A stretch of DNA of 64,000 bases from Diphasiastrum complanatum (taxonomy: Eukaryota; Streptophyta; Lycopodiopsida; Lycopodiales; Lycopodiaceae). The translations under genes were made by a program, and so were the position numbers. The notes below the pieces were generated by a model. It was not told where the DNA came from. It did no database searches and was given only the letters and a program-made list of their open reading frames with translations. The DNA lies in the NCBI GenBank assembly GCA_029204225.1, contig CM055108.1, forward strand, positions 19,410,279-19,474,278. Direction: 5' to 3'. Of this stretch, positions 1-64,000 are shown in pieces; position 1 is the first letter of the stretch, and each line of letters starts with the position of its first letter.

Positions 1-35
1 ATCCTGCTTCTCATTCTGTCTCGGCTTTGTTTGCC

Positions 36-3000
36 ATGGCTCAGAATTGGCTCTGCTTCTCCTGCGTAGATCAGGCGAGTGTTGGCATAGTGGAAAGGTG
101 CGGCCGGTTCTCCCACGTTGCGCAACCCGGGCTGCACTGCTTCAATCTTTTGGCCGGGGAGTGGTTAGCCGGCATCCTTTCCTTGAGAGTCCAGTTTTTG
201 GATGTGCGCTGCGAGACTAAAACCCGAGTAAGTAGGCCGCCTCTTCTATTGATAAGTTCTGTAATTGTGAGACGGTTATTGATTGGTATTCAAGTCAGAA
301 TCACATGTTAAAATCCATAAGTATGAAAACAGTGGCTGATATGTGTTTTCGGAATCCCCTTTTCTTGTTGGGAGTTGCAAGCAATGTTTTCCTTGAAGTA
401 GGGTACGGATCCACTTTCTGTTTTCTTTGGGGCTGCTGGTGAAAGGATGAGAATCAGAATAAGAACAGATGCTAACTTGTTGGATAATTTTTTTTGAAGA
501 ATTTCGAACTAAAATGGTAACGAGTTCCTCGGTTGAGAGGTTCCTTATAAATATGTCCCTGCCCAGTAAACTGTGGAGGTTTGTAGTCAGAAATTTTACA
601 TGGTTTTTCAACTTAAGTTACCTGTCGGACAAGAAGGAATTTCTGGTCATCTTTTTTGCTCTATGGTTACATAGCTATTGAGCAAACATTTTTATCTCAG
701 ATCACCAACACTTACTATGTTTTTCTATCCCAAATTGCCTTTTCTCTTTGTCAACATCATTGGGTCTCTAGCATTTATTCCTACACATTTGAAATTCAAT
801 ATTGCCCAAGAAAGCTAACGAGGTTGTCAATGCATTCTTTGGTAACTCAATCAAACGCTCAATTGTTACTTTATTGATGGCTACCCTTTCAGATATTCTT
901 TGCCTTTTGGCTCAAGACCTTGTTGCTGGTCTATGTAGACCTCCTCTGCCAACTGTCCATTTACAAATGCAAATTTCATGAACCTGCCCATTAAAGAATG
1001 TAGCCAATGCCAAGACCATCCTAATGGATGTCATCTTTGCCCCAGGTGCAAACGTCTTGTCATAATCTGGCCCTTCTTGCTGCGCATAATCTGGCTTTGC
1101 AACCAGCCTTGCCTTATGCTTATCGATGTTCCCATCCACCTGGTATTTGGTCCTGTAGACTCATTGACACCCAATGGGACACTTTTCTTTTGGCAATTCC
1201 ACAAGATCCTATGTATCATTCTTGAGAATAGAGTCATACTCTTCTTGCATGGCTTGATGCCATACCTTCTCTCAACGAATGAATGTGGTTCACACGAATC
1301 CAAGATAGTAATTATAAGTGCAAAGTTTGTCTCCTGACTCTCATGTGGCTTACGTTTCCTATAAGACCTTGCACAGTGCTTGCTGCACTCACCTTCTTCT
1401 ATCATCTCTCCTTTCATTGTTTGCCAGTACCACCTTGGCAGACCCTTTGAAGGGGGAGTTAATGAAGATGGTGACCATGTATCCCATGGAACTGCCCTAT
1501 CCCTCTTTCTTGTAGCCTCCTCTCCGTCATCATGGGATCGTGCTCTTGCACATGACTATCTTCCTGAGGCCCTCTCAAAGATCACATCTCAACTTATGAT
1601 CCTCTTCATGTTGGTAAGATCATATAGTCTATAGGTCTTCTCCTCTTCACTATATCCTAGAAAGAAACACTTGGATGATTTTGTATCCAACTTCTTCTTG
1701 TCAGGCTTCAGCCATGGGGATATAAGTGTATGCCATACAACCAAACACCCACAAAGCTCCCACCTTGGGCTCGATGCCATTGAATGCCTCTTTTGGCGTC
1801 TTTCCTTTCACAACTTTCGTTGGACTTCGATTCAAAAGAAAAACAAATGTATGAATTGCTTTGGCCCAAAAAGAGTTTGGCAATCCCTTTGCCTTGAGCA
1901 TGCTTCGAGCACATTCAACTTTAGTTCGGTTTTTCCTCTCAGCTACACCATTCTACTGAGGCGTGTGTGGGGTAGTACAATAAATTGCCTTTTGACACCA
2001 CTTGGCTTGCATAATTTAACAAATTTACCAACAATGTATTCACCATCACCATCTAAGGGTCTTTATCCTCTTCCCTGTTTGATTTACCATCAAAGCTTTA
2101 GATTGCTTGACGTGCTTGACAGTTTCAGATTTCTGCTTCAAAGAATATACCCAGAGCATTCTAGAGAAATTATCTAGAAAGGTTATGAAGTAATATGCCT
2201 CCCTTGCAGTTTGCAAATCTAGTTTGGGTTGGAGTATCTTGTTTGCCTTGGTAGCACTTCCCTTGGGAAATTTTTGTCGTTGCTACTTTCCCATAGCAAA
2301 AGCCTTACAAACTAATGAGCTTGGCTTGATTTGATGGAAACCACACTACCATTTTGTGCTTGTTTAGCACTTGCATGCTTTGGTAACTAAGATGGCCATA
2401 CCTTCCATGCTACAACCTATCCACATCACCCTCTTTGGATGTATAAGCGTCCTAATTTGGGATATAGTTGTGTTTAATTTATCGAGGCCATTTTCTTGCA
2501 TCCCCTTGACTATAGCCTTCATATTATCACATTTGTCCTTGACAAGCCAAGTTGAATCATCATATTCAACTTTCATATTTTGCTTGGTGATAGCACCAAT
2601 AGAAAGAAGGTTCTTTGCAAGCCATGGTTATAAAGGGCATTCATAATGACCTTCACCTCTCTTGATGGAAGCTTCATTGGTATTGTGCCCTTTCATTTGA
2701 TCTTGTGTGTGGAATTGTCACACAAGCACACCGCTTGTCCATTAACTCTTCAAAGGAACTAAAGCAATCCCTGTGGGAAGTCATGTGCTTTGAAGCACTA
2801 GAGTCAATGTACCAACCACCATAAGTGGTCTGTGTAACTAATGAGGCAAAGAAAAGCTCAATATGCTTTATGTTGCTCTTCCTTTGCAACTCCATCCACA
2901 TAATTCCTAGATTGCATCTTGGATCCTTTTCTTACGAGATGTAGAAGAGGAATTCAAGGTCTGTCCACCATTTGACACTTGCACATTTCTCATACTTCGC

Positions 3001-6000
3001 TCCAATTCTTGTGATGATTCTATTGTTTTGCCTTACCTTTCTTCTTGTCCTTGGCAAATTGTTATTACTTCTTCTTAGAAGCAGAGGCATGCTCTTGAAA
3101 ATCTTTCCTTTGAGAGAGTTCACCCTTCTCATCTCCTCCTATTTCAAAAGACCATACAGTTTTCCAAATGTAGGGGTTCTATTCCTGGTAGAAATCATCA
3201 TCACATATTTTTGAAAAGCATATGACAAGTTATTCGAAACCAACTGCACCAATGTTGGCAAGCCAATATCTAAGATCCTGGATCTTTTTGAGATGATCAG
3301 TAGTTGAATCCCCTAAATGCATCTCGAGAGAATGAAGCTTTTTTTTCACATAAAGAACCCTTGTTGTGTTGGCAATTTCAAACATGGATTTGAAAATTGC
3401 CCAAGCTTGATCTGGTCCTATTGCGTCAGTGGGGATGGTGCATTCCCCACTGAGAGATTGATGATTCTAGGGGTCTTGTTGAGCTTTGACATCAAAGCTC
3501 AAGCTCCTTGACAAGAGAGATGGATTCCAACAAGTGAATAATTAATTAGTGAGAGGGCGTGGTAAACCCCTCAAGATCCAAAAGATCTTAGGTGGCTTGT
3601 GTCGTACATGCATGATAGTTATCCTCAAGGTGTCAGTTACTAAATTCAGCTCTAGGTGTCAAGTGGACAATGTGTCCTGCTTGATCTACTTGCTAAAATG
3701 TGCACAAGAAGGGTTCATAATATATTTATATTTACCCCCATGGCATATCCACAACTTACACAAGTTACCATAATACAAAGCTTAAAATAGGCAATCATTT
3801 CTTTGTATATGTAATCAAGATGTAGGTAGATCCCTCGAGAGCAAAGGATACAAAGGCACCAAAAGGTGTGAAAAAGTAGAGACCTAGCTTTCATCCTATA
3901 TAAGAAATTGCTGCAAGGATTCCCATAGGAAGCAACCAAATAAGTAGAATTTGCAAAGGCCAAGGAACACCATCAAGAGACTAGCTTAGTCAAATGGACC
4001 AATTTTTCCATGTAGCCTCCAAAACTGAAGTAACTTCAACCAAGCTATTTGGGACCATGAATACCTTTAGAAGTAACGACAACAAAGGATGGTATAGTCG
4101 AGGGGAACCATTTTCAATTGCATCAACCAAGCATGACAAGTAGATATAGGGTAGAGGAGATAACGATATACCAAAATCCGAGAGGACCCAGAATGTCTAG
4201 CATCAGCAAATGAACATGTCATGACAACTTCCCCTTACCTATATTTAGTAAAAGTCTAGTTAGACAAATTCGAGATTCTAGTGCTTGATTTGGAGCACAA
4301 GTTATTGCTATAGATAGGTGTTAGTGCTTTTACCACATGTAGAGACATTAATTAGGCAATTGCTTTTCTCGGGAAAATTCGACATTCTTCGGGGTGCCCA
4401 AAATGGCCCGAAATCCCGAGTGAACACAAGTGTCGCATTTTTTGCATTCTTCGGGAAAATGCAGCATTTTTTGGGGTGCCCGAAATGGCCCGAAATCTCG
4501 AGTGAACACGTGCCGCATTTTTCGCAAAAACCTTCTGTGCCCAAAATGCCCGAAAGTTAGGTAGACGACTTTGTCGGGTTTTTCACCTTTTTGGCCTGTT
4601 GAAGTTTGCGTGTAAAAATGCAGACTGTTGCAAAAAACAGTTCATTTCTGCAGACTGCTTTGAGAGAGTGATTTACATAAGTGAAAAGGAGGGCAGTTAG
4701 GATGAGTAGGAGAAAGATTAATTCCAACACTCCTAGCAAGCCTTCGCTATGTTTACCATGGATTATTTCATAATAACTCATAATGGACAAGACTATGAAA
4801 TCCCACTTTAGCTCACGCTTGTGGCCAAGGCGTTCAACCTGTCCCACTCCTGTTTTCTTCCCAAAACTCGAGGCCTCGCTAAATATGACGTCTCTCACTT
4901 TTTCCTACCCAACCGTGCTGACGTCAAGTAGACCAAAGTCTATAAGAATGTAGTGCACCCTATCTCATTTGTAATGGGACATAGTTGGAGTTCTCTCATC
5001 ACTTGTGTTCTGGCTCGTGTTTGGCTATTGTTTCAAAGCAAAAGGAATCTTGTCTTAGGTTACTTGTATGGCCAAGTCAGTTTTCTAATAGATCTCCCCT
5101 ACAAGAAGCTCAAAACACGCAACTCATCAAATTGAGAAGCCCAATTCAGGGCAAAATAGTCTTATTTAAAGTTAAGGGGGGATGTAAACTTAATAAAACA
5201 TTTATAAAATAGTTGCAAGTCCCAAAAGTAGTTGCAAGGCATGCATATAGAGAAGTATCTTCAACTATGTGTCCATAACAAGATATTTGATCTGATTGTT
5301 TGGGTCAGTTACTGATACAATTTGTTGTTACAATATGGAGCCAAGGTTTATCTACTGGATGACTTCTTTTATCCAATCAGTAGTCAAACATAACAATAGT
5401 AGGAAGCAGCATTGCAAAGATCTCCCACCTATATGAGATACATGCGAAAAAAAATTTATAGAGACAATCCAATTCTCGGATGTGGCATTTAAGACATAAA
5501 TGGTCCTCAGCGACCCGCAACAATGCATGAATTATAAGTAGGATCAATGAACTTTCCAATTTTTTTGAGCTAACAACAATTTGAGTTTGGCAGGTTGTAG
5601 CCTTCAATGATCTAGAATTTCAAGACATCTGTAACAATCAACACTGTTTCACGTTTTGTCTCCAAATTTGCGTGTTGGTGGCAATTAAGAGTATTGTGTC
5701 CTGAAGAAGTTTACGAGATCTTTAGTGTAATATAGTATTTGACAAGTCACTAATGATTGCCAGTCCAACACATAGATTGAGAACTCTTGCTGTGATTAAG
5801 TTTATCATCCAGGTTCATCTCTCTGTGTTTGAAAAGACAGCAAACTATGAAGAAGCCTCACGTACTACTCCATAGTCAACTTGTTACGCTTCTTTGTGTG
5901 AACGCGAGCCCAGGTGCTCCAGTTCCTCTCATAGGTTGATGAAGCACGACCTGGTTTCCCTCCCGGAATGGCAACTAAGATGCAGATCATGATTGGATGG

Positions 6001-8911
6001 ATGAATTCTTCATGTTTAAAATAGCTGGAGAATTCTCAATCTAGATATATAATTGTACCAGTTACACTTGAAGTGAAATCAATAATTGGAAGATACATCA
6101 GAGATTGTTGACGAAGAAGAAGCTTTCTCAAAAGAGAAATAGGATAGATTTAAAATTATCAATCCTATGAGTTGCTCTTTTTCTTTGGGGGAAACTGAAT
6201 TCAATCAGACAGGAATTTATCACCCTTCTAAAAGATGACTTAGTCATTCTAAGAACTATGTTGAGAACTATGGATTGTGATATATCTTGGAAGATGGTAA
6301 AACAACAGTCCTTACTAGCCTTGGCCGGTCTTAGAAATTTGTGCCCAGGCTGTAATGAACCAATCCTTTATCCAGATCAAATTATGAGGGACAAATCTTG
6401 TGACGTTAGTGTTTCTATGAACTGCAACTCATCAATGAATTGTTTGTGTCCAATTTGAATCAGACCCAGAAAGCAAAAACTATTCTAGGATTTCGAATGA
6501 TCCTTTAATGCTTCTTTGATTTGCTTTCAATGTTTAATTTGTATTCAAATGTTTACCTAATGTACTGTGTGATGGATGTTTGATGATGGATCATGGATAA
6601 ATCATAAATTACAATGATAAGTGGAAGTTGGAACATGGAATCTAGTTTGTGAAGTTTGAGTTGTGTCCATTCAACATTGTCCAGATGAGAAGGTCCCACA
6701 GAATCAAGTTGTGCCTTTGCAGCGTCTCGTTGTTGTTTGTATTTTGAACCACAATGTATGCCGATTCATCCGATTCTGAAAAGGTCTATTCTGAACTGGG
6801 TGGAAACAGTCTGACATTGTGTCACTTACTAACATCACCTTGGTAAATCGATCTAATTGGATGCCTTTAAGATTAACTGGGTAAATTTTATGGCTAGGAT
6901 TAAAGATCGTGTAAGTTGCTAGAAAAATTTAAATGCAACTTGGAAATTGCATTAAGCATGAGCCATGCAGTGCATGCATGCAAACGTGCATGAAAAGCAC
7001 ATAGAAAGAAGCAAGCCATTTAATCAATAATGATGCCTAAACCTATATAGGGATAGAAGGACACATCCTAGAATGTATTCATTAAGGAGAAGGAAATAGG
7101 CTTGTCATCAATAATACGGGTTATATAAAAACCAAAAGCAAGATGCCAGTCCCCAATGCTCTCTCTTGTAGTGAATGCTTGTATGTGATGTGATTGCTTG
7201 TTCATGTGGTTTTTTACAATCTGCTGTTATCTATTTTTCTCTGTCAATGAATATTGCTGTCTAGCTGTAGAGACTAAATGTTGGACGTGTTCTGAAGCAG
7301 TTATGTTCGTTTGTCTAATTGTAAGGTCTTTCCTAGAATTCTTTTCTTGATTTTGAAATTTTCCAAGATGAAGAGTGAAGATTTTTATTTATCTTTGCAT
7401 GTATCAAGTATGATTTGCTCCTATTTGGTGGTTGGCATTGCCATTGTACGCTGTGAGTAGCATTTCCTCATTTCTTATATGCAAGTGTTTGCAATGGTTT
7501 TGCAGGACAATGTATTTGTTTCATTGGAGTGTTCCATCCAATATCGAGTGGTACACTTGCATGCCGATGATGCCTTCTATGAGCTTCAAAACCCCAGAGA
7601 GCAAATACAAGCTTATGTTTTTGATGGCAAGTTTTAGTTTGTGTTAAGATTTTCTATGTTAATTAGTATCATCAGTATGTTATACTAGCAAAGATTCATC
7701 TTGGAGCAAGGTTTTCGTACTCTCTATTGACTTAGGCTCATGTTTCCTTTCAGTGGTTCGAGCATTTGTTCCTAAGATGAGTCTAGATGAAGTTTTTGAG
7801 CAAAAGAGTGACATTGCAAAAGCAGTGTCAGAAGAACTTGAGAAGGTATGGTTTCATTTGAAATTTTTTTTCTCCCGTAGAGTGTTTAAAACCACCTATT
7901 ATACTCATAGATATTTGGTGTGACTGAAAATTGTCATGGATCCAGGTGGTTTCTTGATCTGATGCTATGGTTCATTGCTGTATGGTCTACTGATTTATGC
8001 ATCTATGGATCATTGATTAATTGCCTCATAACCTGATTAATGTTTCTGGAGATGCAGGTTATGAGTGCATATGGCTACAGTATTGAACAAACTCTTATCG
8101 TAGATGTTTTGCCTGACCCATCTGTACGCCGAGCGATGAATGAGATAAATGCAGGTTGGAATTATTAAGTCATATTAAGAATCAGCTATTTGTTTTAGAT
8201 ACTAGAATGCAAAGTGAGTTTAAGTTGAAGCCTTAAATAATGTTTAAGTGATCATGCAATGCTGATTCTACATTGTAAAGCAACATTTTTGATGGCCTGA
8301 TTTGGACATGGCTCTATCTGAAGTACCATCATGAACTTGTTTAGCTCTTTTCCAATGAAGTTGAGAGGCAAATTTGAAGTTCATAGAGTAATTTCTGTGA
8401 TAAAGGTAAAAATGAAAGTAATGTCCTCGTGAAGATCTCTTTGAGTTCAGGAATTTTTGACTCAGTCAGCTGCGTCAATGGGACACACCACTGAGGGTGT
8501 TCTCAGTCATAATCCCTACATCTTTTTCCTTTTGCAGCTCAGCGGATGAGGATGGCTGCAGTTGAAAAGGGTGAGGCAGAGAAGATTCTGCAGGTGAAAA
8601 AAGCAGAGGGCGAGGCAGAAGCAAAATATCTGTCTGGACTTGGAATAGCCAGACAGAGGCAGGCTATTACAGATGGACTCAGGGAAAATGTTTTGATGTT
8701 TTCAAATGAAGTTCCCGGTACCTCAGCTAAAGATGTGATGGATATGGTTATGGTCACCCAGTACTTCGATACTATGAAGGACATTGGAAACAGTGCAAAA
8801 AACACAACTATGTTCATCCCTCATGGCCCAGGCCATGTAAGTGATATTGCGGAGCAGATCCGTAATGGTATTGTTCAAGGACATGCTGTTACTGATTTGC
8901 TGGAGACCTAA
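36..8911 (+). CDS. HIR: Hypersensitive-induced reaction (HIR) protein, SPFH/band-7 family, five exons
   Basis: Exons read from the sequence: 36-227, 7506-7626, 7754-7845, 8058-8154, 8538-8911; they join in frame to 291 residues plus TAA, against about 285-290 usual for HIR proteins. Exon 1 carries [15 protein letters not shown] and [16 protein letters not shown]; exon 2 SIQYRV and [12 protein letters not shown]; exon 3 [13 protein letters not shown]; exon 4 [16 protein letters not shown]; exon 5 [26 protein letters not shown] and FIPHGPGH, all HIR hallmarks spanning one SPFH domain with its C-terminal helical part. HIR proteins form plasma-membrane microdomain oligomers and associate with immune receptors in angiosperms (family knowledge). 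The ATG at 36 is the only one aligned with the family start; the codon after it is Ala, not the usual Gly, so the N-myristoylation signal is absent while nearby Cys7 and Cys10 remain. Intron 2 has a GC donor. The promoter lies outside the window. Confidence 0.93.
890..3540 (-). mobile_element. Degenerate Ty1/copia retrotransposon inside HIR intron 1
   Basis: Read on the minus strand from high to low coordinates, the pieces follow copia order. Gag is at about 3540-2930 ([20 protein letters not shown]). A protease-like stretch at about 2900-2700 reads [16 protein letters not shown], the copia D-S-G/A-A motif region. The integrase C-terminal part is at about 1910-1590 ([34 protein letters not shown]). 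Reverse transcriptase start is at about 1139-900 ([33 protein letters not shown]). Frames are broken many times by stops and shifts, and the rest of RT and RNase H are missing. I could not find LTRs or target duplications. It is antisense to the host gene, as is common for elements tolerated in introns. Confidence 0.82.
4369..4532. repeat. Two-copy 82-base tandem duplication in HIR intron 1
   Basis: Copies begin at 4369 and 4451, each opening with TCGGGAAAAT and sharing GGGGTGCCC, AAATGGCCCGAAATC and GAGTGAACAC. The unit contains several CCCGAAA / TTTCGGG words and is GC-richer than the intron around it. No function is evident. Confidence 0.7.
7627..7753 (+). other. HIR intron 2 with a non-canonical GC-AG pair
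   Basis: Exon 2 ends GAT-G and the next bases are GCAAGT; the acceptor is CTTTCAG, and exon 3 begins TG-GTT-CGA. Joining G to TG gives the Val expected in the family block YVFDVVRA. A GT donor three bases later would break this block and the frame. GCAAGT is the usual donor form of the rare GC-AG class of U2 introns. Confidence 0.85.
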
Positions 8912-10452
8912 CTGAGATCACCGGTTAAGTTTCTTAGTTGAAACTTACTCATCTTAATTGAGTTCAAAGTCCAACGCTTCTTATTGGTGGATAGCTTGTA
9001 ACTTCTTGTAGAATCTCTCACGAAAGCTTCTTAGGTGAAGCATGCCCTTTTTGGGGTAGAGTGTTCAGAGGTCAATGGTTTTCCATGTCAGTACAATGTT
9101 TGAGAAAACTGACAGATTCTGTACAATGTTTGGGAAGCTCACAGATTTTGGCCTTTCAATAACTTCTGTTACTCCATCTTAGAAATGGACATAACAGTCT
9201 TTCTGTGACTTTGTCGAACAAGGCTCTCATCTTACTTCAATAACTGCCCATTTGAGCTTTTTGTTGTGCAACATCTCTTTGTTTGCTGAGATGAGTTTCA
9301 GATTAGTGAGCGCATGGAGTGGAAAAAACTAGAATACTCGTTGTTTATATTCATGTAGAGTTGGTGGTCTGTGAAGCAATGCCACTCAGTTAAGATCATG
9401 CTGACACTTTGGAAAACAAGATTTTTTGATTGTGAATCTTGGACTCAGTTGACAGTCGTTGAAGCTACCTTTATTGCGAGCCTGTGAGATGTGTTTAGGG
9501 GACTGATCCTCTAAAAAATGTGAGTTCTGATTCTATGCCAATGCAATACTAGACATTATTCTTGTTTGGTGGGACTGCTTACATTTGAAAGAACTTGCTG
9601 CTAACTAGCCTTTTGACTTCTTGATGGCTAGTAACATGAGATACTTTTGAATTGTTCTTTTGGTCTATGGCATGAGATTCTCTTCGGTAGTATATCAATC
9701 TAATTTGTGAGAACTGTTCTAGAAGATCAAATTTTTTTTTAAGGCAAGTTCAACCTTTTTTCTTATAAATAAATGCAGAAGCAAGTATATATGACTTTCT
9801 GGAAATATTTCAGTCATCTGGTTGGAACTATTATCAATCTCTTGTCCTATCTATAGTCACTTTGACTATCAAAGAAGTCAAATAGAAAGAATGAATTAAT
9901 TCTTGTTTATCGTTACCTGAAATGTCTTTCCAGATATTGGTATATTCAGTTCTCACTTTTATCAACTCAAGGTTCTTTCAAGCCATTTTAAAAATCTATA
10001 GTTAATGTCAAATCTAATGTTTTTAACCTCTAGTAAAGATCTACTGACAATTTTTACTTTGCCTAATTAGTTTGGGCTCTATTCTTAGAAAGCTTGAAGT
10101 TATGAATACTCTTCCTCCTTGTGTGAGGATAGTTTGGAATCATCCAATGGTTGCATAGACATATGTTAAAAATATTTGGCAAGAAGCCTTTGATTATGTT
10201 GATACTCTTTGGAATCTTTCAGGAAAAAGTGAGTTGCCTATCCTTAATAGCAACTCACTTTTGGGGCACATTGTTATTGTGAATACGTTGATTCTTATCT
10301 CACGTTTTTGAAAGAGTTTGTTCTTAAAGGCACTAAATTTTGTCCTCTTTCCATTGATGCTTGCTTGTTAAAACTAATTATTAATAAGCTCATCTATTGT
10401 ATGGAAGAATCTTATTTAAGAGTCCATGGTTAGTTATTAGAATGGTTTTCAA
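8912..10452. other. HIR 3' flank and unrecognised DNA
   Basis: This stretch includes the probable 3' UTR of HIR just after its TAA. I see no open frame with family resemblance, no tandem array and no element terminus. Confidence 0.5.
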
Positions 10453-10522
10453 TGGGGGCTCAAACCTAGGACCAAAGAAACGTTTGGATGCCAAGCTAAC
10501 CAACTAAGCCAACCCCATTGGG
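10453..10522 (-). repeat. tRNA-derived SINE head or tRNA pseudogene
   Basis: On the minus strand it reads CAATGGGG, then the A box TGGCTTAGTTGG, which fits the pol III consensus TRGCNNAGYNGG, and later AGGTTTGAGCC, close to the B box GGTTCRANNCC. The first 8 bases CAATGGGG are the exact complement of CCCCATTG at the far end, giving an acceptor-like stem. The anticodon arm cannot be folded in standard form and there is no clean T stem, so it is not a working tRNA. I see no clear SINE body or target duplication. Confidence 0.6.
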
Positions 10523-11881
10523 AAGTGGTTATCAAAATGGAAAGCTAAACTTCTAAATTGTCTACTTTAATTTGACAGAGTATCTTCTCTTTCATGTTCT
10601 AACACTCAATACTTCATCTTTTGCGGAAGAGGAAGTTTTTCGTAAGTTTCGTAGACGTTTTGTCATGTTGTATGTGGATACATGCTCAATCAATGACGTA
10701 CTTTGTTTGCAAAGTCCATTCTCCAATGGGAACTTGTAATGTCCATTCCTCTTTCTAGTATTAGAGTAATATGTCACTCTTACCATCATATTCAACGTTA
10801 CCCAAATCTTCCTTTTTGTGTGTTGCATGTAAATTTCATAAAGGCTTCAAGGACCTAGGTTTACTGAAAACTACTTTAATTGACATTGCTTCAAAGCCTT
10901 GCCTCCTTTTGTTAAGGAATTTTGGAAAAAATTAACTCAAGGATGCAAGTGTTCATGAAATTTTAATTGGATTCTAAATCGCTATGTTGGTATTATAAAA
11001 GTAAAATTTTCGAAGCTTCTCGCACAATAGAAAAAAAACCTCAAACCTATACTTTTTGTAAAATCAATTTGAAAGATTTGTAGTTTATTGATAAGCTAAT
11101 TCAAAATGTGTTTGGCGATAAACTAAAGGACACTCAATGCAAAGCCTTCAAAGATAAAAAGAGTGATTTGCATTTTGAGTTTTGTTGGCTTAAGAGCAAA
11201 AGTCGCGATGTCAATTCAAGGTAGAAGATATATACTAAAATTGTTGATGTTGATGATGTTCGTTTTTGGTTGCACTCCCTCAAGTTGGATAATTTGCATA
11301 TAATTTCTCTAAATTTTCTTTTCCAACAGCACATAGGTATTCCCTTGGGTACTACTTGTGTTGTTCGTCTAGTAAATTTTGTCTTTCTCTTTTGAATCTG
11401 AATTTAGCTTTTCTTTATAACATCTTTGACATTCTGAATTAAATTTGTGAATTTGGATATATTCCAATCTTGCAAATGGATATTTGAAATGGTTTTCTAG
11501 TTTGGTCTAGTCAAGGCCAACCACAAAAGTGGGCATGCTTATCCTTTATAAGCAAGAAAAAGCTGTGATAAAAGCATGATGACTTACAACTGTATATTTG
11601 ATATTCAGCTCAACTTGAGGCTCAATGAATTTCTAGGTCTGGTAGTGTTCATCAACAATCACACTATCAACATAATCTAGGTGAGGCTACTTGCACTCCT
11701 CTGTTATGTGTTTGAACTACAAATGAGAATATTTTCATTTTATAGTGAAGCTAAATATTATCTTTGAAAGCAATCAAATATTGAAATTAGACCCGATCAG
11801 CATGACTTTTGTAAGTGCTACTCTAAAATTAGCAATGGCAAAAATTCTTCCTCGTATTGATATGAGACAAGGATAGAAAAG

Positions 11882-11888
<7 letters not shown>
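10523..11888. other. Unrecognised intergenic DNA
   Basis: AT-rich, with many stops in every frame. Short open stretches exist but none matches a protein family I know. Confidence 0.4.

Positions 11889-11926
<38 letters not shown>
11889..11926. repeat. (TC)19 microsatellite
   Basis: Uninterrupted TC dinucleotides, 38 bases. Confidence 0.97.
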
Positions 11927-11928
<2 letters not shown>

Positions 11929-12540
11929 ATGCTTCCTTGTTTAAAATTACCTTGCTTCGTTACAACACGATTGGGCAGCAATAGACGTACTATCAGTTTT
12001 TTTAAAAAAAGTTTCTTACCCCTTCACTTGCACTTTGACAAGGTTTTTTTTTTTAATAAGGAGTTCCCACCCTTAATTTTGAAATTATAAAATTAAAAAA
12101 AACCTAAAAGGATGGAAATGACTTTTCCCACCTTCATGTGACCTTTCCAGGAAACCTTACCAAAAACCATTATATAATCATGCAATTTCTACACTTGTTC
12201 CTCACAATACTTCGAAGAGCTCTCCGCCTCTTACATACAGCTAATGCACCCTACCAGCTCGTCTCTCTACGGAAACTATTGCAAGGTATGAGCTCCTTAT
12301 TTCTACTCTTCGCAAAGATGTCTCTCTTTCATGCTAATAAGCAATAAATACTAAGTTCCCCTGCTTCTCTTTGGAACTTTGGATACTATCCATTATAAGT
12401 AGTAGTTTTTTTATGATGATTTGCATGCTTGGGAGGGCGCTGTCCAGCTAACCAGGCATTTAATATTAGAATTCTAGATCCATTCACCTACAAGGCAACT
12501 TTGGACCATTTTTGTTCTTTCATCTCTGAAATGATGTTTC

Positions 12541-12905
12541 TGTAGCAGCGATGATGAACTGGCCATTGTTAGCATATGTAAACATCTCGCTATCTTCTCA
12601 AGAGGCAGCAATGATATATACTCTCATAAAAATCGTTTGATTATTTCAACTTTTATGTAGAATTGGGCCGTTGGCCATTGCCCAACGATGGACAGTATGC
12701 TCTCATGTTACTTCTCACATATGGTTTCTATAAAGAAACGAGCCCCCTGTCCAATGATGGATAGCAGGTCCATTTCTACATAATAGAATGTTTAAAATCA
12801 AGTTAGACCACTCACTATTCCAGCGATGGAGTATATGGTGACTTTTCATGCTTGAATGGAAAGCTTTCAATAACTTTGTTCCCTATTCTAACGATGAACA
12901 GTATA
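12541..12905. repeat. Degenerate tandem repeat, period about 70 bases
   Basis: The word (A/C)GATGGA or AATGATGGA, usually followed by an (A)CAGTAT-like run, recurs with its ATG at 12551, 12611, 12688, 12757, 12826 and 12894; the last four are 69, 69 and 68 apart. Unit ends such as CATAATAGAATG and ATGTAGAATTGG also recur. The copies have diverged strongly, so this is an old array. From 11927 to 12540 and from 12906 to 13560 I see nothing recognisable. Confidence 0.55.
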
Positions 12906-13560
12906 ATAGTTTCATTGCTCTTATTCATTTGCCTACAAAAATGATTATGGGACTCAATAATGTATGTACTAAATGCCAGTTCTCAAACTGAATGACTTTC
13001 TAAGCATTCAAGATAGCTGATAAAAGAGTCTCATCACTAAAACTTGCAAATGTTTTATGACTATGTAGCATCCTTTTTTATACAATGGCTTACTACAGTT
13101 TATTTTCCGGTTCGAATCAGAACCATACATTACATAATTCTTGAAAAAAGTACGCCAACTATCGAAATACTTTATGGAAAGCTTGCTTGAACACTCTTTG
13201 ACAGTTACATGCATATTCTTGATTTGTAGATATAAATATGAGATAAAAAAAAATTCTTTTGGTTGTGATCTAAAGAGAAACAGTTTTTTTCCTGTGAATA
13301 CACCATGGCATCCTCTCAAGAAGCCTCGTCTACAAACATTTAGGTATGACTTATCGTTATTGATTCTCACGCGAATTCTATGAAGCACAAACAAGCATGG
13401 GATGAGTAGTTTCTCATTTCTTAATATCTATGCCTCCTCAAAACACCAAAAAAAACTGACTTAAGAAAAAGATAGCACATCCAAAAAGCAAATCTACTAA
13501 ATGATCCTTAAAGTAATCCTTGTCAAAAACCTAACAGTAGGGACTCCAATAAAACGGTCT

Positions 13561-14260
13561 TAGACAGCATGGATATGCGTAAGATACGTAGTTTTTACGA
13601 AAGGGTTAGAATGGCACGGATCTGCCCTAATACCTTGTAAAAACATTGGAAATCTCTTACTTATAATTAATCACGTCTATCGAAGCTATGTGCCCATACC
13701 ATGGTTGATGTTTGATTTCTGTATAGCATGGTTTTTCTCAGAAACAATCATACAATCAATCATGGCAAAACTTAATCTTACCCTAATAAGTGTTATTTTA
13801 TACTTTTGGTGAGATACAATTGGAAAGCATGGATATGCTCATGAGTATGGACAACAGTGTGTGACATGCCTGATCTTCAAGGGTCACTTGGGTTAGCATG
13901 GCATGGATTTGCCCTAATACTAGCACATGTGGGTAAAGTATAGTTGAAAATTAAAATACAATACTAAAAAGCACCATAAAACATAACCACTTTCAAGACA
14001 TCCAGCTGATACCTGCCACCATCCCACAAAGCACAACCGCACAAGTTAGTTCGGTGAGGAAGACAAGTGTCATAGATGAGCATCAGTTGTTATTCATGTC
14101 CAAGAGCAATTATACTACTTAACAGCTTTGCATAGCTTTAAAACATACTCCAGTCTTCTCAGTCAAACAGTGTTTTGGAGAGATAGGCCAAGCCATTATA
14201 TCACCATATTAGGGTGAGTGCCATGCTGATCAACTTACGGGCAGTTGGTCAATATCAGTT
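13561..14260. repeat. Dispersed repeat related to 62.3-62.7 kb
   Basis: About 110 bases from 13995 (AAGTTAGT, AAGACAAGTGTCATAGATG, CATCAGTTGTTATTCATGTC) match 62315-62430 in direct orientation, with scattered differences. A second block, AGGGTTAGAATGGCACGGAT at 13604, resembles the reverse complement of about 62670-62710. Within this copy the block occurs twice (about 13604 and 13889). No coding sequence is visible. Confidence 0.5.
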
Positions 14261-14395
14261 CGTTTTTTGTAATAAAAGAGTGTGAATTGTTTTAATCGTT
14301 TACATTTTGCTTAGCCAGAAGATTTGGTGTGGGGATTATGAATAAAGGCTTTAAAAAGCTTTAGTCTTGCTTTGTCAAGAGAAACTAAGTGCAGT

Positions 14396-17600
<3,205 letters not shown>

Positions 17601-17607
17601 TTTCACT

Positions 17608-17619
17608 TGGTATCAGAGC
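17608..17619 (+). other. Retrotransposon primer-binding site (initiator Met tRNA type)
   Basis: TGGTATCAGAGC is the standard plant copia/gypsy PBS. A CA dinucleotide lies just upstream at 17604-17605, as at an LTR end. No gag or pol follows; the next 600 bases are non-coding and end in a GA microsatellite. This is probably the 5' stub of a truncated element, or a non-autonomous one. The LTR start was not found. Confidence 0.6.
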
Positions 17620-18215
17620 GAGACAGGGATTGTACACAGTACAGAGAGTAGTCGTTGAAGGGAGCTTCATGAGAAACCGTTTTCAAGAATTCAAGATTTA
17701 TGATGGTCAGAGAGTAGAAAGTGAAGCACCGGTGCACTGTTTCAGGCATACGCCAAGCTCAGCACTAAGGTCTTTAGCCTATGCTTAGCAACATAGTGTC
17801 AAAAATGGCCGAAAACCACAAATTTTGCACTTAGCTCATGAAATATACAGGGCGAGGGTTACAATTTTTTCACAAAATCGGCAATAATTTTATCGTCCAC
17901 ACATCATTTTGGATGCCGTAAGGATAGAGAAGCAGTCGTTCTAGGCCACTCAATAGTCAGTGTGAAAACTTTTTGAAACTTTTGTCAGAGAATTGCCAAT
18001 TGTCAAAGAACCTAGTGGTTTTGTGCGAAAAAAAGTTGAGAAAAATCTCTTTCTCAAGTTAGGCTTATCTCACCATCTCTCCACGGATTTTGGCAATTGA
18101 AAGTTCTACGGACTTATAACAGGCAGGGCACCCTTGGTGTCTAGGCCTTAGACGACATTGATTGTGCTAAAAAAAGTGATTGAGATTAGTCCAAAGAGGA
18201 GGGTGGAGGGTGCGG

Positions 18216-20366
<2,151 letters not shown>

Positions 20367-21835
20367 TTGTGCTTGAACTCAAGTCTCAGAGAGACATTAG
20401 CTTTCCTACATTTCTCTCATCAGCTTTCGGCTTTGGGCCTCACTGTCAATCCCTCTAAGTGCGTTGCTTGGCGTCCTCAGGGCCTCCTTCTTGAGCTCCC
20501 TTTACCTACAGGTTTCAATACTCTGGTTGATGGGATTCGAGCGCTTGGCATTCCTATAGGTTTCTCGGATTTTGTGGCTTCCTCTTTGCAGGACACTTTG
20601 GGCGCGCATCTTCGTCACGTTGATTTGCTACCAAAGCTTGGCAATGCTCAAGTTGCTCTAGGGATTCTCACTCAATGCTTCGCTCAACATAGTAGCAATT
20701 TCACTTTCCTAATGTTTTGGCTTTGCTACAGGATTTTGATAATACTTTATCAGATATTATGGGTCGCTTGATGGGTTCAGAATCCTTTTGTCTTCCCAAT
20801 GGTCAGTTCGTTAAGTGACAAGTCTCTCTTCCCGCTTCGTCCGGAGGTGTTGGTCTTTCTTGCACAGCTTCTATTGCTCCAGCTGCTTTTATGGGAAGTT
20901 AGGCCCTTGTTGCCTCTGCACTTATCTCTCAGTTTCAGCAGGACAACAAGCCCATTCTTCTTGATTTTCCAACAACATCTTCGTGCGGTCAAGGATCTCA
21001 TTCCTCCACCTGTGCGAGCTTCTTTGCCTCCCTTTGAGACTTTGCTTAGCCATCAGCGTGCTCATTTTCAAAAGTGTCTTTTGGAGCGCTTCCACTCACA
21101 TGCTTCACTCAACTTCTCAGTGATTCACCTTCCGATGAGACTCGGGCTCGCCTTCTGTCTTGTGCAAGCCCGGGTGCTGGTGCTTGGCTTGTTGCGCGCC
21201 CTGTTGTTCCACACTTGCGCCTTTCTTCAGAGTTGTTTCTCACCGCTCTTTGGGTTAGGTTGGGTCTCCCTCATCCAGTGCTGGCTGGCTTGACAAAATG
21301 TTCATGTGGTCACCCTGTTGATCCTATTGGCACTCATCTCATGCGTTGCCTTTCTAGCGGAGAGCGCACTGCGACTCATGATTCCATTCGTGACGTATTG
21401 ACATCTATTGCACATGAGTGCGTCTTTCATGTTGTCCGAGAGCAGACCCACATCTTGTCTGTGTCTGATTCACAGTCACCTCGGCGTCGAGTTGATCTTG
21501 TTCTTCCGCGCAAGGGGATCCGCACGCTTGTGGATGTTGTTGTTGCTGATCCTTCGCGGCCTGACCTCCTTCGTCGTGCTTCAACTACTCAGGGTGCCGC
21601 TGCTTCTCATGCAGCTCTAAATAAAGAGCGAGATTATTCACATCGCACTCCTGGAGAAGACTTTATTCCTTTTGCTTTGGAAACATATGGGTGCCTGCAT
21701 AAGAAATTCGATGATTTTCTATCATCTTGTGCAGGTTTTGCAGCGAAACTCCAAGGACGTGGTGCCTCACCTTTACGAGTTTCTATGACTTTACAACGCA
21801 CCAGGCACTTGCAATACTTCGACGTGCCGTAGTTG
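20367..21835 (+). pseudogene. Non-LTR retrotransposon: end of reverse transcriptase plus restriction-like endonuclease domain
   Basis: The translation begins inside the RT thumb region (SALGLTVNPSKCVAWRPQG, RALGIPIGFSDF). It continues through frames joined by shifts (QVSLPASSGGVGLSCTA, then SCASPGAGAWLVARPV), and ends in one long open stretch of about 252 codons (21074-21832). That stretch has a Cys-Cys-His-Cys cluster (CSCGHPVDPIGTHLMRC), then a His-Asp, RRVDLVLPRKG, TLVDVVVADP, and a Lys-Glu pair. This order fits the C-terminal zinc knuckle plus PD-(D/E)XK nuclease of restriction-like-endonuclease LINEs. The catalytic RT core is absent, so the copy is 5' truncated. At least two frameshifts and in-frame stops lie at about 20700-21070. 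Its GC content is visibly higher than its neighbours. No poly-A tail is evident. Confidence 0.75.
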
Positions 21836-22206
21836 GAGGACAACTGCTTCACAGCTTCCTGCACTACCTAAATTTCCAACTATCTTAACTAGCGACTTAC
21901 GCCAAGCAGTAGGCTTTATGTAAATACTCTGTGATTGTTGCTTTGTTATAGTTGTACAATATCTCAATTTGCCTTACGGCTTTTACGTTTTCAACATGCA
22001 TTCCTTTGTACTCTGATGGGTTTTCCCATCTTTTAGCAAATTATCATGTAGGGTTAGATAAAAATACACCCGGTTTTAGTTATTTAGATCGAGTCTTTCA
22101 TAGGCTCATGTAATCAACACAAATGTGGCGGACTCGCAATTCGAACCCTCGTCGATTGGCGGTAGTGTATCATTCCCCGGAGACCGGTCACTGGGGGATC
22201 CACTCT
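21836..22206. other. LINE 3' flank, unrecognised
   Basis: It follows the LINE stop and may contain its 3' UTR. A B-box-like GGGTTCGAATTGC occurs on the minus strand near 22140 without a partner A box. Confidence 0.35.
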
Positions 22207-22364
22207 GGGACCGTTGGACAAAGGTCAAAATGTACGGAAATAGTCGCCTCGGGACCCTAGGGACCATTGGACAAAGGTAAGAAAGTACGGGACCATTGGA
22301 CGAGGGTAAGAAAGTACGGAATAACCCACTCAGGACCCATTGGACCAAGGTGAGAAAGTACGGA
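22207..22364. repeat. Four-copy minisatellite, unit GGACCATTGGACAAAGG...
   Basis: Copies begin near 22207, 22260, 22290 and 22333; each carries GGACC(A/G)TTGGAC or GGACCCATTGGACC, then AGGT, and ends in A(A/T)GTACGG. Spacing is irregular (30-53 bases). Confidence 0.75.
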
Positions 22365-25300
22365 AGGACTGCCGGTATCCCGTCGCCCTCGCAGCAGAAG
22401 CTAGCATGCAACAACAGTAGTACAAATTCTCATGACGGTTTTGTACACAGACATGACATTCGATTTATCTTCTCTTCCTTGCTTGGCTGCTGATGGCGAT
22501 GAACAATGCACCATAATCACGAAAATAGTCGCCATTCGCTTTCTTTTCCACCGCCCAGTGCTCACTGCCGCAGTCTGCAGGCTGTCTACTGAGCAGTGAG
22601 TCCTGACTTCTATGTCTTAGTGTCAAATTCATTATTTAGTTGGCGTTTTTAAACTGTATGTTTAGGTGGGTTGATTGCTATTCTGCACGCACATGTCTGC
22701 AAAAGCCAGCCGTGGCTGATAAATCTTCCACCATAATTGCAAATCGTGAATTACATCACGCTTCCCTACCGTATCTTCAAGTATGATTTCACGAATGGGG
22801 AAGAATATTTCTGGCCCCTAGCCCTAGGTCTATAAGTGGACTGTGGGCTAATCAACCGGACAGACAATGCATAGATCTTAGCTTATTGGATATATATATA
22901 CATATATGCGTTTTGTGGGTTGGGGCCTGGGCTGCTGCCTGCTGGGCATATGTTTTGTTGAATAGAAAAAACTTCAAAAAAGAAGTCGTTTGTTTATGGT
23001 TAATCTCCATTGACGTGGAAAAGGAGCTCGTAAGCCTTAAGGATTGTTTGGAGAAAGGCTTTTATCCAACTTCCAAGTCGGAAACAACTAAGCATAAAGT
23101 TTTGGGTGGGCACGCCGCACCGGCTTCGGCTGGGGCCTGGGCACCTCCGAGATGAGGCGAGATTATTTGTTTGGCGTTTATGGTGGTGGACCGGACACCT
23201 TTCCCGATGGAGTGGCACTGCGCAGACTGCAGTGCGTGTACTGAAGCTAGTAAGAGGCTGAGCCGCTGAGCTGAGCTGGGACAAATTCCAAGAGCACTCG
23301 CCGCCTGTTTCAAATGTCCACGTCTCCATGATCGTCCTTGAAACGGACCTGCAACGATCCAGATTTTGATGTCCACTCGCACTTGTACACTGATACACTA
23401 TTACAATACTATACACTGTCCTCTAGAGTCTAGTCTATCACTCTCAGCTCTCGAGTCTCGCAGAGTCGCAGACTGCAGTTTCTCTTCTTTAGATAAAGGT
23501 TCTAACTTCTAAGTTCTAGCTACAGTGATCATTCATTGCCTAAACATCTCTTTCCAAAAAACGTCATGGATCTTATACATTTCAGTTCTTAGGAGGTTAT
23601 GTATTTTTCTTTTGGGTTGCCTTAGAGGAAGCTTGAAGAGCAAACACGCACTGAGATTGAGATTGAGAGTACACTGAGTTTCTGTCTGCCGTCAATGCAT
23701 GAACCAGCATGATCATCATGCCTGTTTCTTTCTAAGACATCATGATCAGTGTTGAAAGACTACATTGAAATTTTTACAGTATGTATAAATTTTGATTAAT
23801 GTCTTTTTCTAACCAGAACTAATCACCAATTTGATTTTGGATATAACAAAACTTTTATAATTATTGATTGACTAGTAGGCATCATGACATTATAAAGGAT
23901 TGAGCTATATGGCTGATGGAGCTGACTGCCAAAGCCTTTTGCAGGCCTGAAACTAAGGGTGTTACACCCTTTAAGAACACTCATATAATACATTCTAACA
24001 TCACTAAGGTGGTCACTGGTGAAGGGCATAGTATTTAGGTTTGCATCTCCCTTGTGGCACACAGCTAAGAGTGGCATTCAGCTCCACACCAATATCAATA
24101 TCTACAACATCTGATCTAGTACTCTAGAGCTTTTGGGTTGGATATTATAAGGCTAGTTATCAATAGGGTATCAACATGGGTATCATCCAACCCTAGATCT
24201 ATGGCTCTTCATAAATTAAATTTAATGATAGATTCTCTAAGAAAATATACTTGTTGGGTGGATCATAACAAGACTTATGTCATACCCAACACTATAGATA
24301 TACACTCTCTTTTGATATATTTTCTTCATTTTAAAGCTTTAAACTTTAAACCCTTAATGTGAGAAAAATTCAAGATCATAGGAGGCATTTATTTGGAATT
24401 CTTGAATGCAACACTGTAAGCTTGAATCAACTTTCAATGTGAGAAGTTTTCATTCAGCTTTTTGTTCCTTTTTCTTATTCTTTTTCTTTTCTTGTATGTC
24501 CACATTTGTGTGGCAAATTGGAGTAAAACTCTTGACTTCATGGAAAAAAAAAGTCCTAGCCAACTCAATACCTAACTGAGGTCCCTACAAATTTCTTCTA
24601 ATGGCTCATATGAAAATGATTTTTTATGAAAGACAAATTCTGCATGAAACAATGGGACAGTTGCCAAATGTCAGCATGCCCATGATAAGCACCTACATCT
24701 TGCATCAATGATAATGAAGTCACAACATGCTTGTATGAGATTGGTGGCCCACGAGCCATGTAGTTCACCTCTTATTACCTTGTTTGTATGAGGTTCTCTA
24801 ATAGTGGAACCTACTAAGCTTCATCAAGTTTGTCAAAATCTTGATGAACCAACTCTCCCTAAAGAACAAACAATCAACAACACATTCTTCAACCTTGAAA
24901 ATGCTAGAGGCATTGGATAACAACCCAAAAATACTTCTTATTCGATTTTGCAACATTCTGAGTGGCCTGAAATTGGAAAACTTTATAAAAGTTCACATTA
25001 AGTAGATTTGGAAAACAAAGTGGTGGCTATTTTCTTCTTTGGCACATGTAATATCTTGTCTCAAACATATTATACTAGTTCAAACTCTTATTCTACCTTG
25101 TTCTAACTTTCTTCATAGTTCACCAAGGAGTGAACTTCACATTTTGGTCCTTTTAATAGTTGCCCATATTTACCCTTTGCAAAAAAGAAGAAAATATTGA
25201 GAGAGCTTCTATATGTAGATCTCTATTGTCGCACATTGTTGTGTCATGTCGTGTCATGTCATTCGCATTATTTTCTACTTTCGTCTAAGTCAATTTTTTA

Positions 25301-26412
25301 GATAGATAGTTCGTAACTTGAATTGTTTTTTTATGATTGATAGTATATGCTGGTAGTGATGCTTTTGATGTGACTTGATATCACACTTCCGTTGTTAGTT
25401 GATGCCACGCCCCGAGATGTCAATGCAGGATCTCTCCACTCAAAAGGGCTTCTAGTAGAGATGAAGTTGAGAGCCGAGAGCAAGAATAACCAGTGCTAGT
25501 TGTACAATTTGTGAGCCCCATGGTAATTCCCGAAAGATGGAAAACCATGTGGGAACTAGTAAATGGGCCCTCTCAACTTGAGATATTTTTTATTGAAGAG
25601 GCCTCCCTAATCTGTGTAAGTTAGGTGATAATTTTCTTAATTTATGCAAGTCAAGAGGTGGAACCCAAAATGTTATAACATTGGGCTCACCATTTGTAAA
25701 GTACATAGGAGGACCTCCTCCACGAGTTTCTAAGCATTGGATAATGTAATGAATTGCTATTGAACTAAATATTGAAAATCCCTCCATTTGCATTTCAATC
25801 TATGCTCCATTTTCATGCATCGAGTTTGGGTACTTGTGTGTGAATCTATTTTGTTGATTCTTTCTCTTCAAGTTTGAATTTGTGATTAGAATCAGGTAGA
25901 TGTGTAGGGCTTAGTGGCAGATCACAATCAATCTAATCTGGTGATGCTTTGTGCTTGACTCCTTGAGGAGTTCTTGCTACAAATATTGATTGAATATATT
26001 TGTAATAAGCACTTTGTTAGTTCTTATAGTTTCTATTTAGATTTAGTTTTGCTATTCTGATGTTTTCAGTAGGATTAGTTTCATCTTTATCCACTATTCT
26101 TTGTTAGTTTAGATTAGTAATAATCTGTAATCTGTAAGAACCCAACAAATATTTGAAACAGACTGTAGAATGTAGAGATTCGAATTCTGATAGATCCATA
26201 TCCAAGTTGAGCATCCATTATCAGTTAGGATCGACATCAGGTCATAGATGTATTGATTGGCAGGTGGGGTACATCACCATTGCATCACCATTATACTGCA
26301 AACCGTAGAATTGAGAAGAATAGCAAGACCATGTTAGTTGCAGGCTAATAGGAACTTGTCTTCATTGTCAATAGAAAGCGTGTAGAGAGTGAAAAAGGAG
26401 ATTAGCAAACAT
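22365..26412. other. Unrecognised DNA, ending in a probable gypsy-type LTR
   Basis: 22.4-23.5 kb is GC-richer than average, with open frames on both strands that match nothing I know. 23.5-25.8 kb is AT-rich and featureless. The few hundred bases before 26410 should be a 5' LTR because a primer-binding site follows, but its start cannot be fixed without a second copy. Confidence 0.35.
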
Positions 26413-26426
26413 TGGCGCCATTGCTA
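26413..26426 (+). other. Gypsy-type primer-binding site
   Basis: TGGCGCCATTGCTA resembles the TGGCGCCGTTGCC primer site common in plant Ty3/gypsy elements. It lies a few bases after AAACA, a plausible LTR end, and about 850 bases before a gag. Confidence 0.65.
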
Positions 26427-26726
26427 CTGTCAATATTCTTGAATCCTACTCCAGAACTCGTATCTTCTAGTCCATTTTCTAGTTCTTCGTGCTTCTAACT
26501 ACCTGCTTGTTTTTCTTGCATTCATCATTTTTTTTACAAGCATGTTTTTCATCTCTTTTCAATGATCAGCACTCGATTAATAACCACCCCAAATGGTTCC
26601 AGAACCATAGCCCCATCGCCCTCCACCACTTCTCTCACTTGTTCAGGGGAGGAAAAATATTTGAACTGACGTTTGCACCCGACAACCCAATTAAAATTCC
26701 ATTCAACGACTAAAAAAATTTATGTG

Positions 26727-27212
26727 TAGCAACGATTGCATCTGATGACTTTGCGTCCAGATGATTTCCTCCAATGACTTAAAAAACAATTGTATCCGAC
26801 GGTTGCATCCGAAAAAATATCATCCGACAATTGCATCCGATGACCGACAAAATCCCACCCGACGATCAATCTTAAAAATTCATGTCCGACGTGCATCCGA
26901 CGATTTGCAGCCGATAGTGTTGCATCCGACAGTGCAATTTTCCATCTGACACTATCACTCAGTTCCCATGCTATGAGCATCCAACAACGACCTTGTGTCC
27001 AACATGCTTCCGACAATTTGCAGTCAATAGTATTGTATCCAATAGTGCATTTGCCCTTAATATCCAAATTATATACTACATTTTGCATATGACACGGTCA
27101 CTTAATTTCCATCTGACATTGTATTGATAGTTGCATCCAACCTCTATATCCAATTTGCATCCGACACTATCAGTCCAGTTGCATCCGACGAGCTTCTGCT
27201 CCGACAGACCAA
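26727..27212 (+). repeat. GCATCCGAC-rich degenerate short repeats in the gypsy leader
   Basis: Variants of GCATCCGAC(G/A)AT recur roughly every 10-30 bases, interleaved with TTTGCAGCCGATAGTGTTG and CATCTGACACTAT variants. The block lies between the primer-binding site and gag. It ends just before the gag start, and stops occur in most frames. Confidence 0.7.
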
Positions 27213-27279
27213 TTCTTATAGAACTCCTATTAGAAAAAAAATAGTTGAATCAAATCAGAGTTGACTCCAATCAGTTCTC

Positions 27280-28260
27280 ATGGCCAACTTACCAGAAGAA
27301 GTCATGGATGAGTTCACATCGAGCCATTATCCAACTGATGAGAACAAGTCATATGTCTTAGATCTAAGGTAAATCAAGATCCTGGACCATCCAGATGGAG
27401 ATCTAATCAATTTGATAACCCTGATGATCATCATGTTCAACATGCTCACCATATCGCAAGATCCGATAAACGAATACCTAGATTGGAATTACCAAAGTTC
27501 GACAGTAATGTGGACCCTCATAGATTTTTACAAGTCTTTGAGAATGCATGCAAAGTATATAGAGAATATACTGACAATGCAAAAATCCAACTATTATTAA
27601 TGACCATGGTGAATAAAGCACGAGAGTGGTTTTTTTAACCTCGATTGTGATGATAGACAAGATTGGTCAAATCCAAAAGAGTCTTTTATTAAATGCTTCC
27701 AACCTTTCAGACTCACAGAAAGCCCTTTTGTACGCCTTAGTAATATAAATATCAAAAAAGATGAACGCGTACGTGAATATATTGAGTGATACAAGCATCT
27801 CAGAAGTCAAGTTCAAGAACAACCAACTAATAGAATGTTGATCATATGGTTTCTAGTTGGCCTTCCAAGACGCATCCGGAAAGAGCTTAAACCTAGCAAA
27901 GAGTATTTTACACTTAAATCTGCTATGTCCGATGCTATTCGTGAAAAAGATGAAGGATCTGATGATGAAGACCATAAAGAGAAAAGAGCTCATCGAGTTT
28001 TTAATGAAAATCGTCCAAGTGAGCCAAGAGATTTAGACGCCTAGAAATCGCAGTTCGAGTTAATGAATCAACAACATCAACAACAGATGGAGAAACTCAA
28101 AAAAGAGTTTCAGCAAGGCTTAAAGTGTATTCAGAGTTAGTTGCCAAGGCAATTGTTGTCTGATGACGCTATCCATAGGCGAGAAGACACCTGGTGCCCA
28201 CACTATCGTGGCATTAGAGAAAATTTGGGCCAAAGAGGGCCCTATAAGAAATGCCATGTA
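27280..28260 (+). pseudogene. Ty3/gypsy gag remnant
   Basis: The ATG at 27280 opens MANLPEEVMDEF but meets a stop after 30 codons. Further on, frames give KFDSNVDPHRFLQVFENACK, NKAREWFF, and after a shift SFIKCFQPFRLTESPFVRL, a spaced REYIE, MLIIWFLVGLPRRIRKELKP and a charged tail with EKDEGSDDEDHKEKRAHR. This is the Retrotrans_gag pattern of a helical capsid followed by a basic-acidic linker. Several stops interrupt it. Protease and pol do not follow; the next recognisable sequence is unrelated, so the element was cut short or interrupted. Confidence 0.75.
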
Positions 28261-28613
28261 GGAGAGAGAAAACTATAAAGTAATTTTAATATCATTTTCT
28301 AACTTCTTTATGCATCTGCCCGCACTACTTTCCATGTGAATGAATGCACCTTAGTTTAGTCACATCAAACTTCACTGGTGCTTAACCATAGTTAGACTAT
28401 AATTTTTTAAAATGCTGAAATATTCTCTCCCAATAGTTGGGAACACTCAAAAATTTGAATTAGGAGTGACATTTCTGAAAAAAGCCTACGCCATCTCTAT
28501 CTCCAGGGTCAAAAACAAGTGTTTAGCGCCATCTCTATCTCCAGCAAAGTCGTTAGCACCATCTCCATCTTTGTTATTGTCATTGTGTTGTTTGTTACTA
28601 TACTACTGTACTG

Positions 28614-31397
28614 ATGACAAAGCTTTATCATTTTCATGTGGATCTATCACCAGAATATGCTCCGCTTAGGACAAGAAATTCAAAGCAACCCAAATTGTCA
28701 ACTTCTGATATGGTCCGATATAGGGAGGAAAAACTAAAGCATGTAGATTTATGGTCATCAGGAACATTGTATCCTATTGATCCATGTTCATTGCAACATC
28801 CAGATTTTCATTCGGTGAGTCAATTAATAATCTTTATGTGTCATAGTAAAAATGGCCTTTTGGGTTATTGTGAGAGTTTGATGCTCTATGGGAATGCACA
28901 TTCAATGCAAAGAATACATTATTTGGAAGATGAATCAAGAAAAATATCAAAGGAGTGCGAAGAATAATTTACAAAGATGGAAACTTGTTTGGATGAAAAT
29001 GAGATGCTCAAGAAGAAGATCCAAAGGTTGAAATCTTCTTTGCATCATTATACAACTAGTAATGATGAGATAAAAATTGCATTTCAATCTCTGCGTATCT
29101 CATATTTGTCTCTTGTTAAAGATATGGATGTGCTCAACAAAAAGGTCCGAAGCAACAAGAGGAAAAGACTGGTAAACAAGGATATATGTGATCTATCATC
29201 CAGAGGAGGTCATAGAAAAAGACGAATCCATGCATTCAAGTAAGTTATAGCTTATTTGGTAATGAATATTGCTTGAACTTTTTGATTCATTCATAATCAC
29301 TAATTTTGTAATTTATTCATTTCAACTTTCTGTTGATTTGCTTATTATATACTGCTGTGAATACTATGAGTGTCCTAATTTCTACTGACATTTACATGAA
29401 CATTATGTTTGCAATGCATATCAGCATTGGTTGTTGAAGACCATTTGGCTGATGAGATTTCAATTGGAAACTCACTAGGCTCTATCTTGACTTCTAAATC
29501 TATGAAATCAATGTTAAATAATAACAAAATGAAAAAGATTAAGGCTTCAGTTACTGATAGCATTATGGATGAAGTTGGAAAAATATTAGACACTACATTG
29601 CTTCAGGGGGCATGTGACTTTTCTAGCATCAGTAGGGAAGCATATGCAACAATGTTTAAGATGATAAAGGAGCCATTTGCACAGGTAAATACTAAAAAGT
29701 TTCCAATCCCACGACCATTTCATCTTTTTAAAAGAAAGAGACATGTTAAACCAAGGTATGCAGACAATAGTTGGTAATCCATCTCATATCAATGAAGTGT
29801 ATTGCTCAAAGGGAGAAAGTCTAGCTTATAACAATTCCAACAATTTATTTATTGACATTAATCAATTATTAACATTCATCATAAAGTTTTATGGTATTAC
29901 AAATGAGAATGTCAATAACAAGTTGATAGTTGTTCTCAAGTTAGATGAGTCTGAAATTATAAAAGGACAAAAAATGGAAAGAGTCAGTCTCACGATTATG
30001 AATGGAGCACTTTCAAATTCAGAAGACTCAGAAGGCCTCAATTTCAGTGTTCAATCAGAAAATGATATTTGGTGGTTGGTAGCATTTCAGGTATAGCAGT
30101 TCCTTCGCATAATAAATAGAGATAATCATTTGAATATGGATTTCATATGGAAAATTTTCTCTGTGTTACTATTATGAGGCTAATCATGTTTTTGTATTCT
30201 CTTATAGGTGCTGAAAGAAGACCATGACATTCTCTCATGGATATTTAATAGAACATCATATCCTGCCACCATAAAAAAAATCACATGGAGGGAGTTCCAC
30301 TCAATATCCTGGAATTGACACTTTCAACATTGAATGGCATTTACCAGGAGATCTTAAGACATTAAAATATATGTTCAATGTATCTCATGGCGCTAACTCT
30401 AAACACCCTTGTTTGTACTGCATGAAAACAACAAAAGACATGACAAGGAGTATATGAATATCAAGAGATCGAGAAGATCCTAATTGGAAACTTGTACTAC
30501 CGATTCCTCTATGAAATGTTCATATCTGTACATTGCATGCGGATGTGTATTATAGAAAAAATAATATATCTTCACATCTTGTTTGCATGGAATTCGAGCC
30601 ATAGGCCTCTACGAAGGAAGCTATTTCCAGATTAGAGGATGTGTTGTCCAAAGCAGGCTTACATAAAGGCCACGTTAAAATAAAAAAAGATGACAAGCTA
30701 TCAGGTAAAACAAGAAATATCCATGCAAGCCGAGCATTGGAGGATCTAAAGCTCGAAGATTTTTATCAAATTATTCTGGCAAACAATCCAAGGTTCAATA
30801 CACGGTTTGGAAAGAAATTACTGCAGCAACTCAAGATTTCGAAAAAGAAGGTTCTACTCGTATACACAAAGTAGAACTTTGGAAAAAGTTAGACAACATG
30901 GTGAAATACTTGAGAAAAGATAAATTTTCAAATACTAATGTACAAATGATACAGAAAACAACCAATGAATTTGTAGATGCAGTTCAAAGTGCATGGGGTG
31001 TTGATCATATAGCACATTATATGGTAAGATTTTGATTTTACACTACAATAGACAAATGTGTGCAATTAAATTAGATACTTTTGGTACTGATTTAGATTAT
31101 GTTTTTATGACATGAAGCACATATTACGACATCATTCAACATTCTTTGCAAGAAATAGTGAAAGTCTTAGCATATGGTCATCGCAAGGAATGGAAAAATC
31201 TCATTGGCAAGCAAGAGCGGCATTTCATAAAAGTACACAACATGGCGGAACTAGCACAAAAAACAGCTATATACTGCAACTTTTTCAATGGTTTTATAGA
31301 AGAATCCAAGTTCGTCATAATACAAAATCGACGAATTATAAAAATTTTCAAAAAGCATGCAAATTTATACAAGTTAGTAGGCTTTAGACACACAATA
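28614..31397 (+). pseudogene. Broken intron-bearing gene of unplaced, transposase-like family
   Basis: Segments in order are LYHFHVDLSPEYAP (28614 on), a coiled-coil-like stretch (28977-29239) and LVVEDHLADEISIGNSL to FAQ (29427-29684). These are followed by IVGNPSHINEVYCSKGESL to AFQ (29767-30090), VLKEDHDILSWIF (30208 on), and, after a shift in an A-run, IEWHLPGDLKTLKYM, SHGANSKHPCLYC, VHICTLHADV, and SLSIWSSQGMEKSHWQARAA with LQLFQWFYRR. Introns 29685-29763 and 30091-30207 have GT-AG borders and join in phase 0; a further donor-acceptor pair at 29240/29424 is out of frame by one. Stops at about 28965, 30458 and 30512 show decay. The HGANSKHPCLYC pair of cysteines and the late QGMEKSHW block suggest a large DDE-like or domesticated transposase, but I cannot name the family. 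Confidence 0.6.
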
Positions 31398-31507
31398 TAA
31401 TTTTGTATATTAAATAAAAATATTTACAAAGTACAATTTAGCAGTATCTAATTTGCTTCCGAAACCTTTGTGACAAGAGAGATTGTTTTGTCTCAAGATG
31501 CTACAAA

Positions 31508-33392
31508 ATGAAGATCAATCCGTCCAAGGAGAACCAAAGCAAGGGGGCCGAAGTGAAGGATGGAGCTTCAAGTTCAAAGTGCAAAGGCAAGAAGGACAAA
31601 TCGAAGGAAAGGTGTTTCCTTTGTGGAAAGATGCATGAGGCTTGGAGTCTCACAAGGACTTACAAGATTTGTCTTCAAAAGTCCATCATCACACATTTCA
31701 AACCTTTTGAAGTTTTGCATTCGAAAGTGAATTTTTTGGTTCAAGATGCAAAGATAAATGTCACTTTCATTAATGTCACTTGGATTTATTTCATGTCCTT
31801 GGAAAGCATTTTGTTTAGAACTTTAGAAAAGTTCAAATTTATTGTTATGATCCAAGAGAAACCAAGAAAGATTATGGAGCAATCACAAAATGAAAATAGT
31901 TTCATTTATGCTCTCATGAAATCTTATGAAGAACTATTTTGCTTTGAAGAGATTTTTGTATCTCAAAGGTGGATTAAGGCAATACTAGTTGAGTGTGATG
32001 CCTTAATAGATAGCAAAGCATGTTTTCCTTGTAAACTTACATTGAATATGAAGTCAAGGAAATGGAAATGTCTTCATAATGTATTTTTCGTTGGTTTCAA
32101 TAAGATCATGAATGATGTGTTCATTCATAATGTTGAAGATTGTAAATTTTCAATTTGAAAGGCAAGTTGTAAACTTCTTATGAGAATAAGTGAAGCATCC
32201 AAAGTGGACACTTATATCCATAAGCAAGTAGTTAGCCTTATTGAGATGGAAATACTTCTTGATTTCAATATTAGAAAAATCATGCCAAGTTGTGGTGATT
32301 TTTGGACTTATGTTCCTAGCATAAGTAATGTTGATGATCACATGAAGTACACATTATATGATCATGTTTGTTGTGATCATTTTGAGACATGGAGGTCTTG
32401 GATTTCCATCAAGGAGGAGCACCAAGAAGTTGATCTTGAGGAGTCATCTCGAGGTTCAAGTGTGCCAAGGATTGAGGAGGAGAGTCCTTCTCAAGTTATG
32501 ATTCCAAGAAGAATATCAAGAGACATGGTTGAGCTCATATGGCTCACATTTCAAGGGAAAGAGGAGCACATTTCAAGTAGTATACATCTCATGGTTGCTT
32601 CTCTTATGTCATTTGGTGAATCAATTTGCTTTAGTGAGACTTTTGCATTTCAAAGTTGGAGTAAAGCAATACTAGTTGAGTACGGTGTCTCTCTTGAGAA
32701 CATAGTTGATGTTCTTAATGATATGAAATTGATTTTAGATCAATTAGAAAGCAAATGGTTATTTCATCAAATGTATGCTCTTGAGTCTTGCAAGAGCATG
32801 AGTGAGTTGTCCACTCATAGTGTGAAAAATTGTCTTTTTTCATGTATTGAGGCAAATTGTAAACTCTTTATGAGAGAAAGTGAATCATCCTCTAAGGAAA
32901 CTTATCTCCATAATGAATTATCTAGCCTCATTAGATCTGAGATTATCATGGTAACCAAGCATGAAGATATGATACAAACTCTTTGTTATTATAGCATGCA
33001 TAGTCTTGCCAATGTTGATGAGCCTAATCCTCGAGATCTTGGTAACATGATGTTGGATCTTTGTGATCCTCATGAGTCAAGAAGGACTCTTTATTTTATC
33101 ATGGAGTTGTAGCTATTTTCAAGGAGGAGGAGCTTTTGGATCAACCATATGGTTCAAGGATGGAACAAATCAAGGAAAGAGGTGCTAGGATGGTGCAAAG
33201 CTCTCAAGTTCATCAAAAAAGTCAACATCAAAGAGGCATTATCATGGATACGGTGATTTCGGATCGACATCAAGCTCATTGGCTGATCTTCACACCTTTG
33301 AACCAGCAAGGATCCATATTTGAAGACCAATTCAGCTCATGGAGTCAATCTCAATATCATCATATTTTTATCGAGTTAGTTTTGAGGAGGAG
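31508..33392 (+). mobile_element. 3' internal region of an LTR element with an internally duplicated ORF
   Basis: The first frame (31508-32155, 215 residues) opens with a lysine-rich stretch and a knuckle-like CFLCGKMHEAW that lacks its last Cys. After one stop the frame changes and runs 310 residues (32180-33112), with a further 92-codon frame (33136-33414). No protease, RT or integrase is visible. Two related blocks, about 31905-32240 and 32587-32950, share FxSxxWxKAILVE, a K-W-hydrophobic run, HxVxxCxFS, ANCKLxMRxSE and TYxHxxxxSLI. The sequence ends in a polypurine tract (GAGGAGGAG) that abuts the LTR at 33393, placing it as the 3' end of a plus-strand LTR element, perhaps non-autonomous. 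Confidence 0.6.
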
Positions 33393-34240
33393 TGTTAAAA
33401 TTGGCAAAAGCTAACTTGATCAAATCTTGTAAATACCATTATGAGTAGTACATATCATCATAAGACATGTGTGGAGCCTGTTCCCACATGTGAAATAAAT
33501 GCATTTATCATTTAGATGAGTCATATAGATTGTACATACCGTTTCATTTGAGATCTAGTGGCTAAAATGGCCAAAATCTAGTTTTCTAGCTATATGCCAC
33601 TTGGCATCATTTTATTGGTAGGAAAAGTTATTTCACATGGATAGGAGTGATCTAACACGTGCCCAGGACTGCTTACATGTGTGAAAACATCAGTAGTAGG
33701 TGAGATCCAGCTTGTAGTAGATATTTGTGCAAGTCCCTATAAATTAGGAAAATTGCCTAAAATCAAGGGAGGTGGCTATAAGTTAGGAAACTTGGTCCAT
33801 GTGCCATATTGATGATTATTGGTGGATCCTTTGATGAGTAGGCACTCTCACACGTGCCAAATCAGCTGAGTAAGCATCAGCTCTTGTGTATATATGGTGG
33901 CTCATTTGGCCATAATTGACATGGAAGCTAAATCTTGGTTTTGGAGCAATCCTAGTGTTTTCTCTCTATTTGTCTTGTGTTTTTATGCACTGATTGGGTT
34001 CTAAGATTAGTATACTTTATTCTTAGCCTACTGTCCGTACTCTGACAGGTTTTCACACGTGTGAAACCAACAAGTACAAGTTTTGATCAATAATGATTGT
34101 TCTTGTTAGATTTATTCATCTAGATTTGATCTAAATGCTATCTAATCTTGTGTAGATTGATAGGTTGATCTAATCTAAATCCAATCACACTTGTGATCTG
34201 ATTCAGATCTATTCTTGGTCCATTTTGCTGTACTTTGACA
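33393..34240 (+). repeat. Complete LTR (848 bases), 3' LTR of the upstream element
   Basis: It starts TGTTAAAATT straight after a GGAGGAG polypurine tract and ends TACTTTGACA, giving TG...CA ends. Its last 190 or so bases recur, inverted and nearly identical, at 39384-39580, where a TGGTATCAGAGCC primer site adjoins the end; this fixes the 3' border. A TATA-like GTATATATGG lies near 33892. CACGTG occurs at 33656 and 33851 and inside the 16-base palindrome TTTCACACGTGTGAAA at 34051-34066. Confidence 0.8.
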
Positions 34241-34323
34241 GTTTTCATATGAGGATTGTGAAATTTTACACATGTGGATGCTCTAAAAGTGTGTGAATGA
34301 TCTCCTAAGCAAGCTTATGCACT

Positions 34324-34926
34324 TGTTGATGGATGCTAGATTGAATTCCAAGATCTAGATAAAAAAACTAAGGCATAGAGACAAAGATGGATGCATATGT
34401 TGATAACCAAAGTACATACACTTCAAACAAATTGATCCTTGAAGAAACTAAGTAAAATTAAGCTCCTCTCCTCGGGTAGAGAGAGAAACAAGCAAATCTC
34501 ACCAAACTCAATGTTTGACTCAAAACTCAACATAAATTATGATTCACAAATGGAGTACATATAAAACTCGTGGAGAATCCTCCTTGAATGCTATTGGACC
34601 CCTAATCCTAGGCTCTCTAATGCTATTGGATGAGTGATGTATTCATCCTACAATTCTATTGGACCCTTCTTCAAGATTTCTCAATTCCTATTGGACCCTT
34701 TGACCAAAGCCAACACTTTGACTTCATCACTCATCAACCTACATTAGTACAAGTGTCACAAACCTATTTACTAGCCTACATAGCTCAAGTTTGCATCACA
34801 AATGACTTTTGGCTCAATAGTGGCTTCATGTGGACTTGACCAATTTGCCATCTACACAAAGAAGCTTGACATAAAACTTTATGAAACCCCTAAGACTAAG
34901 ATAGATAACTTTTTATAATTTTGACA
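34324..34926 (-). repeat. Copia LTR (3' LTR of the element at 34.95-35.48 kb)
   Basis: The high-coordinate end is well supported: on the minus strand TATAGGAGGAG (polypurine tract) precedes TGTCAAAATTATAAAAAG. The low end at 34324 is only a candidate TG...CA fit. On the minus strand the LTR has four GTCCAATAG or TCCAATAG words (about 34688, 34652, 34622, 34590) upstream of a TTTATATG box near 34560, which looks like a promoter. Confidence 0.6.
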
Positions 34927-34929
34927 CTC

Positions 34930-35478
34930 CTCCTATAAAGGTATCTAATCTAAAACAACATTGATCTTGGAATCATTCCAAGATTGGATCTATGTTTGAT
35001 GAAGGAACTCTTGAGTAGAGGCTTTGTGAGTAGATCAGCAATACAAGATGATGAATCAATATGCTCCAAATGGATCTCTCCTCCAATAAGCTTCTCTCTC
35101 ACAAAGTGGTGTGCCACTTCTATATGCTTGCTTCTTGCATAAAAAATTGGATTATTTGCAAGTGCTTGGGCTGAGACTTGTGGACTTTCAATCCATCTTA
35201 TCACTTGCAAAGTCCGAATCCGAATAACCAATAATAGATAAATCTTCACTTTTGTAGAGCAGACCATAATCATGTGATGAAGATCTATACCTTAGCACCC
35301 TCTTAGACCATCTTCCAATGTTGGATCTTTGGATCTTGCATAAATTGATTCAACTTGTGCACACAATAGCTCAAGTCGGGTCTAGTGATGGTAAGCCATA
35401 TCAAAGAGCCAATAAGACTCCTAAAAAGTGTGATGTCCTTGAAGGATCTTTCATCACCTTTATTAGAATCTTTTACAA
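34930..35478 (-). pseudogene. Copia reverse transcriptase/RNase H remnant
   Basis: On the minus strand: SLIWLTITRPDLSYCVHKLN and QFMQDPKIQHWK from the RT tail, then ALANNPIFYARSKHIEVAHH, HFVREKLIGGEIHLEHI and ADLLTKPLLKSSF from the RNase H end. All are standard plant copia blocks. The coding match stops at 35478, exactly where the LTR of another copia begins, so this element was split by that insertion or by a later deletion. The middle of its RNase H is also missing. Confidence 0.8.
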
Positions 35479-36262
35479 TGCGGTGGTCGTGAGCACAACG
35501 GAGGCTCGATTGCTCAGAGTGTAGGCCTGTAGGAACGGAAACTCAACACTTAGCAACAAAAATATTCAAGTAGAAGAATTCATACAGTTTGCGCAAATGA
35601 ACGACTCAGTAGTGAGACAAAATTGCAATTTTACAAAAAATATCTTCAATGAGTACAATGGCTTGAAGTAATAACTTTAGCTTGCTAAGCGTGATAGCAC
35701 TGGCTACAGATAACTCTGATTGAAAGGGAAACTAAAAAATTAACACTTACATAGCTTGTTTAAGCTAATATAGAAGTTTACAAGAGAGAATATATCTTAT
35801 GAGCTTTAAAGGCCATTTATGCCAGTCTTTGCATATGTACAAAAGTTGGTAACTGTCAATCGCCTTTGGGATATTTGTTTGTCTAGATGTTTTAGGGTTA
35901 CTCATCCATTGGCGAAGTTGGTCAGCAAAAATACGAAAAAGGTGAAGGTCCCTTAAAGATGATTTCTAAGGTATTCTGGCCACTTGGTCAGAGAGTCACA
36001 TTTTTTGCTAAGGAGCGAAAAAGGCAAAAAAGACGAAGATGCCTTAAAACTGATTTCTAAGGTATTTTAGCCACTTGGCCAGAGTGTCGCATTTTTTGAT
36101 AAGGAGTGAAAAAGGCGAAGGTGCCAAAAAATGATTTCTAAGTCATAAAAAATCTTAAAAGAAAAAATGTGAAGGCCCAAAAAATATGTTGTCGGCCTTT
36201 GGTTTTTTAGGATGCTCATTACTTGAACGATTTGTTTAAGCCTGAGCATAAGAAATCTAACA
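35479..36262 (-). repeat. Copia LTR (3' LTR of the element at 36.26-37.54 kb)
   Basis: On the minus strand AAGGGGGAT (polypurine tract) precedes TGTTAGATTTCTTATG at 36262. The low end TGCGGTGGTC at 35479 abuts the copia coding sequence it interrupts. Length is 784 bases with TG...CA ends. It contains imperfect internal repeats near 35930-36130 built on AGGTATT(C/T)T(A/G)GCCACTTGG. Confidence 0.7.
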
Positions 36263-37540
36263 ATCCCCCTTAATGTGGATCCTGGAAAACTTTGATCTTC
36301 AGACTTAACATATCGTTAAATCTAAGATGTTGCTCCTTTGATAGAGCCTTTGTAAAGTAATCTGCTGCAATGTGATTTGTTCTACAGAAAAACAATACTA
36401 CCTTACTGTGCACTTTCTCTCTAAGGTAGTGATACCTGATTTGTATATGTTTGCTTCGAGAGTGAAATCTCGGATTGAGAGATAGTGCTATTGTGTTTTG
36501 ATTGTCACAATAGATTGTTGTAGGAAGTGGTTGTGCAAGATTGAGGTCTACAAGCAGTTGCCTAAGCCAGATCGTCTCTTTGGTTGCATTTGTGACAACT
36601 ATGTATTCGGATTCTGTGGATGATAATGCAATTGAGGTCTGCTTCCGGCTGTTCCATGAGATTGGGCCTTGGTTGTAAAAAAATACAAATCCAGAAGTTG
36701 ATTTTCTAGTGTCGACATCTCCTGCCCAATCCGCATTTGCGTAGGCTTCAAGGATATTGGCAGTTTGGCTACCTCCATAGCAGATGCTAAGACTTGTCAT
36801 TGTTTGAATGTACTTCATGACCTTTGTTAGCGCTTTCCAATGAGCTATGCCTGGATTTGACAGAAACTGACTGAGTGTACTGATTGAATATGCAAGGTCT
36901 AGTTGTGTGCAGATCATTGCATACATCAATGAGTTGATGATGGATTGAAATGGGTAGCGTTTCATCTCCTCCTTTTCTGCCTCAGTTTGAGACTGTTCCT
37001 TTGAGAGTTTTAGTCCAGGGTCTAGTGGAAAGTTTCTGGGTTTGTAGTTGGCCATTTCATACTTTTCCAGCACGATGTTGAGATATCGTTGCTGATTGAT
37101 AAAGATCAGTCTGTTGGGTCAATCTCGTTGAATTTGGATTTCGAGACAATAGTGGGCTGGACTCATGCCAGTCATCCTGTATTCCTGGGCCATCATGCAT
37201 TTTGTATCCTTCATCAGATTCAAATTATTATTGAATAAGAGTGTATCATCTACGTAGAGAGTGATGATGAAGAAGTATTCTGATACAAATTTGAAATAAA
37301 CATTTGAGTCTGCTGAGTTTGGAATAAAATCATTCTCTATCAGAAATGCATTGATCTTCTGGAACTAGGCTCTGGGTGACTGTTTCAACTCGTAGAGCGC
37401 CTTGTGAATTCTGCATACAAGGTGCTATTGCTTGCCGTTTAGTTTGTATCCCTCTGGCTGTGTCATATAGATTTCCTCTTCGATGGTTTTATTGATTACT
37501 TGCCTCTAATAGGTTGCCACCTATTGATGCCATGATGAGG
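36263..37540 (-). mobile_element. Copia reverse transcriptase and RNase H, partly open
   Basis: The RT part (about 37540-37080) reads EEEIYMTQPEGYKLNGKQ, RIHKALYELKQSPRA, and the catalytic block as ITLYVDDTLLF, with two stops. It continues into an uninterrupted 267-codon frame (37073-36270) with LDLAYSISTLSQFLSNP, YANADWAGDVDTRKSTSGF, TSIALSSTESEYIV, TIYCDNQNTIALS, SRSKHIQIRYHYLRE and IAADYFTKAL, a complete copia RNase H. The 5' half of the element (gag, protease, integrase) is absent. Confidence 0.88.
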
Positions 37541-39370
37541 AAGTAAAACCTAGTGATATGACTTTTCAAAATGTAATTTGTGACTCTCAAGGAACTAGAT
37601 TTGAACACATTCAACAATCTAGAAGGATCTACACAAGATCTAGACCACAAATTTTGAATCATATCTCTTTCAACCTAGTCAATTGGAAACTAATATTTGC
37701 TTTGATCACTAAGACAAAAGAACTCTATCAAATCACAAAAATCAAATCCAAACACCCCTATTGGACTCAACAAATACCAATGAATCTTCCTCTTGAGAGT
37801 TGGAATGGATTTGAAAAGATTTGACTCCTAGATTTTCCTTTTCTCTTGACTAGTTCTCTCAACTTTTGAGATTCTTGAACAAAGTATGGGTTTTGTTTCA
37901 AATATTTGAAAATCAAACTTAGTCACTTCTTTTAAATTCACTCTTGACCCAAATATTCTCACTCTTGAGATTTGGATTGAATTTGATTTGATTTGACAAC
38001 AAATTAAACCACTAATTTTCACAAAAAAAAAGGATCTACACTAGATCACAAAAACTTGACATGTATACTTGATTCAAACACACAAAGCTGAGATCCAATC
38101 ACCCCTTTTGGAATCCCTCTTGAGCCAAAGAATCTCACTCTTGAGATTTGGAATGGACATGAAATGGTTTGATAACAATCTATGTCAATAATTTTTCACC
38201 AAGCTTAAAAATTAGACATCTAGAGATTCACAAAGATCCCAATCATGTATGAACACTCAAATATGGACTCCTCCCTGTTCTAGACTCCCAATGGGATCAC
38301 AACTTGACCCTCACACTCTCACAAAGAAAGTTAAATAGAACTTATTTGAGTTTCATACATATAATGTCAAAATTTTGCTCAAAAAATTGAATTCATTCAC
38401 CCCTATTGGACTCCACCAAGTATCAATGACTCTACCTCTTTAGAGTTGGAGTGAAATTCAAATTTTCAGAAATGTGACACGTCTCTCTCACTAAGATATT
38501 TGCTTACAAAGAGCTAATGCCACTTAGCAAGATTTGATCACAATGAAGAAGACAATTTTTCCACCAAAGTCAAGAATTGAGCTATTTATTCTTGCCCTCT
38601 ACAAAGGAAGGATCTCTTGAAAATTTTGGATCAACCACAACACATATGCCTCACTCACCTTTATGACTTTAATTCAAGCCAAAACACACACTCACACACT
38701 TGAGTAGGGGTGAACAATGTGACTTGGATCTCAAATTTTTCTCCTAGTATTTGCCAACAATTCTTATCACCTTGTATAGGTAGATTTTGCCTTTATGAGT
38801 GTTTGTGCTTTAGAAATTCACTAAGATTTCACTTGGAGGACTGATCCAAGAGTGTCTTCTAGAATTTGGATGCCTTAGACTCAGCCCTTTCACTCTTGAA
38901 CAAATCTAGAATGAAGGTATAATGGATTTCAATCTCTCCCCTTGCAAATCACTCCTTAATCTTTGGTTTATAGCACTCTTTCTCTCTCAACTTCAATGTA
39001 CACTCAAAAAATCAGAGAATCAACTTCAATGTACTATAAAAAAGCTTTAATCCATCTATGTGATTGATCTAAACCAAGAACAAATCAATGGAATAAAAAC
39101 AATGCAAGTGAAAGCTTGAAAAATGCACTAAACTGACTCAAAATTGGGTGTATGAAGCTCAAAATGCACCAAACTGAATTTTATTGTACAAAACAGGTCT
39201 TGTACGACACCACACGTGTGGAAAGTACACCTGCAGCCCAAATCAAGATTTGGTACAAATTTGATGGTTCTAGCTATCCATTCAACCTCGCTACCTCAAT
39301 ATTAGCTTGTTTCCAAAAACCTGCCAATTTGGGCATAGTTTAGATCAATGCCTTAAATGCACTTGTACTT
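37541..39370 (-). mobile_element. Non-coding internal region next to the inverted LTR, with degenerate repeats
   Basis: It lies just inside the primer-binding site at 39371-39383, so on the minus strand it is the 5' internal part of an LTR element. No gag or pol is recognised. Four diverged copies of a block with CACCCC(T)ATTGGACTC, CTCTTGAGA(G/T)TTGGA(A/T)TG and GATTTGA sit near 37755, 37935, 38098 and 38397. A CCACACGTGTGG palindrome is at 39210. The lack of genes suggests a large non-autonomous derivative. Confidence 0.5.
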
Positions 39371-39383
39371 GGCTCTGATACCA
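39371..39383 (-). other. Primer-binding site (initiator Met tRNA type)
   Basis: The reverse complement reads TGGTATCAGAGCC. It is immediately followed by sequence matching the 3' end of the 33.4-kb LTR in inverted orientation. Confidence 0.85.
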
Positions 39384-39580
39384 TTTCAAAGTACAACAAA
39401 ATGGACCAATAATAGATCTGAATCAGATCCACAAGTGTGATTGGATGTTAGATTAGATCAACCTATCAATCTACAGCATTTAGATCAAATCTAGATGAAT
39501 AAATCTAACAAGAACAATCATTATTGATCAAAACTTGTACTTGCTGGTTTCACACGTGTGAAAACCTGTCAGAGTACGGA
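39384..39580 (-). repeat. Partial LTR, inverted copy of 34044-34240
   Basis: About 195 bases nearly identical to the end of the LTR at 33393-34240, including the palindrome TTTCACACGTGTGAAA (39548-39563). Similarity stops after GAGTACGGA near 39580, so the 5' three quarters of this LTR are missing. The terminal CA has become AA. Confidence 0.8.
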
Positions 39581-39679
39581 TGATGGTCATTTCGACTCAC
39601 TCAAAAAAATTTTTGTCCAAAGTCATAACCATGTTGCTATAGGTCCAAACTTTATAAGGAGTTTAAGTACATTTGACTG

Positions 39680-40080
39680 AGGGGAATATGAAACAACAAA
39701 TTGTTGCTCAATGCCACTTGTCAAAAAATACTCCAAATGCATTCAATATCTATTCACCATCATTTTCAGTCCTTAGAGCTTTTATCTTTCTTCCTGTCTA
39801 CGGCTCAGCATGCTCTTTATAAATTTTGAAAAAATGAAAGGCTTCAGATTTGTGCTTCATAAAATATATAGCAACTCTTCTTGAATAATCACCAACGAAT
39901 GTAATAAAGAACTTAGCACCAAGTAATAATGGTGTCTGCATCAGGTCACATATATCTGAATGGATTATGTCTAATAGATTTCTAGATACATGTCTATGAT
40001 TTGACTTAAAGACCTTCTAATCAACTTTCTTCTTATACAACTTTGGCAGATCAAAGAAACAATAATTCGATAATCAAATG
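39680..40080 (-). pseudogene. Copia integrase core fragment
   Basis: On the minus strand: LPKLYKKKVD, SRNLLDIIHSDICDLMQTP, FITFVGDYSRRVAIYFMKHK, SEAFHFFKIYKEHAE and IKALRTENDGEYI. These carry the two aspartates of the integrase catalytic triad. Flanking LTRs and pol are absent. Confidence 0.75.
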
Positions 40081-43000
40081 TTTTGAACATCATCATCTTT
40101 GAGGTTCTGCTTCGATTTAGTTACTACATTGGCCTGTTGGTCCATCTACTTCTTTTTGTTGTTGTTGAACTTGAGGATTCGGCAGTCCTAGATCTCGTGA
40201 TTCATCCTTTTGTAGTGTTTACTAAACATCTTTATTTTGTCCGGAGCAGATTGCTAATTATGGCTTTGCTTCTGTGACTGTTTTCTATTTGCGTTGAGTT
40301 GTTTGACTGCCTTCTTCTACTTTTGTTGCTTATTCGACCTTTAACTATCAATAGAATGGATAGTCCTTATACTCCCATGCCTATGTCAGAATGCTTACAA
40401 TGGCATACTTTGAAGTGCATGTATATACATGAAACATTGTTGCCTAGCTAGAAGGTCAAAGGATGGGAGTAGAGACAAGGTCTCTAATGAGTTTCTTAAT
40501 ATCCATAGAGGCCTTCTCAGGTCTCCATTATGGCTAACCTAGTAGATTATGTGATAACTCTACGATAATAGTTGCAATGCCCCATGAATGCTAATATTTC
40601 ATGGATAAATGAGGGTCAAGTTAGAGCCATTATTATTTTTAAATTCTGCTAATTAGTCACAATGTCATGTTGTGGTTTAGCATGGCCCAATAATATGACA
40701 TGTATGACCAATATTTGGCACTTGGCTAGGTTAATTGATATGTCGTATAAGTGACACTGAAGTAACAATTCAGACACCTTAAGTTCTTTCTTATAATTTA
40801 ATAATTATGTTTCTTTTCTTCTTCTTTTTCACCTTTTGTGGGTGTTTGTTTATAGAGAATAGCATTTGTCCTAATTGAAATGTTTTTGGGACGAGGATAT
40901 ACTAGTGGGCATGCTCCAAACTAGTACTCCTAGGATATACTAGTGGGCATGCTCCAAACTTGTACTCCTATGATGACCTCAAGCTACAATCAACGATCTT
41001 GCCTTTGCAACTTGGATCGTTTGCAAGCTCCCTGAGTCTAGCTATAATTGTATTGCAATTTTAAGAAAAAAACAAATCAGGGACATCATTAGTTTATGTT
41101 AGTCATGTTGTGATTTATATACTTTTTAAGATCTTGAAATTCATGAGTCTCCTAAAGATCAAATTAACACCATGTGAAACATGAAGGATTGAATCCATGC
41201 ACAAATAGTAATCTAGCATCATAGATCACCTACAAGATGGCTTACTATTTTAATGAAGATAGATTTTTTTCTTAAATTAAAAACTATTAGAGATTGATTC
41301 AGCATTTGACCCTGGTCTACCTATTGGATCTAAGGAATGGCTAATTATATAGTAAAAGAATTAAATTGGCAGACAACTCATTAAGTGATTAGTCGATCTC
41401 AAAACTAAACTAACACTCTTGAACTAAGATCCATTAATGGTCAAAGTGGTAAATCAAATAAAATGTAAATAGAACATGCATGCGTTGTACATTCAACTTT
41501 GGTAGTAAATTCTTGGCATTATAGACTTGATGTAAACATAGTATGCTCCAGTTGCCCATCGAGCAAGCCTTAAAAGCATGTTATTGGCCATTGTAAAAAT
41601 GGTTGCTTCAGCATAGCCTTCAAGTAGTTGCTCAAAATATATAGCAACCTGAGATCTTGCCTAAGTCTTGTAAACAATCTGCCTTTGGGTGAGTCCTCAG
41701 CTATCATGCTTATTAAGAGGTGTTTTCAAAGGCATATGTGACAAACAAATGTTTGAAATTTATTAAGTTCTAAAGCTAATACAAAAGGAGTATTAGGCAT
41801 ATCAACATCATGTTTAAGATTTTTCAAACGACTTATTCTTGGAGTAAAAACATTTGTTATTCACAATCACATCTACTTTATCTAAATTCATGATATGAAA
41901 ATTTGAACCCTCAACATAAATGTGAATTTTTAAGGATAGTTGAGGAACAATCTGATTCTAGATTTGACAACCATTTTCCTCCACCATCTTCACCAAATAT
42001 TGTAAATATAGTTATTTTTTGTCCCCATGACCTCATTTGCATGAATGGGTCCAAGCTATGAATATTTTGTTTGAGATTGGTTCTACATGTACACAAGGTC
42101 ATTCGATACCTATTTGCAATAATTTTCTCATTTTTCAAATCGACCTCGATATGGTCAAGTTACATTCTATTTTGGCTATTCTAAATGAAGATTAGCATGA
42201 AGTGTGACTCAACCAACCACAATATCTTGAGGATACTTTTTTGCTTTGCAAAAACTTTCAATGTCACCCATGTAGTGGCTCTCAAAGTAAATTGCACCAA
42301 AGACGGATGCGAAAAATACGAGTTTTTTAAAAATAGGGTAGGGCCAAAGTGCACACCACGCCCAAGGAGGAAAATCAAAACGTGTCAAATATAATCCATT
42401 AAGATTAATAGCCTTTTTTGGACCCAACAAAAGTCACATGGACATTTAGACTAGGATTGCATTCAAATTTGAACTACATGACAAAAGAGGAGCCAACAAC
42501 ATTAGGGGCGGGTCTGATGTGAGCTCATGCTTGTGCTAGCTTGTGTGCACTTGTCATCCTTTGTAGTCATGTTGTAATCAACATTGTCATTAATGTCTGA
42601 GTGAAGATTGTTGACGGTAATGAATGATTTTTTGGGCGTGTCCCTATCTATATCTCTTGGGTAGTTCGAATCAAGGGCCCATTTGGCTCCTCGTATAGGA
42701 CACAACAAGAATTGTCATGGCCATAATCTTTTGGGTAGGGTGAGCAGCAAGAGCCATCACTCTAGCTCCAAAGCTAGCTCAATTCCTACATCCAAGCGGC
42801 TAGCTCATCCATAAGGCAAGGGCTCAACCAAACACATGTAAACCTCTAGCTCATCCACATGTCATAAAACTTGTGCTTGATCTTTAACCTTCTAGAGCAA
42901 CTTGGGACACCAAGATCAAATTGGCTTGAGAGCATGTTTGGGATTTCCATGTTAGTTCTACAACGTGTCTAGTCTTTTTGCCAAGATTAAGCAACACCCA

Positions 43001-44366
43001 ATACTAACTTTTGATCAAGTAGCCTGGTGCATATTCAAATGAGAATCATTAGTTTGTATTTTAAAGTTTAGTTATCATCAAACAAGTTTTCCTTTATGAT
43101 ACTAACTTTGAAATTCCAATAGTAGTTATGATGCTAGAAAAAAAAAACACCAAAGAAAGAAAGCTATCACCATGTTTTAGATATATTAATTGTGAGTGTA
43201 AAGTTTTGATAAATGCTAGTGCTTGGACATACCATACCCTTTGAATGATAGTCATCATACATGTGCTTTTTCATCCTTAAAACATGCTTATATCTTATGA
43301 TTACAAAAAGCACTGTCTTCAAGATTATCAAGGATCAAGCAAATTTTCTTTCCAAAAATCATGTTGACGTGATTGCACAAGCTTTTGAATGATAATATGG
43401 TTTAAAATTACCTGAGTCACAAGTGCAACATGTTTTACTAGTAGGGTTGTTATAGATTTACTCATTTTCCAACAAGATGTACCAATGTATTAGTTGGCTC
43501 GTGAGTTATAACTTCATCTATCTATCTACACGCCCACACACAAACACACATGGAGGATATTTTGCGAGATGAGTTTTGAGGTCTTCCATGAGAATTTGGT
43601 GGAACAAGTGATGTAGTGTTGAATTTCTCGTAAAATATTGATTCTTGATCATGTTGAACAAAGAGTCCTTTTTGACCCGTTCTCATGTCAAAAACCAACT
43701 CCCAAAGGCCGCTCACGGCCTTCCTGACAAAAGGCATAATATTGCAAACTCCAATGCTATTAAAGCACATCATGCACAAACTCCAATTGATTTTTCAACT
43801 TTGTGGAATGTAAACTAAAATGTAACAACATACAAATGGAAAGAACAATGTACAAGTCCACTCCTCTGTATGGCCCATGGGCATCATTAAATTGTGCCTA
43901 TTGACTTGAACTTTGGACACAACTTTGGAATTAGGACAATAAAAGCTACATTGAAAAGTTAAAAGTTTGTAATTAATAAGGTGTAAAAACAGAGATTTGG
44001 TTTCAAAGTCAGACATGACATGGTCGTGGGGCCTCCCTTGTTGGAGAAGTTGAGGGGAGATAAGTGCTCAAAAATTTCAATACAATTTTGTAAAAAGCAA
44101 AAACATCGAAAATCTTAAAATATTGGTATAAAATTTAAAATATTGAAAATTTTAATTTAAAATCAATGCATTTTTGTCCATCTGAAAACCTACAAACAAC
44201 TTTGGAATTTAGCACTAAAATGCCAATTTCAACTAATCTACCTTTTTGAGTATCAGGGGGAGGTGTTAAAATTAGACCCACTACTGGCCTTTCACTGGCA
44301 TTTTGAAGTTTAATATCAAGGGTGGCTACATGCCATCTCAAGCTGGTGCTAAGAGAGGTTTGCAGG
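40081..44366. other. Unrecognised DNA with a small tandem duplication
   Basis: A 38-base unit starting GGATATACTAGTGGGCATGC occurs twice in tandem at 40895 and 40933. Otherwise no family match, RNA gene or element terminus is apparent over about 4.3 kb. Confidence 0.4.
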
Positions 44367-44502
44367 CTCAACCCATCACCTCTAAAGAGAGTCTTAGCAC
44401 TCCTCAACCCATCACACTCTCTTAGGCCTAAACCCATCACCTCTATAAGAGAATGTTAGCACTCCTCAACCCATCACACTCTATAAGAGATTGTTAGCAC
44501 TT
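44367..44502. repeat. Tandem repeat, unit about 36 bases
   Basis: Copies near 44367, 44403, 44428 and 44463 share (A/C)AACCCATCAC(A/C)TCT followed by AAGAGA and GTTAGCACTC. One copy is shortened. Confidence 0.75.
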
Positions 44503-44518
44503 GGGCTATCCCCCTTGT

Positions 44519-44693
44519 CTCATTTCTAAGTTTTGAGGCCTGCATCATGCCATGAGAGGCAACTCAAGGCTTGTATATAGCTCAACCCTAGATTAAACAA
44601 GAAAGGTTGTCATATTTCTAAGTTTTGAGGCCAGTATCATGCTATGAAAGGCAGCAGCTCAGGCTTGCATGTAGCCTAACCCTAATATAAAGG
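44519..44693. repeat. Two-copy tandem duplication of about 91 bases
   Basis: Both copies contain ATTTCTAAGTTTTGAGGCC, ATCATGC(C/T)ATGA, AGGCTTG(T/C)AT and TAGC(T/C)(C/T)AACCCTA. Confidence 0.75.
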
Positions 44694-44730
44694 CCAGAAC
44701 ATTTTATATAGAAAAATAAAGAAACAATGA

Positions 44731-45013
44731 AGAAATAGCTTAACTTTCAATTTGAAATGAAGAGGCTCTGAAGAAATAGCTTAACATTCAAATTGGATAA
44801 GGAAGGAGCTGTGGAGAAATGGCTTAGCATTGAATTTGAAATAAAGGAAGTCTGCGTACATAGCGTCAACATTCAATTTGAAATAAAGGAAGGTCTGCAG
44901 AAATAACTTGACATTCAATTTGAAAATGAAGGAAGCTCTGGAGAAATAGCTTGACATTGAATTTGAAAATGAAGGAAGCGCTGGAGAAATAGCTATAACA
45001 TTCAATTTGAAAG
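44731..45013. repeat. Seven-copy minisatellite, unit 42-43 bases
   Basis: Copies start at 44731, 44772, 44815, 44857, 44899, 44942 and 44985. The consensus is AGAAATAGCTT(A/G)ACATT then CAATTTGAAA(T/A)(G/A)AAGGAAG and CTCTGG. The unit length is not a multiple of three overall, so a minus-strand open frame with repeating FKLNV-like words is incidental. It ends 1.4 kb before the receptor kinase start. Confidence 0.9.
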
Positions 45014-45169
45014 GTGAGGCTATCTGTCGGGGGGCAGTGTGCAGGGTAGGTAGGGGGTAACGTATTTGAAGGTAGCTTAAATCCAAAAAGTGTATGCTAT
45101 CAATTTTCTGGGCAGCTGACTGCTGACTGAAACATCTCTCACTCACTGATCAGATCTCTCTCTCTCTAT

Positions 45170-46385
45170 CTCTCTGGCCCACCCTCAATTTTCATCACTG
45201 CCGTCACTCCTTCTGGTGCACATGGATGATGATGGATGTCTCTCTTTAGATCCAACTACTTTGTAGTAACAGTACTGAGTGCTACTTCATGGTTTTCCTC
45301 ATATAACCAGCAATTTAAGTCTGAAAAAGACCCCCTCATTTGAGCAGCATTGGCCTCATTATGCAGTTTTCATTCATTACACCCAAATCAGTGTGAAAGT
45401 CAACATGCTGTCACTCACTCTGATGTGGAAAGGATTGTGGGTTGTTGAGGTGTGGTCAGTTTAGCTGCAGGAAGTGTTGGAAAAGTGAGTGCCCAGCAAC
45501 TGCTTGCATCTGCAGAAGTGTGCAAGAACTGCCTATGAAGATGAAAAAGTGCTCAATGGATCAGAAGTGTTTGAAGGTGAGTGTTGATCTTTGCAATGCT
45601 GGGTTGTGGCTAGATTGGCAGGCCATTGGGTATTCAGTATAGGCTAGACTCAGGACTCAGGAATCCTGACTCCTCAGCCTCGTTTGGACACTGATAATTG
45701 GAGATCAGATGGAGGAGAGGGTCCCACTACTGATCTGCAGTCAGTCTACAGCTGGTTGGAAGAGACCTCGTGAAGAATGTTGTCTTGTAGCTTGTTTACT
45801 GTTTGCATTCTGTATTATGCTGTAATACAAGAGCCAGATCCTTGCAGCATTTATCAATGCCATGCCAAGATTCACGTCCAACAAATCTCTCATCCCCTGT
45901 CCATTGTATTGTGTTGAGCAGCTCAATGATATAGCAGCAGCTGAAGCCTGAGAGCCTAGATTAGGAGAGGAGCGAACGCTCACAAAGCTGTAAATTTTCA
46001 GGAGATCTCGATTCAGGAGCTGCGGTTGAGGAGGTAAATGTTGAAGTGAGCGTCGGAATCCGGACAGTTAAAAGGTTGGCCAGAGTGTTCAAAGATTAAT
46101 GGTTTTAGACAGAGAGCAATTCATTCTGTCAGTTCTGTGCTTATTGTTTGATACCACCTTTTTGCTCGCAGGTAGAAATCGACGACATGTGGGTGCCGTG
46201 GATATCACTCCTCTCCTCCAATGGTTTTCTCTCTATTGATAACTCAGCATGAAGTAAAATTAATCTGAAAGGTATTTCTCTGCAGAACTAGAAAGCGGAG
46301 ATTGTTTATGCTGTATCAAAAAGAAAACCTTGCATGCCAACTCTGTGCATGCGAGAGTTGATTCTAAGCATTTTGGACAGGCAAA
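45170..46385 (+). promoter_or_regulatory. Upstream region of the receptor kinase, possible 5' UTR intron
   Basis: A CT-rich run lies near 45155-45175. A possible leader intron 46034-46171 has donor GTAAATG and acceptor TTTGCTCGCAG after a pyrimidine-rich stretch. No TATA box can be assigned with confidence, and no transcript data are available. Confidence 0.3.
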
Positions 46386-49300
46386 ATGGCCTATCGCAAT
46401 ACGTTTCTCCGACCATCATCTCTGCTTCTGATCCTTTTCTACTGTTTACACCTAACACCGATAGTTTTCTCTCTCTCTTCTGATGGAGAAGCTCTTCTAG
46501 CCATGAAAGAATATTTTTCAGATGAATACAGGTTTCTAGAAGACTGGTCACGATCTGATCCTACTCCTTGCAAGTGGACTGGCATTGCCTGCGATTCCAA
46601 GAGCAATGTGATCGCTCTGGAACTTGCCGCGTTGAATCTGACTGGAACGATCTCCAGTCACATTGGCCGTCTCACCAGCTTAATCAACATCTCACTTGAG
46701 ATGAACAACCTAACAGGTAGTTTGCCTCAAGAATTGGGAAGTCTCGGTGAGCTTCGCTTCCTAAACGTCTCCCACAACAATTTCAGTAATCTATTCCCTG
46801 CCAATCTATCTGGGCTTCAAGTTCTTGAAGTTTTAGATGCTTACAACAACAATTTCTCTGGCGGGTTACCAGCTGACTTAGGAAAGCTTACAAATCTTCG
46901 TCATCTCCACCTTGGAGGGAGCTACTTTGCAGGCTCTATCCCACCTGAATTTGGTGGCATGAAACGCTTGCAGTATTTAGCTCTTTCTGGAAACTCGCTC
47001 ACTGGAAGGATCCCTCCAGAACTGGGGAACCTTACTCACCTACAGTATCTCTACCTTGGCTACTACAATGTTTACGTAGGGGAAATTCCTCCAGAGCTTG
47101 GGGGACTGAGAAGCCTGATTCGGCTAGATCTCTCTTATTGTGGGCTTTCTGGAAGCATCCCTCCCTCTCTAGGAAATCTGACGAAGCTAGATTCACTCTT
47201 CTTGCAAATCAACTCTCTAACTGGAACCATTCCATCGGAAATAGGCAACCTTTCCAACTTGAAGTCTTTGGACCTGTCAAACAATGGGCTCACTGGAGTG
47301 TTACCTGCAGAGTTTGTAAGCTTAACCAAACTGGAGCTTGCAAGCTTTTTTCGGAATCAGCTGCATGGAGAAATTCCTTCATTTGTGGGTGACCTGCCAA
47401 ACCTTCAGGTTCTCTTTTTATGGGCTAACAACTTTACTGGAAATATTCCTCAAAAGCTAGGCCAAAATGGAAACCTCCTAAGAGTAGATCTTTCGTCCAA
47501 TTCTTTCAGTGGAACTATACCTCCTTATCTCTGTGCTGGAGAGAACCTGCAAATCCTTGTCCTCCTTGAAAATCAGCTGACTGGCTCAATTCCAGAACAA
47601 CTTGGGCACTGTAACAGTCTTGTGCATGTCAGACTGGGGCATAATCAGCTTACTGGCTCCATTCCTCGGGGCTTTCTTGGGCTTAAGAACGTTGAGATGC
47701 TTGAGCTAGTGGGAAATCAGCTGACTGGTGAAATCCCTGAGATTTTTCAAGCTCCTAGTTTGGAATTTCTGGATCTTTCAGAAAATCATTTATTTGGAGT
47801 TCTTCCGGAGGGTCTAGGCAACGTGACTAGCTTGAAGAATTTGTTTGTTTCAGGGAACCATATTACGGGAAACATTCCAAGGAGTATTGGAAAGTTGGGC
47901 CAACTCTTTAGTCTGGATCTTAGTGATAATGCCTTGAGTGGATCAATCCCTGTTGAGATCAGCAAGTGCCAAAGCCTCTCTTCCTTGGATTTAAGCAGGA
48001 ACCAGCTGACAGGGAAAATCCCTCCTGAGCTTGAACGTCTGCAAGTGCTGGACTTTTTGAATGTATCGAGGAACCACTTAAGTGGAAGCATACCTTTTCA
48101 ACTTCAGCTTTTACTCAGTTTGACAACGGTTGATTTTTCCTACAACAATCTGTCAGGTCCAGTTCCAGTTCACGGACAGTTTGAGTATTTCAACTCAAGC
48201 TCTTTCCTTGGAAACCCAGGCCTGTGTGGTGAGGAACTGACCCCTTGCAGTGTAGGTGTTGTAAGTGCAAGGGGTCCCTCTTCATATCACCAGAAGATTA
48301 AGAATGAACCAAATCTTCTAGCTTGGCTTGTGGGTGCCTTATTCTCAGCTGCTCTGTTAATTCTTATCATTGGTATCTGTTGCTTCTTGAAAAAGTATCA
48401 GCAGTTCATGTGGGGCTTTTTTAGAAAAGAGAGCAACATAAAGCCCTGGAAACTAACTACGTTTCAGAGGCTTGACTTCAGTGCCAACAATGTCCTAGAC
48501 TGCTTGAATGAAGATAACATTATTGGCAGGGGTGGTTCTGGAATAGTGTACAAAGGTGTCATGCCATCTGGTGAGACAGTTGCTGTGAAGAGGCTATCAT
48601 CCCAAGGGAGGAAAGGTATTGCACACGATCATGGTTTCTCCGCAGAAATACAAACACTTGGAAAGATACGGCACAGAAATATTGTGAAGCTGTTGGGATG
48701 CTGCTCAAACCATGAGACAAATCTTTTGGTGTATGAATACATGCCGAATGGGAGCTTGGGTGAGCTTCTTCACGGTAAGAAGGGGGCTTTGCTGGACTGG
48801 ACAACTAGATACAAGATCTCAGTTCAGGCAGCAAATGGACTTTGCTATCTCCACCACGATTGTTCGCCACTCATCGTGCATCGTGATGTCAAATCTAACA
48901 ACATTCTCCTTGATTCTGATTTTGAGGCACATGTAGCGGATTTTGGACTGGCAAAGCTTTTCCAGGTTTCGGGAAAATCACAGTCTATGTCTTCCATTGC
49001 AGGATCATATGGCTACATTGCCCCAGGTATCTTCAGATTATTACAGTATCATCATTTCCCCGTGATTTAATATAATTTTTATTTCTTATGTTAGTTCTAG
49101 TCTGTGACCTTCAACAAGATAATCAGATTATAAAGATTATTATGTTTGAAGAAGGTTCATCTATTCATCTATTTATGACTAGATTAGCAACTCCCCAGAT
49201 AGTCATTAGCATTTATATATGTTCTAACAGTTAGCTTTGGTTGTTTTGGGATTGTGCAATCTGTGTTTTATTGAGCCAAGATGCATCCACAAGCTGCTCA

Positions 49301-49733
49301 ATTAGCTTCAAAAGCTAGATAGTTGCAAAGGCTAATAATCTCTTGATTCTGTGCAGAGTACGCTTATACGCTTAAGGTCAATGAAAAGAGTGACATTTAC
49401 AGCTTTGGTGTTGTCCTTCTGGAGCTTGTAACTGGTAGAAGACCGATAGAACCAGAATATGGGGATGGTGTAGACATAGTTCAGTGGGTCCGGAAAAAAA
49501 TTCAAACCAAAGATGGAGTCCTGGATGTGTTGGACTCAAGAATGGGAAGCTCAAATCTTCCTCTGCATGAGGTAATGCTCTTGCTAAGAGTTGCTCTACT
49601 GTGCTCTAATGATTTGCCAGTTGATCGGCCTACAATGCGTGATGTTGTACAAATGCTTTCTGACGTAAGACCTAAAGATAATGATTGCCAGCAAGGAGAG
49701 AATTTGGTGTCTAAAGATCTTGTGAATGTCTGA
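46386..49733 (+). CDS. CLAVATA1/BAM-type leucine-rich-repeat receptor kinase (LRR-RLK subfamily XI)
   Basis: Exons 46386-49026 and 49357-49733 join within a Glu codon to 1005 residues, the usual CLV1/BAM size. Residues 1-30 form a signal peptide. An LRR N-terminal cap ([19 protein letters not shown]) is followed by about 20 leucine-rich repeats without an island, including [19 protein letters not shown] and [19 protein letters not shown], blocks typical of CLV1/BAM. A membrane helix spans about 645-667. The kinase has all key residues: G-loop GRGGSG from 714, Lys735 in VAVKRL, HRD at 832-834 (an RD kinase) with KSNN, DFG at 852-854, and APE spanning the intron. Family members bind CLE peptides and limit stem-cell or vascular proliferation from the plasma membrane; the ligand here is unknown. 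The intron position in the activation segment matches the family. No frameshift is seen. Confidence 0.95.
49027..49356 (+). other. Receptor kinase intron (330 bases)
   Basis: Donor GTATCT follows GCC-CCA-G, and acceptor CTGTGCAG precedes AG-TAC-GCT; the join restores [12 protein letters not shown]. Reading through the donor gives only a short tail and a stop. Confidence 0.92.
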
Positions 49734-51600
49734 AGTAGCAATCTGGCAGGTTTCATCAAAATAATGTTTTGAGGATTTTTTGAGCTGGTTTTTGTGAAAA
49801 TAGTGTGGAAGCTTCTTCTGATCAAAAGAGGAGTGCAACATGATCTTTGTAAACTCCCATGAATGTTGTTACGGCTGCATATTCCAGCATTTTGACCTCA
49901 GAAAGCTGTGCAGTCCAAGATAGCATCCGTTTATCCATCAACCTAAACTTTTTTTTTTCTTGTATGTCCTCCTTTGTGCCGCTGACTGGAGTTGAACTCA
50001 GACCTCTAGGAGAGAAATTATAATGAGTTTGTATGTCAGTCAGCTGACGAGATTGTAGGTTAGTTTGATTGTAATAACCAAAAGAATGCTTTTGAGCTCA
50101 ATGAGTTAAATGACTGCAGTTTTGAAAGTCTTAGTCAAGTGGGTGTTGGCTTGGCAAATGCAAAAACATAAAAGGCTAAAATATCTATAACACGAATGTA
50201 CCAGTTGGCTTAGCAAAGTTGCCAAAAGACCTTATGGTGGTCTAGTGTACAAAAATTTCTTTAGCTTTTGGTGAATAGTAGAAACATGGCTGAAGAACAT
50301 TCTGATGTACACAAGATTACTTAGTGAATAGCGTCATTTTAAGGTCGGTAGTTCTCTTTTGTTTGCATCCTGGATGGAGATCATTTTTGTGGGCAGACCA
50401 GATTGTTACTGTTCTTTGCAGTTAGTTTTGTGATATGAAGCAATTTTCTCATCAATGTACATGGTAAATAAAAAATGTGGCAACCACCAATTTTCTTCTG
50501 AGAATGTGGCTGTATTCCCAAGATCTACTATCTTTTCCCGCGTTAACAAGTTTCAGGTACCTCATTAAATAGCAACAGCACAGAATATTGTAGCTGAAGC
50601 TGCTTTAGAGTGAATGATGCAATAAAACCACCAACATCCAGCATATTGTTCTATAGCAAAATTCAAAATCCAGCTTCTTAAGTGCCAAAATTATTGTGAT
50701 AGTAGGTAGGTCAGATCTGTACAAGACATGATGTGTTGGAATAAAAAAAAAATTAATTTCAAGTTTAAAACATCATCTACACAGCTGACTTTCAAGCGCA
50801 TAATTAGACAGCCTGGTGAAAAGTTGCCCGGTCATTTCAAACAAGCAAAGATTCGTTCAATTGTGTCTTGAATAGAAGCCTTAAGAAAAGGCAAAGCAAA
50901 CCAAGAATCTGGGACAAATTTTCATACAGATTGCATATACTATGTTGGACCTGTTTTCCAGTCAAAATAGATCCTATTCCACATGTGCATTCCAACTTAC
51001 AAAGTCAAGCCATGCTAGATGTACTTCCTTCTTAGTTTTAGCCGTCAGGCAGTCAACAATTTAGCAGCTCTACCCTGGAAAAGAGATTCTTGGCAGTTTG
51101 CAACAAGCATGATCTCCTCAGTTCTGTTCTAAAGTGGGCAAAATCTCAGAGACCATTGGGCTTCTTATGTCAATTCACATAGGGTGTGTAACACATGTAA
51201 GCAAAACACAGGATACAGCCAGTAAAATTGATAAATCATAGAATGCAAGTATGTATGTGCTGATTGACTTAGCATTTTCATTCTTTATACCAAGGTAAGC
51301 CTTCTCTATGCAAGATTGATTTCCTTTCAAATCTGAAGGGTTTACTTTGAGCTAATTGTCCCAAAAGTGCTGAATGTTATGTTTTTATATAGTAATTATA
51401 TACATAATGTTTGCATGAACATTTCTTCATGCTGGAGATTAATTTATTTGTGATCACGTGAACCATTGCCCTTTTTCTAAATTTGCATTCTTAAGAGTGT
51501 CTATGCTGCAAATGGGGCTGCAATTCAGTCAAAATTGATATGGACAATTGATAGACACAAGTTTTCACATTTATACCCAAAATATTGATTGGTAGGTAGT
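49734..51600. other. Receptor kinase 3' flank, unrecognised
   Basis: Probable 3' UTR for the first hundred or so bases, then AT-rich DNA with no recognised feature. Confidence 0.45.
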
Positions 51601-52265
51601 GATGAACTCTCCTTACATTAAAATAGAGTGAACAAGAATGAAATGTGCATGTTTGGAAAAATGATCAATCACAACAAAACATGTATCAAGGCAACAATGT
51701 GGGTGAGGTAAGCCTAAAATAAATCCCATGGAGATAGTTGTACATTGTGGTGGGGAATAGGCCAATGCTGAATAGTTTCAGAAGGCTTAGACCATGAGGA
51801 CTTATTACAAGCATAGAATGTACACTGCTGAAACGCAGATATCATGCGTGGCCAATAAAAGTAAGGTTTCAAACGAGCAAAAGATGTCTAATAATTGTAA
51901 GGACCCCCAACATGAAAATAATGAGCATCATGTAAAAAACGAGATCGAACATCAGGAAGAATAGGGACACACAAAGTGCCATAGTGATTTAAGTGATGAT
52001 CAACAAGAGAGTAAATTTGATAGTGAATAGATGAAGGAGACTGAGCAGTATGATAATTAGAGCGAGAATCAGGACAAGTCTCATACGCCATGTGTAGCAA
52101 ATCAAAGGAATCAGATAAAATGGTAATAAGAGTAGTAAGAAGAGTAGGTAATTTAGATAAAGCATCATGAGATAAAGAAATCCATTCAAACTTAGCACCT
52201 TGGCGAAGCAAAGAGTGAAGCAGATGAGAAATAGTAATAAAATGAGGGACAAGCTTACGTAGATG
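51601..52265 (-). pseudogene. Ty3/gypsy pol fragment (RNase H end and integrase start)
   Basis: Minus-strand frames give LRQGAKFEWISLSHDALSKL, LCVPILPDVRSRFLHDAH and HYFHVGG (the HH of the zinc domain), then YFYWPRM and CTFYACNKS (its CC). GFILGLPHPH and FVVIDHFSKHAHF follow, from the integrase core. The order is that of plant gypsy pol, from the RNase H tail into the integrase. Several frame changes and stops are present. LTRs are not seen. Confidence 0.75.
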
Positions 52266-52274
52266 TGTAGCAAG

Positions 52275-53290
52275 TCCTAAACTCTATGACTCATTTGCAT
52301 TAGGTAGTATCTCAAATTAAGATGTAAACAATCAGGCTTTATTGTGGCATGGTCGATTTGGACACGTGAATACAAGATCACTTTCTTACATGCATTGTAA
52401 TAATTTAGTTGATTGATCGTATTTCCCTCTTTCATTAGATAGGAAATCATTTTTTTTGTGAATCTTGTATCTATGGCAAACACTCTAAGAGCAAATTTTT
52501 CAGAACACATTTTGTCAAGACAAAGCACATATAAGATCTTGTACATAGCGTTCTTTGTGGTCCAATGCCAACTCCATAGTTAGTCAAAAGACTTTGAATG
52601 CTTCAAGAGATTCAAGTCCATGGCTGAAACCCAAACATCTTCCAAGGTGAAAGCACTCCGAAATGATGGTGGCGGCGAATACGTCTCCAACAAGATGTCC
52701 GACTACCTAGGTGAACATGGCATTTGAAGACAATTTACAACTTCCTATTCACCTCAACAAAATGGGATTGCAGAAAGGAAAAATTGAATGCTTCTCAACT
52801 CAACCAGATCTATGTTACATCAAGCGCATCTACCTGCGAAGTTTTGGGTAGAAGCTACTGTCACAGCCTGTTACATGCAGAATAGATCCAGCACTAAAGC
52901 CATCAACAACAAAACTCCTTATGAAGTATGGCACGGACACAAGCCTAGTGTCAGCCATTTAAAAATCTTTGGTTGTATATGTTTTGTTCATGTTCCTAAA
53001 CAGCTTAAATAGAAACAGGATCATAGGACAAATAAATGCATTTTCATTGGCTATCTTGATGAACATAAAGCTTATAAAGTTTATGATCCATCCACCAATG
53101 TAGCATTTGTTTCAAGGGATGTAATCTTCAAGGAAGATATGTTCTATGTTTTCAAACAAACATCAATAAAAGATGTTGTGTCATTTCATCCTGTTTTACG
53201 TAGCATAGAATCTTTCAACCATGATGTTTCTTCTACAAAACTTGTAGCTACAGCTACATAAGCCGAGCAGCCAACAACACCTGTCACCAG
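52275..53290 (+). pseudogene. Copia integrase region, left half of an element split by another copia
   Basis: Plus-strand frames read LWHGRFGHVNTRSLSYM (GAG-pre-integrase) and LVHSVLCGPMPTP. ALRNDGGGEYVSNKMSDYLG, SYSPQQNGIAERKN, LPAKFWVEATVTACYMQNRS, FGCICFVHVPKQLK and CIFIGYLDEHKAYKVYDP follow. Frames are broken near 52420-52630 and by isolated stops. The match runs to about 53290, where an LTR on the opposite strand begins; the same element resumes at 58105. Confidence 0.85.
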
Positions 53291-54066
53291 TGCTGGGGAA
53301 TGCTTAGAAAATTTCCTCGGTGCGTGCACTACCGGTTAACAGACACAAGAATAAGTTAAGAGTTTGATTGCACGGTGGTTGCGGAAGCAAAGAGCAGAAA
53401 ATCAAACAAAGCAATCAGAAAGTCGGACAAGAAGATGTAGTAACTTAAACATACGATATTGACAAGAACTATGAACGCAAAATACAATAATTCATTCAGA
53501 TTAATGTAGGAATACACGTCAGTTTGATGCTACGAGCACAAGACAATAGCGGACGAAACCGCGTGCTCAAGAAGCTAACTCCGCTCTATAAAAGCTATGA
53601 GCTTATTACTAACAATCTGTCTGAAGAAAGAATCGATGCATGAAAGCATCTACAATGTCTGTCTCATTAACTACATACATCATCAATAATTGATTACAAT
53701 GATCAACTATATACAATTTACATTTGTGCAGATGTATGTACAAAAGAATGTTGTAGAAAAGAATGGCGTGAAGTTCGTTGTGTCGTCAGGAGGAGATCGT
53801 GGCCGACTGCTATCATTGTCAAGTTAGTTTTATAGTACAGGAAGCGAACGTGAGGAGGTTCGATAAATCAAACTTTTTCGATATGCAGGGTCTACCCGAT
53901 AAGTTGTCCAACTCTGACAAGTCAGGTTACTTCAATGAGTCGGACTGCCATTCTCTTCTTGTCTTCAGTTATAGACGACTGTGCGCAACAATGCATGTAA
54001 TGTTGCAGCAATGAATGGAACTAGATTAATATGGGATTTAGGAGAGTAGAGGAGGTAAATCCAACA
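53291..54066 (-). repeat. 3' LTR (776 bases) of the nested copia
   Basis: On the minus strand TAAGAGGTT (polypurine tract) precedes TGTTGGATTTACC at 54066; the other end is TGCTGGGGAATGC at 53291 on the plus strand. Bases 53291-53654 match the partial 5' LTR at 57732-58104, including TCCGCAACCACCGTGCAATC-like and TAGCATCAAACTGACGTGT-like blocks on the minus strand. Confidence 0.85.
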
Positions 54067-54069
54067 AAC

Positions 54070-55480
54070 CTCTTAATCTGATTCGTGAATGCTTTGATCT
54101 GTAGACTAAGAAATACACAAAATTTGTTGTATGCATCAATGCTCAATGCTTTGGTAAATACATTTGCAATCATGTCCTGCATTCGACAGTACGTTAAGCT
54201 TATCTCTCTGTCAAGAATCTTGCCCCTGACATAGTGATATCGAATCTCAATGTGCTTACTCCTAGAAATCTAGGGTTGGTTGATAAGACAATGGCACTTT
54301 GATTATCACATAATATGATTGTCGAGGTGTACTGATTCAAACTAATGTCTAATAGTAAATTTCTCAACCAAAATGCTTCTTTAATAGATTGAGAAGCAGC
54401 AATATACTTTGCTTCTATAGATGAAAGAGCAATAGAGGTTTGCATACCACTATTCCAAGATATAGGACCGTTGTTCAAGAAGAATGTAAATCCAGATGTG
54501 GACTTACAATCATCTACATCTCCTCCCCAGCTTGCATCGGAATATCCACTGAGTCAATGAAGATTGTCGTTATCGACTTCTCCATAGCAAATGCACTGGT
54601 CCGTTGTAGCTCAAATGTATCTCATGACTCTTATTAGAGTCTTCCAATGGGTAATGTCAGATTATCCATGAATTGGCCGAGTGAGCTAATTGCAAAGGTG
54701 ATATCAGGTCTTATACAAGCCATTGCATACATGAGAGATCCAAGTATCGATTGATAAGGACACTCTCTCATATGCTCCTCTTTCTGCTTGGTCTGAGGAG
54801 TGACTGGTCCTTCGACAATCGCAAGCCTGGATCCATCAATGAGTGAGTTGATTTACAATTAATCAGATTATATATGATAAGAATGTTGTGAAGATACCTT
54901 TGTTGAGTAATAAATATCAGTTGTCTCACTTTGTCTCTATGTATTTGAAAGCCCAGATAGAAGTGAGCTTCACCCTGATCGGTCATATCAAATTAGACAA
55001 CATCTGTTTAGCATTCTTTACCAGACTGGTATTGTTGTTGAAGTGCAACGTATCATCAACATACAAGGTGATGATAATGAAGGATTGTTGCACTAACTTG
55101 AAGTATACATTAGAATCAACAGTGCTTGGTCGGAAGCCATGTTGGATGAGGAATGTGTTGATCCTCTAAAACCAAGCTCTGGCTGATTGCTTCAAGCCAT
55201 AAAGTGCCTTATGGAGCTTACGGACATGATGCTTCATACCTTCGAGAACGTATCCTTCAGACTGGAGCATATAGATGTCTTCTTCGATGACTCTGTTCAG
55301 ATAGGTTGTTTGTACATCGAGTTGATGTACTTCGAGGTCAGTTGCTGTAGCATACAATAGGAGGGCTCGGATCGATGAATGCTTGACTACTGGATTGAAC
55401 GTCTCGTTGTAGTTGATGTTAGAGATCTGAACGAATCCTCGTGCTACCAGTCAGACCTTCCTTCGATCAATCACTCCATT
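54070..55480 (-). pseudogene. Nested copia reverse transcriptase and RNase H
   Basis: Minus-strand frames give VHQLDVQTTYLNRVIEED, GYVLEGMKHHVRKLHKALYG, and a catalytic block around YVDDTLHF near 55050. YLGFQIHRDK, QRYLHNIL, GPISWNSGMQTSIALSS, IEAKYIAASQSIKEAFWLRN and IILCDNQSAIVLSTNPRF follow. Stops and shifts occur near 55160, 54990, 54760 and 54480. Confidence 0.85.
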
Positions 55481-55866
55481 AGTGTTGTACTTGATCTTAA
55501 AGACCCACTTGCAATTGATAATATTGCAGCCAGCAAGAGCTTTGACTAATGACCAAGTCTGGTTCTTGATTAAAGAGGAATACTCTTTGTCCATCATTTC
55601 TTTTCAGAGATCGGAGTCTGGTTGGCTAAGTGCCTCTTTGACAATTGTCGGTTCCTGCATTAAAAGATAGACAAACTTAGGAGTATACCTTGTGGGTTGT
55701 GTGCGCACTCAGGTTGATCTTCTTGGAGGAAGTAGTGTTGGCTCCATTCCTTGAATTTGCTGTTGTTGATTATAAGCAACATCTTCTTCTAAATCGTTGT
55801 CGTAGAGTTGATCGACTATCGGCACACTTGAGCCAGAGGCTCAAATTGTCGTGTCAAAGGCAGGTG

Positions 55867-56478
55867 TCAAAGGTTCACATGGAACTTTATCCTTGCCTTT
55901 TTAAACTGATCCTCGATAAAGACTGTATCTTTACTGAACAAAATCTGCTGGGTATGGAGGTCGTACAACTTGTAGGTGTTGTTAGAGGAAGTGTATCCGA
56001 TAAGAATGGTCTTGAAACTTTGGAAGTCAAATTTCTTCCTTGTCTCCTTCAGGATCTGCACGTAGGCGATGCATCCGAATACTTGAAGGTTCTTCAATAA
56101 AGGCTTAGAGGTTGTCCAAACTTTCGTGTGGTGTTTTGCTTGAGAGGGCCTTTGTCGAACATCTGTTCTGCATGTAAGCTGTAGTGGAGACAGCTTCAGC
56201 CTCAAAGCTCTTTGGCAAAGATGTGTGTGCCAGCATGCACTTGGCTGACTCAACAATGGTATGATTCTTCCTCTTGGCTAAGCCATTCGACTGAGACGAA
56301 TAAGGAGTGATAAATACCTTGGCTCTAGCAGTACTCCTTGAATTTCGTAGAGATGTATTCTCCACCATTGTCAGACCTCACGGCTTTAATTGTCTCACCA
56401 GTCTCTTTCTATGCATGCTTCTTGAAGATTCTGAAGTAATTGAAAGCTTCTAATTTCTTCTTGATAAAATAAATCCAC
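55867..56478 (-). pseudogene. Nested copia integrase, truncated at an inversion junction
   Basis: On the minus strand it starts abruptly with GWIYFIKKKLEAFNYFRIFK. It continues through an AVRSDNGGEYIS block, NGLAKRKNHTIVESAKCML, VSTTAYMQNRCSTKAL, KVWTTSKPLLKNLQVFGCIA and FKTILIGYTSSNNTYKLYDL. The first integrase aspartate region and the GAG-pre-integrase part are missing; the sequence changes at about 56478 to an oppositely oriented gag. Confidence 0.85.
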
Positions 56479-57420
56479 CCGAAGCCGACGATACTGCAAT
56501 CTCCCGATGGAAGCTGAAGGATGGCAAAGCTTTTGCACTGATCATCCTCAAGATATCAGACATGCAAATCGGCCATGTGTCTGAAGCTCAGACTTCCAAG
56601 AAAGTTTGGGACATCTTGAGCACCTTGTACAAAGTGCGAGATATAGCTTCCAATCTACATCTCAGGAAGAAATTTTACTCCCTCAAGATGACAAACGATG
56701 ATTCCCTGCAAAATCACATCAATCAGTTTAAGAACCTATTGAAACAAATGGTCACTGTCGGATCAGTCATAGACGATCAAAATGTAGTAATGACATTGCT
56801 TTCAAGCTTGTCAATCTCATACGACAGCTGGGTGATGATCATCACAACACACCCGAAACTGACTCTTTTCAAGAGACATCACAATGCTATTGCAGGAAGA
56901 CACTCGAAGGAATGAAGCCTCCAGTTGCTCGACTGTCAACTCTCACTCCTTATACACCAACAGAGGCTCGACTAAGTAGCAGAAAAAAGGCTCAAAACCA
57001 TCGAAGCAAAATCAGAAGTCGACACAACATCAAGGGCAGTCGAATCAGCCGACAAAAAAAAAGCTGTTTGGCAAATATTGCAAGCGTTTCAACCACAAGA
57101 TACAAGACTATCGCATACTACAAGCAAAGAACGGCAGCAAGGGATAGTCGAATCAAGTGGCAAATGTAGTTGTAGAAACACCACAACCGATTCATGATGC
57201 CTTCATGACAAACCGTCAAGAAGCATCCAACAACAGCTCCTGGTTTTTTAATTCCGGAGTCACACAACACATGACCAGCCATATCGGCTATTTCGAGTCC
57301 TATACGTCTTACAATACCAAGAGATATGTTCACCTGGTGGGTGACAATAGCACACAAGCTATCAAAGGTGAAGGTACAGTAAGATTAAGCTTTGCAAATG
57401 ATCAATCTAAGTTGCACTTG
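56479..57420 (+). pseudogene. Inverted gag-protease segment inside the nested copia
   Basis: Plus-strand frames give EADDTAISRWKLKDGKAFAL, KVWDILSTLYKVRD, LRKKFYSLKMTNDDSLQNHI and LLSSLSISYDSW (copia gag). After a shift come a zinc-knuckle remnant (CKYCKRFNHKIQDYR) and WFFNSGVTQHMTSHIGYF (protease, with the catalytic Asp replaced by Asn). All of this runs opposite to the element carrying it. The gag start that should precede EADDTAISRW lies on the minus strand just across the junction at 57421-57530. Confidence 0.85.
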
Positions 57421-57530
57421 TAACATCGTCATACAACTCCTTGGCCATTAGCACAGTTCTCATCTTAAGATGGTAGTTGGCTCCATCAAGCTTGTCCATA
57501 ATAGGACTGGCTTTCCCTTGGAAATCCATG
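57421..57530 (-). pseudogene. Nested copia gag start
   Basis: The minus strand reads MDFQGKASPIMDKLDGANYH (allowing one uncertain base), HLKMRTVLMAKELYDDV, the usual opening of copia gag. It stops at the inversion junction. Confidence 0.75.
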
Positions 57531-57718
57531 TGGAAGATTAGTTTAAGTGATAGTAACAACTATTAGTAACTTAAGAATGAAAAACTAATGCAACTTACAG
57601 AACAAGAAAATAGTTATTCTATCGGCTAATAGAATTTGGTTTTGTGGGAGGCTTATCAGGCTATAGAAATAGCTCTGATATAAAATCGCTTAAGATATTA
57701 GATATTTTCTGATATCAA

Positions 57719-57731
57719 GGCTCTGATACCA
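57719..57731 (-). other. Primer-binding site of the nested copia
   Basis: The reverse complement is TGGTATCAGAGCC, directly abutting the LTR terminus ...TTTTTAACA. Confidence 0.92.
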
Positions 57732-58104
57732 TGTTAAAAAATGCTTAGAAAATTCCCTCGGTGCGTGCACTACCGGTTAATAGTAGGCGAACACAAGAAT
57801 AAGTTAAGAGTTTGATTGCGTGGTGGTTGCGGAAGCAAAGAGCAGACAATGGGACAAAACAATCAGAAAGTCAGATAGGAAGACGTAGTAACTTAAACAT
57901 ACAGTATTGACAAGAACTCTAAATGCAAAAGACAGTAATTGATTCAGATTAATATGTAGGAATACACGTTAGTTTGATGCTACGAGCACAAGACAATAGC
58001 GGGCGAAACCGCGTACTCAAGAAACTAACTCCGTTCTTTAAAAGCTATGAGTTTATTACTGACAATCCGTCTAAAGAAAGAATCGATGAATGAAAGCATC
58101 TACA
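57732..58104 (-). repeat. 5' LTR of the nested copia, lacking its first half
   Basis: 373 bases matching 53291-53654 with scattered differences. The match ends at TCTACA (58104), where the interrupted plus-strand copia resumes. The missing part corresponds to the U3 promoter end, about 400 bases of the 776-base LTR. Confidence 0.85.
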
Positions 58105-58385
58105 AGCACCATCACATTTTGATCGACCAAATGTTCGTAGATCCTCACGGATCCGAACAGTTCCTGAGAAGTATACACCTCAATCTTTCTAGACTTCGTC
58201 AAAAGAACCAGAGACCCTAGCCAAAGCAATTAACTCCAAGGATGTTGTGAAGTGGCAAGAAGCTATGAAAAGCGAGCACAATTCACTTTTGAGAACCAAA
58301 ACTGGACATTGGTCGACTTCCCCACTCACAAGAGAGTCATCGACAACAAGTAGATCTTCAAGAAGAATATCAACTTTGATGGGCT
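58105..58385 (+). pseudogene. Right half of the interrupted copia (reverse transcriptase start)
   Basis: Plus-strand frames read APSHFDRPNVRRSSRIRTVP, EPETLAKAINSKDVVKWQEA, AMKSEHNSL, then after a shift ENQNWTLVDFPTHKRVIDNK and IFKKNINFDG. This is the segment that follows integrase in copia pol, so it continues the element ending at 53290. The match stops at about 58385. Confidence 0.85.
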
Positions 58386-58596
58386 AAGGCATATGAATTG
58401 AAATAATCTTCATTTCTCAAAAGTGACAATCAATGGAAATCCAATGTAAAGGTATGATGCTCATATCTTTTCTTAGAAATGGAATCTGAAAATATGGTGG
58501 AGATATTCTCAATGATATAGTGCATTCTAACTCTTACATACTTTTGAAGATACTATTGAATAACTGTTGGGGGACCCTCGAAGGACTCACTCTAAG

Positions 58597-59150
58597 AAAA
58601 CGTCAAACCTCACAATGATAATTACTTTCCATTGAATGAATTTTTGAAAACAAAATGCTCAACCTAGAATCAAAGGAATAGCATAGAACCTCTACATATC
58701 ACATCACTTCACACTCATCATATAGAATGTTACCTCATGCAATCTTTCAAGAGTGAAATGACATAAAGCATGATACTTGATTAAGTGAAATCCTCAACTC
58801 TTGGAGACTCTTAATCAACATGAGTACCTCTCAAGATGGATCCAAAACTGCTAACTCTCAAAAATACCAACTCCCAAATTAGCAACTCATAACAAACCCT
58901 AACATGGAGTGATTCCCAAAAGTACCAACTGGAGTGGGCTCCTTCTTATAGTAAATTCCAATGGATCCCTTTCACAATGCCACCTTGCCATTCTTCATGC
59001 CCTTCAAGCCCTTTCCGCCATTTGTGCCCATCCCATTGGATAGTACACCTAGTGGCCTCATAAGAAAGCGAAAAAATCCAAGATGTCATTTTTGTCAAAA
59101 GCTAGGGAGGTCATTCAAAGCTCCCCCTGTTGTACACCTAGAAGCCCCAA
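58597..59150. repeat. Left copy of a direct repeat flanking the Penelope-like element
   Basis: It shares long blocks with 62989-63480: CCTCACAATGATAATT, GGAATAGCATAGAACCTCTA, ACATATCACATCACTTCACA, TGCAATCTTTCAAGAGTGAA, AACTCCCAAATTAGCAACTC and GTGGGCTCCTTCTTATAGT. The first 300 bases are about 90% alike; the last part diverges. 58386-58596 has no match. Confidence 0.8.
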
Positions 59151-59832
59151 ATGTCAATGGTTAGTGGGTGTACCTCTCAAGTTTTTAGCCTCCAAGGTTT
59201 TGGCATTTATTACCCAAATTTGAGTAAGGCCCTTTCTAAACCCCTATTTTTTAATAGGTGGCCCTCATTTTTCTTGGCCCTCTATTTGACTGGATAGCGT
59301 GTATGGCCCGACCCGGTCCTCGGTTTTTGCCCGCTAAATTTTTTCTGACGGCTCTTTCTCTGAAGTTGACTTTTTCAACACTGATGACTAGGGCTCCCAC
59401 GACAAACCGGTTTCCCTGAAAAATACACCGAGTGATCATATATCAGTAACAAAATGGACTCAGTACATGGTGAGATTTTAGCACGATGTCGGCTATGTTT
59501 TTACAATTGGCCATTTCTTTTAAAAAGTCGTAAAATATTTATAAACCATTTCTAAGGTCGCAAAATTTGCTCTAGCCTCATTTAGGACAGGCTGGGACCC
59601 AGTTCTAGATAGATCGGCACTTTTTGCTCGGTCTTACAAAACTTTACAATAATTTTTTTTTTTACGGTTCTTAAGACCATTACAATCTATTTCTTATCGT
59701 GTCTAGCCACTAGGAGCAAGCTAGAACCCAAAACATAGACAGATTTATGCCAATTTTTTCTAATAACCGGGTTTTACATGCTTTCTTAATGAAGGTATCA
59801 TAGTCGTTACAACAGTGCATAGCAACAATAAC
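59151..59832. other. Unrecognised spacer next to the Penelope-like element
   Basis: Non-coding, with a T-run at about 59650. A CTGATGA word at 59381 lacks the rest of a hammerhead ribozyme core. Confidence 0.35.
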
Positions 59833-61440
59833 CTATGAGATGATCACTTTGTATGAGCTGAAAAAAGGCCTATTGGATGAAAGATGTATAAACTGGAAGT
59901 ATGTAAATGGCAGCTCTTTTCTCTTATCATATTGTTTCATGTGAAAAGTCCCTGAAATAGGATCAAATGTAGTAGTAATATTTAGAAAATTCACAGTTTT
60001 TTTCTTGATACCTTCATTTCTTATAGTTAAGTATTCAAGTGGGTAAATCCAGATAGGGTTATCGTTGGTACGTGGTTGCTCCTTGTCAAGAAACAACAAG
60101 GCGTTCGGATTATTTATAAAACATATATCATCTATGTATCGAAAGGTATTCTTGAACGACTGTAGATAATTCAATTCAGCAAGCCTGGCTAATCTTTTCA
60201 TAAATTGTAATTCATAAATATGCCAATTACACCACGTAGGAGAACAGGAGAAACCCATGGGTATCCCATATACCTGCCTCGAGGTCTTATTTTTCAATCT
60301 AACTATACAGTTGTCAATTAATGCATCATTCCATTGGCATGTTTGCATCTTATCAATACAAGTCCATTTCTTTGTAGATTTGTTTTTCCATTTCCATTTG
60401 AATTCACCATAACGTGATTGCCATTTGTATGCAAGCAAATCATTCTTAGTGTATTTGAAGGAATATATAATTACGTATTATCATCTTTAAACCATCTTGG
60501 CCATTTAGAGAGATGTTTTCATAACGGCTATAAATATTGGTAGACCACATGGATGTGATTTTTCTTGGACCATTAAGGTAGAATTCAGTGGAAGAGTTGC
60601 TTTGTCAGAATAAGTTAGTATCCACATTTAGGATCATCTTGTACGTATTTGCCTTAAGGCCTGATCCCTCCATGAGGAGCGGAGTCGGCATACCAAGAGC
60701 TCTGTAAGAAATGTGGCATTGGTAATCCATCTGAAAGAATTATTATGTGCTTTATAGGAACATAGTAGGATTTTTTCGAGTAGATTTTCTGGTATATTTT
60801 TTGTAAAGGTTTGTCTTGTGATTTCATTGCGTTGTTGATAGTATTATTTTTTTCATTTGGAAAAGGGACGAAATCTGGACTGGATAGTCTATCTAAAGCC
60901 AGTTTTTTAACAAATTAACACCATTAATTACATTCATCTGTTGTATCTTTTAACTTTCTACCAGTTAGACGACGTGCATGTAATCATTTGATTTTCTTTA
61001 GAAAATTAGTAACAGTAGACTTGCAAAGAAGAGCATGTTCAAAAATTGTATCATCATCAATAGTTTGATATACATGTAACAACTTAGCTAATCTCAACCA
61101 TCTCTGATATATTTTAATGGCAACTTCATTTATGTTTGATTGTCGAATTGGGATATGATTAAGTCCTTTATTCAAATTGTTTCTTAAAGACTTGTTATTC
61201 ACAATGTTGGTATCCATAGAAACCACATGCCCAAAATTCATAGAAACAAAATCCTTGAAGCATTTGGTAGTCGAACAAATACAAGATGGAAAATCATCAA
61301 TATCGAATTCACAAAAGACTTGAAGAGATTTGTACCATTCATGTTTCATATGTGGAAAATAAGTCCAACCAAAAACAATTTGCTCAAACGTATCATCAAT
61401 GGAACCAAATAAATGAAATAAAGTCTCGGTATACAGCTAT
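59833..61440 (-). pseudogene. Penelope-like element (PLE) reverse transcriptase remnant
   Basis: On the minus strand, 61440-60984 gives a WTYFPH-like block, MKHEWYKSLQVF, DFPSCICSTTKCFKDF, FGHVVSMDTNIVNNKSLRNN and KGLNHIPIRQSNINE. This matches the region before the RT in PLE proteins, with its C-x-C, H-V, D-x-N-I and LR...KG-HIP signature. After a decayed 0.5 kb, one 201-codon frame (60438-59833) carries VYGIPMGFSCSPTWCNWHIY, FRYIDDICFINNP, NPIWIYPLEYL, TVNFLNITTTF and YDKRKELPFTYFQF, with FIHLSSNRPF near its end. YIDD is the RT catalytic box, and the long run after it is characteristic of PLEs rather than copia, gypsy or LINEs. I see no GIY-YIG endonuclease, so the element is truncated or endonuclease-deficient. 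Confidence 0.75.
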
Positions 61441-62988
61441 TTAAACATTTATACTATCAAGACATCTATTGTGGTAATATAAATGTAAAAAAATCTTCCA
61501 TTTATCTTTCCTAACCATTGTAAAAATTTAGCTTATATTTGAACTTGATAGTTTGACTCGGAACCAATGATACTTGGCAACTCTTAGCTTGACAAATCTT
61601 GAAGGAAGATTGATTGTCTATTTCACAAATTTCTTGTGAGAAGGATTCTGGTTGTGCGGCACTTTCTTCATCAAGGTCATTGACAAAAATCAACAGATGT
61701 AACAAGAGAGAGAATTCTATAGGAGTAGAAATCTCAAAAGACAAAGCATCGTTTTCTTTTTCAAGCCAAGCAAATATTTCCAGAATATGAGCATTACAAA
61801 ATATGTCCTCTTCCGCAAGATTATCAAGATAATTAGGGAGGTTGATAAAAATGTTCTCAACTATATTCAAAGTGTCCTTGTTTTATATAAAATCCATATA
61901 GATTTTAATCCAATCCAAGGTAGTCATGAAATCTACAAGACAAAAAATTCTATCTTCAGAACTAGCAACATCACATGTAGCTTTATCAAGAGAAACAATA
62001 AGGTTATGAACTTCAATAGCTTTTCTTATACAACATATGATGGTTTGTATAAAAGAGTTCTGAGGACTAAAACATCAAAACAAACCTAAGTTAGCCATAA
62101 AATCCAAATAAAGGTAAAGGTTTGTTACTACCTCAGCCAAAAGATAGTTGGGTTTACATCTAAAAAGATGCAGAGAGAGAGTAAAAATATTTCACATTGT
62201 CTGTCTTGACGAATCAAGACCAAACCCTTTGAACCCTTTTATTTTATAGCATAACAAATAAAAACAAAGTTGTATAAAATCTTGCAGTACAAGGTACCAT
62301 AAAGTGAAGCAAGTTTCAGGATTCACGGATGTTACCTGCAACCGTCCCACAACACAAAATCGCACGAGTTAGTATAGTGGGGAAGACAGGTGTCATAGTT
62401 GGGCATCAGTTGTTATCCATGTCCGAAACAAGCTTCACTACCTTATCAGATTAAATTCAGTTGCATAACATTCATCCAATCTTTTCCAACCACAGTTCAT
62501 TAACTAGCATTATGCTCAACCCTAAGCATGAGACCGTATCAGGGCATCAGCCATTCTAATCAGTCTTAGTGTATATATAGTGTATGAAATTCCAAACCTA
62601 AGTTAATATACATATGAAACTATTATCATTGTTTCAAAAATAGACTAGGTATGGTTCATTCACAACAATAGGTGTCAGGGCAAATCCGTGTCATTCTGAC
62701 CCTTTGGCCTCCATGACGTATCATGTGAGTCTGATTACTCTCAAGCTTGGGCAAATCCATGTCGTTCAAGCTTCAATGAATCACACCCATCTATAGCTCT
62801 AGCTTTCTAACTGCAATCATATTTTATTTATCCAACAGTTCTACACTTCACAATTGCATCATTATATTTTACGTACTGTAAACGTAAAGCAATGGCATTC
62901 CTTATTAATTTCTATGGAAAGTAGTCTTACATTCAAATACCAATCTTTAGAACATGTCTTTCGTGTGAGAATATTAGAACATATCACA
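61441..62988. other. PLE 5' side and dispersed repeat
   Basis: A minus-strand frame of 119 codons (61870-61511) contains an acidic stretch and FKICQAKSCQVSLVPSQ, and could be the PLE N-terminus; I do not recognise it. 62315-62430 matches 13995-14110 directly, and 62670-62710 resembles the reverse complement of 13604-13640. The rest is unassigned. Confidence 0.4.
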
Positions 62989-63480
62989 AAACGTCAACCT
63001 CACAATGATAATTGCTTTCCATCGAAGAAATTTTAAAAAAAAAAAAAAAAAACATTCTCAACCTAGAATTAGAGGAATAGCATAGAACCTCTACATATCA
63101 CATCACTTCACACTCATAATATAGAATGTTACTTTATGCAATCTTTCAAGAGTGAAATGACATAAAGCATGATAATTGATCAAGTGAAACTCTCAACTCT
63201 TGAAGACTCAAAACTACTAACTCTCAGAAATACCAACTCCCAAATTAGCAACTCATAACAAACCATAACATGGAGCAACTCCCAAAAGTACCAACTCTGA
63301 AAAATACCAACTCTTCAAATACAAGGAGTGGGCTCCTTCTTATAGTGAATTCCAACGGATCCCTTTCACAATGACATCTTGCCATTCTTCATGTCCTTTA
63401 AGCCCCATTTGTCCCCACCCTCATTGGATAGTAGACCTAGTGACCTTCATAAGAGAGTGGGAGAGTGGTGCATTCAAAGC
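62989..63480. repeat. Right copy of the direct repeat flanking the Penelope-like element
   Basis: Same order of blocks as 58597-59150, with an A-run near 63036-63051 and a short extra duplication of AAATACCAACTC near 63217-63310. After 63480 similarity is lost; the last 520 bases include a minus-strand 127-codon frame (63978-63595) that I do not recognise. Confidence 0.8.
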
Positions 63481-64000
63481 CCACATGAATGAGCCTCCAT
63501 TTCCATCTTGCCACAAGAAACCATCAAGCCTTGAAAATTCATGAGTAAGTGAGTTCATCCATGATACTAAAGTAGCACCACATGATTCTATAAATCAAGC
63601 AAGTTTTACTAGTCCATCTTCAAGATCTACTTGACACAAGAAAATGACCATGAATTCACCAAAAATTGACAATCTCCAAACATTGGCACTAAGTAGCTCA
63701 ACACTTGAGAACTTAGTCATGGATGAGTGATATAATAAACCTCCAATAGCTTCATTTCCATCAACAAAACCAGCCAAGAATGCTAGTAGAACTCCAATAT
63801 CAAAATGATGCTCACCAATGTAGCTAGTTTTACCATATCTTTTCAATTTGCACACATCCACATGAAATTCTTCAAACATGAGATAAAACAAGTAAAGTAA
63901 ACTTGAAAAACACTTCCTTGCTGTTCCTTTTACCTTACTTAATAACTTGCAAAAACAAATCCATAACATCTTTGCCAATTACCTCTCCTTTGATGCTCTT

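What the first reader, a model, noticed from the sequence alone, without database searches (positions are those of the whole stretch)
28614..31397. Intron-bearing, transposase-like gene relic of an unplaced family
Plus-strand segments over 2.8 kb form one ordered protein. Two GT-AG introns (29685-29763 and 30091-30207) join the frames exactly in phase 0, so this was a spliced gene, not retroelement pol. Late blocks HGANSKHPCLYC, VHICTLHADV and SIWSSQGMEKSHWQARAA with LFQWFYRR look like conserved cores of a large family. It is now broken by stops and an A-run shift. It could be a DNA transposon gene or a host gene family amplified in early land plants.
Basis: partly seen in the sequence, partly recalled or inferred. 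Interest (0 to 1): 0.75.

Follow-up and report, generated by a model that had tools for sequence, protein, structure and literature searches.

The report
Jumping gene carrying a histone gene
The broken gene in this plant-like DNA is a dead copy of a jumping gene found in well over a thousand places in the same genome, and many of its other copies also carry an altered histone H3 gene (a DNA-packaging protein), hinting that the jumping gene may interfere with how its host packs DNA.

Summary
The window copy (28212-31462) is a 3'-truncated, decayed copy of a DNA transposon. The window's frameshifts and two of its four stops are private. The element has CATTAG...CTAATG inverted ends: 1,665 left-end and 1,169 right-end hits genome-wide, controls 0 and 4. 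Seven opposed pairs of ends, 5.3-14 kb apart, show no target-site duplication. The protein has no significant Pfam, NCBIfam or PDB match. Candidate D, D and E residues, C(2)C and H(3-4)H motifs and CA..TG ends fit the signature printed for the CACTA/Chapaev/Transib/RAG1 (CMCT) clade, but the 2-5 bp duplication is missing. Unexpectedly, 12 of 20 fetched copies also carry, downstream on the same strand, a divergent histone H3 gene with a long extension (Pfam E 9e-16); linkage is 23 pairs within 15 kb against 0.4 expected. One subfamily-B locus has H3 fragments too. The only precedent found is a fungal hAT transposon. Most likely: a CMCT-like lineage carrying its own histone variant. Function is inferred; no structure could be predicted.

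The parts
28212..31462 (+). 3'-truncated copy of the transposon (subfamily A)
   Evidence: Homology starts at 28211-28214 in 13 of 20 fetched copies and stops at 31462 in 13 of 20 and at 31460 in one; other copies continue with more element DNA
28212..28243 (+). left terminal inverted repeat, CATTAGAG..., with a GGGCC(C)/GGGCCC inverted pair
   Evidence: End motif found by strict pattern in 14 of 20 fetched copies; 1,665 genome hits with up to 2 mismatches, control 0; right end matches its reverse complement at 25 of 33
28614..29239 (+). exon 1 (ATG at 28614; TAA at 28965 in the window only)
   Evidence: AAA in 20 of 20 other copies at 28965; homologous exon in subfamily B
29240..29419 (+). 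intron, phase 2 (GTAAGT..TGCAG in most listed copies, TGCAT in the window)
   Evidence: AG in 12 of 17 listed copies; joins the frames
29420..29684 (+). exon 2
   Evidence: AG in 19 of 21 A copies, 79 nt in L013 and L014; but 81 nt, open and without AG in B copy L038
29764..30090 (+). exon 3; candidate catalytic D1 (KLDESEI) at 29944-29946
   Evidence: D in both A and B; codon checked
   Evidence: AG in 21 of 21 copies; GT and TATAG at the same site in B copy L038
30208..31023 (+). exon 4; candidate D2 (GDLK) at 30350-30352, C(2)C at 30410-30421; window lesions: A8 run 30273-30280, one base lost near 30720, stops 30455, 30512, 30602
   Evidence: GT in 16 of 17 and AG in 11 of 14 listed non-gap copies; same site in B, GTGCTA..TTTGCAG, 89 nt
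31118..31387 (+). exon 5; H(3-4)H motif 31118-31135, candidate E (WSSQGMEK) at 31193-31195, TAG at 31385
31462..31463 (.). point where the window copy is cut short; other copies continue with element DNA, including the histone H3 gene

Best explanation
The feature is a dead, 3'-truncated copy of a cut-and-paste-type DNA transposon. A fuller element, 5' to 3': a 33-bp inverted end; a spliced transposase gene (768-codon reading); a region of roughly 600-bp direct repeats; a gene on the same strand for a histone H3-like protein (H3 fold plus a long C-terminal extension, at least 376 codons); a further open frame; in the one fetched copy that reaches the right end, antisense open frames; then the right inverted end. 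Shown: copies, ends, gene model, decay, H3 homology, linkage. Inferred: the transposase is an RNase-H-fold DD(E) enzyme of the CACTA/Chapaev/Transib/RAG1 (CMCT) type that binds the inverted ends, cuts the element out and reinserts it. Also inferred: the histone variant is loaded onto element DNA, or used at the target, to weaken silencing or steer insertion. The transposon claim is about 0.95 likely, CMCT-like chemistry about 0.6, the chromatin role about 0.3.
For: Copies at 92-95% identity and 6,717 first-look candidates, 40 scored. Left end shared by 14 of 20 fetched copies. Left-end 21-mer 1,665 hits, control 0; right-end 21-mer 1,169 hits, control 4; seven left/right pairs in the expected inverted orientation 5.3-14 kb apart. 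Right end matches the inverted left end at 25 of 33; best of 20 shuffles 20. Spliced majority frame without stops. A versus B 46% identity over 773 columns, with the D, D, C(2)C, H(3-4)H and E candidates kept; two introns at the same sites. H3: Pfam E 8.7e-16, 35 of 77 identical to a PDB H3.2 chain without gaps; majority frame of 11 copies open for 376 codons against 18 and 27 stops in the other frames. Linkage: 150 transposase and 150 H3 hits give 23 pairs within 15 kb, expected 0.39; 21 of 23 on the same strand, 20 of these with H3 at +2.2 to +4.8 kb. H3 fragments on the transposase strand in one B locus. CMCT signature as printed in PMC12730594 (passages).
Against: No target-site duplication: 0 of 7 pairs have an exact one of 3 bp or more (one has 2 bp), although CMCT elements make 2-5 bp. 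No significant Pfam, NCBIfam or PDB match for the transposase. The RAG1 comparison is weak: hhalign probability 6.7, E 0.0054 over 35 columns; 0 of 150 shuffles reach its score of 28.2, but the best shuffle has 27.6 and the reversed sequence 23.5. All 21 aligned copies have at least one in-frame stop. Codon positions give no consistent sign of selection in the transposase (third position highest in 3 of 8 exon blocks) or the H3. Intron 29685-29763 is not kept in B. The right end was read whole in one copy (L024); otherwise support is its genome count and seven short end stretches. The H3 link in B rests on one locus. Some hits are near-identical duplicates (L017 and L019 are 99.7% identical), so counts of copies and linked pairs are not all independent. 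No structure could be predicted.
Confidence: 0.77

Rival explanations
1. The element is a transposon, but the histone H3 gene is passive captured cargo (transduplication) with no role in transposition.
For: Capture of host gene pieces by transposons is common (general knowledge); copies of the H3 frame decay without codon-position bias; the fungal H3L case was reported as transduplication with possible drift (PMC3538342 passages).
Against: The majority frame stayed open for 376 codons and exists at large copy number (6,785 first-look candidates; 150 of 150 scored at 88% or more). H3 fragments also lie in one B locus although the A and B transposases are only 46% identical.
Confidence: 0.45
2. 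It is a retroelement (LINE or similar) on the minus strand that carries the gene in antisense, with its 3' end at 28212.
For: Many copies share a fixed left end while the matched part ends at different places on the right.
Against: Several of the differing right ends are internal deletions followed by more element DNA; a matching inverted right end exists with 1,169 hits; none of the element blocks scanned matched an RT, integrase or gag family in Pfam.
Confidence: 0.03
3. It is a host gene family amplified by segmental duplication, not a mobile element.
For: Intron-bearing gene with two recurring intron positions.
Against: Shared sharp ends with unrelated flanks apart from the near-identical pair L017/L019, very high copy number, and decay in every aligned copy.
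Confidence: 0.02
4. The transposase does not use DD(E) chemistry (for example a recombinase of the Crypton type, recalled), which would explain the missing target-site duplication.
For: 0 of 7 target-site duplications of 3 bp or more; no profile match.
Against: D, D, C(2)C, H(3-4)H and E occur in the order described for CMCT transposases; CA..TG inverted ends; Spy-type elements, a DDE group by PMC12730594, also lack duplications by their cited title.
Confidence: 0.12

Closest known systems
[quoted passage not shown] CA..TG termini (passage of PMC12730594; here)
   Different: no duplication of 3 bp or more in 7 of 7 pairs; only a weak profile match to RAG1; carries a histone H3 gene
H3L-carrying hAT transposon of Pyrenophora tritici-repentis (PMC3538342, passages read)
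   Same: histone H3-like gene between the inverted ends of a DNA transposon, with a further open frame; a diverged H3 that by that paper is neither canonical nor CenH3
   Different: fungal, about 5.6 kb, hAT transposase, 10 long and 16 short copies; here a plant-like genome, usually longer, no hAT match, thousands of first-look candidates, and an H3 with a long C-terminal extension
Transposons that encode chromatin modifiers: TET/JBP in fungi, SET in HarbingerS, Vandal/MuDR anti-silencing proteins (PMC12730594, passages read)
   Same: a DNA transposon that carries a chromatin gene
   Different: there enzymes or regulators; here a nucleosome component
Lanisha (Repbase Reports 2020; seen only as cited in PMC12730594)
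   Same: placed in CMCT and similar to EnSpm according to PMC12730594
Spy (PHIS superfamily; title seen as cited in PMC12730594)
   Same: DNA transposon without target-site duplication
   Different: PIF/Harbinger-related; the C(2)C/H(3-4)H signature and a histone gene are not described for it in the passages I read

Membership tests
TIR DNA transposon | terminal inverted repeats at both ends | tested here: met
   25 of 33 against the inverted left end, best of 20 shuffles 20; end counts 1,665 and 1,169, controls 0 and 4; seven opposed pairs
TIR DNA transposon | target-site duplication | tested here: not met
   0 of 7 pairs with an exact duplication of 3 bp or more, one with 2 bp; 0 of 7 with at most one mismatch at 5-15 bp
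CMCT clade | C(2)C after the second D and H(3-4)H before the last E | tested here: met
   PCLYC and HILRHH/HILLHH in A and B, in order; definition from PMC12730594
CMCT clade | CA..TG termini | tested here: met
   CATTAG...CTAATG
CMCT clade | 2-5 bp target-site duplication | tested here: not met
   0 of 7 at 3 bp or more; 1 of 7 at 2 bp, about chance
CMCT clade | DD(E) catalytic residues on an RNase H fold | tested here: inconclusive
   D, D and E candidates conserved between A and B; structure prediction not available
Transib/RAG1 | sequence similarity to the RAG1 core | tested here: inconclusive
   hhalign probability 6.7, E 0.0054, 35 columns; 0 of 150 shuffles reach it, best shuffle close; no Pfam or PDB hit
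Transib/RAG1 | 5-bp target-site duplication | tested here: not met
   length from PMC7204232 passages
hAT (as in the fungal H3L element) | hAT transposase or dimerisation domain | tested here: not met
   no hAT family among Pfam matches at E up to 10
Lanisha | transposase similarity to Lanisha | not testable with these tools
   no Lanisha sequence in the collections on hand
histone H3 | H3 histone fold | tested here: met
   Pfam PF00125 E 8.7e-16, 58.7 bits against a cutoff of 26.4; PDB H3 chains E about 1e-14
centromeric H3 (CENH3) | lengthened loop 1 (recalled, from no call) | tested here: inconclusive
   77-column ungapped match to H3.2 speaks against a loop insertion; no CENH3 sequence was compared
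retroelement pol | RT, integrase or RNase H of a retroelement | tested here: not met
   no such Pfam match in any element block scanned

The most novel reading that the evidence does not exclude
A new plant lineage of DNA transposons, CMCT-like in motifs but without target-site duplication, has for long carried its own histone H3 variant with a long C-terminal extension, in at least two subfamilies. The variant would build distinctive nucleosomes on element DNA or at target sites, shielding the transposon from silencing or steering it. Fungal hAT elements would have recruited H3 independently, which would make a self-encoded nucleosome a convergent transposon strategy.
Probability: 0.3. Interest if true: 0.88.

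Novelty: new variant of a known kind. Interest (0 to 1): 0.66.

Why it matters
Transposons are known to carry enzymes that alter chromatin marks (PMC12730594, passages), but a plant transposon that carries a core nucleosome component in many copies did not appear in my searches (open-licence PMC papers, top listings only). One fungal precedent exists with a different transposase (PMC3538342), so recruitment of H3 by transposons may have happened more than once. If the variant is loaded on element DNA, it would give a direct test of whether a transposon can write its own chromatin. The transposase is unplaced in Pfam and combines the CMCT signature with missing target duplications, which bears on how that clade integrates.

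Tried and rejected
Minus-strand LINE or retroelement with its 3' end at 28212: considered after because left ends are fixed and right ends differ; dropped after searches showed internal deletions followed by more element DNA, and one search counted the right end.

A fifth intron at 30705-30826: assumed; rejected (123 nt in 12 of 20 other copies; conserved in B).

One search showed that 29685-29763 does not; 30091-30207 and 31024-31117 do. The first intron (29240-29419) was not checked in B.

A private stop at 28968: I first counted the wrong codon; the stop is at 28965.

Right end from L018 (GAGCCCATATTTCTCCTAATG): later shown to be the left end of subfamily B in reverse; its 614 hits count B left ends.

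A Helitron-like end (hairpin then CTAA) was considered on reading and dropped once a matching inverted right end was found.

Relatives in viral contigs and genome contigs: none confirmed. Pfam near-matches (BLYB, HALZ and others) lie below cutoff.

Organism: hits on contigs up to C23 at tens of megabases and 1.74 Gb in all suggest a clubmoss such as Diphasiastrum to me; this is recall, not tested.

Full report
Observation. The window lies in an unnamed 1.74-Gb genome of 5,176 contigs; 'plant' is my reading of the gene content, no name being given. Reading the three forward frames confirms the ordered blocks of 28614-31384. A DNA search of the genome returned 45 matches, the window's own included; the other full-length ones are 92-95% identical, from 6,717 first-look candidates of which 40 were scored. 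I fetched 20 copies with flanks (L009-L028); L017 and L019 are 99.7% identical to each other and share flanks, so they may be one locus assembled twice.

Boundaries. Homology begins at 28211-28214 in 13 of 20 copies, and the left flanks are unrelated apart from L017/L019. The strict left-end pattern is present in 14 of 20 copies; L012 is largely N on that side, and five others lack it. The window copy stops at 31462, while others continue for several kilobases with internal deletions and roughly 600-bp direct repeats. A right end was read in one fetched copy, L024, and matches the inverted left end at 25 of 33 positions; the best of 20 shuffles gave 20. Genome counts: left-end 21-mer, up to 2 mismatches, 1,665, control 0; right-end 21-mer, up to 2 mismatches, 1,169, control 4. 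From the listed places of those two searches (about 100 each, not all hits) I picked by eye seven pairs in the expected orientation, 5.3 to 14 kb apart. None shows an exact target-site duplication of 3 bp or more, and one shares 2 bp.

Gene model. Aligning the window with 20 copies gives four GT-AG intervals: 29240-29419, 29685-29763, 30091-30207 and 31024-31117. In the spliced majority reading, made before I recognised 30705-30826 as coding, there are 0 internal stops in 727 codons against 45 and 57 in the other frames. That stretch is 123 nt in 12 of 20 other copies, 5 of these without a stop, and its protein is conserved in subfamily B, so the full reading is 768 codons. The window has TAA at 28965 (AAA in 20 of 20 others), A8 instead of A6 (20 of 20 others), one base lost near 30720, TGA at 30455 (6 of 21), TGA at 30512 (3 of 21) and TAG at 30602 (window only). 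Each of the 21 aligned copies has at least one in-frame stop. Third codon positions vary most in only 3 of 8 exon blocks. The copies look neutrally decayed since insertion.

Second subfamily. A divergent relative was found beside two fetched copies and read in L036, L018 and L038. Its left end begins CATTAGGAGAAATATGGGCTC; the reverse complement has 614 hits with up to 1 mismatch, control 0. Its spliced protein is 46% identical to A over 773 columns. A search with its D1 region gave 203 matches from 10,258 first-look candidates, 150 scored. In the B copy L038 two introns lie at the same sites as in A: 30091-30207 (GT..TATAG) and 31024-31117 (GTGCTA..TTTGCAG, 89 nt). The counterpart of 29685-29763 does not look like an intron there: 81 nt, open, with no AG at the boundary; it is read through in the L018 B copy as well. 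In A it is 79 nt in the window, L013 and L014. Either it became an intron in A, or A copies share a frameshift.

What the protein is. No significant Pfam, NCBIfam or PDB match was found. Between A and B the conserved blocks include KLDES(E/K)IIKGQK, WHLAGDLKTL, SKHPCLYCMK, CTLHAEVRIIEK, KPSIGG(S/A)KARRFLSN, THYMHIL(R/L)HH and GSLSIWSSQGMEKSHWQAR. [quoted passage not shown] A profile comparison with the mouse RAG1 core aligns DHITHYMHIL..WSSQGMEK with GKITNYFHKTL..WASEGNES, at hhalign probability 6.7 and E 0.0054. None of 150 shuffles reached its score of 28.2, but the best had 27.6 and the reversed sequence 23.5. I count this as suggestive only. The same passage gives CMCT elements a 2-5 bp duplication, which is not met here. 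I therefore say it works like a CMCT transposase, not that it is a proven member.

The histone. Downstream of the transposase, on the same strand, a frame in L026 matches Pfam core histone at E 8.7e-16 (58.7 bits, cutoff 26.4) and PDB H3 chains at about 1e-14, 35 of 77 identical without gaps. tblastn finds at least part of the histone fold in the element of 12 of the 20 copies (L009, L010, L011, L016, L017, L019, L020, L021, L022, L026, L027, L028). L018 has a reverse fragment outside its element, and L023 keeps only the C-terminal part within its element. In 11 of these copies aligned (L019 left out), the majority frame is open for 376 codons against 18 and 27 stops in the other two frames; substitutions show no codon-position bias. 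A genome search gave 6,785 first-look candidates; all 150 scored are at least 88% identical. Of the 150 listed transposase hits and the 150 listed H3 hits, 23 pairs lie within 15 kb against 0.39 expected; 21 are on the same strand, and 20 of these have the H3 at +2.2 to +4.8 kb. Some of these places look like duplicates of each other, so the pairs are not all independent. In the subfamily-B locus L036, two H3 fragments lie on the strand of its transposase, with a putative LTR element in between. The long extension has no Pfam match in the piece scanned (L020:8440-8982).

Mechanism. Shown: an element family with inverted ends, a spliced transposase-like gene, and a linked H3 gene. Inferred from the motifs: DD(E) cutting at the inverted ends. 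Inferred from parallels only: a chromatin role for the H3. PMC3538342 (passages) describes a hAT transposon with an H3-like gene in a fungus. PMC12730594 (passages) describes transposons with TET/JBP or SET genes and plant Vandal families with a regulator of their own silencing. My searches for a transposon with an H3 gene listed no other case; they cover open-licence PMC papers, and I saw only the top listings.

Limits and changes on checking. No structure could be predicted. The right end and the antisense frames near it were read in a single copy. The seven pairs were chosen from truncated lists, and their interiors were not read. No other eukaryotic genomes could be searched.

Noticed in passing
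L023:89-343 (minus strand): A second, different H3-like sequence (Pfam Histone E 5.4e-28) about 2.9 kb left of a transposon copy and on the opposite strand; it may belong to a host gene or to another element.
   Followed up: partly
L024:1652-3195 (plus strand of the locus, antisense to the element): Open frames with splice-like junctions just inside the right end (starting MAPSKKLCSS..); no Pfam match in the five pieces scanned. Possibly a third element gene.
   Followed up: partly
L020:9604-9960 and L026:8799-9050: Another shared frame after the H3 gene (EPYT.DDVYRFRQ.L.RTYAQYGVSVA..); no Pfam match for the L020 copy.
   Followed up: partly
window 59833-60477 (minus): Frame with RQVYGIPMGFSCSPTWCNWHIYELQF and FRYIDDICFIN, which by eye and recall looks like a Penelope-like reverse transcriptase.
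   Followed up: no
window 53299-53668 / 57740-58118 and 58606-59011 / 62996-63405: Two sets of direct repeats, each about 4.4 kb apart and 86-95% identical: perhaps LTR-type elements.
   Followed up: no
window 46368-49733 (plus): LRR receptor kinase gene, CLAVATA1/BAM-like by eye, with a 900-aa open frame followed by a second kinase piece.
   Followed up: no
window 14400-14519 and 18218-18367: Long TC and GA repeats in inverted orientation about 3.7 kb apart.
   Followed up: no
window 27280-28211 and 31490-33112: Gag-like remnants on both sides of the copy; by eye they look like two different retroelements.
   Followed up: no
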